Below, piece by piece: positions 1 to 64,000 of a DNA stretch of 64,000 nt; the first letter of the stretch is position 1; every line of letters begins with the position of its first letter. The translations under genes and the position numbers were made by a program. Location: contig OX485807.1 of the NCBI GenBank assembly GCA_950295325.1, positions 32,828,440 to 32,892,439 on the forward strand, written 5' to 3'. The stretch comes from Polytrichum commune. Taxonomy: Eukaryota > Streptophyta > Polytrichopsida > Polytrichales > Polytrichaceae. The notes under the pieces are model-generated. The model did not search any database. It was not told where the DNA came from and was given only the letters and a program-made list of their open reading frames with translations.

Positions 1-571
1 CAATTGAAGCTAATTCTGCATGTCGATTAGTGGTGTTCGTTTGTCCAACCACCTTGCAGCCCTCATCATGCCCCTGCACACCACGCCCTTCATCAAGATC
101 CTTAACCTTGCTCTCAAATAGCCACTTCCACCCAAACCTTACAACTTACAAAACTCTACCTTCCTTTGTATAAGGCACGTGGGCCTTGTGTGGTCGCTCT
201 TCTTAATCAAAGGCCTACACTTTGTGTGGTATATGGCAAGGCTTGCGGTTAAATAAGGCCACCACCCAAAAGACATGTGTTGCAATGAGATTGGACTACC
301 ATGCTCAATATATAGACACCATTCTAAAGTTAATTTGAACACGAATGGGAAGGTCTATGTGAACATTTTAAGAATAGGGACCACACAAGACCCGTATGCC
401 TTATACAAAGGAAGGCAATGTTGCCTATATTTGTGTGGTGTATGGGAAGGTTTGGTATTGAGAACAGGCACCCAAAAGACATGTTCCAATATATAGACTA
501 GGTTCAATAATGAACATAATAGGGAGGGCCTATATGAGCACTGCGGGAGTACTCTTTAAATGCTCATATAG
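1..571. repeat. Non-genic repeat-rich DNA with inverted repeat
   Basis: No credible gene. A ~36-bp inverted repeat is formed by 160-195 and 379-414 (left arm begins CTTCCTTTGTATAAGGCACG). A second, 13-bp pair (GCCTATATGAGCA) lies at 528-540 and 561-573. The phrase CACCCAAAAGACATGT recurs near 265 and 470. These look like degraded MITE-type sequences. Confidence 0.6.
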
Positions 572-783
572 GCTAATTTCCTCCGATACATGGGTGGTTG
601 ACTTAATTAAAAAATTGAAAGAATTTTTTTCCGGAAGCGAAAATTTCAAGTGCTACAAGGACATTTGTCGCTGATTGAACTCGTTGGACAAATGTCCTTG
701 TAGCACTTGAAATTTTCGCTTCCGGAAAAAATTCTTTCAATTTTATAATTAAGTCAACCACCCATGTATCGGAGGAAATTAGC
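572..783. repeat. Long near-perfect hairpin (foldback MITE-like)
   Basis: Left arm 572-669 and right arm 687-783 are reverse complements over about 97 bp with only a few differences, mainly in the A-tracts. They are separated by a 17-bp loop (670-686). No ORF is inside. I found no clear target-site duplication. The arms are much better matched than those of the other MITEs here, so it is young or maintained. Transcription through it would give a long double-stranded RNA stem of the kind Dicer-like enzymes process; whether it is transcribed cannot be seen. Confidence 0.85.
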
Positions 784-2090
784 TTCTGGTGAATTGTGAT
801 GTTTGTTTGGAAATTTAAACAGTATCCTTGGCAGAGTCCCTCAACCGCATGCAGGATAACTTCAAGGGCCTCTAGACTGTAACAGCGACAATGGCGTGGA
901 CTCGATTTACATCACATGATGCCATATTCAAAATCGAAGTGTCACATGCATCGGAGCAATGCAATTCCAATTTCAACATTAAACATGCAAACTCCCGAAG
1001 TAAAACTTCAAAAAGTCTATTCGGACAGAACCCAAAACCCCAAGGGTGAGAATTCCGTCTCTGTGTCCTTACCTGAAGCCAGTACTGTCCAACAAGGCTT
1101 CCCAACACTCCAGGTCCCACCACAAGCAAGTCACTCTCCGCAACTCCACCTTCTGCCGGATTCCCTCTCATTTCATCTGCATACTACAAAATCCCAATTA
1201 GCCAAAACCCAAAATCTTAAAATCCCAAAAAACAAAAGTACAAAACACAATGGTAAACCTGCATAAGGTAAACGTCCCTAAGTCCAACATACCAACGATC
1301 TGAATACCTATATTTGAGTGGTATATGGTTAAAAGACATCGTCATGTATCTACAGCAAGATTGGACTATGTGCTCAAATTATGGTAATCCATTCAAAGTT
1401 CAGCAGTCACCATCATGGGGCCTATATGACCATTTAATGAGCCCCCCCGAAATTCTTCACTTTGATTCGAGAATGCTCCGCAAATTATTATGAGACCAAA
1501 TAATTACGGCTACGGGCACGATTTGGATTTTCCAATTATCTCGCTCGTACTTAAACATTGTGATGTGTTTCACGTCCTACACGAAGTGGGTGCAGACAGA
1601 AAAAAGTATCCGAATAATACACACCAATCTTACTACAAAACCTCTATCAGCCAAAACCCACAACCCAGAAAGAAATCAAGTAACTGAAACACAATGCGTG
1701 TCCGAGATTGAATTGGGCAGGGTCGTACACAGGTCGGTTGAGGCCCCAGCGCGGACTGCCATTGAATCCTGCATCCTCCCAAGCCCTCCAACGTGGTTGC
1801 AAGAACCAGGTGCAGAATTATGGCGAGGGAGACGAAGAGAAATGGAATTGGAATGGTAGAAGGTGGCATGTGGGAGGGAGAGCAGAGTGTTGGAAATGTG
1901 GGAGTGACTTTGAGGTGCGAGAGAGGGAGGAGGGAGAGAGGAGACCACAGCCATAGCCATGGTGGAAGAAGAAGGGAAGGGAAAGGGAAGGGAAGGGGAG
2001 GGGATGAGGTGGGCAGTGTAAGAGATTTCTCTCATTCCCTTGGGCTTGTGACATCATCATGCAAGTTTTGTTGCCCATATATTAAGCTAA
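784..2090. other. Non-genic stretch, no supported gene
   Basis: The open frames here overlap on both strands and show no domain or codon-like conservation. The GA-rich part 1957-2087 resembles 10033-10195 as a diverged direct repeat. Both end in a TTGTGACATCAT...TTGCCCAT block just outside the left end of the 2091-9424 element and beyond its right end. Confidence 0.5.
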
Positions 2091-2720
2091 GGGCCTGTTT
2101 AGACTACAGTGAAGAAGTGCACGGGTCAAGAATTCTAGAAGAATGGAACAATATGATTGATCTCGGAACGGGTTCTTCATTGGCTGGGGTTTACACTATG
2201 ATTAAGAACTTCAAGCATGGATGAAAAATGACAGGAATATCAACATGGCAAGATTTTTTTTGTTAGGGGAGGTTCTCTAGTGAGTTCTATGGAGTTCTTT
2301 GAGCAACCTCAAACCCTCGGACAAGAAACTTGATCTTTGGAGAACTCCTCTAGCAAAATATGTTGCCATGTTGGCAACCATTTCATTTTTTTTTCATCCA
2401 TGCTTGAAGTTCTCCAGACCTTGGACAACTAACCAACTAATTCAATTATTAGTTAACTTGTTGCCTTTCGTAACTATAGTTGTTCGTTGTTTGACTTTCC
2501 AAAAAATGTAGTTAACTATAGTTGTTCTAAATTTAGCCTGCTAAAAAATCTAGTTAAGTATAGTTATATATATATCAAGTTAACTAAAGTTGAGCGCAAC
2601 ATGTTCACGGAAGTTTTATGTAGTGTTGAAGTGTCACTAGTGTGTATTTGTGTCGGTGGTGTACATAGAAGTTGTTCCAGAGCCATTAGAAAAGTTATCA
2701 GGCCTTTAAGAGGCCTCCAA
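2091..2720 (+). repeat. Left terminal inverted repeat of two-gene transposon
   Basis: Aligns by eye with the reverse complement of 8995-9424. Matching blocks include GTTTAGAC, GAAGAAGTGCAC, CAATATGATT, GGGTTCTTCA and GGGTTTACACTATG. Farther in lie TAGTTAACTATAGTTGTTC and CATTAGAAAA.TTAT.AGGCC. The left copy carries an extra stretch (about 2220-2400) that the right copy lacks. The right copy lies at 8995-9424. Confidence 0.7.
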
Positions 2721-3030
2721 TATTCGTACCCAATGGAGCCTATGTGCAGAGCCTGCCCGTGGCTACATCAAGAACGTATGACGTGGAAGGCAGTTGTACA
2801 GGTATGATTATCCATCGAATGAGAAAGTGGGATTTAGGCGCCAAGAAGCCTTGTGCGCTTACATTGTTTTGAAGTGTCAATGTTTCGCGCGCTTCTGTGG
2901 TTTCATTGTCTTTCTGACCGCTCTTCTTTTTCTATGTGTTTTTCTATGTGTCGCTTCTCTTTGCCAAGGAATTTTGCCAGGTTTAGGTTTGCTTCTAGGA
3001 ACTCTCTGGTTCTCTACTTCTGTTTCGGCA

Positions 3031-4817
3031 ATGGCTATCGGAGCGATTGAGTCAGTCAGTATTGAAAATATTTCTGAAGCAGGAGTTAGGGTTTCATTGA
3101 GAGTAGAAATTAATTCGTGGGTTTCTCTTAGGCCTAGAAAAAAGGGAGGGCACGCAAAGGATGCGGCAAGGCACGGTGGTGCATATAGCATTGAAGGATC
3201 TTATAAGGCAAAGATTTCGGGATTCCGCATGAGTCCAGGATGCAAAGGCGTTTCGGCAGTGCAAGTGCAACACGCATATCAGCGCCGTCAACTGGACTTA
3301 GATCCCATAGTCTTAATTGGGCTAGGCGCCGTAAACTGTAAGTTAGAAGCTTCGTTTCCTTACAGCATGCTTATTATTGTATTGTTAACTTTTTTTCCCT
3401 TCAAACATTGAGGGTTCTGTATATTGTTTATCTTGGCAGACTTTTGATGGCTCGAATTCTCTCTACTCCCTGAGTTCTCCTAATGTCGTTCACTTTTTTT
3501 TCTTGTCAATCAGTATGTAGACTGGTTCTCACCTTCTTCAGTCAGTTTCTCGTTTTGTCCGATTCTATATTGGTGATGAAGTTGTGAGTTCCGTGCATAT
3601 GAATGGTAGTGCATGTAAATTATTAGTTCAGAATTAGCGTCGTGACAAGAACAACGGTACCAGTCATGCTACTGTGCAGCTGTGGAATGAACTCCCATGA
3701 CATCACCAGTAGCTACTCTTTGCTGCAGTAGAACTCATATGGCATTTTGTTAAATGTTGTGGAACTTATCATTGCCATGCCTCGGTGGGCTCTGAGCTAA
3801 ATTCTATCGAAAATGTGTGCTCCTGAATCTCATAATTATGTCTCCTTCGTTTCCTTACAGCATGTTTATTATTGTATTGTTAACTTTTTTCCCTTCAAAC
3901 ATTGAGGGTTCTGTATATTGTTTATCTTGGCAGACTTGTATTTGAGTGACTTCAAAGATTGGGTACACCCAGAGAGCATCATTGGAGTTATTGTGGTTCT
4001 TCATGCTGAGATTGGAGAGCGTACTCGAGGGGTCAGGTCACATGCGGAGCTCTTAAGGGACAATGTTTTCTTTTATAATGCTACATACATACCAAGATCA
4101 AATTCTTTGACTTTTGGGACAGTGATCCCAATTCCACTTCCTGGACTCGAATCAGCTGAATGGCCGTTGCCAGATATGTATACAACAGAAGTTTTTCGGG
4201 CCAGATTTCGCACAGAGTTTCAATCTGCAATGAGGCCTACTACCGGCAGCAAACAGACACATTTCTCATGCTTTCTACCTATTCACGTCTTTGTTGATCT
4301 GTTTGTTGTAGCAAGTTCAAATGTTACAAGAAAGCCAACAATGTTTGTTTTCAAACCTGTGAAAAAAGAACTCACAGATTCCTTGATGGATCAAGGATGG
4401 AATATTAAAGTTTCAATAGGCGTTGATCACATCAAATGCACAGTTGATTCTACTTCACTGGTATTCCGTTATCACATTGGTAGGTCAATTCTATACACAA
4501 ACTTTGTGTACAATCGAGAAAGGCAAGTTGGTCTTAATAAATGGCAGGCTATGGATAATTTTGAGCCTGAAGTTATTGTGACTATCCAGTGCGAGATGGG
4601 AGACATGTGGAGCCAAGAGCTGGAAGTTGGAATGTCGTGGTCCCTGTCAGATGTGAGAAAAGAATTAGAAGTGTATTTGGGAAGTGATATTGAGTTTAGG
4701 CTTGCGATCATTGATTGTAACAGAGCGAATTTAGTCAACTACAGAAACGAAAAGAAGAAGTTTGTTGTAGACTTGTTACCACCAAAAAAACTTCGCCTTA
4801 TAGAAAAATTAGCTTAG
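3031..4817 (+). CDS. Unknown protein, partner gene of the transposase
   Basis: Two exons, 3031-3337 and 3934-4817, joined at donor GTAAGT and acceptor CTTGGCAG, give about 396 residues starting MAIGAIESVSI. I do not recognise the family. The protein is mixed alpha/beta in appearance with no signal peptide or clear membrane span. It contains a basic patch (RPRKKGG, near residue 35) and ends in a conserved-looking segment (WSLSDVRKELEVYLG) followed by a basic C-terminus. I see no kelch repeats, so it is not an obvious RAG2 homologue. It converges on the transposase-like gene with about 0.5 kb between stop codons, and both lie within the same TIRs, so a role in transposition or regulation is inferred. 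The frame is intact, unlike its neighbour. The last ~95 bp of the intron, including the acceptor, are duplicated upstream. Confidence 0.6.
3350..3940 (+). repeat. Duplicated intron 3' end (two ~95-bp direct copies)
   Basis: About 95 bp ending in TTTATCTTGGCAGACTT occurs at about 3350-3444 and again at 3846-3940, nearly identical. Each copy carries a polypyrimidine tract and a CAG acceptor. Splicing to the upstream copy would give TAC TTT TGA, an immediate stop. The downstream copy keeps the frame open for 294 codons. Confidence 0.85.
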
Positions 4818-5338
4818 TTGATCAAGATGTTAAATTCTTGATATGTTGATCAAGATGTTCATCTTAATATGTTTCTCATGGTCATCCACTTCAATAAGTT
4901 TGTAGCAATGCAGATTGTCGTTCATGATCACTCTTTGCATCACAAATCACCTGGCTGTTTGTTTAGAGCTTGCTCTAAATTTTGCACGTCAAGTGTGTAA
5001 GTGTGTAAGAGTCAACTTGTTAGTTGCACGTCAAGTGTGTAAGAGTCTGTATTTGTAATCACGAGAACCAGGCTAAACAACAACAAAATGGTACAACAAG
5101 ATGCGTTATATGCGCGCGTTAGATGTTGTCAAGGGGTCTTCACAACTTCCCTCATCAGACACATTCTTTCAAACGATGGAGAGTTTACAAAATGGCCTAG
5201 GATAGTTCCATTTGATCAGCTTACCAGTCTGGCGGTCTCCCTATCAACATCCAACTAATAAACCCAGGCCTAGAACTTCAAGTAGAACGTCGCAGTACAC
5301 CTGGGGCGCGAACATATTAAGCTTAGTTGATCAAGATG
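4818..5338. other. Convergent intergenic region of the transposon
   Basis: Lies between the two stop codons of the convergent pair. It holds short direct repeats (CACGTCAAGTGTGTAAG twice near 4985-5042, and TTAGTTGATCAAGATGTTAAA at about 4813 and 5322). No ORF is supported. Confidence 0.5.
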
Positions 5339-8300
5339 TTAAACACTATTGTTGCTTGTGCATGCTTCTTCAGTGATTGGCAACCACTTGCTGCCTTGGC
5401 GTCGACACTTGGATCTCCATGCTGCACTGTGAGCAGTTGCACTAGATCGTAAGGAAGCCTCCCGCCTTGCAGCTATTGCTAGCTCGGCTTCTAGAGTGTC
5501 GAATTCATTCACAGGAATCTGAGTATCTTTATTTCGAAATCTATGGGCTATAATCCGGTACCAATGTTGAAAAATTTGTACCAAAGGACTCTTCTTCACT
5601 CTACCTCCTGAGTGTTGGGTGTGGCGTTGGTAGGCAGTCTTAGCGGCATGATGACTATTTTCCACTCCCTGACAGCTCCATACTGCTAGAGAACCATATT
5701 TCTCTACAAAAAACACAGCATGTCGTACTAGAACATGTTGTTTGACAAGTGAGGTGATATAGTTAGATATGATTAGTGAGGTGATAATATTAAACAACAT
5801 GTAATATACTTATATAATCGAGCATATAGCAACAGAGCTCTCTATTAGTACACCGTTTGTTGTTCAAGGCACATTTCCATACCTAAGATGAATTATAGCT
5901 GATTTGCACTCTTACACTGAGGAGACACTTTGACAGGCAGACGTACCATACAGACATGAAGTTGTGGAAACGTACCATATAATGAGTCACATGTTGCTCT
6001 CCGAAGCATTTCACAAATAGCCTACCCCATGCTTCAACCTTCTGTTTGAAATCTGCAGCTGATTGATTCTCTTGCAATCTCAGACCTTGGCAATAAGGCC
6101 GGAGTTCATCTAATAACCTCCAGAGCTCAAGCCGGTCTCTTTTATCTTGGCCCCTATTAGCAAAATTTTGCTCTGCATTCACTACATCAACATATAACTT
6201 TCGTGGTGTAGATCCTGTAATCGTTTCAGGATTGAGCTTGAAAAGCTTCATAGCATGAGGTCCACTGAAGGAACATTTGTTTGGAATGTTATTACACTTC
6301 CCTGACAAGTCCTCGTCTTTAAACATAATGACATTGCCACCGTGGGCTCCAGTGAGTGATACGGCTTTCTGCATCTTGATAATGGCCTCCTTCTGTCGTG
6401 CTTCATTTCGTATCACCCACACTTGCATGAAGTGCAGATGCACAAGCTTCTCTATGATTCGATTCAGACAATGGAGTGTACATATGTGCACACGGTCTAA
6501 GGGGATGGGCAACACAGGCTTCCACCGCTCGTGTCCAATTGTTGGACTTGCATCAATTGTGTTGGAAAACATGCCATGACTCCATGAGTACTTCTGTTTT
6601 TCCTTCATTACTGTCTCAGCTTGCTCGATCGTTCCTATCATTGACTTACATCGTTGTTGATTGCAGTATATGCAACTAAATGGGTTGTTTGCTCCCATTG
6701 AAAGGCCATACATGCATTTCACTGTTTTCATGTCGGCTGCCATGTGTCATTCGACTTTGAATGAACCTATTCCTGCAACTTCAAGCATTTGTCCTCTCTC
6801 TTGCTTATCTATCAATGATGGTATTTTAGTTTGGGAGAACACCCAACTTAGTATCTTATGCGACTCTTTAGGAATCTGAAATGCAGCAATAGGCCAGACT
6901 TCTCTTTCGCTCTGCACTGAAAAATATTTCTCACTTTTAGGATCTATACTACTGTCAAGGGCTCTATTCATCAGTGTTAAAGAGACTCTCTCAAACTTTT
7001 GAGCATGCACAACTTCTGCTTCATCGAGCTTAATACAGAACATGAGTGGATTCCTGTTCAGCTCTACAATAAAAAAATTTAAACAACATGTCAAAAACTT
7101 ATATTCAATGATGCACAAATCAATGAGATTGAAGTGAACATGCAGCTTCATTTCCAACTCTAATATAAACTCTTGAAGGTGAACATGAACTCATGAAGAG
7201 CTGTGATACATACCTTCAATTGTGATGCCATATAGTTCAACCATTGTGCGTTGCACTTGCTCCACATCAGCAAAAATGTTGTTGTATTGATTCAAGGAAA
7301 CGATGACAGAGTCTTTCTCCTTAGATTTAGTTGGTAGTGGAAATGTGTTTGATTCAGTCAACGAGTAGTAATCACCAATGAACTCTGCTAACTTTAGATT
7401 GAGCATTTGTCTGGTTTTGGACACTCTGAAAGGCCTTGGAAGGCAACCTATTCGCAAACCTCTGTTTGACACCTTTACAGCACTTTGGAAACGTTTGTAA
7501 AGAGCAGCGTAGCCATTCTGTGTGATGCCATTATAGTCCATTGTTTCGACAATTTCCTCTGGACCAATGCTCTCTCCAATCTTGTCCATATATTCATTTG
7601 CAATTCCGACTCCTACTTTGTTCATTCTTGTTGTTTTGCAGATTGCAGATACTTCATTTACTGACAACATATTTGCAAGGACCTTCCCTGTTTCAGCTTG
7701 TTTTTCATGACTACCACAAAGACGCCGTCGAGATCCAGTTTCGGAATTCTGACTGCATATTTTTGTTAATGTGGTTGGCGCTATGATCGCCCTGGCCAAT
7801 CTCATTGTTCTTTTTGCTTGACCCCCTCCTGGAGCGAGATCGCATAGATCTTTGCGTGGTCTAACTATACTACGATACCCGAAAGGCGTTCGAATCAATT
7901 TTCCAATTTTTGCTTCTCGCCGTCTCAAAGTCGCCTTGGTTCTTTTGAGTTGTCCCTGAATTAATTTGAATTTCTCTTCATTTTGCTCCTTCTCACTTTC
8001 GATCAATATCCACAAGTCTAATTCAACTTGAAAGCGATCTTCTGCACTTTGTGATTCAATAGCAGTGAAATTGCGGATACGCTCTTCGTGATCAAACTGC
8101 ATGGCAGAATATTCTTCTCTCAACGTAGACAACTCGCCTCTCAAAGAATCGGTGGTTACAAGGACCTCTCTACTTTGCTGAACTATGCTCTCACGTGATT
8201 GAATTTCGGAACAAGCGAAGTTAAGTAGTCGATTCTTTTCCTCAACATCATTTGTCAATCGTAGAATATGCTCACGAAGTGCTTGTATCTCTCTCTTCCC

Positions 8301-8612
8301 TTCATCAATTTTGAACAACATTGTACTGTCAAGTGAGCATAAACTTTCTACATAGCCTAAGAGACCGTTTTTCCCCTCTCCAACATATTCTAGTAATTGG
8401 CTGACGCTTCGAAAACAAGGTCGTTTATCCAAAACAGGGTGCTTGGGATAAAGAGATCCATCAGTCCAAAGGTCAATACATGTAGCTCCCGCCTCTCTTA
8501 ATGCTGGAAACTCTGACTTGTGAGTTTGTTCATGCAACATGCGACTGCGATTTATCAATGGTGCATATTTAGAACCGATGGTAGCAGATAGTTTATAAGG
8601 TTTGTCTACCAT
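5339..8612 (-). pseudogene. RAG1/Transib-like DDE transposase, broken copy
   Basis: Three exons: 8612-7214, 7063-5976 and 5737-5339. Phases agree (1399 + 1088 nt = 829 codons, then 133 codons). The product would be about 961 residues. The N-terminal half has a coiled-coil-like stretch (about residues 85-230). The catalytic half has D480 (CIKLDEAEVV), D577 (AADMKTVKCMYGL), CIYC at 597-600, H830-x4-H835 and E855 in GSLAVWSCQGVENSHH. Mouse RAG1 has D600, D708, C727/C730, H937/H942 and E962. The spacings compare as D-C 20 versus 19, H-H 5 versus 5 and H-E 20 versus 20. A strand/helix segment, WPIAAFQIPKESHKIL, sits where RAG1 has its own PLCLML-type strand. Lesions: an in-frame TGA at 6749-6747 (codon 572, five codons before D577; CGA to TGA fits) and AA instead of AG before exon 3 (5738-5739). 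Other DDE families with CxxC/HxxxxH are alternatives. Confidence 0.75.
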
Positions 8613-8814
8613 TTTTTAACCAAAAAAATACTATCAATCCAAAATTTGACAGACACAAATGCTACAGTGTACTGCACAATCACGCTGCAAAAGCATCACG
8701 CCAAATCTAAAACCATACAGACTAGCAGACGCTGCTCTTCATGACACACAAAATGCCACGAAAAGAAAATGGAACCGCATGAAAAGAAAAGGTCTGTTCA
8801 TGGATAGAATTGGA

Positions 8815-8947
8815 GCGGGAAAAATGGAGCGGGAAAGTTGACGACATGATGACGTGTGACAGGCGCATGGGCATGACAGTGAGCATGGGCAGCTTCTTTG
8901 AACTTCCCGCTCGATGACCGCCCATTCTTGGAGGGGAATATTCCCGC
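8815..8947. promoter_or_regulatory. Cluster of four E2F-like sites upstream of transposase
   Basis: GCGGGAAAA at 8815-8823 and GCGGGAAA at 8829-8836 on plus, and TTCCCGC at 8904-8910 and 8941-8947 (the same motif on minus). They lie 200-335 bp upstream of the transposase start at 8612. The plant E2F consensus is TTTSSCGC-like, so S-phase-linked transcription is a plausible inference. Sites at 8829-8838 and 8902-8912 also form an inverted pair. Confidence 0.45.
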
Positions 8948-8994
8948 TTGCCCGCCCATTCCTAGAGGCACATTGTCAGGATTTGATCAAAGGA

Positions 8995-9424
8995 CCAAGG
9001 CCTTCTCCAGGCCTCATAATTTTTCTAATGCAAGCACTATGAATGATTGTATAAAGGTGTTTCTTGATGATCTTCAATGGCCCAAGCATATTAAAGACCC
9101 TCAACTAAAGCAAATCAAGAGGTGAACTTCTTCGAATATATAATAATACTTGGAATTTTTCTAGTTAACTATAGTTGTTCTTCACATTGGTTTGAGATTT
9201 TTCTAGTTAACCATATATAGTCGTTCCCTGAAATGTATTGAAAAAAATATAGTCAAATATGGTTATTATAGCAATTGTCCAAGGTCTGAAGTTCTCCACC
9301 ATAGTAGTCTTGGCCATAGTGTAAACCCTGGCTCGTGAAGAACCCATGTCGTAGCTAATCATATTGTTGCATTCCCCTTAAATTCTTGATCGGTGCACTT
9401 CTTCATCATTGTCTAAACTAGCCC
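8995..9424 (-). repeat. Right terminal inverted repeat of two-gene transposon
   Basis: Reverse-complement counterpart of 2091-2720. The outermost bases are GTCTAAACTAGCCC at 9411-9424. Two TAGTTAACTATAG-type motifs near 9160-9215 match those inside the left repeat. Confidence 0.7.
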
Positions 9425-12074
9425 AAAGTGTGCCTAAGTAATGTGGTCATTGAGTTACTATTCATGCAAAAAACACAAGAGAGTTGACTCCTTTGACTGC
9501 ATGAATGACAACTTCCACAAAACGATGAGGTAAAGAGGAGGCAAACATGACAAGTGTCATGAGGTTATACGTGTCAATGGTTATGACAATGGTCAATCTT
9601 GTTGGTTATTAGTGTAATTTAGGATAGGCCCCATAATAGGGTAAGTGACATTGTTAGCTAGGTGACACTACATATCATAAACAATGTAATTACAAATGAG
9701 CCGGTTATATTTGAGAAATAACCACTTCAAGTTCAAGACTTCAAGTAAATTATCGATCCTTTGAAAGGAATCCATGGAATTGTTGAAGAAAAGCTTTAAA
9801 ATTTTAACATGTACCCGGTTGGACTTGGAGACACTTGGATCTGGACTGAATTTGCCCAAAATCTTCTAAGACATTGGTTGACTCCCATGTTCCCACTAGC
9901 GGGAATCATGGTGTTGCTTCATCTTGTACATATAATTTAGTTTGAATCAAAAATTATGGAAATCAGAGGGACCTAGAAGAATATTGCCTCTTTTGAAAGG
10001 TGAACACCTTGAGTAAATGAGCTTTGACATAGCCATAGCCATGGTGGGAGAGAATAGAAAAGGAAGGAAAGTAAGGAGGGTAGGATAGGGAAGGGAACGT
10101 GGGTGTAGGTAAGATGAGGTGGACAACGTATCAATTTCCCTCTTATTCCTTTGGATTGTGACATCATAGGAGTTTCATTGCCCATGTTTTAAGGTAAATG
10201 TGTCTTATGTGGTCATGACTACTTGTGAAAAAAACATGAGGGTTGACTCCGATGTTGCCACCCGCTTAATAAGAATAATTTTGAAATGGACATCACAAGA
10301 ATTAGAGGGACCTTGAAGAACATTGCATCTTTTCAAAGGTGAACACCTTGAGTAAGTGGGCATTCACAAGTGGGTTCAAACCGATGTTGGACCAGAATCG
10401 TCAATTTTTGATACCATTAAGGTATCTATTGTGAATATTTCACACTTATTGATACCAATGGGGTATGGGTATTTGGCAATATTCTTGTTTTCGATGCCAT
10501 TCGGGTCTATATACCATGCAAGAACTTTTGTACTTAGGTAAAATCACCCTAGTGTCAATATGGTTTAGAATGGTATTGACCCAAATAATAACTCGGGTAT
10601 ACAAAATTTCTCACCTTGGCATACCCACTAAACATCAATGTTTGACTAGTTTTACAATTTTGATACATACAGATAGGTTCTTTGATACCATTATTGATGT
10701 TGATTATTGATGCCATGCATTCACCTATATATTGATCCAACATTGGTTCAAACCTAACCTCCCTCAAGGGCAAGTCCTTCAGTTTTCACATGATTGATTG
10801 AAAATATTTGGTTCATGTAGGAACTCCCACTATGACTCGGTACATCAAAAATCAAGTGTTTAGGAAGGTCACACATCCATACTACTATTATAGCCTTAGG
10901 CAACTTAATCTCATACTTCCCATGGGATCCACATCAAGACATTGGGTTTCAGCCACCTACTGAAAAACATTCTACTTTTTTGAACACATATATTTAAGTG
11001 GTGGAACATGTGTTGAACCTAAAATCAAAATATTGAGCACATAGTCCAATATCTTTAAAATATTTGTCTTTTAGTAATGGAATCCACAACTAACCCCACA
11101 ACACTCAAATATAGGTTTCCAATTAAAATTAAGCAACCAAGTTGGGACCAACACCTTCCTGTAATGGTTGCCCTTATTTTATGAAGTAAAAAACAGTGTC
11201 ATATCTTAATTTTCTCGTGGTGTAGGTTGATAAACGGGTAAACCAACAGCTAGTTACAGATGAATCCATTGGATTGAGAAATAACCGGTTTAACTTCAAG
11301 ACTTTAAGAAAATCTTCATTCATTCTAGAGGATTTCATAAAACATACTTCAAATCAGTAACAAAAAACCAAAAGACATCAACATGGAACTGATAGGACTC
11401 CAAAACACTCGGCTCTTGACCAATTATGCCCAAAAATCTCCCAAACACTGGTGTGAATTAGAAGCTGCATGCCCATAGGAGAGGATAAATTTTTCAACAT
11501 CACCAGTTTTTGAATTATGAAAAACTACCTCTGCATGGCGGATACGTCCAACTCCACAGATAACTTTGGCCGTTACATCCGATTGGCACCCCGTCTAATT
11601 TTTTTGGAAGGATGGTCAATTCATGTTTCATAATTGGAGGTGAGTGCAAATGTTACAAAAGGTGAAGAAAACACGCAGAATCTCTAAAACAACATTGAAA
11701 GCTCTGCGTAACAAAGCTTCTACTTTCTAGATAACAAGAAATGTGTACTACAAATGGAAGGGCTTCAGACTTTAGGGGTTTAAAATAGTTTCCAGTAAGA
11801 CAGTATTTAGACTATGCCAGGAGTGCAGTAATAGTAAGCTTTGAACGAGATCAAGTTTTGGTCTTCGTATTTTGGTATACTCGTTGAAATACGGTTATGC
11901 AGTGATGATGTATTCACTTTCTTTATGAGTTTTTTTATCACAAAGGATAGAAATAAACAATGTCTCTTGAAAGTCCAAGCATTTTGCTTGTCAATTTAGC
12001 TTGTGTACATGCACTTTCATCACCATACTCGGATGACAACCAGAACAATCCAAGGTGCAACATGTGCTCACTGC
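9425..12074. other. Repeat-rich non-genic DNA
   Basis: No supported gene. A block reading GAGGGACCT.GAAGAA.ATTGC...GGTGAACACCTTGAGTAA occurs twice, at about 9966-10018 and 10296-10354 (diverged direct repeat). 10033-10195 resembles 1957-2087. The phrase CAAATATAGGT near 11107 recurs near 40128 and 58779, so it belongs to a dispersed repeat. Frames such as 9973-10185 are translations of low-complexity GA tracts. Confidence 0.5.
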
Positions 12075-12194
12075 AATTGTTTAATACGCACCATCATCTC
12101 TCAAAACATCTCATTACATGATTATAACTTGCCCAACCGCATTGGTTCAGACAGAAATTGCTATGAAATGCCATCCCAAGAACCTACACTGTCT

Positions 12195-13875
<1,681 letters not shown>

Positions 13876-14085
13876 GGTGGGAGATTGCAAGAGGGTAGGG
13901 CAGCGACGGAGCGAGAGAGGCAGCTGCGCTAGTCCTGCGCTGAGAGAAAGAGCTCCGGAACCCTAAGTCTGGCTTTACTACCCCCTTCGCCAGCTTCGGA
14001 CTTAGGGTCGGCACTGGACCCGGTTCACTATGCAGTTTCGGAGACGGGCCTACTGGTGGGTGTGCTCCCACGGTACTTAGCCCTG
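13876..14085 (-). promoter_or_regulatory. 5' region of RPS15 copy 1
   Basis: Homologous to the plus-strand segment 30865-31084. It contains CTTAGGGTT (telo-box type, common in plant ribosomal-protein promoters) and a run ending CTCTTTCTCTCAGCGCAGGA, a pyrimidine-rich leader typical of ribosomal-protein transcripts. No TATA box is evident. Confidence 0.5.
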
Positions 14086-14892
14086 GAAACATTCAATACC
14101 AACCGTAAAGACCCAGGCCAAAGTTCCTTTTGTAATCTGAGATAGCCTTATTTTGCATAATGCACCAAACGTATTTCGGAGTGCATTACATTTTTGGGCA
14201 GGGCATTACATTCATCAACTAATGAGTGCCATTGAAGTCCGTCATCAAGCCTTAACATTCGGTAATACATGAGGAGGACTGCATTATGGGGAACACAGAG
14301 ACCTCTGTTCGGGTATCATCTCACAGGTGCACTTAATCCCTATAATATATTCCCTCGAATAATAAATTACCTATTACAAAGAAAGTACAAAACTGAGCGC
14401 TTCCGATCACGTAGGTTTACTTGCACCAATGTTGGGTTGGTATAACTTCTTTTAATATCCTTAATGTTTTATATGTTTTCAAGATTGAGGTCTACACCAA
14501 CCTAGCTTTATGAAATAATGTTGGGCTTTGGTGATTATGTCCTAAAAAATGGATTGTGCTTCATCATGTCGATAAATGCAACGGACTTGCCTTTTTCAAT
14601 GAGGTTCAAACTAAAATTTACAATGCACACCTACTCTTAGTTTCAGGAAAACCCCTAGCCCATAAAATGATGTGCCACTTATGTAAACGTTCACACCTAC
14701 TCCTAATTGCAAACACTTGTGTTGGAACATCAATCCTAAACGATGTCACTTGGTTAAGGCTCAAGCATGGATCACTACATTCATTGTTAGCATTTGAATA
14801 GTTAGCAAGATTACAACCAAAATATCAACTACAAGATTTGAAGGGTTGCAGACATGCTTGCAACCATTGTATGGCATTGAAGAATTAATTTG
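14086..14892. other. Non-genic stretch before the LINE insertion
   Basis: No gene supported. The open frame at 14556-14801 has no recognisable domain. The stretch ends at the 13-bp target duplication that marks the LINE insertion. Confidence 0.4.
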
Positions 14893-14905
14893 TGTTAAAT
14901 TAAAT

Positions 14906-17900
14906 TAAATTCATACTCGCCAAATATGGGGGCTCTAAGGAAATCACCCGCATTAAATACCACCACTATGTTAGATCACCCATCACTAGAACATTATTCT
15001 TGCTCAAACATAAAGCCGAAGTCCACCTAAAAAATACAATAAACAAATTCCTACTAACCCCATCCCCACTTGAAACTGCCTGGATGCAGGAAGTACAAAT
15101 GCTTCACGGCCTAAATTCCAACACCTCACTTAAATTACTACACAAACTACTTATACATAATATAATCACACTAGACCAAATTACCATGCCTAACGGTACC
15201 ACTCTAATGAACCCAGACGAATTCAAAATCTACCACTCCACTCCTTCTAAACTTATCAAAAGCGCACTTAACATAGCTAATCAATTATTTTGTCACCCCC
15301 CTTGTACTCAATGTCCCCTACCATGCCAACAACACCATCCACCAAGATCCCTAAAAAATAAATATATAATTAGACACCACAATATCCTACCACACTCACC
15401 AACCGCCCCCGTACATTCCCCTAACCTTCCCATCCCCCTTCTACCCCCTCCTCCCAACAACATGCTTAAAGACCCCCGACAATTCCCCATACACAAAATA
15501 ATCGATCATAAACAAAAACAATCCAAAGACCATAACGGAATAAAAAGAACAGTCACGTCGTACTTATGTCAATGGACTACAACAAATAACAACACATATA
15601 ACAAATGGCGAACTCGAAGGGACCTATACCCCTACTGCGAAGCCAACACATGTAATCACAACACAGACCTACTTATCTATTACTACAAAGAAAGACAACA
15701 CAAACATTTTCCAAACATAATTAATGCCTATTTCTCCACAGAACAATATAGAGACACAAGATACGTCACACCAACCACAATAATTCCACTCGCACATATC
15801 TCTATTAATGAATGCAACCCAGAAAACGACATCGAAACAAACTCTGATACCATCCAAACACAATACGATATCGCTCACATATACGAAGACAATGGCCGAC
15901 ACCTCATTACCATCCCGAAAGCTAGACTAACATGACTATGGAAACAATACCAAATGGCAAAAAACAACACACACGGTCTAGAACCATCTACCCAATCGTT
16001 CGAAACTGAAGTTGTCTGGTTATATCAAAGGTACAAATACCGTATCCCAAAAAATGACCCACTCAAACGCGCCCAACATACAATACCAACCCAAATATTA
16101 GATCTCCTGATTACAACATTCAATATTAGCCACTCATATTTTTCATCCCCAGTTACATGCCCCACACAATTCACCCAATTTTACTCACCATTCTCGCGAG
16201 ACATAATGTTCGGATCCCTAGGTAAAGCGTTTGACCATAAATGGCAAGGAATCGGTTACGCACACCCTCATAATACAACAGACCTACAACAAGCTATTCA
16301 TTGGGCGCGCATAGCGGCCCAAAATGATCCATATACAATCACTATACTTATATCTCCGGATACTAATTGGTACCAAAACTCCAACCCACACACAGGCCCA
16401 TTCCCAGACACACACGTCATTGCCCATTTCGCCGCTGATACGATCACGTATGAGGAACCCACAATACCCCCCGAGCTCAATATCACAAGAAAAGAACCAT
16501 CTACCATGCAAATATTTTGTATCCATCACCAAAACAATAACATAGGCACCTAGGAACAAATGAAATTAATAAACGACACAGCAAATAACCTCCAAATACT
16601 ACAAAGTCACACACAAACTGCACCACCCACCCCTCCAAACATCAAAGTTAACCCTAGTAAAAAATGGGCCAAATCAAACTACCCAAATACAATCCCACAC
16701 AATAATACCCCTACCCCACAACTTCCAAACTATCACACTAATCTACCGCTCAAATTCCACCCCCAATTCAGTTACTACACGGATGGTTCCTTTATAAAAC
16801 CCAAAGAAATTGCCCCTGGGGAATGGAGAAGAGACAGAGCTGGATACGGTATCTACAGCCCCAAAGGCTTAAATATCGCCAAAAGACTCAATGGGCATCA
16901 AAACATACTACGTGCAGAAATGATGGCTATACACAAAACACTAAGAATCATCAACACACAATTCCCTAATGAACCCGCATTTATATTCACAGACAATCTA
17001 AACGTATTATACCTACTCAACACACAAATTAAACACCCCACTCTACATAATAGTCACCCAGACCAAACCACACTCAACTCCATGGTAAAAATCCTTCAAA
17101 ACCGTACACAGCCAATCACATTATACAAAGTTAGAGCACACGTCAACATTGACGGTAATGAAAAAGCGGATAAACTAGCAAAAGACGGGTTAGAATTAGA
17201 ACACAGAATTGCCATCCACCCATACGAACATGCCCACGCCACCCCGTACTATTATCAAAAGGACGTCTGGGCCTCGATGGCAGACGTCCCAGACAAAGGC
17301 CCAGTAAGATTCCTAGAAAAACAAATTAAAAAATATGATAGGGAAACCAATATAGCAATCATGGTCACACAAACCCCCAACATGTGTAAATGGACAGAAA
17401 ATATAAACATTGACAAAGAATTGTCCAACGAATTCTGGACAAATCCCTTAATCACAGACAAACAAAAATCCTGCCTTATTAAATTCCGCACAGGAACATA
17501 CATGGGTAATGCTAGAAAACAAATGTTCTTTGGTCACCAGAGGTACCCCTCTATCACGTGTCCTATATGCAATTCAAATGATACAGACACTTGGCTACAT
17601 GTACTACTGAAATGTAACCAACAACATATACACTCACTACGAATTAAAATACATAACAAAACAGTTGGAGAAATTAGGAAGCTCCTAATCTCGTCCGAAA
17701 AATCCCGATGTTTTACCCTCATGAATGCCGGTACCTTCAATAATAATCCCCAAGAAAATACTGTCCCCAATTGGCTACTCCCCTGCACATGTAACACACA
17801 AAGATGTCATTGCAACGCAAGATTTCGACCCGATATACTCTGCGTTCAAGGATTACCATATCAAAATGACCCTCCCATTGACATTGACCCTAACCTCACC

Positions 17901-18233
17901 ATACAATTTATTGAATTCACATATTGTAACGACAGATTCTCCCCAGAAACAATAGAAGCAAAAAACAACAAATACAAACCATTGATTGATAGTATCGCCT
18001 CCAGAGGATGGAAAATCGAACCACTTATTGTCATCACAGCCGGGGCCCGAGCTACGGCCCACATCCCATCTATGAAAATACTAGAAGAAAATCTCAAAAT
18101 ACCCATGGTTACCATCAAAAATACCTTTAAAAATATTAATACCATTGCAATACAATATGCCATGTCCATCCTCCTCCATAAGAGGAGAATTGAAAACCAC
18201 CAACTGCTCCCCCAAAACTTAGACCCTCCATAA
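14906..18233 (+). pseudogene. LINE ORF remnant: RNase H, CCHC, restriction-like endonuclease
   Basis: One reading frame runs the whole length, interrupted by only two stops: TGA at 15933-15935 and TAG at 16551-16553. Both are explained by C-to-T changes. Domains in order: an uncharacterised post-RT region; RNase H with YTDGSF (Asp codon at 16782), AEMMAIHKTL, FTDNLNVLYL and the His/Asp segment VRAHVNIDGNEKADKLAKDG; a CCHC finger CPIC-x9-HVLLKC from 17559; and a PD-(D/E)xK-like domain with RPDIL (Asp at 17832), FIEFTY (Glu at 17913) and KNNKYKPL. Restriction-like endonucleases after a CCHC finger characterise R2-type LINEs. RNase H together with such a nuclease is known from Dualen/RandI of green algae. 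Assignment to that clade is an inference because the reverse transcriptase is missing. Confidence 0.8.
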
Positions 18234-18677
18234 AATCCAAAAATTATATAATATCTAGTATCTATTTACAGCTCATAATGAGGGATTGGTGCCGGTTGGT
18301 TGGTACAAATTTCCTGCCTTTTACTCACTTGCAGCACCAAGTCACGTATTACATTTTAGACAATCATACGGACTCGACTGCAATCGAACCCGGAACGTCT
18401 TAACTCAAACATCCTCCCACAACCAACCGAGGAATCATGACTTGGCGTTCACACTCATAACAAAAACACTAATTATACCTAATAGGCATGCACCGCCGTG
18501 GGCCATGATTGGCCCACGTTATTTGTTTCTCGGTTACTATAGTGTCCATCCTCGAAAGAGGAGAGTAGTTTTGTCCCAACTCCCCCATGTCCTGTGGGCA
18601 TCGGGTTGTTGGCATTACGAACGGACACTCTATTCACGCCGGTCCCTAAAAGGGACCGGAGTTTCTATCTATCTATC
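18234..18677 (+). other. LINE 3' UTR with (TATC)n tail
   Basis: Follows the ORF stop and ends in TCTATCTATCTATC immediately before the right target duplication. The stretch 18595-18660 may form a hairpin around GGTCCCTAAAAGGGACC (18642-18658). Confidence 0.6.
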
Positions 18678-18690
18678 TGTTAAATTAAAT

Positions 18691-20901
18691 CTTCTAAATT
18701 TGAAGTATGATCTTTGGGGAAGCTTTCTTTGGCATTCCATGTTGTTGCACCAACCAGTTGGGAGACTATCAATTAGATTTTATGGGAGGTGAGACTGCTT
18801 CGTCTTAATAGAGTTAGGCACACAAAAGTTATCATTAGTCAATTGGTCTACACGTAGGCAATGTAGTAGACCATGGTAGTTCCTATTGCAACAATCTATT
18901 GTCCAGGGGAGGTGCTAGAGGTGGAGTTTTTAAATGCACAATCTCAATTACTATCAGGCTCCCTCCCATGTTTTTTCAATGTAGGATTTACTCTTATGTA
19001 CTTGTTTAGTTACGAAATGTCGTTCACATTTGAAAACTTATTACGCACAATGTATGCATTTGCCAAAACATACTATCCAATATAACAAGCCCAAAATCTT
19101 TTATCGAAAATGTTCTCTATTATGATGACTACCCCACATTTAATCAAGCACATGCATAAAATTTATATGCATGTGAGCATTAGGGAATACCTTGACCACT
19201 GCACACATATATTTACACACACCGCTCTAATAACTCTGCCTACCATGCAAGACCCATGCTTGATTCTTCATGCAACAACCCTCAATCCGCAAGCCCTATG
19301 TTAAGAGCTTCGAGTATCGTCTTGGGGTTCACACTTGGGAATCCCAATGCAATACTCAAACCCTAAACATATAGGTGCCAATTTTTAAGTTACATGAATA
19401 TCACGTGTTTTTTTTTGGAGCAACATGTAGGTGGATTAAATAGAGGATTAGCCATTATGAGAATATTGTGAGGTTATTTTGAGTGCCAGTATTAAGCTAC
19501 GCAGAGGGCTTGCAATAGCGTGCTGATTTATGCATGTTCTTGTGTGGATCACATCATCAATGCGCTCTAAAATTTGTATATTGTTGTTCAGTGTATTTAT
19601 CATGCACCCAACTTTTATGTTGAGTACACTTATTGGACAAGCTTAGATTGATTTTCGGGCACATATGAATTTTCCACCATGCATACCCTGCATATATAGA
19701 AAGAAAGTTCATAATTGAAAACAATCCGGGGCAATGTTATGAAAGTTATTAAAAGTGTCATGCTAGGGTACCCTATGACCACAACCATGTGACCGTTATT
19801 TCATGAGCAAGCTCATGAAATACATTTCCTCTTATTGTGATATTTAGCTTTGGGGATTTGGTGTTTGGTGTACAATGTTGTGATGTGATGTTTAGGTGGT
19901 TAAGAAGGGGGATTGGTAGTATTTGAGTCTTCTTATATTGAACATAAGTAGGGTGAGATATAGGATTCTATTAAGTGGATTTGTTGCATGCATGAATGGG
20001 TGGGCACAAGGACTCACAATTTTTACATGACATTCATAATGTGGTGATATCATGTGTACTATATAGAGGAGTATGGTCCAAGTGAACACAAGTGCATGTA
20101 AATACCTCACATGTTCCGTAAATTTGAGAAACTAGACTTACAGGTGCGATGTGGTCCATAACTTCCTAACTAAGATAACATGTTGTGTACATCAATTGCC
20201 TCGAATTTGTGTACATGCATGAGAAAAACCTTTCATGATGGCCAAAGCACGGAGCTTTAAGTGTATCTATTATTCATTATTTGGTTAATCACGTGCATGT
20301 ATAGTCCCATATCAATAAGTACAAATTCCTTGAGTTTTTTTGTTTCGTTATTTATTTCACTTTTAGTGTGTCGCAAGTAATGCATGGCCAACACAATATG
20401 TAAATATGAATATTTCGTTACTCAAAATGTGTCATGCATTAGTCATATTCATATTTTTGAATTTTTGAATTTGGAATGATTGCTCAAGACAGTGTTTATT
20501 TCTGAAGAGAGTTCAAGATTTGAGGCAAATATTGTCATTTGAAACAACATGAGGTATTTCTTGAAGGAAGGTTCAGGCATGTGCTCCCTTCAGGGAGGGA
20601 AATCCTACTTGTCAAACACATAGCAATATGATGTTGAGAAAGTTGGAAGTTGGTCCTCTGGTCAGTTCTCGGGATTATTTTCACGTGACCTAAGTAATCT
20701 GCAGTGGGTTGAAGCCTTACAGCCTGTTGCCTAAATCGCTAATGAAGAATTACAACTCTCAAGGAAATCACAGATTGGTCAATCCTACATCCAGAATATC
20801 AATCAGATAAAAGATAGTATTAGTGGTATACCTTCACTATCTGATCAAATTGTTGACCTTCACATACTCAATTGAAACATTTGATGATATTATTTTAGTG
20901 T
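18691..20901. other. Non-genic stretch
   Basis: AT-rich DNA without a supported gene. The open frames at 18873-19085, 19110-19304 and 19892-20110 lack domains and biased codon use. No repeat ends were recognised. Confidence 0.4.
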
Positions 20902-23900
20902 TTAATAAGCTACAAGGATCCAACCCATGCTCCACCCAAGCATCAATCCCGCTCCTGCAAGGCTAAGACCTAATGCAAATGCAAAACTTAGTGTGCAGCC
21001 CATGATAATCTCTGCACCATCTTGTCCAATAATCACAAAATTGCTTGAAGCCTCTTTCTCTCCTGGCAATAGAGCAGAGAAGTGTTGCCGCATCTGCCGT
21101 CTTGCATGCTCTTTCCCAAAGTTTTTCCACCTATTGGAAAACCTATCCAGAACTGAAAATGGAGAAAATAAACTCTGCTCAAGCCAAACAGCAGCTTGAT
21201 GATGTCGAACATACATTTTCAATCGCGTGTTTTCTGCTTGAAGTGAACTCACCCATTGCCTGTACATATTTCACATACTGTAAACCAGAGGAAGCCATAT
21301 TTGCATCAATTCAATGAAGGGATTTACTAAGTAGACAGGAATCAAAAAATTGATGGGAAGAAATTTTAGCTGGAAGAGGAGGTTGAGGTAACAATATTCA
21401 TTACAATTTGAGCCTCAGGGTTGTTGAGGATCCATGGAGTAGCTACGTAAATATGTCATTCCTTTTATCTAATGTTCAACGTCCAGTTATTCAAATTGAA
21501 GCCACACCTTTGTGAGCACAATGGTGGTCTGAGATAATAGAGAGTTGAAATACTAGCCTGTAAGTAAGCGAGAGTGATGCCTCCCGGAAAAATAAGTGCG
21601 AAATTTTCTGATAATCCTGGAATGTTCTCTCTGCTTGCCTTTCGGCTTTTCGTGCTCGAGTCTGAGAGTGGCATAACGCTTCACCTAGTGGGCCAGAATT
21701 TTTCCCAAGGCTACTGCTGAGCACTCTTTCTCCACCGTTCCTGCATGTTTCTCTGTTCTCTGGGCTGAAATGCAAGAGCTGAACTCTGTTAGCATTGCTT
21801 TCTTTTGATGAACCCCAATCACAAATTGACCTCAAATGAGAAATTGAGATCAGTTTCAAAGGGATGGCCTTCCTGTGATATCAGCCTGAACCTCGCCTCA
21901 TGTCGTCCTTGATAGGGTAAACTATACTTCCTTCTTGCTTAAGAGTCCATATGAAGGCAGAGAATAAACATACATGGCATGCGTTACATTGTAGTCCATA
22001 ATTCAACAAGAGTTGATGAGCTTTTTGAGAAGGTTGTATAGAAGTACCTAAAGCTCTCACAGCTAGAGTCCACGCCGCTTGAGGCACGACTTGCTGTGGG
22101 TATAGTAAAAGGTTGAGAGATCCTTGCAAAGTGGCGAGCTGGAGAGCAAGCTTCGGGTTTGACGAATATGTAAGGAGAAGCTGGTAATGCGTGACTTTCT
22201 AGCTTTGTTGATTCACCACCTTGCAGGATAGATGCAATTGCATTACTATCTAATAGCGCAGAAGTGTCCGGTTGAGCATTCGGTACAAGGTGAAAGCTAT
22301 CAAGGGAGCTCTTCAGAGCGGATTTTGAAAGTGGGGTCGGCAGATCGCAATTCTCCAAACGCTCTGCTGTTTTTTGAGCAACAAGAACAGCTAGAGTCTC
22401 TTTGTTAGCAGTCCGCCAGGATACGCTGCTCCCCATGAATGAAGGTGTAGGTGCAGTATAAAGTGACTGCGAAACAGAGGTATATTTTCCTCGCATTTGC
22501 CAGTATTTATCCGGACATTCTTGATAATTTTGCTCCAATTTCAATGGCTCGCAATTTCTTGATGTTGTAGAGTTTGAAGATAGTGCTTCCCATTCTCGTA
22601 AACTTCTGGTCATTGAAGATTCCCTCAGACTTTGACTTTTCTGCACTGATTGACTACTTTCACTCGTGATGTCTTCAGCTATGACCGCTTTTTCGTCCAC
22701 AGTGGAATCAATCTTCAGATATTCGTTTCGTTTCTTTGCACCTGCTGGTTGAGATGAGATGGAGAGTCGAGACTTGGGCTTTGGGTCCGCAATCAACTGC
22801 CACTCGAGTTCAAGCTCAGCTCCTGTGGCATACTCACTAGGTGTGACTCTCATCACACCTGGATCATAAGTATTGAAATCAGGAGCAGTTCTCATTCATC
22901 GCTAGGAGCTATCAAGGAATCATCTTATGTATCATGTTCCTATGGAATGTCAAAGAATCCTACAACCAACTATACTGCCCAGATCTGACTGGTAGGGGTC
23001 TATTGAGACACACGATGACCAAAATGCATCGACATGCATGCCTCCTGTGATTCTTGACGTAGATTTGAGGTTTCCACCTCAAATACATCCGTAGCTATCA
23101 TTGTTGCAGAAAACCTTGCAAATACTTGAATTCACAAATTCTTATTGATCATCGAGCACAGAAATAATTCCAAGTACAAATAAAAGGATGACACAATTCT
23201 TGAGAGTTTTCTTTCCACACACCATGGTAGGAAATGCTTTTTAGTGCCCACATAAATCCTTGGTCCTAGCTGCGAAAACGATCTAGACCGTATCACACCT
23301 CGTAATGCAGACTTGAGCTACCCCACACAAATAAGCGAGCTACTATTTTTCTGGTCTCCGAGTGGCGCATAGAAGGGTCATTCGAGGGTATTCAATGCGG
23401 GAAATTCAATAACCTATAACCCAATTTTCAAGGACATGGACAAAGCCAAACAGGGTGGAGAGACAGACTCTTACATCTCAAGAAGAAATTGATGCCTAGT
23501 GGATCCTCTCAATTTGTTTGAGAGTGTCAATTACGTCATGCTTTGAGCCTCTAATGAAATAACGTTTTGGCAAAAAATGGCCGATCCCAGGAAGAGATTA
23601 TCAAAGAGAAAAACACTGACCTTGGTGACTACTCTTCACATTTGTGCTCTGTTGTGCTGCAATCTCCTGCAAGCCGGCAGGTTTTGTGCACCGAGACTCT
23701 AGAATTTCATCAAGTGCAAGGTTATCAGAGCGGTAGTCACACTGGGCACTGGGGCTCATTTGCCAGACCGTCTTTGTGTCTAGAGAGCCCCAACTGTTGC
23801 TCCAGTAATACGAAGGTGTATGTTCAAAACCCCTGACGATTATCGGCTGACAAATCTCAGGTTGTGTTTTTGGTAATATTGGGCAATGGGCGAGCTTAGG

Positions 23901-23975
23901 AGCTCGGAGTGTTTCTTCCTGAATTCGATTAGAAGATGTACGCTGCCACATGGTGCGGGCATCGGTTGTCACCAT
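20902..23975 (-). CDS. Plant-specific membrane protein, MVTTDART family
   Basis: Minus-strand gene. Exon 1 starts at the ATG at 23975 just after an acceptor-like CCACAG and ends at 23621 (donor GTCAGT). It encodes MVTTDARTMWQRTSSN and resembles the N-terminus of a conserved land-plant family of unknown function. A second coding block, 22895-22048, contains WRTANKETLAVLVAQKTAER followed by LENCDLPTP. The next exon, 21872-21558, holds KAERQAERTFQDYQKISHLF. The last, 21259-20902, starts RQWVSSLQAENTRLK and ends with a Gly-rich membrane segment (FALGLSLAGAGLMLGWSMGW) close to the C-terminus. The 21872-21558/21259 junction uses a GC donor (AG|GCTAGT) if read correctly. The start of the 22895 block does not match the phase of exon 1's donor, so a short exon or a different acceptor is missing from this model. 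A tail-anchored topology is suggested; function is unknown. Confidence 0.7.
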
Positions 23976-26759
23976 GCTGTGGATGCAGTCTTTTCTAGTA
24001 ACCAAATATCTGGCCAACGTTATTGAACCAACATCAGTACTTGAAGTGCATCATGCAAATAGCGTCTATGTATAACGGCATGTTTGAACCAGTCTACTGT
24101 AAATAACATCTAGAAATTACATGGGACTGCACAATATGTTAGATATAAAGCTCGCCACCGAGTTCTATGTCTGATATCGTGGAAGAAACAATCTTAGCCT
24201 CTTTGGGAAGGGCGATTTAATAGGCGCAACTAAGTTTCTGAAAACATTTCGCAAGTTCAAACAGGAATACCTGTCAAATAATAATCAGGTCATGGGAGGA
24301 TTTATCCCCACAGTCGACTATATGTGGTAAGCATTTCGACTTCTTTGGAAATGGAAAGGGCATGTTATACAAACGTTATTTAGTGCAGCTATTCTAACTT
24401 ACTTTAAGACTTGCAAGCCATTTGTTCTTCGGCAGCTCGGGTTGTTTATGTCCAATTCTGTCGTAATTATTCCGTTCAAGTCGAATGTCTCACTATAGTC
24501 GAGAAACAAATTATCCGTCCGAAGTATAAGTTCATCATGACCATATTCTTGTGGACTCCAAGCTCATGGCCACAATTTCGAAGTAACAGGGGACCGTGAA
24601 AACGAGCGTTGTCAACCTTTGACGATTGAATTGGACAAGTATGGCAGCAGAAACATATTGATCTATGTTTCAGATGTTGTGTTAAAACAAGGCTGTAACA
24701 TCCCAGGCTTTGCCTTCTGGTAAATTTTCTGATTGGGACACTACAGGTGTCTATCAAAGCTCTTTAGTGCCAGAAAAATCGCAAAGAATAGATCTCAGCA
24801 AAATTCAATCAGCAACCACATCGGTACTGATTGACTTGTGCAATCTGGTATGTGACATGCACAAGCAAAATTGTCTCCTCAGAGAAAATTTATACTCATA
24901 GTTTTCTTATACGACCAACACATGGACTTGCAATGAATAAGGAGCATCATATCCATGCACTCAAATAATACAAGGATCATTCAATCGACGGAAACAGAAA
25001 TGGAGTAGGAAGATCACCATACTTGCGCGTTTCTCGTTCTTGCAATCGTAGTACGGCAACGACAACTCAATTCGGTTGAGAGTGCAAGAAGAAGTTATTT
25101 CAATGCAAGCCGTCCATAATCGTAACGTGCGAAGTCCTTCATGACTGCTCCTTTGTTCCTTCCAATATAGGGTTGCTTCATTAAACTGGAGGTTGACATC
25201 TCTTTTTGTCGGTTAATGGCCTATTTCCTGTCGCTGAGAATCATTCACATCAGACCACGAATTTGTTGTTGCTCGGACGACGTTCGAGGCCTTAGAAATT
25301 TGCAAGAATGTTGAGGTTGTACTTCTTGGTATCACAAAACTTGCTATAAGATGGTGCGAACCATATATCCTCCTGCTAATCATACAATCCTTATGCCCGC
25401 TGATGAGGTATCTATTGACGGTTGAAAATCAACAGATCTGGCTTATTATTCCCTGACTTATTATTCCCTAGCTTTTTCAAACTTAACAAATTCCTCTCCA
25501 TAACTTAAACCTAAGGCTCTCAGTAGTCGGTGGTCACTAATATTGCAAATACAGGATCAAGAGAGTTGTCTTCGGGACTCTGTAGGTCCTTGTCAAGAGT
25601 TCGAAACTTGTGACCCTCAACTTGGCCACTCCGCCATTAAATTTTCTGCACTAATTTGTGCGGAAATCCAGTATGTTCAAAGGGACAATCATGAAACACC
25701 AAGAACATGATAAACACTTCAGGCAGTTCATTATTGTAGACCTTCCATTCAATAATTTGTGCTTGTTGTTCACAAACTATTATGAAATGGACCGATCAAT
25801 GTCAAAATTGTTTCCCAGAGCATATGCAACTGCAAATTATGTGCAATGTTCGTCATCACTTCAAAGACCTAGTTTCTTGTTTGTTTCACGTGCTCTTCTT
25901 CTCATGCAACGTATTTGCCTCTTTCAAATGCAAATCCTTCTCGTTACCTTTGACATCAATCTTCTTTGAAAGATGATAAGAGCAGGGGAAGGGCTGAGTA
26001 TACCATCGTTTAATTACTTGCGCCAAGAATTTCCAAAGCAGTATTACTTAAGAACAATCAAACCTCGGGATTTAATGACAGTGAATCCCGATGCGATCTA
26101 TCCTCACAAAGATCCAGCACGCAAAATCGAATCAAAACGAAAGAAGAAGAAAGTTGCAGACTCTTGCTCACTCCTCGGCAAACTTCTTATCCACATCGAA
26201 AGACATCGTTAACATGACGACTGAAGCATCTTTTTCTCCAATAACCTCGGTGTGGTCTTTTATTTGCGCATCCATCAATTCTCTGTCATGCAAAGGGAGC
26301 AATCAATCCTCACAGCGATGAATTGTTTTAAAAGAAAGGAGCGGTACATTTCATGCTGAGAAATATCCACACACGAGCCTTGAACTCCCTTCATTGGTCT
26401 GATTTCCGCTTCATTGTACACGAGAACTGAAAACTAATCGAAGGTAAGAATAGAAGAAAGCACATCTTTCTCACAGCAAAAACTCGAGAAAGAAAGAAAG
26501 AAACATGCAGTGCATATTCCAGGCACAAGTCCCTCACTGTGGTTCAATGTAAAATGTTACACACCAAAAGACGAGACTAAAATGAGGTGAAGAATACAAG
26601 AATCAACACATTATCTCTGAACAGCATATATCCAATTGGAGAAAAGAAGAAAAAAAAGAGGTGCAGCACATTTGAGGCTGCTGCAAGGAAAGATTAAACC
26701 AGACACACACACCACTCACTGCTCCTATGATTTGTGGTGTATTGTAAGGTAGACCAAAA
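23976..26759. other. No supported coding; upstream of membrane-protein gene
   Basis: May contain 5' UTR exons of the minus-strand gene ending at 20902, because its ATG lies directly after an acceptor-like CCACAG. Plus-strand frames (24710-24901, 25658-25969, 25973-26212) show no domain. Nothing else recognised. Confidence 0.35.
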
Positions 26760-26924
26760 CTAAAATGAAAAACTGATTAAAGACGGGAAGCAGGAGAAGG
26801 GAACTTGAACGTGAGCATTGTGAAACATGGAATTAATGTGGAGAGAGAGGGAGAGGTCCCCGACGTTGGTATTCTTGAGCAGAGGCAGAAACAGAGCAGC
26901 AGCGTCTGTCGGGCTCTCCATCAT
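26760..26924 (-). CDS. Possible short exon or uORF
   Basis: A 54-codon frame starts with two consecutive ATGs (26924) and encodes MMESPTDAAALFLPLLKNTN, then GDLSLSLHINSMFHNAHVQ. It is preceded by G/C-richer DNA than the surroundings. Possible donors (CAA|GTTCCC) occur inside it. It could be a first exon or an upstream ORF in the leader of the minus-strand membrane-protein gene. There is no homology to name; low confidence. Confidence 0.2.
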   Translation of the reverse strand: MMESPTDAAALFLPLLKNTNVGDLSLSLHINSMFHNAHVQVPFSCFPSLISFSF

Positions 26925-27028
26925 GGCCTCGCATGCTCGGCAACGAGGAAGTAAACTACTAAGTTAACCTCACTCACTCACTAAGGTCTTAGTTTAAGTT
27001 AACCCGGCTTTAGCTTCAACTAAACTTA

Positions 27029-27425
27029 GGGCATGTTTACACGAAAGTTATTAGGCCATAGCTCTTGAGAATCCTTGAATTCTCATTGGTTGGGAGTATT
27101 GCAGACCCCACTTTAGGTTTACACGAGGGTATTGTTGGATTATAATCCCTAATATTTTCAGTGGATGGAAAATCTACACGGAATCTCATAATGGCAAGTA
27201 TGGATATTGTTAGTTGGGATTGTAGGGGGATTTTTCAAGACAACTCTTGAAGGTACGCATGACATGGCGGGGATCTGGGTTGACACACTCGGGGTTTGTG
27301 ATCTCTAAAAGACTAGGGGTTATATATATAGTCCATGGACTTTTCTATGCCCTCATCCAAAAAGTTGGGTATCATGCATGGCCATTTAAGAGCCATGGCC
27401 TCATGCCTTAAGTGTGAACATGCCC
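27029..27425. mobile_element. PIF/Harbinger-type MITE (GGGCATGTTTACAC ends)
   Basis: 397 bp with TIRs GGGCATGTTTACAC (left) and GGGCATGTTCACAC (right, minus strand), flanked by the 3-bp duplication TTA at 27026-27028 and 27426-27428. A 3-bp TTA/TAA duplication is the PIF/Harbinger signature. No coding capacity. Confidence 0.8.
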
Positions 27426-27428
27426 TTA

Positions 27429-27789
27429 ATCCATGATGCTATTTAAGGGTGGGTTTACATGTTTACTCTAGGGTCCAAGACCAAAGAAACTCCAAAAGCG
27501 ATATAGTGGTCAAGAGCAAAACTTTACTCTAGGGTTTAGGTTCAAGGTATAAGAAACAAAAAATGGCATCATTTCCCTCTCCGAATCTCATTGATGTTAA
27601 CTCATGGAAAAAACTCCTTCTAGCTTCAAGAAATACATCTCCAAGCTTGGGTCCATGAAGGGGTGTTTTGGACTCCATGTTTCTTGGTCCCAAACCCTAA
27701 TATAGACCTACTCTTAGAGTATGGGTTCAAGAAAGTTGGGTTCAAATATCCCTCAACCTTTTTAGCATGTAGCTAGTGAGGTCAACGTA

Positions 27790-27826
<37 letters not shown>

Positions 27827-29763
27827 TCGTATATATTGGCGAGGCTCATATAAATTGGTCCAAGACTTAAATTGTTTTTTCAAAAATTTTGGGGTTTGAA
27901 ATTTTTGAGTAGATTATCTTATATCAAAAATAATATAAAATACATACTTACTTACTTGTTACACTCCTAATCACAAGATAAAGCATGTATTTGTATCCCA
28001 AGGTACTCGTGTTGTGTAAGTGAACCTAAATCATCAAAAATGTTAAGCTATTCAACCGATTTGAAAAGTGTATTTGAATAAAAGTTGGTTTTAGAAGCTA
28101 AAATGAAAGTATGAGGCTCAAATACATGTTTTGGTGCATGGTAATTTGAGCTTATTGAACACTTAACCGTTAAATCCCTCAACATCATTCTTCTCAAAAT
28201 TGGCCTCAACTCATTGTTTCTAAGAGAAATAATTTAGGACTCAATATGTAGATGTTTTTGAGCATCCAACCATATGTGAGATCGGCCTTTGCATGAGTTA
28301 CCTTGAACATAATCAACTGTCCCATGTGGTAATGGGAATGAGAAGTTAGTACACATGTGAAGGTATAATGGTAGATGATTGAAAATAAACTTTAACTCTA
28401 CTGACCTCATCAATTGGATGATAGGATGAGACTCAAGTTGGATGAAACTTTTTCCATATTATTTCCAACTTAATTGTGAACCTTTGAGGCTTGAACTTTT
28501 TGTGTTTGCACCAAACGTGATTTTTGGAGAGCCCTTGCAATTGTAGCACTCCGTTTTACATCCAATCTTACATAACATTTCTTCAATAACTTTAAAAACT
28601 CCAATTACCAATCCCAATGGTCAATATATGAAACGTAAAGTAAAATAAATCCTTGGAATTTTTCACATCTTTCCAAGTACATACGAGTGTTGTTTTCCTA
28701 TCTGACAAATTTCCTCATGTATCATGAGGTTTAGTCCAAGTCCAATGGAATTTGGGGCGTTGGATGCAAAATGAAATTCATTAATTTTGACATGAATTTC
28801 ACCTCCATCTAAAAAAAAAATCCAAAGGTCTCATTCGAAACAAAAACCATAAAAAATTGGTCATTTTGGGTCCTCGGGGCCTTATGCATTAAGGGTTAGT
28901 GGACATTATTTTCAAACTCATGATTGGATCCAAGCTTGAAGATTGATTTCTCCACTCATGGTAGAAAATGCTAATTTTGTTGCTTTAAGGGCTAAGCAAA
29001 GTTTTTTTTTTTAAAAAAAACTTTCGATATATTCCCTATCATCAAATGAATGGAGATTTCAACACCCAAAACATGCATTCTTTGGAGTCCGTATGCAAAA
29101 GTTAAGAAGGGTTCCATGGGTTATTGATAGATTATCCAAAACCATTAGGGTGCATGATGTTAAGGTGATGAACATTCTCAAAATCAATATGTGCTTATTG
29201 TATTAGATTTTTAGGGTGTTGGATCTAGCATTCTCCACCTTAGGAGAAGTGTTTTCTTGAGTGCGGACCATGGAGATTTGATGGGAAAGTGATACCATAA
29301 TAGAGTTATTCACAAAGTCCCTTAGAGGGACAAAATCAAGGGTTTGATCCATCTTTAAGAAAATTTCCTACTAAGAGCTTGTTAGCTCGTAATTGTGTAT
29401 TGGAGTGCATTTAAAAACTTGGGTGACAATTGGGACTTCCTCATTCCACCTCTCAAACTTTGAGAAACTTTTAGGATCCAAAAATAAGGTATGTCCATGA
29501 GACCAACTGTCTCAAATTTCATATCAGCCTATGCAAGGTTAACTTGACCCACCCATCCTAGTAGGACAAGCTAGAAAAATGGTTTTTAAGAGCGTGATAC
29601 GACTCTTTGTGTATGGAAAATGAAGCATAAAGAAGACTTGGATGACTTTGTGTCAATTCTTATAAACCTAGAGTTTGAGCCTAAACAAATGATATCATTT
29701 GCTTTACTTTACAAGTAACTCTATTAGAAGCACTTCATTTTTTCATATCATGGACCCGGACAC
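27429..29763. other. Non-genic AT-rich DNA with dispersed repeat
   Basis: No gene seen. A (TA)n microsatellite lies at about 27790-27822. The part 29340-29730 is homologous, in inverted orientation, to about 48820-49390 (shared CATCCTAGTA.GACAAGCTA and CTCTTTGTGTATG.AAA blocks), so it belongs to an unclassified dispersed repeat. Confidence 0.5.
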
Positions 29764-29766
29764 TAA

Positions 29767-30346
29767 GGGCCGCTTCACAATATGGCTGTCCAAGTCAAGA
29801 GGCCATGGGATTGAATGGCCAAACTTTGTTGAGAGTCCAAAGAAATGGGCTGAAAATAGCCAATTAAACGTAGGAATTGGAGCCTTTGGTTGGGCATAGT
29901 GTGAAGCCTCCAAAGGCCAAGGCCAAAGTCCAAACCTTTGGCCATGAACTCTCATGGCCTCTCGACTTGGACGGCCATAGTGTGAAGCCTCCAAAGGCCA
30001 AGCTCAAAGCCCAAAGGAAGAAGGAGCATCCCACTTTATTCCATGCCCAAAACAACCCCTCCAATCTAACGCCCAAGATCTTGTTAGTTTTTTCTTATTT
30101 TTGTATGAAAAAAAATCGATGGTCTCTCGACCATAGTTTGGGGTTACATTCATGTCTGACCCAAACTTCCTTCAAGAGTTTGTCGCCTTGATCAAAAGGT
30201 ACTGCCATGTAGGCATTTTGGAGAGCGATGGCCTTTGAACTTTGGCCTCTAGTATGAAAGGACAAGAGGCTGAATTCTTGGTTTCATGCAATTTGATTGG
30301 TGGAATCGACGGCCTCTCGACCTTCGGCTATAGTGTGAAGCGGCCC
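29767..30346. mobile_element. PIF-type MITE, TAA flanks
   Basis: Ends GGGCCGCTTCACA...GTGAAGCGGCCC, flanked by TAA at 29764-29766 and 30347-30349. Inside, CATAGTGTGAAGCCTCCAAA is present twice with an 80-bp period (about 29897 and 29977). No coding capacity. End sequence and target site resemble the complete PIF/Harbinger element at 51738-55439. Confidence 0.85.
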
Positions 30347-30422
30347 TAAGATAAAGTTCTTGGCTCCAAATATTTACTCTAGATCAGTAGGATTCCTCCA
30401 TTTTGGAGTTTCTTTGGTCTTA

Positions 30423-30798
30423 GAGCATCTCCACCCTTGGGCAGAAAGGCAGGCTCTCGAAATGCGCTTTGAAGGGCTCCAAGCATGCACTAAATTTTTT
30501 TTAGGGTGGCACTCCCCCACCGTTACTTGCATACTGGCTCTTCAAGCCAAAAAGTTGTCAGGAATATTCCTTGTATTCCCAAAAGTGGCACGATTCACTG
30601 AATCGCAAGTGGATGAGGCCCCGGAATGTGGGCGTAGCAAGAACAACACTCACTCGCGAGGATAGTGAGTGGAGCCGGAAGTTTGAAGAGCCCTGGCAAT
30701 CAAGGCCTCGGTGTTAGGGAGGGGTGGGGCAAGTTTTTCTCCAAGGCCGCGTTAAAAGGCTTGCCAAGTCCCTTTAACGCGGTAGGGTGGAGATGCTC
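30423..30798. mobile_element. Tourist-like MITE (GAGCATCTCCACCC ends)
   Basis: 376 bp with perfect 14-bp TIRs GAGCATCTCCACCC and GGGTGGAGATGCTC, and TTA duplications at 30420-30422 and 30799-30801. No ORF of note. It lies about 290 bp upstream of the start codon of RPS15 copy 2 and is absent from the corresponding position at copy 1. Confidence 0.85.
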
Positions 30799-30864
30799 TT
30801 AGACCCTACTGTATAGCACCCTTCAACGCAGCACTCGTTTTTGTTATTTATTTGGTTGCTTTTG

Positions 30865-31084
30865 TATGGTCCCAAGAATGACATACTGTGGGATCACACC
30901 CCACCAGTAGGTCCGTCTCCGAACCTGCATGCTGAGCCGGGGCCAGTGCCGACCCTAAGGCCGAAGCTGGTGAAGAGGGTAGTAAAGCCACACTTAGGGT
31001 TTCGAAGCTCTTTCTCTCAGCGCAGGACTAGCGCAGCTGTCTCTCTCGCTCCGTCGCTGCTCAACCGTCTCGCAATCTCTCACC
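30865..31084 (+). promoter_or_regulatory. 5' region of RPS15 copy 2
   Basis: Contains CACTTAGGGTTTCG (telo-box type) at about 30993 and a CTCTTTCTCTCAGC pyrimidine-rich leader, both also present at copy 1. These features are typical of plant ribosomal-protein promoters. Confidence 0.55.
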
Positions 31085-32720
<1,636 letters not shown>

Positions 32721-35316
32721 AGACAGTGTAGGTTCTTGGGATGGCATTTCATAGCAATTTCTGCCCATACCAATGCGGTTGGGCAAGTTACAATGATGTA
32801 ATGAAATGTTTTGAGAGATCATGATGGGAATCAAACAAGTGTGCTCCTAATGGAACTGGAGATCGTATCTGGAGTGGAAGTCTTTATCATCATGAATTGG
32901 TTCAAATTATCATATGTACACAAATGACCGGAAGATTTCAATGTGAAATCACATTACCTCTGACACTGAATGTGGCATCTCACGGTATACTACAGTATTG
33001 TGTCTACCTGTTATGAATCAAGTAATCAGAGGTGTTTCTCGAAATCTTGCACATCCTGTGGTAATGTGCTTTCTGATGGCAAGATGCTTGCAGATGTTCC
33101 CTGTTTTCTCTTAAAAAAAAAACCTAGAGTTTCATAGCTACTGAGGGATCTCACCAAACGTTCATGGCTTACTGTCTTTAATGAGCAAGTTACGAATTTG
33201 AAAGAATATGTTCATGAATCAGGCAACTGAATAGCTCTGTACTGTTAAAACGCTCAACATAAAATGGTACACCTAACTTTTTCGACAAGCTCTGAAGGCT
33301 TCGTAAAACATACCCATAGTGACAAAGAAAGGCTGTTACATTTATAAGTTATTAATCAGATCAATAATGTTGGAGGTTCTGTATTAGATGTATGATTTGA
33401 AGTAAATAGAGCTACAATTGGGTCTGTCGAATTCTGAACGAGTCCAACTGAGTGCACCGAATGTGTCTTGTGTGAATTATCTACTGTATTGGTCTAGGCA
33501 GTATATAGGCACCTGAATTATTCCTAATTCGGTTGGCAGCCGTCACTCGATTTGAGTGCCATGTGCCTCAAAGATTGAATATTGAACTTACATCCTTAAA
33601 AAGAGACTGGACTTCGTGCTCAAACTATGATAACTATTTGATGAGCATGAGACCCTAGGACATGATAACAGAAGGAAATAGGCTATGGCCTTGATTTAAT
33701 CCTAACCATCTTGTAAAAATTGTGTGTTTCATATCTACGAGAAGTGGGCTAATTGGCAAAAGTAACCATTCCAGGGTTGCCTACCTTAAGATAGGGTTCA
33801 TTATAGAACCTAGGATGTCGCACATTGGGCACATATTCCACTTGTTGTCAAGCAAAATCACATTTTTGAGGTTTTCCTAGCTACAGAGTGGAATTGTTTC
33901 CACCTCATGGGAAATAAATCAGGTTACTTCCACCTCAAAGAGTTTCTCTAACTATGTGAATTTGAAGTAACTATGAATGTAAATTTTACTTGAAGCATGC
34001 ATTTACACCACCCCAACGCATAATCATTGTTGCTTACCGCACTTTGACTCATAAGCTAGCCACTGAAATTGGACAGTGGTCAACTATTCCAATTCCTAAA
34101 GATGACAAAGTATGCACTTTTGCACTTACAATTGCTACAGGAAAACATGTCCAAATTAGCCCTGTAGGGTTGTTGTAATTACAATGGATATGATCACCCG
34201 TAGACGGTGGTTGCAAGTAGTTGGTGGAGTTTTGATGGCCAAGTCGTAAGCCATGTAATGTTTCTAATATTGTTGTTTTTGACCCCCATGGTATTCTATA
34301 GGCGACGCTTCCTATTGTGTGTGTGATGCATACCTTTTGTCCATTCTACCATAATGGGTAGTATAGATCAAGTTTTGAGTGACATTCATTCAATGTCATT
34401 TTGGTAACGTGCAATGAAATTGGTGAACTTGATGATATGTACCACCTACCCACATATGTGGACATACTAATATTAACATTATTGTAGCTACAAACATGCC
34501 ATTCACCTATAATGTGTTGACACGATCCTAATTGGTGTGTATAGAATACATGACAAACTACTTGTCCACGGGTAGTGCATAATACTCATTAGACAAAACA
34601 ACTGAAGATAGACATATTGGGTGACATAATGCATTATTATTATGCACCTCTTCATGAGGAGTGTCCGAAACACCATGGGCGCAAAGGAGACCCCAGAATG
34701 ACACCTGGAACTTGTGGCCCCATTGGTGAGAACGCCCAAGCGATCCCAGAGTGGGTGATGCCTCCGGGCGTTGAGAACGCCTTCTATGCACGAAAACTAG
34801 GAGTCACGAGAATAAAGCCATGAGCTATAAGTAGCTTATGGCGTTTGAATTCTAGAATGCTCAAGAATACCTTAAATTGGAGGTGTGAGCTTGGAGATAT
34901 GACAGTTTAAGTGGGGTGCTGAATAGGATATTTAGATGAAGATATGATACTTTGAGGGTGAAGATGGTGACAGGTTAAACACGCAAACTAGACGTAACAG
35001 TCAAAAATAAGAACTAAAAAATATATAATACCAACGAAGGGAGATTAACTGTGATAATTGTCGTGAACAAAATTGCGAAACAGTCAAACATTTTTTTTCC
35101 TACTGTTGTAAACTTCCGCTCTACAAGGCAATTCAAACGAAACGACATGATAAGTCCTGAGCAAACTTTATTGTTAGGCAAATTAGACAGTCTGGATGGA
35201 TTCCAAGTGTTAATGACGGACAACATGTGGGGCGTTCCGGACGAAAACACCTTAATTTTCCCGGAAGTATTAAATGACAAACAGATAACACACCGGAGGG
35301 CGGACTTGATCTTTAA
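32721..35316. other. RPS15 3' UTR then non-genic DNA
   Basis: The first ~110 bp match the region downstream of copy 1 (down to about 12075), then homology fades. Beyond that no gene is supported; open frames at 33990-34178, 34503-34823 and 35014-35350 lack domains. Confidence 0.45.
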
Positions 35317-35882
35317 GGGCCACTTCACACACAAGGCTGAAGGCCCTTGACCATGGCAATGTAAGAGCTCTCATTGGTCGAAAAGGTGGAGACCGTCCAA
35401 GTTCACTTCACACTAGGAGGTGAAGGCCTAAAGGCCCAAAGAAAAGTTCGTGGATGAAACGTCTACATGGAGCCCTACATGGCTAGTTGTGGATAAGGGT
35501 GCATGGTCTACCGGAATTTGCGTCAGACCCACCTGCAAGAGGTGGGCTTGACGCAAATTCCGGGAGACCATGACTTTTTAAATATTTTTTCCAACAGGAC
35601 AGATTCCAAGACAGATTCCAGGACAGGCAAACACCACCAAGTAGTTATCTTAAATTGATAAACTTGGAGACATATTACATTATACCAAATCCTCCCCTTT
35701 TTTCCCGCCAACAAAATATGCAATGGTCCTGCAACATGGCTCATTCTCACTTCACACTATGCTTGAGGGCCCAAGACTACATAAAATGGCTTTCCCAACA
35801 CCCATGGTACGGCCTTTGGATGAGAGTCAAGGGTCCTCACCATTACAAGGTCACGGCTCTTGGCTCATGTGTGAAGTGGCCC
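35317..35882. mobile_element. PIF-type MITE with internal 33-bp hairpin
   Basis: Ends GGGCCACTTCACACACAAGG and (minus) GGGCCACTTCACACATGAGC, flanked by TAA at 35314-35316 and 35883-35885. Inside, arms 35502-35534 and 35540-35572 form a hairpin containing GGAATTTGCGTCA. The complete PIF/Harbinger element has a comparable internal hairpin at 55208-55249 with GGATTTTGCGTCA. Confidence 0.88.
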
Positions 35883-35885
35883 TAA

Positions 35886-38800
35886 GTATCAACCAGCAGC
35901 GCAACGAGGGGACGACGTGGAGTTAGTAAGGTGAAATCATGAAATTGAAATATGAGACATTTTGGTGATTAGGGACAATGCGATGATGCAAAAGGTGGAT
36001 TGGTATAACGAACTAGTAGATGCATTTTGCCGATGATATCTAGAAAGCAACGTAAGATTTTAGCCAATGGTAGTGTGTGTAATGGGCACGGTCCCGGCCT
36101 TAATAAAGCAAATTCTCTGAAAAATTTAGCTGAAGGTTCAAACGTCCTAGGTGATAATATAACCATCGGAAACCATAACGTCCATCAAAATCCATAACTA
36201 TACATTATAGATGATCCGAGATCAAATTCACGACCGGAGGTAAACCCACTCGGACGAGCCCCACAAATTTAGATCCCAAAATGTAGAAGGTTGAGAATAG
36301 TACACTTAATACATAATATAATAGGCACAAAATACATTGTCTGGAATCCAAATATTTTAGATATGTCCATAATCCTGAACAATATTGGCAATAGGTTTGT
36401 CGAACAACTTAGTATAACGCTTATCCCAAGAATTTGGAGGGTTTAGGTCGAGTCCATCCGACTAGCCCTACATATAACTAGATCTATAAAAGTAAAACCA
36501 TTTTTAAACCCGCCTCCAACCTCGGAATTCATTCTTGAAATTTGTACCGAAATGGGATCGCCGACTTGAGGACATTTGAATCGCAAAGGACTTTGATTTT
36601 TTTAAAGTGTTTTGGATTATTTTGCATCAAATCCATTTATTTAGATGCTATTTTAAAATATTTTCAAAGATTATTTAAGATTATTTAATCTTTTGACTGT
36701 TGACTTGAGTGTTTTCTATATTCTAAGGTTGTTTTAGGACATTTAAATGTCAAAGAGCCTAGATTTATTTTTGAAACGTTTTGAAATGAATTTTTATCTA
36801 ATCGAAGCTATAAACACAACTAATTTGGAAAGCTCACTACGGAATCTCATAACATCTGTTTTTTTTTTGAAAATTCATATCCGAGGACAGGTCTACTAGT
36901 CTTCTTTGCAGCCTAAGTTGTTTCAAAATTATCTAACGTTCTGTTTAACAATAATAGAAGTTTTTATGAGACTATTTAGAAAGTTACCAATGTAGGAACA
37001 TGTAGTTTTCAAGGCTTGCCACGGTTTTGTATAGTTGTCATTTATTTTTAATCTTATATGCACAAATATGTTTTGAAGTTGTCTTTTCAGCCTAAATAGT
37101 TTAATTATTCAAAATTCTATTATTAAGTTATAGACATTTTCATAAAACAACTTAAAACCTCATTATTCTTTCTTTCTCTATAGAATTTCCTTAGGTTTAT
37201 GAATGATCACAATAGGTTTTATATTACATTGGTTTGCATTGTATTAACTTAAATGTATTACAAAAATTTAAGTTGCTCAATGCATGGTAACTAAGTTTGA
37301 TTGAACAAAAGAACAATGAAGTCATGAAATATGAATATGCAAGGGATGACAACCATATCCATAGTAGTGGAGGGCAATCCACAAAGGGCAACAACCAAGA
37401 CCAATTTGCTTTGCAACCAGGAAATGGGAACTCGTGAGTCTTCTTCCACCCAAAAACCAGCTGAAACCCGAAATGGGTTGGAACCACCCATATTCAGCGG
37501 GAAATGACAATTAGAACGAGAGTGGACATGGACGCTTCCAACATTGTTGACTAAGGTTCATTTGGACACGCTATCCTCTAGTGAAAGTAGTCAAAATGAA
37601 ACACACTTCATGTTGAAATGTCCCTTCTACCACCACATTAAAAAACAAGTTTCTTTTTCTACTTGAGAATGCCATTCTACGTACTCTCAAGTCTTTCTTC
37701 AAATTGGACCATTAATTAATTGATCTAGCTTACACACGACACTACACTCCACTCCACTCATGTAGGAAACTAGCCTTTAAATACAAGCCTTGCTATACCT
37801 CACCTAATAAGGCCCACATACCTCATTGGGAGGTGTGTGATCTACGTACCCAAACTCATTTATTGGCTTGGGGCTCGTGGCCTCTATGTTAACCCATCCA
37901 GCATGGTTGAAGGGGGTCTAGTAAAAACAAATCCCTTGCAAGGTTGAGGGCCGATTCACTCCAACTGCAATTCATTAAATTAAAATCGGAATCTCTGATA
38001 TCATTTCCATAGTCAAATGTTTTTTAAATAGGTTTTAAAAGAAATAGTTTGTTTTGGTTTCATCCATGCTAACAGATGAGTTTATGTAGACACCACAAAC
38101 CCTAGCCTCATTCATTCATCCCATACCCAATGCCCATGGTTTAGAATACAGTTATGATCCTGGACGCATTTTTTTTAATAAGTTTCTTGTAGTCGTAGAT
38201 TTCACAATAGTCATTGGAACATGGTGGCGCCGAAACCGTCAATTGAAGATTCCTCTTGCTCTCATTCCAAGCCTTTCGAAGGCCATCCTGATGTGCATTT
38301 TGCAAAGCAAAGGCAATCACGGAGGGCCAGCTATTCCTGCTGCTCGGCACAGGTGATCAAAATTGACCAGCTCTGTGAGAAGGATTGATAGTTCTCAAAT
38401 TGGGAAGTTGTTGGATTTCCATGTCTTGATTTTGCATTGAATGCATGATCGATATTCACAATCTACTCCAAGTACATCGATCTCGAAGAAACAAAATGTG
38501 GGCATTGATGAAGGTTTTCTAAGGGAAAGCGTAACTGAGAGGTCGTATCGGACGTACGAACAGAAGTCAGTGGACACATCGCTTTGAGCATCCAGTTAGT
38601 GTCGTTCTCGAATGTATTCTAGCTCTCTTGGTTTCCTTAAAAGAAATTTTTGGTGAAAGAGTGATGGAATACAGAAGGACTGATAATGCGCACTGAAGGA
38701 CCTAGTTATTAGCAAACTTTGACGCACTTTACAAATTTCACGTAAGAGATGCTTAGTGGACAACTCCTGTTTTATATTTCATCAGTTAAGTTCTATCCCT

Positions 38801-39081
38801 GAAAATCGTGGTAAATGTCACGAGGTCATTCAAATATAGCACGAAACTCGGAATATCGACGCAGGCATTGACGCGAAATTTGTTTCCCTCAATATCTCGA
38901 TGTGCATCTGGTACATTGCATTGCATTTACCACATACAAATTCTGAGGATAAAACATCACTCTGCTATCTATTCACGAATGCTTGGCATATACACCTAAT
39001 CCTGCACGTCATTCCGAGACAAAATCATTTGTCTCGTTCGATTGAAATGAGGGGAGACGAATGGTGCCAGAGTCCAAGTGG
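35886..39081. other. Gene-free AT-rich stretch
   Basis: No supported gene or element ends. Open frames at 37224-37510 overlap in three phases and at 38141-38577 lack a recognisable domain. Confidence 0.4.
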
Positions 39082-39112
39082 CTTCTGGAAGCATTTCCAA
39101 CGCCTTATATAT
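39082..39112 (+). promoter_or_regulatory. Heat-shock element and TATA box of HSP20 gene
   Basis: CTTCTGGAAG at 39082-39091 is a perfect TTCnnGAA pair, followed by a degenerate third unit (ATTTCC, 39093-39098). TATATA begins at about 39107. The pair sits roughly 15 bp upstream of the TATA box and 105-135 bp upstream of the ATG, the usual spacing for heat-shock-factor-driven genes. Confidence 0.6.
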
Positions 39113-39214
39113 CCCTGATTGAAGAGAATGTTGTCTGTGCTGCAGGGCGAGGCATCGTTGACAACGAAGACTTCATTGTGAACCTTCTTGGGTGATGAGG
39201 GTTAATACGTAACA

Positions 39215-42200
39215 ATGGCGATGGAGAAACATCACAAAGAAGATGATCATGAAAAATTTGCACTGACTACACAGAAACACCACAAGGGAGACGATCAGCA
39301 ATGCGTGGTATTGGACCCTATGGCGTTTGAGCCTTTTGAGTCTCTTGGCGCACTGTGGCAGGGGCCATTTTCTATGTTCCAGAATTTCTGTGCAAGTGGT
39401 ACGCGTGTAGACTGGAAGGAGACCGCTGACCATCACATATTCAAGGCCGACATTCCTGGTAAACTTTCTTCCTCTCCGATCAGATCAGTGTCCGGGGAGA
39501 TTTTTGGGCAAAATCGGTCTATATCCTAGTGTTTCGAAGTCCAACCGGTTACATGTTGTGAGCTATGGGTTTTCCTTTTGAGATATATTCCATATAGATT
39601 CCTCTTAAATGATCAGTAATATTTCTGAAGTCTTGAGCTTCAACCGGTTATTTCTCAAATTCAACCAGTTCATCTGAAATTATAGGCCGGTTCTTCCCAT
39701 TCATTGAATCAGATCCAAGTTGGCTCCTACATGAGGGCAACTCTAACCAATTCTTGCCTCATAAGTTGCTTGCAAACCTATGCATCAGGTAAATGGGTCT
39801 TAAATGGTTATTTCTTGCAACAGTTATAGCCCACTTCTCCTAAGATATGAAACACATGATTAGTGCGAGATGGTTAGCAAGTCCAAATTGAAGCCCTAGT
39901 CACTTTCATCATAGACTTTGGAGCTCATATGGATATTTTATCCTATCCATTGTCAAAGTGAAGAATCTTTGAGTTATTAAATGATCATATAGGTCCCCCC
40001 TGATTATATTGACTATTACATGTAGAATGTTTAACACACTTTGAAGACGTAGTCCAATCTCTTTTCAACACATGGTATATCTTTTGGTGTTTGTTCTTAG
40101 ATTCATATGCAATCATATACCACTCAAATATAGGTGTCTATATATGATCAAAATATGAATTAGACACATTTACCTTAGCAAAAAAACATACTCGTTTTAT
40201 TGGAAAAAAAGGATGACTGCATCCACTTTCTGCATATAAATGTGGATACACCGATGGAGCGAGCCCTCGCCAACTCTAACATAATATGCACTCTTCATTT
40301 ATAACCAATGTTTGTTACATGGATATGGCAATGGGTGAGCTTGCATATAATTACAACAGAGTTGGATTCTTCACTTGCTAGAAACATGGTTCCAAAGTGA
40401 TGAATAAAATTAGGAGTGGAGACTTATTGCATCTACCATGCAAGATGTTGGTCTTTGTTGTGCAATTTAAGAGTCTCTTATCTCAACATTGACTTGTGAT
40501 GCTTAGAGCAAGCCCACTTGTTGTTGTATCCCTCATTATCCATTTTTTTTTCCTTTTCACATTTGCAAATACGATGCATTCTCTTACCATTTGTTGTATC
40601 CATAACAACATTTGGGGTGACTTCACGTTGTCTTGCAAAAAAGCATGGTAAAGAGTTCATTAATTAGAGCAACCTAAAACAATTTAGGTATGACATGTCT
40701 TTAAGTGGAAAAAAAGCATGGTAAAGAGTTCATTAATTAGAGCAACCTAAAACAATTTAGGTATGACATGTCTTTAAGTGGAAATATATGAGTCATCTCA
40801 AGGTAAATCAGTCACCTCAAGGTGAGATTCAAAGGAGAAACAAGGTCATTCATCACTTGTCTCAGTATGCTTGTTGAGAGTTTACAATGGCTACAAATGG
40901 ACTTGTTTGGTTGAAAAATGTAGAAGTTTGCATCCACACTCCATTGCCATATCCACATAGGTGTGAGGGAATGATACGTGCCCTTGTTTCTCCTAACAAT
41001 GACCTTGGCAAGCCCACCCATTGCCATATCCACATAACAAATCTTGCCACATCCATCCACATTTTGTTTGTGGATTCAGATATGACAAGCATCCCCCCCC
41101 CCCCCCACACACACACACACTCATGTTCCCTATCCATATCCACATGCTTGGGGTAGGACTTTATTAGTTTCACATTGTCTTGCAAAAAGACATGATAAAG
41201 AGCACATCAATCAAAGCATCCTAGACCTCTAGGTGGACATAAGCCACATCAAGGTATGAGAGTCACCGTTAGGCAATAATGAAGGAGGAATTAAGGGCTT
41301 TGATCGGTCGTCTCATTATGTTTGTGGCAAGTTTGTGGTAGTTGCAAACGGACTCATTTTGTTAAAAAATGTGGGTGACCATATCCACTTTCTACAAATG
41401 TTTGCAAATATGGCGATGGGTCAGGGGAGCCTTGCCACAAATTTTCCAACATAATATGCGCTTTTCATCCATATATAAGCAATGTTTGTTATGTGGAAAC
41501 ATCAATGGGTGGATTGCCCTAAGCCTTCGCCATATATTTTCTAGTACAATGCACATTACTCATCCTAAATAATTTTGTCATGTGGCCACGGCAACAGGTG
41601 GGCTTACCCTAAGACTACAAGTGAGTGTCAAAAGCTTTCATTTTATGGAGAAGTCTTTCTGAACTTAAGAGAGAAAGCAACAATCTTGTTCAATAAAATG
41701 AAATTAATTTTAAAGTTTGAGAAGCCAAATGGCATATGAGACTTAAAAAAACATCAAGATGGTGTCAAACCGGCTTACTCCTTAGAGTGGTGAAGTGTGA
41801 TAGACTCCGTGAGATAGAGGCTATATATTGACTTGATGGTCCAGTTGAAAGACAAACTTGAGACTCTCCAACACTACTTGCTCAATAGAAATGTTGGTCT
41901 TACAGTGCCATGCTTCTTTGAAATGAATGGCCCACAGGTCTGCAGAAAGACGATGTGAAAATTTCTCTGGAGAATGGAAACATGCTCCAGATTCTTGGCC
42001 AAAGAGGACAGGATGAGATGGATGATTCGGCAACTTGGCATCGTGTGGAGCGTAACCAAAACAAGTTTTTGAGGCGATTTCGGTTGCCTGGTGGCGTGCG
42101 TCTGGAGGGGATGAAAACGAAAGTCGAACATGGAGTGCTCACCATCACGGTTCCGAAAGATAAAAACTACAAGCCTTCTCCCCGCAACTCGACTGAGATT

Positions 42201-42218
42201 CCCATACAGTGGGAGTAA
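39215..42218 (+). CDS. Small heat-shock protein (HSP20 family)
   Basis: ATP-independent chaperone. Two exons, 39215-39458 and 41938-42218, join at GAC ATT CCT G|GT CTG CAG and give 174 residues. An acidic/His-rich N-terminus (MAMEKHHKEDDHEK) and an FQNFCASG segment precede the alpha-crystallin domain: VDWKETADHHIFKADIPG, then LQKDDVKISLENGNMLQILG, WHRVERNQNKFLRRFRLPGG and MKTKVEHGVLTITVPK. A C-terminal IPI (IxI) motif closes it. No signal or transit peptide is obvious, so it is probably cytosolic. The intron interrupts the start of the alpha-crystallin domain and is 2.5 kb long; most angiosperm cytosolic class I genes lack one. The gene is intact and has a heat-shock element upstream. Confidence 0.9.
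39459..41937 (+). other. Long intron of HSP20 gene, repeat-filled
   Basis: GT-AG intron of 2479 bp. It contains an exact tandem duplication of a 73-bp unit (about 40637-40782). A longer module is diverged and repeated at about 40230-40330 and 41386-41510 (shared CAATGTTTGTTA.ATGGA and AACATAATATGC blocks). A C-tract followed by (CA)n lies near 41093-41120. Confidence 0.75.
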
Positions 42219-44271
42219 CTTAGTGGTCATAACATGCTACAACATGGACCGATTTCTTCAAAAAAACACTCAAAAGTAAGTAGCCTAGTCGAAGAGTACA
42301 AAAGAAACGCACAAGAGACTAATTCTTGACCTGATTTAGGAATGAGATGAAAGTTTTTGCAAGAGCAGTTCAAAGGACATTGGCTTATGGACCTAACTTA
42401 GATGAACTGAACCTCCAAGGAAAATTGTCTTGAGTTTAAATAACAAAAAATAAACACGTCGTTTACCCAGGGTAATCCATCATGACGAGGCTCCCACATT
42501 TCAGACAACTCAATTAAAGCCGTTAAACACAAATCAAACTATATCTAGGTCTTGCACGATTGACCATTTGTATTTCCGCGTACACATTCTGCGCAACACA
42601 TGAGCCTCCCTTCTTGCAGATTCTGCTGTAATCTTGTGCTCAAATGATTCAAAAATGCAGGATGCTGAACCATTAGTCGTCCTCCGAAATGAACTGGTAA
42701 GGTCCTTTGAGCAAGTACTAATTTTCAAAGTTTGTTCAACAATTCCATGAATTGCCACAGTTCAGGTGTTGGACATCTTAATGAAGCTGTCAAAGAAGCG
42801 ACAATTCATTGTCTTGGCTGGGATGAGAGCCTCGGTTGGTATGTCAGTCAGCAAATTAAAGTCAGCAAGCTTTTACTGATAAGGCTCAAAATGACCTGAT
42901 TTCTCAGGGCCCAATTGGGAGGATTAAAAAACACATGTGGGACAAAAATCAGGTTCCCGTATAATCTGTGAACCTAAAAATAAAAATAGTGTAGATAGGG
43001 GCCAATAATTTCATTTAAAAAATATCTGTAAATAATTTTGGGAAAATTCATCCAATGTGTGGAATATTCTGAAAATGTGTGTATTACCTATAGCCCACCT
43101 GAAAACACCCATTTTCCACACTTGGTATGAACAAAATGCATATTGTGCACCCCTTGAGCCTGATCCCGATTTGCAGTCTTTTGCATCCACCTTAAATCTG
43201 TCTGTAGGGAAGACAGAATGATGAGTTTCCAAAGGGTGTCATTCGACTCAAAGGACGCCGTGATGTCTGGTCTTCCCCTGCACCTTCTCTCACTGACCAG
43301 AGCATCTTGCAAAGAAAACGCCAGAAAAATGCTCATTTAATTGACCCGATTAAGAGCCTCTTTTAACTCTGCAACACCTGCAACAAAGCATCCTCACCTC
43401 TCCTTTTCTCGTGATCTGTTTTGGGTTCCAGATCAACAATTGATTGAAGTGTTTGTATGGTAACCATGTGGAAAGTTCACCATGATTGGATGAAGATTAG
43501 CAAGAAGGATCCATGGATGCTGGTGAAACCACCTCCAGGAAAGCCATGGGATCCTGCACGTTCACCATTCTTAGATATCATTCGTGTCACTTGTTTTCTG
43601 TTTCGTGGCCTTGAAGGTGTGGCTGTCCTCTTGGTGTGCAAACCAATATACTACTATGTTTAGTACTCCTGGTTCTTCTGATATTTTCGTATGGATTTGA
43701 GGAATGTTCGAGGATTATTTGGCATGGGTTTTCTTTTCTGGTGATCCATGGGGAACCATCTAAATCCAAAAATTTATGGAGACCTTTAGCTGAGAAGCTT
43801 CATCAAAACCCGCAAATGATCTTCTCCAGTGACTAGAATACTGGTTGACATTCAAATGGAGTTTGTGAATGTTTATGCCTTTCATTGCACGTTCATGGAT
43901 TGATCCACAGTGTCACATTTAGGTGTTGCATCTTCACTGACGACACTGTGAGTATGTTTTCCACCGAATGCAACCCTTTCTGTTATTCATTCTTTGCAAT
44001 CCCCTGTTTCTGATATCTTTGGCAATTTAGCACACAGAAAAGGGTATGTTGAGACTGCCCCAGTTGGTCGACTTCGACATTCAATTTCAAACATGATGCA
44101 CGTGATGTAGGAGAATGAAATTCAAAGATTGCACATTATTGCAAATGTCAACCTCCCTTCAGGCACAACATCATACGAAGTAGGCTTGATACCCTGTAAA
44201 CTCTGATGAAATTGTTTCCTGGAGGGCTTCCATAGGTGTTATGATACTTAAGGAACATTAAGGAACATAGC
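42219..44271. other. No confidently supported gene
   Basis: The plus-strand frame 43457-43663 (starts MVTMWKVHHDWMKISKKDPW) and minus-strand frames 43336-43088 and 42758-42534 are somewhat protein-like, but I recognise no family and cannot join them into a model. Confidence 0.3.
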
Positions 44272-46136
44272 CTACTTCTTGTTCTTCTTTTCAAATTCAG
44301 CTATCAACTCTGCTGCATATCTAGCATTGTCTTGATCAATAATAGCCCTGATCTCCTCGTCTGCTTCCTTCCTCTGTAATCAAATTGATTGGGTCAAGCA
44401 GGGTAGGGAACTCTTGTAAGGGAGACTTACAGAACTCTTCTCTACACGAACAAGGACCAATTTAATTGAGCAACATGCTAGAGGTCACCCAAGGATTGTT
44501 GACCACAGCCACTTGACATTGTTTATTACTGCCAAGAAGACTTCCTTTCTTTTAATTTTCTCATATGTGACCACTTTCTAGAAGCAGAGGGGATATCAAA
44601 GTGGTTACCATTTCCATTTCCCTGATGTCTCGCCACAAATGGTCTGCATCTGAAAGACGAGAGTATCTGCGTCCGAAAAGTAATTGATGATAATATAATA
44701 GGAGATATTCTTACACTGGAGAAGCTGGATACTGTCAATGCAAATGAATCAGGAAGTTGGACGATACAAACAAGATACACCATGCTTTAGCTTCCATAGG
44801 ATAATATTCTGTTGAACTCACCTTCTGAAATCTCCAATTAATATATACTAGGTTTACGAGGTAATTTTAACATGCCCTACAGTTTGTCACACAATCTCTT
44901 GAATGCATGTAAACCTAAATTTCATTTCCTTCAGGAGATAGATTGAAAGAAAGAGAGAGCAACTACCCTGTCAAGTCTTTCTCCAGAGGTCCCTTGAATT
45001 GGTAAGGATAATCCACCCACAAAACCCCCGTACCTATTTCTCCTCGAGCCTTTCCTTCATACCTGGTCACAGAGACGTCAAGAGAAGAAATTAACAAGAA
45101 CTTTGAAATATTATACCTACTCAAGCTCTCAGGTTTTTTTTACGTGATTAGGGTTTCAGAAGGAAGAGAAGCGACCTGATGAATCTAGAGGGAGCTAAGT
45201 ACCATCAAGAGAATCCTGAACATGTATGCAGCGATTGAGAAAAATAAGAGACATTGAGAATTACTTTACCCCAAGGACGGTAGCGACCACGCCCAGGGGA
45301 GTCTTTATCAGATCGCGAGCCTGCATCCACATCATTTATCAAACACCCTTCAATGCTGCAAAACATTAGAGTTATCCTTCAAATCAGAAGGACTTTTCGT
45401 CGGGGAGTTGGTCCCCTATGATTTTCAATGGTTGGTTTACATACAAAATCAATCATTTCTTTGCACTTGTGCTGCATGTTTGGAGGTAGTGTTTGAACTT
45501 GGATGAATGGTTCGTTGAGGACCAAACTCATTTTAGCGCCTCTTGGCCCAAATAGATTGTTTTTTGTCAAAACCTCACACTATCTCCAAGCACAACCGAA
45601 CATAGAAGATGCTGTATGCAAAACAACCAACTCCCGGGCAAAAGTCCCCTTGAGTTAGAGTCCCACCTTCTTTCTTCCTTTTAATTCCATCTATTGCTTT
45701 CTTTGATGTGAGCATAAAATTGTCACTAATTTCCTTACATGGCTATTCAATGATGTTGTTTAGCAGACATGCGAGCGTTTTAAGCTTCAGCAAATTCGTG
45801 CTACCATATTTCCAACAGGAATATAGGTTCGATTAATGACGATATGGGGCGCTTTTGCAATGCCAATGCAGTGTAGATCATTCCCCACATTAAATTCCCT
45901 CGATTTTGTGAATCCAAATTTGTTGGATAATGACATGCAATTTTAAATGCAAAGTGAAACTGTATGATGTAGAAATTTGAGCAGAAAATTCATGCCTGGC
46001 CATGGATAACGGCATCTTAGAAACTGAGATTGAGGCTGAATTGAAGCAATCGGAATTAGCAAGTTACCTTGAGCTTGAAGAACGGTTCCATGTCGACCTC
46101 ATCTGTCCAGAATGCTGGCAATTTCTGTTTTCCCAT
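44272..46136 (-). CDS. Small four-exon gene, unknown conserved-looking protein
   Basis: Exon 1, 46136-46068, encodes MGKQKLPAFWTDEVDMEPFF and ends with KLK. Exon 2, 45320-45270, encodes ARDLIKTPLGVVATVLG. Exon 3, within about 45060-44967, encodes ARGEIGTGVLWVDYPYQFKG and PLEKDLTG. Exon 4, 44371-44272, encodes KEADEEIRAIIDQDNARYAA and ends FEKKNKK. Donors GTAACT, GTAAAG and GTAGTT are present. Phases fit if exon 3 starts at AAAG|GCTCGA; a nearer acceptor, CCAG|GTATGAAGG, would break the frame, so that junction is the weak point. The product is about 105 residues with a charged helical C-terminus. I do not recognise the family. Short alternating exons without in-frame stops argue for a real gene. 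Confidence 0.55.
45370..45700. repeat. Dispersed repeat shared with 55455-55800
   Basis: Shares with 55455-55800 blocks such as TATCCTT.AA.TCA, TTGGTC.CCTATG, TGTTTGAACT, CACCTCTTGGC-type text and ACAAAACAACCAACTCC, in the same orientation. No ORF or element termini identified. The partner lies immediately downstream of the PIF/Harbinger element in the kinesin-like intron. Confidence 0.55.
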
Positions 46137-46797
46137 GAATTCCTATCCTAAGCAGTGGAGAGAGAGCTTCTACATGGACGAAGCGTCTTGCAGTTTCTGC
46201 AATTCCAGATGAAATTCTTGAAGGAACACTCGTCCCTGGCCTATCCAGAAATCATCAGAAGATTTGAAGAAAGTCCAAATTAAGCCTACAAATCTCTCTA
46301 TAATTATTAATCCTGTCTGGGCCCATTCCAAATGACTCTCTGGGTTGAGGAGGTCCGCGTATGAAGGAAAACCTAGACAGGAATGAGAGTAATGTCATTA
46401 GAATGCTGGGTTATTAGGGGGCTCCCTAAATACCCGGACGAGCGTTGCAGGTGTCAAGTTCGGAGGCCAGGTTCGGAGGCCAGGTTCGGTGGGGTTTATT
46501 TTTCTGGCCCTCCCCGTTTTAGCCACTTGGTGACTTTTTTGGGTTTTTTTTTGCTAAATTTGGGTCATGCGGCCCCAAATTACCGTAGGGAGCCCCTTAT
46601 GAGATCAAATAAGGCCCCACCCAATTAAAAAAATAGGGGGCATGTTTTATGCCAACCCTGCCACCCCCTCCCGAACCTAGCCTCCGAGCCACGCTCGTCG
46701 GGGGTATTTAGGCAAATCCGGTTATTAGGGTTAGGGTCACTTAACTTATGATGCTTAACCCCTAAATTTAAAGAGGGTTCCACATTTTTATAAGATC
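46137..46797. other. Upstream of small gene; no feature seen
   Basis: GC-richer patch at 46400-46700 with overlapping TTCGGAGGCCAGG duplicates (46458-46483). The phrase ATACCCGGACGAGCG (46429) reappears inverted near 46695-46710 (GCTCGTCGGGGGTATTTAG), suggesting a ~290-bp foldback or MITE, not delimited further. Confidence 0.4.
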
Positions 46798-46799
46798 TT

Positions 46800-47891
46800 C
46801 AGTCTAACCTTGATAATGTCACACCATCCGTTTCACCAAAAAGAGTGATATAAACAAAGTGTGACATATTTGATAATGTTACATTTTGAAGATTTGTGCA
46901 TAATGTGATATTATCAAAAAAATAGGTAGAAAATCAAAATAAAATTACAATGTAAAAAAGAAAATAACAAATACGAGACTTCAATGTTTTTGAATGTAAA
47001 ATCTAATTCAAAATTGTGAATAACAACAAGAGCACATCATAATGTGTCATTGAGATCAGGTAAAGACCTCTCACTAGACCAGCTCAGCTAAACCGTAGAA
47101 CTTAACTTCCTGAATTACTTCACACAAGCCAAAACCCTCATGATCAATTCTGGAATACACAACATGCAAGTGATGGCATTGGTGTCTTCCACACGCAAGA
47201 CCTATCTGCTCACTCCCAATTTCCGTGTTCCCATCTATGAGAGAAAGCCAGAAACAGAGTTGAGGAGGTTATCTCCAAAACTAGGAAACGAATCATATGG
47301 GCACCCAAACTAATTAACCAGTGATAAACAACCCTCTAACTTAGTTTACAAATTCTACTAAACAAAATTGGGGATCTCCCTCTACTTCCCAAATGTGAGT
47401 ACCTACCAGAAACCCCAATTCTAGCTCCATGAAGCAAAATTCCTTGGTTTCTTCTTCTTCTTCTTGTGCCCACATGCGTGAACGCCGTGAAAAGACACAC
47501 AGTTGAACACATGTGACGGAAGGTGGGGTGCATAGAGGCCGAGAAGTCTTGACAGCGCCGTGAAAAGACAACACCTTTGAGTGCCGTGTATAGACAACAC
47601 CGTTCAGGGTTGGTGCACGATCAAGTTCCAAGAATAGCATTGCATTTATCACAGGGGCGGCGCATGACCCTTTCGGCTACTACAATTTGTCCATCCAACC
47701 ATCACATACAATCCATCCATACTTGGTATTATCACATTTACACTACGGATTTTGGAAAAAAATAGTGACATTACCAAGGGTGATAGGGATAATAACGAGG
47801 GAGTTTTACACTATAAAAATCGGTTTCAAACTTTTAGGTGACAATATCAAGGTGTTCTATTAACAATGGTGACATTATCAAGGTTAGACTG
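46800..47891. mobile_element. pogo/Tigger-like non-autonomous element
   Basis: TIR CAGTCTAACCTTGATAATGT at 46800 is matched perfectly over 22-23 bp by the inverted copy ending at 47891. The right flank is TA and the left flank TT, so a TA target duplication with one change is likely. Internal GATAATGTTACA-type repeats occur. No transposase frame remains. End motif and TA target fit the Tc1/mariner-pogo group. Confidence 0.75.
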
Positions 47892-47893
47892 TA

Positions 47894-49840
47894 CTACTTA
47901 CAGGATGTTTCTTTTTGGTGGCAAAATGCATCTTGTGCTTCTACTAAGCTGTTGGTTTTTTTCTTAGACTCTATCAGATACAATTATTATATGCAAGTTC
48001 CTTCATGAATTTCATATTATCAACCCTTGAAACGGTTGTTTTGAGTGCATTTTACTCAATGTTGTTTGTGGAATTCTCATGGACAAGTACTGGGGTGAAA
48101 GTGGGATATCCAAAGGGTCTTGAAACATGGGAGATGAGCTATTTGCAAGGGGCAGATGGGGTATGAAACACCGACTGGATTTTCAAATTATAACATTTGA
48201 AGGAAGGAGTGCTCATGAAAATGTCATATTTTACTCCCAATAAAGATTTTTACACTAGTCAAATACATCTAGAAAATGAGTGGCATGCTTGTCTGATCCA
48301 CTAGGTGGGGAACTCGGGGGGGGGGGGTGCACTCAATGTCAGAACCAGGAAAACATGTGGGTGCATGACCATGAAATTAATACCCCTAATATACAAGATT
48401 TTCTCTCTCCTAAAAATGATATACATATAAATATGTAGCTAGGAAATCCCCTTACTACATACATAAGTGAAAATTAAATAAATCATATAGACTCCAATCA
48501 TATGTATACACCACAAAGATCGTATGAACAATATGGCTAACATACTCTTAGCAAGACATAATTATTTATCAACATCCTATGCATCAAATTAGTACACTGA
48601 TAATCCCACTTAGTGAGTGAGGGTTAGTAATGCGTGTGGGAACTTAGTGACGGTGATATTAAATCTCTTTACGCTATGAAATTACAGTTATTTTACACAA
48701 AGCTTAATCAAGAAATGCATGAAAATCTCAACGATTTTCTTCAATAATTGAAGCTGATGTATAAAGTCACTTTGAGAAGTGTTCACTCAAGTAAGTTGTC
48801 CTTCAACTTTCACTACCCTGACATTAGAATTATTCATAAAGTAAAGCAGATGAAACCATTTGTTTAGTCCCGAATCTTGCGTTTATGAGAATCGACAGAA
48901 AGTCACCCGTTTTCTGAATGTTCAAATTATCATACACAAAGAGTGATATGGGGCTATTAAAATCCAACTTTTTAGCTTGTCTTACTAGGATGGATGGGCC
49001 AACCTAACCCTTGCATAGGCCATCCGAGATTTTGCACACCTGGTCCCATGCGCATGCTCTATTTTATATTCTAAAAATTATTTCAAAGTTTGAGAGGTAA
49101 CTGCATGGAACTTGATACCAAGATTTCATGTAATGAGCCTACTTTCCAATTATTGAAAGTGATTTTCCTTCATTTTGGCTATAGTCTGCCGAGGTTGCTT
49201 TCTACAAATTTGGTTCAAACCTACGGATTGCGAGGAAAAAAAGGCAAAATGTAACGTCACTATACTACCTACTTTCTACAAAATAAAAAGATCCCTAAAA
49301 TCTCACCCAAGTTTTAAAAATGCCTCAATGTACGACAAACTAACGAGCTCTTGATGTAAAGTTTTCTCAAAGAAGGATTAGATCCACAGTTTAGTCCCTC
49401 TTTGAGGAATTTACCGTTAACTCAATTTAAACATGAGATTTTGATCTAGCAATGCATAAACAAATTCACCGTATTTCTCGACTTGTAATGCTTGTGAGAT
49501 TGTAGTAAGTTCGTGTATAGAATCATGGTTTAGCTCTGAGCACAGGTTGACCAATTTTGGTCGAAGTTGGTCCCGTTGAGAATGGGATTCTAATCCTCCA
49601 TAGCCTCGGCAAATCCATAGTTTAGGGTTTTGCATTGCGAGTGACATTGTGCATAAACAAGTGCACAAGATGAAACTAGACGAGTGTGTTCACCTCTCTA
49701 GCAATGCCGTAGGGGGTTTATGTCCAACTTCTACATCTTCACAAATAAGCAAAGGAGGAAGAATTACATCTACAAATGCGAGATGTGTGCATGCATGACA
49801 ACGCAAACCCAATGCACGGATGACAATATTTTCGAGGAGG
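47894..49840. other. Non-genic DNA with inverted dispersed repeat
   Basis: 48820-49390 is a diverged inverted copy of 29340-29730. A G-tract lies at 48318-48327. No gene supported. Confidence 0.45.
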
Positions 49841-51485
49841 AGGCTTAGCCTCCTCCCGAAATGCTGGCCTCTCCTGCGGCCACGTCACCTATTCGTTTTA
49901 GGTTTAGGGTTACGTCATTCCAGATAGCTTGCAAAGGAATTTCACAAAGAAACGGAATTTTCGGACGAAAGGGGACTTTGAATTTCCTCTTTCGAGCGAC
50001 AGATCGGGTTTCATTGCACGCCTTCTGGTGACAGGTGATTCCTCCGCTTACAAGAAGAAAGTGTTTCTTTTCCCGTTGTGTGTGAACTGGATGTCTTTGA
50101 ATTCGAGGACTCTTGAATTCGGGATCAGGGTTTGGAATGGAAAGATGCTGATCGTGGCGTTTTTCAACGATTTTGTAAGCGTATCGAATGAAATGGAATG
50201 GAAGATTCGAGAGTCGGCGTAAAGAGAGATTTATCGCTGCCTCTTGAATCGTGCAGTGAAGTGTCAAATTTATCGCAAGAGCGCGTTGAAGTGAAGTGTG
50301 CTAGCGAGGCAGAACTTATATGTCAAAATGTAAGGGCACATCCAGCTTTAAGCTTCCTGAGCAAGTTTGTACATGAGGAGCACAGAGTGAAGTGGTTCAT
50401 TTAAAATTCAGACCATCCTTGAGCTTTCCGCATCGATTACTCGACCATAGTAAACTTCTGATGTGGTAGGGGATTATGATAGTGCACATCTTAATTTACT
50501 CTTTGTTCAAGTCAAAGGCCTGGATGTCGTTATCATGTCGTCTAGTCGAAATCTATCTTCCATTTCCTGGTGCTGGAAATTTGGACATTGAGCTCCAGTA
50601 TCTTGAAATTTTGTAGCCTGGCAACTAGTTTGATAAATGTGTGCTCATTGTACTGAACCTGTAAAGAGCTATGTCTTTTCAATATCAGCTCGTAATCAAT
50701 TTGTAATCGAGGATGAACCTCGACAGGACTTTCCTCTGCATTGGAAGAAGAGAAAAATATATACTCTGAACGTGCGCTGTGCACTTGCAATTGCTCCTCA
50801 GTTCATGTGGTGCAGCGTATTTACTCCTGCTTTAGAGGTTACATACATTCAGTCTGTCAAATTAGAATCATCACACGTATTGCACTTTTAAGAGTTAAAC
50901 GCTGTCGCATTTTCTTACGAGAGCGTTTATTTCTCACTCGCCTAGACACTTGCGATCCCTACGAAAGAACCTTCACGGCCCATTCCTTTATTCGACATTG
51001 ACTTCTTCCTTTGCTGGACTTTAAATTTCCAATACTTCAATCGTCTTTTCATTAAGCCCTTCTGTGCTTCTTTTTATGCATATGTCTACCTGCACGCACC
51101 AAGTTTTATGTGCATAATTGGTCAGATCTTCTCTGTTTTGTTTGTTTGCTTGCAGATCTTCTGATCTCATACCTGCCAGGATGTTGATGACTTTCACTAG
51201 TCCTTTATTCTGATATCGCATTTTTGGCTTCAGAAAGTCTGCTAGAATCGTCTTCCTAATGCTTCATTCTTATTTGTGATGATGCCTCAGAATACTACTA
51301 CTTCCCAACGGCTATCTCCTGCGCCTTCAACTATACTGCCTTTGTTCAGCACAAAAGATTGTGGACCTTTGGAATGGACGAATTTAATGTCTGTGTGAGT
51401 TTAGACACGAAGGAAGCACACTCCAGCCAAAATAGTTGACAAGAGGGACAGCAGGAATAAACTTGAACTTGAACAAACGAGGGCA
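49841..51485 (+). promoter_or_regulatory. Upstream region of kinesin-like gene
   Basis: TTTTAGGTTTAGGGTTACGTCATTCC at about 49895-49920 combines a telo-box-type GTTTAGGGTT and a TACGTCA motif. A short palindrome, GAGGAGGCTTAGCCTCCTC, lies at 49837-49855. These resemble promoter elements. The 1.5 kb that follows has no conserved ORF and may be leader with an intron. Confidence 0.35.
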
Positions 51486-52031
51486 ATGGAGAAAATTTGT
51501 GTGGCCATCAGGGTGAGGCCCTCTTCACATGAAAACACCAACCGAGGGCTTCAGTGGAAGGTAATGAACAATACAATTGCGTTGCTGAATACAGCTGGCA
51601 CACCAGTACCCGGTCATACCTTTGCCTTTGGTAAGTTTCTTGACAAATCCTTCCCTGTATGCCACAGAAATAGGAATCGCCGACGTCATACTAAAGCCAG
51701 GATTCATGTGTAGGTTAGAGCGAGAGAAAGCAAGTTAGGCCCTCTTTACACTAGAAACGAGAAGTCGTGGAGAAAACCGGCCAAGGGCCATGGCTCATTC
51801 TTGAGAAGCCAAACTTTGAATTTGACGTCCTTTGGATATAGTGTAAAGTGAGAAGGGGCCACAAAATAATGTGCTGATTTTTTTAATATAATTCTAATAT
51901 AGGGTTGATCGCAACTTCCACTCCACTACCTCTCTTTTCTACCCCAAGACCGGTCTTTCTTTCTAGTTGTTGGCGGTTTCTTTTGCTTCTTTCTTTCTCG
52001 TTTTTGCCTTGTTTACTGAAATTTCAGCACT

Positions 52032-53372
52032 ATGGAGGAGAGGAGGAAGAAGCTTGTGGTGATGATGGTCTTGTATTGGTGTCTCTACATGATTACGCAG
52101 CATGTTAACAACATGCAAGCTTTGATTTTACAAGGTGAGTGGACGAATGTTGCAATTTTCAGCATTTGCCTTCAAAGTTTAGGGTTTAGAGAGAGAATTG
52201 TTTGGAGTTTTGAGAGGCCATCTGGCTTTGTAGACCGGTATTTGTTGGGTTCGTTTACGGAGAAGATGTTTAAGGAAAGGACTCGTGTCTCGCATGCTAC
52301 ATTCAGATTTTTATGTGAGAAATTAGGTCCGTTTTTGAAAAAACAGCATACTAATTTCAGAAGATTAATTTCTGTAGAAGAGAGGGTTGCAATGTCTTTG
52401 GCTAGACTTGGTACAGGAGATGGGTTGCGTATGGTTGGAGAGGTATATGGGGTGGCGGAATGTACAATTTCAAGAATTGTGAGAGAATTTTGTAAAATGG
52501 TGAGACTTCATTTGCAAAAGATTTTTATTCAAGTTCCAAATGAAAACAAATTTAGGGTTTTAGCGAAAGAGTTTGAGAGATTACATAACATACCTTACAT
52601 AATAGGAGCCATAGACGGTTCACACATTCCGGTGCTAGCTCCAGTTATTGGTGGAGAAGATTATTACTATCGCAAATCTTTTCATTCGGCTTTGTTGCAA
52701 GGAATTGTTGATACCAATTGCATATTTTGGGATTATGAATTCGGGTGGGCCGGAAGCTTGCATGATTGGACTGTTTTTCAACAAACCAAAGTAGGAAGAG
52801 CTTGTATGGAGAGAAGATTTCTACCGTACAAGTTAATTGGAGATGCGGCATATCCGGTTCGCCCTTGGATGTATTGTCCATTTAAGGATTGTAATGATGG
52901 ACTAGAATCTTACAAGGCACATTGGAATTTTATCCAATCTTCAACCCGAATGTGTGTGGAACATGCGTTTGGAATTTTGAAGGGTAGATGGAGAATTATA
53001 CAAAAAAGAGCAGATGTTCCTTTACGATCAATGGCAGATATTGTATCAACTTGTATTGTTTTGCATAATTTATGCATCATAACAAAGGACAAGTTTGATG
53101 CAATATGGATTGAAGAAGCGGAGGTGGAATTACATAAACGGGTTGAAGAGGACACAGTGAAGGGAGGACAAGTCTTACGAGGAGAACAAACATCCATTGA
53201 TGAGGTAAAAACATGCATTTTGAAATATGGTACTACAAGAACATTTCAAAATTTTGAGCAAGAAGAAATTGATGCTGAAGAAGAAGCTTTTTTAATCAAA
53301 CAAAATGAGAAAGATGCTGATTTATTGAGAGAATCTACCATTGCTCATGAATCCATTGCCAAAACATTATGA
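52032..53372 (+). CDS. PIF/Harbinger transposase (HARBI1-like), intact
   Basis: 446-residue DDE nuclease that catalyses cut-and-paste transposition. An N-terminal hydrophobic/helical lead is followed by a helix-turn-helix-like segment (VYGVAECTISRIVREF). The catalytic acids are D195 (GAIDGSHIPV), D245 (GSLHDWTVF) and E310 (CVEHAFGILKGRWRI). The HAFG.LKGRWRI signature is diagnostic of the family. There is no frameshift or internal stop; length is normal. The Myb-like partner is encoded convergently on minus, 75 bp from this stop codon. With intact TIRs and target duplication this gene is probably recent and could still be active. Confidence 0.95.
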   Translation: MEERRKKLVVMMVLYWCLYMITQHVNNMQALILQGEWTNVAIFSICLQSLGFRERIVWSFERPSGFVDRYLLGSFTEKMFKERTRVSHATFRFLCEKLGPFLKKQHTNFRRLISVEERVAMSLARLGTGDGLRMVGEVYGVAECTISRIVREFCKMVRLHLQKIFIQVPNENKFRVLAKEFERLHNIPYIIGAIDGSHIPVLAPVIGGEDYYYRKSFHSALLQGIVDTNCIFWDYEFGWAGSLHDWTVFQQTKVGRACMERRFLPYKLIGDAAYPVRPWMYCPFKDCNDGLESYKAHWNFIQSSTRMCVEHAFGILKGRWRIIQKRADVPLRSMADIVSTCIVLHNLCIITKDKFDAIWIEEAEVELHKRVEEDTVKGGQVLRGEQTSIDEVKTCILKYGTTRTFQNFEQEEIDAEEEAFLIKQNEKDADLLRESTIAHESIAKTL

Positions 53373-53447
53373 CAATACAATTTGTCAAAGGACTCGACCA
53401 TTCAATTTTCAGAATCAAGTAGTGATTCTGATGTTATGGAAGAATAG

Positions 53448-54883
53448 CTACAATTTTTCTAGAATTGCTGCCATATGCCTATCCATGTTCTTCAATAAAG
53501 CTGTGCTTTCTTGAAAAGTTGTAAGAAAGCTAGAAGAATTTGAGACAACCTTTTCCAAAATAATTTCTGAATTCTCTTGGAATTTTTTCTTTTTCTTCTC
53601 TTGTTTTGAAGTAACCTCACGATCTTGCAAATCTGATGGTGTTTTGTCTTCATCGTTTTCATCTTCACCTTCAGTGGCACTTTCTGGAATTTGGTTCTTT
53701 ACACATGCACGTGTAGAATTCCAGACATCCAGTTGGTCAAACCACTTACAGTCTTGATGCCTATCCGAACCAGAAATCTCATTGGCCCTCTTGTCATTTT
53801 TGTACTCTGCGTAAATGGTTTTGTACTTCTTCTTGCATGATTCCCATGAGCGGTCAAAGCCACGAATGGCCGCCACCATCCTTGCTTGCAATTTTAACCA
53901 TGTATTAATCCCTGAAATTTTACATTATAAGTCATTAGTGCAATTATATACAAGCATATGATAGGGAAAACGTCCTCAAAATGTCAAAAAAACAACCGAA
54001 AGGGCCTCATTTGAGGCCCTCAAGAATGCAGACAGCATAGGTAGTGACCGGAAAAACCCATAATGTTCGTCAAAACACGTGCATGACTCATTTCTGCCGG
54101 GTATAAACACCCCCCCCCCCCCTGTTGAGAGTTGGCCGTAGAGCCTAGAAAGGGCACTTGGCAGGTAAGGACGAATGGACTAGGGGAGAAAATGCATTTG
54201 GCAGGTAAGGACCAATAGACTTGGGAAGAAAGCTAGGTAGGCCAATTCCTGGTTGAAGCTTTGAAAAATTATGAAAACCATTCATGTGTACAAAAAATTA
54301 TAGAACCAAAAAATAAAACACATATACAAACTTTGTTTTTTTGCACATCTTGAAAATTCTTCTTCCATCTCTCCCCGAATTGATATCAAGGTTTCAACCT
54401 CGTAATCTCGCCACTTCCGACTTGCATTTTCTTCTTCCAAATCTGAACCAGCCAAATTCACCACTTCTTTTGTTGCCTTCTTTGTTGTGATCTCCATTTT
54501 CTTCTTCTTTGCTGGAGCATTTGTTTTTCCTCCTTTTGGTGGTCGTCCTCTCTTCTTTACTACAGGTACATCTTCTCCATTTAGTGCCTTTACTGCAGCC
54601 CGGATTGCCTCCTCCTCCTTCATATCCATGAAGTAATTTCTTGCATTTGAACTCGGTGTCACTTCCTCACTTGATGGTTGCAAATCTGAACCATTACAAG
54701 GAGGCATTCCAAGAGGCATAAAATATCTAGGACTACCATACCAAAATGATCAAAATTTGAAAGATGCATTTGAGGAGAAATGGGCTGAAATTGGGGTTGA
54801 GAGTAGCTCATCCAAGGCGAATTTTGACTCCATGCTTGTCCTTGAGATTGAGAGAATTCTCCATCTTGGGAGTAGCCTTCCAT
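53448..54883 (-). CDS. PIF/Harbinger Myb/trihelix-like partner protein
   Basis: DNA-binding partner expected to recognise the element's ends and carry the transposase into the nucleus. Start MEGYSQDGEFSQSQGQ at 54883; exon 1 runs to 54332 and exon 2 from 53911 to 53448. Exon 1 holds an AT-hook-like KKRGRPPKGGK, a basic run and the first part of the SANT-like domain (RKWRDYEVETLISIRGEMEE). Exon 2 completes it (WLKLQARMVAAIRGFDRSWE, CKKKYKTIYAEY) and ends in a Lys-rich/coiled-coil tail. One apparent 1-base frameshift lies near 54742-54748, between DHF and YGSPRYFMPLG, unless a tiny intron or sequence error explains it. The intron carries two 30-bp direct repeats (GGCAGGTAAGGAC) and a C-tract. 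Confidence 0.8.
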
Positions 54884-55442
54884 TGTAATGAACACAATGC
54901 AAAAAATATTTGGGCAAAATAATATCGATGGTGCAAAATAATTTGAGCAAAAATAAATAGCAAATAATTGGGCAAAAAAACATGCAAAAAAAAGCAAATC
55001 TATACTTCTTTCTGGTCACACATGAGGAAGAAGAAAAAGATGACTTCGAATGATCAAGGAGCTGCCTTTAAGGACGAAAATCGGGAATGAATAATAATAG
55101 CTGTTGGGTAGAAAACGGGTAAACAAATGGCCGTCAGTAAAAGTGGCCGTTCTGAAAAATTATTAAAAAAATGAAAATGATTGGCTGTGAGAATTTCGGC
55201 CAAACGGCCCCCCGGATTTTGCGTCAGGCTTTGACGAAAAATCCGGGGGTCTTGGAAAATGTGTCTTCTTGCTGCCACCAAGGACAAAAGTGTTGTCCAT
55301 GTCATTTTCTCCTCGTTTTGTCCTTTGGGCTGAAAATTTCGGGTGTAAAGTGACCTGGAATGGTCTTCTCGATTTCTACGCATCCCATTGGCTGAAATTT
55401 CTTTTCTCACGGCCCCTCGCCTCTAGTGTAAAGAGGCCCTTA

Positions 55443-56077
55443 GACACGGAAGGAGCATATCAGAGTTATCCTTTAATTCAATGGGACTTTTCCTTGAAGT
55501 TGGTCTCCTATGGATTTTGCATTGGTTGTTTTGCAGACCAATTGATTATCAATAATGTCTCTCTATTTCTTGTGCATGCTTGGAGGTCGTGTTTGAACTC
55601 AAATGAAGAGCAACCTATTTTGGTTCATTGAGGGCCAAAAGTTAGCACCTCTTGGCATGCCAAAATGAGTTTGAGCATTCATGAGCCGATATAGAATGGT
55701 TTTCGTGCGAACTTCCACACTTCCTCTAAGCATGCACCGTAAGCTTACCGGACATGACAAAACAACCAACTCCGGACTAAATAGTCATGTTGAGTTAGAG
55801 GATAACTCTATTATTCTGTTCTTGGAGGCCACTTTCCCTTCTCAAGTGGCCATGAATTGTAAGTGGACTAGCATTCGTAGAGCACTCACTCGATTCTTAC
55901 CTTGAGATTCCTGTCTCTGATGACCCAACGTCTCTCTCCGTTCTGAAGAGTTTCATAGCTTGGAATTCCCTTTTATGGTGGTGGTACAGGTCTTTGGATC
56001 TTCCTTGTTCTCACTGTACGCTTGTGGATGGATTTTAACTCTTGTGGGTCACTATACTGCCTTCCCAATTTGAGCAG
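55443..56077. other. Kinesin-like intron 1, distal part
   Basis: 55455-55800 is the dispersed repeat also seen at 45370-45700. No coding sequence supported. Confidence 0.5.
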
Positions 56078-56839
56078 ACACGATATTTGGATCAGCAGCA
56101 AAGAACATCAACATCTATGAAGAGCACGCCAAGGACGTTGTTCTATCTGCTGTGGCTGGTTTTAATTGTACTTGATTTCTGCAAGTATTCAATGTCCTGT
56201 CATCTGCATGTGCTAATGAATAATGATGTCTTCAATATACAGCGGGGCCCTTCTATTGTTTGACTGCAATTCTCACTGGAGGTGGTGACGAGCGTCCTGC
56301 TCTCAAAAGCGATTCATGACCTTTCTGATGGTTTCTTACATGTTTTATAAAAATCTCTGTAGACAGGACATCTTATTGATGTATGTTGCGAAAACATTCA
56401 GGGACTGTATTTGCCTATAGGCAAACAAGCAGCGGAAAGACGTACACCATGAGGGGTTCAGAAGCCGAGCCAGGAATTACTAGGCTGGTTGTCAGTGAAG
56501 TATTTAATCACATCCGAAAGGTAACTCAGTATTCTTTCTAGAAGAGTAAATAGCTCTTAACATACCGTTCCAACAAAATCTAATTTTTCAAGGGACAACT
56601 AATATTCACCATATGTGTGTACATCTCGTATGATAATCTTCCAATGGCCTCCAAAATCCTCCAAAGAGATGAGATCCAAAAAACTGGAATTAACTTCCCT
56701 TTCTTGTAAACATCGTGGCCACACATTCAACATATAAAATTTGCAAAACAAATACACCACATGTTTGCAAGTGATGTTTCATTCCCTCTCACAAAAAATT
56801 ACATTAAAGACAGCATGAAGTTACAGAGATGGTACTCAC

Positions 56840-57674
56840 AACTCCCAAAGATAATTAGATGCTTCATGGTTCCCACCCACAAAGAGAGTGGGGTAGGGTG
56901 CCTTCTCAACACCCGAATAATACTTCCAGAAGCTATTCATAGCACGAAATTTTGTTGGGCAGTTCAAAGACGGGAGATCTTCTTCATTCCGCACAGCCTG
57001 AATTAAAGCATCAACAGTATGTTACAAAATGAATTTGTGCACAAAAACCAGAAATGATTGCATGCGAGGTTCTTAAACCCTAAACCCTGAACCGTGAACT
57101 CCAACTTGCTAAACCCACAGTTATTTCAAGGAGTTCTGGTGGAATCGATTGCCCATGACACTGGGTGAAGATTGCACTACAAAATATGTATAGCATTCTT
57201 AATGATGTGTGACGACACTCTTTCTATTCTAGGTTCAAGAATCAAGGTCCTTAATCACATCCATGGATGCCAAACATAGTCTAGTGGCATTAAGCTCTCA
57301 GTAGTCGACATAACCTCATTGTTGATGCCTATGATCTTCAGACACAAATCCTTCTTCCATCTACAATTAAAATTGCGTGTGTCCCCGATGAAATCCTTCT
57401 TAGGCTATCCAAATTGCCTACGAAGTATTCCATCTGCAAAGAAACTTAAATAGGCTGGCTACTTGACAATGTCACGTGCACCATAGTGATGCTCTCCTTA
57501 ATTATTATTTTGTGGCGATTGGAACCCATAAAGGTTTAGGGTTACAGCAACCTGGAAGTCGCCACAGCAGATGAGCAGATCAATTTTAACATTCTCCACA
57601 ACCTCCAAATGTTGCAAAGTGGCATAAATGTTGTCCAGGTCGCCATGTGCACATCCCTCCACAGCAATCTGCAT
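56840..57674 (-). pseudogene. DBR1: Lariat debranching enzyme, exons 1-2 only
   Basis: DBR1 hydrolyses the 2'-5' bond of excised intron lariats. Exon 1, 57674-57552, encodes [20 protein letters not shown] and ends ICCGDFQ. Exon 2, 56997-56840, encodes [27 protein letters not shown] and [20 protein letters not shown]. The metallophosphatase motifs G.HGDLD, CGDFQ and GGNHE are all intact, as are both donors. The remaining ~300-400 residues, starting with the YYGGW segment, are not found on minus below 56840, where kinesin-like exon 3 is reached by 56520. I therefore call it a fragment. A telomere-like AAACCCTAAACCCTGAA lies in its intron (57074-57091). Confidence 0.8.
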
Positions 57675-60600
57675 CGCAGTAGAAACAAGCATAGATGAAG
57701 AAACTATCAAAATTTACAAAAAATGATAAGGAAGTTGCATTTACATCACAGCAGCTCCTCTAAAGATTTTTGCAATGTAGCACCTGCTCTTAAAAGATTT
57801 AGATTCAGACACACGGCAAATAGTAAAATGTAACTCTCATCAGGTGTGTGCGGTTGCAAATTGTGGTTGCTGCACTTAGCAAAATGCAAATTACAAGTAC
57901 TGACAAGGGCGGCTAGTTATTTTCAGTCAGGGATTACAAAAATCGCATTAAGGTCACAGCTTGAATGGCAAAAGAAGTCTTAATTCAAGGGTTTCAGTAA
58001 AATTATGGGGTCTGTTGTCAAAGAGCCACAATGGTTGTATGCTCCAAAAATGTGTTGTTTCATTAGACCATAATGGCTTGAGAGTTTTTGGTTAGTGATC
58101 AGGTAGTGCATTTGCTGTCCAGTTAGATAAATGAAAGCGTAGAATGGAGCACTTTAGTTTTCATATTCTGCCCATTTTCCTCTGAGTTTGTTCGGTTCTC
58201 TTTCTGTGGATATTATAAACCAAATACCCATCAGTTTTGCATGTCAAAGCTTATGCTTACACTCCTTCCTTTCAATTGTGTTCTACATGTGAAGTGCACA
58301 AAGACATTGCACCTCATCAACAGTTTTCAACACTTTGGATGGAATCCAATACTTTAAATGTCTTGCTCTTGTTGTTCGTGTCAAGCAGCTCACATTGAAC
58401 GGTGGTGGTATCCAGTTCTAAAATGGCCATGGAGATTCTGATCCATGACCTTGCATTCTCCAACCGGAGCGGATTGTCAGCAAGTATGTCTCCTTCAATG
58501 GCACATCGCTCATCTCAATGAGTGCAAGTAATTCTTATTACCAGCAACTGCGGCTGATGTTCGTGATGGAGTTTCTGTCACCAAAGAAGATTGCAGCATC
58601 TCTGAGTATCCGTTAGGAGCAGGTCAGATTTCGATCTCTAATTCCCACTTGGTTTTGAATTGTTCTTGCTGTTTTTCTTAAACTCCAGTGCTTTTGATTT
58701 GACGGAGGAACCTATAAAGTTGAGTACTACTTGATTGCATAGTCGTTCTTTGATCCTCACCTAACCACACACCAATCAAATATAGGTGTTCCATTGAGAA
58801 AATTAATCGAACAAAACCCGCATATCAAAGGGTCTAAGGTCAGATTTTACATACCTGGTGCGGAGGGAGCATCAATATGTATGGATTCTCAAAACTTGTA
58901 AATGCGTCATGGAGTGAGCAGATCAGTGTCAGTAAGCTCCGTGGTGTCATCGAGCAAAATGCCATCGTGTCCTAATTTCTTCTTCATGTTTTTGAGAATT
59001 ATTGTATAGAGTGAAATGGACTTGGTCGACAATTTATCCTGCACTTGTGATGTTGTGTGTTGTTTGTAAAATGTTTCAGTTCATTATGCTTACTTGACTG
59101 TGCCTATGAAACCTACATGTTTGTGAATAAACCCGGTAATCTACCTGCATACACAAGTCCAAACTATTTGGAGAGGGGGAATTATTGCATACAAGCGTAT
59201 ATCTCATCCATCCAACATCAAAAATTGACCCTCTATAGGTTTGTTGTTGTTTCACCTAACTTGTAAATGTAGGTACAAACGAGGTGAATCAACAACAAAC
59301 CTAATTCACCTTATAGGTAAATTAACCCGGTCTACATTTTTATATAGCGATTACTTAATCCCTTATATGTTTATTGCTGATTCAACTCATCTATAGGTTC
59401 ATATCTACATCATTTGAACTAATTTGGGAAACAAACTTAGATAATAAGGAGAAGTGATGTTGGTATGAATAGCATGACTGTTTTGAATAGTTTTGCTATG
59501 CGTATATTTTTCTAGTAAATAATGTCGGAATGAACAATGCTTCCTAGATCTTATGGTGGCTCTAATTTCATAGCATGAAGAAATTTAATATAACTTTATC
59601 CCACACGCACTATTATCCCACCCTCACTAAATGGGATAATTAGAGTAGTCAAGTGTTTGAGTTTTATAGCAAGCCTATGTTTATTTTTTCACAATGAAAA
59701 ATTGCAGAAACACCCTATCACATTGAATAATCTAAGTCAACATGTAATTATACCTTAATGACATTATTCTAAGTTTTTTTTTAGTTTTTTTCCCCTTTAT
59801 TGAGCAGCTCATGATTGACTTCGGCCTTAACTTCACACCCGCATACCCTCATTGCCTTCCAGATGAACCGCCTCTCCTACGAGGGGCCTCCTCCTCCCAC
59901 CAACGGTGGGGCCTCGGCCCCGAGTGGCTCGTTGTTTCACAAGTGGCTCTTGTAGTTTGTCAAGTGCCTACAAACAAATAGTGGGTTGTTGTTAAAAGGA
60001 TAATTGCCCCCTTTTAATCTCAACTAACACAATTCACATGTCACCAAACCAATTCGCTCCAAGTCCCTAGCTTCCCATGATGATATCACTAGAGTCTGGT
60101 CTTTGTCAATAAGTTCCATGAGCGTTTAACAATCTTGTTCAACGATGTATTGCCCAAAACCAAGCTAAGTCCCTAGGCTCTTCTAAAAATGGAACTCTTG
60201 AGGGACCAAATATTGGTAAACTTGGTCTTGAATGTTCTTGACCATAATCATCCAAAAGTCCCAAGAGCAGTTTAGAATCGTGAGGAGGAACCTCAAAAAC
60301 ATGATCCCTTGCTCCTTTGAAAGATGTACAAGTCATTTTGCAAAGCTACACCAGGGATAAATCCGATTAAGGTATGTGGACCTAATTAATGTCCCAACTC
60401 CGCATACAATTTGGCCTTGACGTACTCTAGTATAAGATCATTCTAGAATTATAATTCACATAACTTCTCACGAAAGAATTCACCTTCCATTTACCATCAA
60501 AGTGAGTCTTAGTTTGTTCTATAAAGCACATCCACTTATCTCTTTGTGTTGTTCGTACGCGCAAAACTTCCATCTTGGCAAAAAGTTATAGCAAATTTCA

Positions 60601-61346
60601 TATCTCCAAATGATGATCCAACGTAAGTATGCAATATTTGAAAGATTAAACAGTATAATATTTAATTGATAACAACACGAACTTGACAAAGTATTTTGAG
60701 GACTAGCTAGTTCTTGCACTTCTATATTTCAGTGCATTTTCATAGGCCAGGATTAGCTTTGGCACACGTGTATTCACGAAAGGGGCCTCCGGAAACATGC
60801 AAATGACTATTATAAGAAACTGACATTGCACATTTGATTTAGTTTGGGTCACACTATTCATCATCAACCCACGTACATATGATCTTGTATTCAATAGACG
60901 GCAGCAGGGAATAAATGACATGGACATACTAAAACATATATATATATAGAAAAAGAGAGAGAGGACAAGTAACAATGGACACGACTCTAAGTAACATATT
61001 GGATCAATCTCAAAATTGGATTTAATGCCATACTAAAATGGGTGTAGAGTGTAGTAAGTTGAGGGGATTTAAGAAATGGAGGTTGTGTCACGAGAAGGAA
61101 GTGATGACTTGGCCGGCATGGGAGACTCCATGGAGTGCTGAAGATTGTGCTGGAAACAATAGGCACACATAACTTATAGAGCTACTTTCAATTTCTATGA
61201 GGTCATGCTGTGGTCATTCTCTAAATTTAGGGTTTGACCGTAAACGAAGAGCGGCTTAAACTATTTTAGTTGCACACCAGGAGTCTGGCACCAATTGTGC
61301 AACAATTGTAGGTAATTAAAAAGACGTGCTACAGCCGGTTTCTAGT
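57675..61346. other. Gene-free stretch
   Basis: No gene supported. A 21-bp-arm hairpin lies at 59237-59257/59282-59302 (AGGTTTGTTGTTG.TTCACCT). 59820-59950 is GC-rich but has no domain. A CAAATATAGGTGT phrase near 58779 belongs to a dispersed repeat. Confidence 0.4.
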
Positions 61347-61348
61347 TA

Positions 61349-61836
61349 CAGTCCACCCTCGATAAATGTTACACTTATAAACGTTAACTCATTATATTTG
61401 TTAACAAAATCGTACTCCCCTCGTATTGCTAACTAGAATGTTAACTATGTTCAATGTTAACAATAATTTAATCCCCTCTTTGTTAATTTGCCACTTATAA
61501 ATGTTAACTTACGAAATACATCCAATATTGTGTGATGACATCCATTACATTGACTCACAACCTTTCAAAGTGGCAGAAGCCACCAAATTTTACTTTTGTG
61601 ATCAAATTATTCATCTAGACTATATTGATTCTTATTTGGTTTCATAGAAATAAAAGATTGATTTGATACACATATTTTATATATGATAATTTTGCAAAAC
61701 TCTCCCTCCATAATTATAATGAATTTATATTTGTTAAGCATTCAAAAAGGTCCCTTTATAACTGTTACAATGTTAACTCACTATAAATGTTAGGAAAATT
61801 TTACTCCAGAGCCTAACATTTATAAAGGGTGGACTC
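61349..61836. mobile_element. pogo/Tigger-like MITE
   Basis: 488 bp with ends CAGTCCACCCTCGATAAATG and (minus) GAGTCCACCCTTTATAAATG, and TA duplications at 61347-61348 and 61837-61838. The interior repeats TGTTAAC motifs (ATGTTAACTCA and similar). No coding capacity. Confidence 0.8.
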
Positions 61837-61838
61837 TA

Positions 61839-62286
61839 TCTAAAAGTATTTGGAATTTGTAGGAGTGTGATGATTTGCAGAACGTCGGCCACTTAGATAA
61901 TCTGAATTGTGTCATTCATTGTGAAATAAAGTTATACAATTCATGACATTGATTTTGTGAAGTTGACCACAATGTGTAGTGAAATTGGTTGAAAGTTCAA
62001 GCTAAATCGGTTGTGTGTATAATGAACGCGGTTCATGATTCCAATGAAATTGGTGAAACTTGTTGCGAAATTGGTTTATAAAATTGTGAAATTAAATCTG
62101 CACTTCTATGATTTCATCTTACCAAAGGAGTATGTTGAACAATGTTCATTTTAATTTAGCGTGGCCCACACATCCACCATAGACTTGCATAAATGTTCTT
62201 ACATTAACTAGGTGACATCCAACGAAGGTGATGTGCTATATTTGTTGTTGTTGTTATATGATAAGTCACGGAGATCGACTACTCTC
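61839..62286. other. Non-genic stretch
   Basis: Short AAATTGGTT-type repeats at 61984-62085; no gene or element ends recognised. Confidence 0.35.
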
Positions 62287-62639
62287 ATGGTTGTTTCACA
62301 CACAAGCCAAAAGCCATGACCGTGTATTGGTGAGGGCCATTCACTCTCATCCAAAAACCAAATGAATTGTTTAACTGACATGGTGTGTCGGAATTTGCAT
62401 AAGGTCTGCCTCTTGGAGGTGGGCTTGACGCAAATTCCTGACAGTCCATGAAACATTAATTATAATATGCTACATATGATCCATGTAAATCTTTTCATTT
62501 ATAACAATTTCTTTGCGTCCTTAATTAGACCTTTCACCTTCTAATTTGAAGTGAACTTGGGCGGTCTTGGCCTTTGCGACCAATGAGATATCTTATAATG
62601 CAATGGGCACGGGCCTTAGTCTTGTGTGTGAAGTGGCCC
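62287..62639. mobile_element. PIF-type MITE, left end degraded
   Basis: The right end GTGTGTGAAGTGGCCC is followed by TAA at 62640-62642. The left end is eroded (GTTTCACACACAAGCC near 62293). The internal hairpin (62379-62411 with 62417-62450) matches the hairpin of the 35.3-kb copy closely, placing both in one family. Confidence 0.7.
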
Positions 62640-62703
62640 TAACTAACATGGTACAACACTTTTAATGCAACGCTACATAAGTTGCCGCAACTTCCAAGGT
62701 GTA

Positions 62704-62909
62704 CAATATGCCCTCTATAAGTGTTAACATACCATTATTCAAATCCATAACAATGTTTTGTGGGACTGACAATATTCTACGAAATATTGTCCACATTCAG
62801 TATGAACACATTCCGAATGTGGGCAATGTTTTGTGGAATATTGTTAGGCCCACAAAACATTGTTATGGATTTGAATAATGTTATGTTAACTGTTATAGAG
62901 GACAAACTG
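62704..62909. mobile_element. pogo-like foldback MITE
   Basis: 206 bp, TA duplications at 62702-62703 and 62910-62911. The termini carry CCCTCTATAA and (minus) TCCTCTATAA, then about 45 bp of nearly identical inverted arm including TTATTCAAATCCATAACAAT. Most of the element is hairpin. Confidence 0.8.
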
Positions 62910-62993
62910 TACTTCTTTATTTGTGTATTTGTACAACATGAGAAATGTAGTCAATAGTCATGATAGCATTGACTCTATGACTCCTTAGTATAA

Positions 62994-63493
62994 GGGCCAC
63001 TTCTCACACGAAACCAAGAGCCCGTGACCAGTGCACTTCAAGCACTCTCATTGGTGGAAAAGGCAGAGTTGGTCCAAATATGCTTCACACTATGCTTGAG
63101 GGACCAACAGAGTAAGTGTATGCAAGATGGATGTAAAGTCTACATGGATTCCTACATGGCATCCAGTGATCATGTTTCATGGTCACATGGATTGTTTTCA
63201 AAAACCATCTCTTGGAGGTAGACCTAACACAAAACCGTGAGACCTTTTCACTCCGAAATCTCACAACCGTGATTTCTCATATTTTATCATGTGTGAGGAC
63301 CCCACATGAATAAAAATTCATTGAAAAATAGCATTTGGTTGAGGGCCCGGTCACATATGACTTCACACTACACTTGAGGACCCATGACCACATTACATGA
63401 TTTCGGAAGTGTGTTGGGGCGGCCTTTGAACACTTTCTTTTGGGCTCTCACAATTTCATGGTACCGGCTCTTGCCTCATGTGTGAAGTGGCCC
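62994..63493. mobile_element. PIF-type MITE, TAA flanks
   Basis: 500 bp, ends GGGCCACTTCTCACAC and (minus) GGGCCACTTCACACATGAGG, flanked by TAA at 62991-62993 and 63494-63496. Same family as the 35.3-kb and 62.3-kb copies; the internal hairpin is eroded (around 63180-63240). Confidence 0.85.
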
Positions 63494-63496
63494 TAA

Positions 63497-64000
63497 TGCC
63501 CCCTCCCTACCTGACTTTAGCGAAGCCTAAAAGTTGGTTCTAAAAACACGGCCTCCACACCATCGACATTATCTAGTGCCGAGCCTAGTTGGCAAATGAT
63601 ATGGCATGGCTTAGAAGTGGAGGTCTTAAGCCCCAAGCACTGACCCTCCCATCAGTACCTAGACATGAGGCAAGAATATAGGACTTTTTAAAGTGTTGCC
63701 TCCCGCCCTTGTGATTGGTTGCTTTTTAGTCTTAGCTATGAGGGCACGAGGAGCTCCATTAACAAAAACCGATGGTAAGATGGATGAGTAGTAAGGCATT
63801 TGGGGATGGGACAAAAACTACCCAACATTCATTGCTTGGAGGATAAAACCATGAACATGTGTGAAAACTACTTAACTAAAACCTACTCAAAATTTTCCAG
63901 AGCAAGTTCTTGTAGGTGCATTGAGATAGCTGGATGCCTCCCCTATAACCGAGGGAGCTTTACCCGGGTTTAAGGAAAAACTTTGGTTATTTGGTAAAGT
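63497..64000. other. Non-genic edge of window
   Basis: No feature recognised to the end of the window. Confidence 0.4.

Follow-up and report, generated by a model that had tools for sequence, protein, structure and literature searches.

We have identified in the moss Polytrichum commune what is, in our judgement, probably a family of DNA transposons whose DDE transposase bears the CMCT (CACTA-Mirage-Chapaev-Transib) motifs and a RAG1-like H-x4-H...E block, and which also carries a convergent partner gene. The copy that we started from, in the 64,000-nucleotide stretch of DNA referred to here as the window, is on this reading an inactivated and fairly recent member. The family is recognised by an invariant set of residues, by shared ends, by two paired genes that have diverged together under purifying selection, and by insertion at one site with no duplication of target DNA. 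Within the CMCT kind we class it as a RAG1-like variant, and it may prove to belong to the named superfamily Lanisha.

The transposase gene occupies window positions 5342-8612 on the minus strand and is divided into three exons. Exon 1 (7214-8612, minus strand) encodes M1 to E466 plus one base and has a counterpart in the relatives, and exon 2 (5976-7063, minus strand) carries the codons of D480 (7023-7025), D577 (6732-6734), C597 (6672-6674) and C600 (6663-6665), counted directly on the window sequence. Exon 3, if joined as in the relatives (5342-5737, minus strand), carries H830 (5735-5737), H835 (5720-5722) and E855 (5660-5662). With the relatives' exon 3 start at 5737 the exon lengths sum to 961 residues, in agreement with the joined product of about that length in the preliminary description, and all seven residues lie at the positions given there. 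The counterparts in RAG1 are D600, D708, C727/C730, H937/H942 and E962. The placing of the gene in a land plant is also borne out by four matches to the LEAFY SAM-domain in the same genome (on C1 and C7), two of the three that were read being close in sequence.

A search of the 408 Mb genome (64 contigs, seven of them 42-78 Mb long) with exon 2 as the query gave at least 52 matches, a count of matches and not of elements. Twenty loci were read besides the window, giving 21 in all, and for 14 copies, that of the window among them, the exons could be joined across the core. The seven residues are invariant in all 14, including subfamilies that are only 48-63% identical to the near-identical relative L010, and the spacings in the joined frame of the window copy are 97 from D to D, 20 from D to C, 3 from C to C, 230 from C to H, 5 from H to H, and 20 from H to E. 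Exon 2 dN/dS is 0.13-0.45 in eight of eight pairs, which are non-independent, and because of this constraint and the invariance in 14 copies the residue set is more than a chance arrangement. No relatives were confirmed in viral contigs or in prokaryote contigs.

The window copy carries an in-frame TGA in exon 2 (6747-6749, minus strand), where both L009 and L010 are open. The joint between exons 2 and 3 reads VTHYM|HVLxRHAPWFVxEYGSLAVW...QGME in the relatives, and this confirms the H-x4-H motif. In the window, positions 5738-5739 ahead of this joint are AA instead of AG, likewise in L012 and L022, and L009 is also without AG at the relatives' exon 3 acceptor; in these four copies mis-splicing or the use of another acceptor is therefore possible. 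The next possible exon 3 start in the window copy is at 5701, and its use would remove both histidines, such that the H-x4-H of this particular copy may not be spliced together in the way first described. Some of the copies lacking the AG look recently moved, a hint of mobilisation in trans or of another acceptor.

The mobile unit is larger than the transposase gene. The interval 5339-8612 set out in the preliminary description does correspond to that gene, but it covers only about half of the transposon copy, which extends from 2684 to 9030 (6347 bp, with CATTAG...CTAATG ends) and has borders in common with the near-identical copies L009, L010 and L023. On the side of the transposase 5' end the terminal inverted repeat (8999-9030, minus strand) reads CATTAGAAAAATTATGAGGCC-N7-GGCC and that at the second-gene end (2684-2715, plus strand) reads CATTAGAAAAGTTATCAGGCC-N7-GGCC, with 20 of 22 terminal bases matching between the two. 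These ends came from comparing copies, and a search for inverted repeats inside the locus alone gave none. Both ends were assigned in 12 copies (the window, L009, L010, L013-L020 and L023), each beginning CATTA (CATTA...TAATG), and the other subfamilies, with exon 2 identities of 47-61%, have inverted ends of their own that are likewise CATTA-initial. In the case of L017, L018 and L020, a separate locus (at a distance of about 13, 25 and 12 kb respectively) supplied the far end, and the L018 pairing is the least certain. Convincing ends were not found for L011, L012 and L026, and L025 yielded one end only. Heptamers of the RSS-like form CACWGTG occur seven times in the window, where 8.73 are expected, and were dismissed as a feature of the element. 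We also note that in the subfamily of L017, L018, L020, L022 and L027 the transposase is followed by a long region with internal repeats, and that the L020 element is about 12 kb.

The second gene points towards the transposase from the other side of the element, and its two exons (3031-3337, plus strand, MAIGAIES...GAVN; and 3934-4814, plus strand, about 293 residues) specify a product of about 390 residues. A convergent second gene is present at 11 of the 21 loci, and a genome search located copies in convergent orientation at distances of about 6-20 kb from L017, L018, L020 and L024. The internally deleted L023 has it reduced to exon 1, L013 and L028 retain fragments, and the copy nearest L021 is 75 kb off and may be unrelated; at L022 and L027 neither reading of the locus nor the genome search found one. 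Protein identities of the transposase and of the second gene are correlated across eight loci (Mantel r 0.81, reached by one of 20000 permutations), and the dN/dS of the second gene is 0.08-0.43 in five of five pairs. This co-divergence, together with the dN/dS values, identifies the second gene as an old, selected part of the element and not as a gene captured by one copy. A Pfam scan of five spliced second-gene proteins with E up to 10 returned no match for four of them and one unrelated match for L015 (E 0.016); exon 2 of the window, L012 and L044 has no Pfam match, and no Kelch match was seen in any of these sequences. A BAH domain at the start of the second gene was considered and dropped, since it has no Pfam support. 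The intron of this gene contains a duplicated 94-bp stretch of the intron end (3350-3443 and 3845-3937, 97.9% identical), and L009 and L010 match both copies of the stretch.

The sequence flanking L014, untrimmed and joined, is identical at 300 of 300 positions to an empty site at C5:30740262-30740561, with nothing duplicated, and all of the 40 places listed, from 152 candidates, span 300 nt at 99-100%. The host sequence here is a repeat in which a retroelement frame can be made out by eye, and L010 likewise lies in a repeat, with a LINE-like frame recognised in the same way. Twelve places match the whole joined 300 nt of L010, 11 of them spanning 299 nt and one 300 nt; the L010 site has one extra A in an A-run, and three of the 299-nt places show one A less. 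The element L013 lies in a tandem repeat where, by eye, there is no duplication and one mismatch, and the L020 empty site was unusable, its best place matching at 72% over part of the query only. Insertion has thus occurred without duplication at least once, at L014, while L010, the other case that could be read, allows a duplication of no more than 1 bp. Exact flank repeats among the 12 two-ended copies are of 1 bp in six, 2 bp in three, 4 bp in one, and 3 bp or 5 bp in none, and the 1-bp match, that is, insertion between equal bases, is commoner than among shuffled pairs (6 of 12 versus 2.26). Because only one site is perfect, because of the extra A at L010, and because of this 1-bp excess over shuffles, some copies may have a 1-bp duplication.

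By profile comparison the resemblance to RAG1 is real but local, with the Glu block closer to RAG1 than to anything else searched. A profile of the HxxxxH...E block was run against 177,635 sequences of the PDB with E up to 10 and gave 11 matches, all of them RAG1 and each weak on its own (E 0.17-1.1), and chains of RAG1L and Transib, present in that set, were absent among them. Pfam RAG1 was matched by five of eight E-block members (best E 0.0017) and every other family by two at most, although for one member the Pfam RAG1 score of its block, 11.8 bits, falls short of the 25-bit cut-off and is surpassed by that of another family. One of eight full-length members matched Pfam RAG1 (E 0.037), exactly at the HxxxxH...E block, and full-length L011 scored 12.6 bits. 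Mouse RAG1, the only RAG1 sequence used in the block tests, ranked first of 4004 against the E block, among shuffles and three CACTA blocks from the same genome, with a score of 17.6, compared to -1.1 for one CACTA block and no reported score for the other two; against the core profile it ranked first of 5002 with 9.8 bits versus 5.7 for the best shuffle, and the hhalign probability for core and mouse RAG1 was 24.6%. The D1, D2 and middle blocks placed it at ranks 1658, 586 and 385 of 3001, which is no RAG1 signal, so that shared ancestry finds no support beyond the Glu block. The full-length core profile found no match in the PDB, the window's own core gave six weak PDB matches, none of them RAG1, and the window's own pieces did not match RAG1 in Pfam.

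The preliminary description called the gene a RAG1/Transib-like transposase, and the likeness is upheld for the Glu block by the PDB and Pfam matches and the rank of mouse RAG1, but membership of Transib or RAG is not supported: the motif set is common to the CMCT clade, the ends are CATTA, none of 12 copies has a 5-bp flank repeat, and the other blocks tested show no RAG1 signal. The H-to-H and H-to-E distances of 5 and 20 that it listed are both present, although the latter is not diagnostic of RAG1 because the three CACTA blocks (L061-L063), which are H-x3-H, also have an H-to-E distance of 20. At the level of sequence it is the H-x4-H together with the E-block profile that point to RAG1 rather than CACTA. 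A literature search for plant RAG1 or Transib elements turned up no such report that we recognised among the matches listed.

Several affiliations were weighed. The passages on the CMCT clade in PMC12730594 define it, CACTA included, by the motifs C(2)C and H(3-4)H, located between the second D and the E, and describe termini that are mostly 5'-CA..TG-3' and target-site duplications of 2 to 5 bp. The motifs are present in 14 of 14 spliced copies and the CA..TG termini, as CATTA...TAATG, in 12 copies, but the 2-5 bp duplication is not what the L014 empty site and the 12 flank pairs show. That a true Transib/RAGL transposon, with RAG1L and RAG2L, reached plants is improbable. The D, D, CxxC, H-x4-H and E residues do occur at local spacings nearly equal to those of RAG1, ProtoRAG-type RAGL and Transib, with both H-x4-H and H-to-E as in RAG1, the E block is recognisably RAG1-like with RAG1 as its only PDB match, and the convergent two-gene layout between inverted repeats is that of RAGL, which the portions of PMC7204232 concerned describe from animals. 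However, the same portions give RAGL ends that start with CAC (CACTW...), where those of the moss family are CATTA; the 5-bp target duplication of Transib/RAGL has no equivalent in any of 12 copies, and the L014 empty site is without duplication; RAGL pairs its transposase with a RAG2-like protein, a Kelch beta-propeller, and the partner sequences scanned here have no Kelch match; the RAG1 signal is absent outside the E block; and the host is a plant. An unusual CACTA/EnSpm element we consider quite improbable. Such elements often carry two genes. They are abundant in this genome, with at least 150 matches to PF13960 (150 of 573 candidates were scored), and their blocks share the H-to-E distance of 20 in three of three cases, as well as the motif set that PMC12730594, in the passages cited, treats as common to the clade. 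In contrast to the moss family these three blocks are H-x3-H, and the one with a reported score falls far behind RAG1 in the E-block ranking; the ends here are not CACTA, a 3-bp flank repeat occurs in none of 12 copies, and no member matches a CACTA Pfam family (PF02992/TNP2 or PF13960/DUF4218) with E up to 10, although few matches weaker than 0.1 get past the HMMER filters. As two Transib/RAGL features and one CMCT feature are not found, we file the family neither as Transib nor as CACTA.

It may well be, with chances somewhat short of even, that the family belongs to Lanisha, a superfamily of cut-and-paste elements, and so already has a name, which is compatible with the CMCT-type, RAG1-like transposon family that we favor. 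The proposers of Lanisha are reportedly moss workers. The superfamily was proposed in Repbase Reports 2020 and is placed within the CMCT clade, where the passages of PMC12730594 give it C(2)C and H(3-4)H and liken it to EnSpm; the CMCT lineages are said there to make 2-5 bp duplications, which the moss family does not. A fourth view, that the host has domesticated a transposase of this sort as a gene of its own, is hardly credible. Purifying selection on the transposase and the second gene is in keeping with it, but there are many copies with inverted ends and differing flanks, frames are broken, insertions lie in repeated sequence, and an empty site exists for the family member L014. Outside the clade, insertion without target-site duplication, seen here at one site, recalls Spy of the PHIS superfamily, which according to the relevant part of PMC4482050 inserts within AAATTT without duplication. 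Spy has a PIF/Harbinger-related transposase, whereas the moss transposase has no DDE_Tnp_4 match, and AAA|TTT is found at none of the 12 flank pairs.

For the CMCT-type, RAG1-like family we envisage a mechanism in which the transposase would attach to the inverted repeats at their CATTA ends; D480, D577 and E855 would cut the element out, and C597, C600, H830 and H835 would hold a zinc within the presumed fold of the enzyme. The element could then be inserted at target phosphates lying opposite each other, without a stagger, such that no target bases are duplicated. The second gene has long accompanied the transposase and most likely serves it as a cofactor. Having a RAG1-like block, a conserved partner and insertion without duplication, this plant family offers an independent system for the role of a partner protein, and also lets one ask how a DDE enzyme joins both strands without a stagger. 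We tentatively raise the further idea, which we think doubtful, that this is a plant two-gene transposon lineage closer in ancestry to RAG1 than CACTA is, with a convergent partner kept through deep divergence. If this were true, the layout of RAG1 plus a partner would not be an animal invention, or would have arisen twice, and a RAG1-like enzyme could insert DNA without a target stagger. If the family proves to be Lanisha, its gene content and mode of insertion would be added to that superfamily.

Elsewhere in the window, an open frame at 52020-53369 (plus strand) matches a PIF/Harbinger-type transposase (DDE_Tnp_4, E 5.2e-27), and adjoining open frames at 15936-18230 (plus strand) match PCIF1_WW (E 2.9e-12) and RNase H (PF00075, E 1.1e-12); the latter frames probably belong to a LINE-like element, where a match to PCIF1 is odd.
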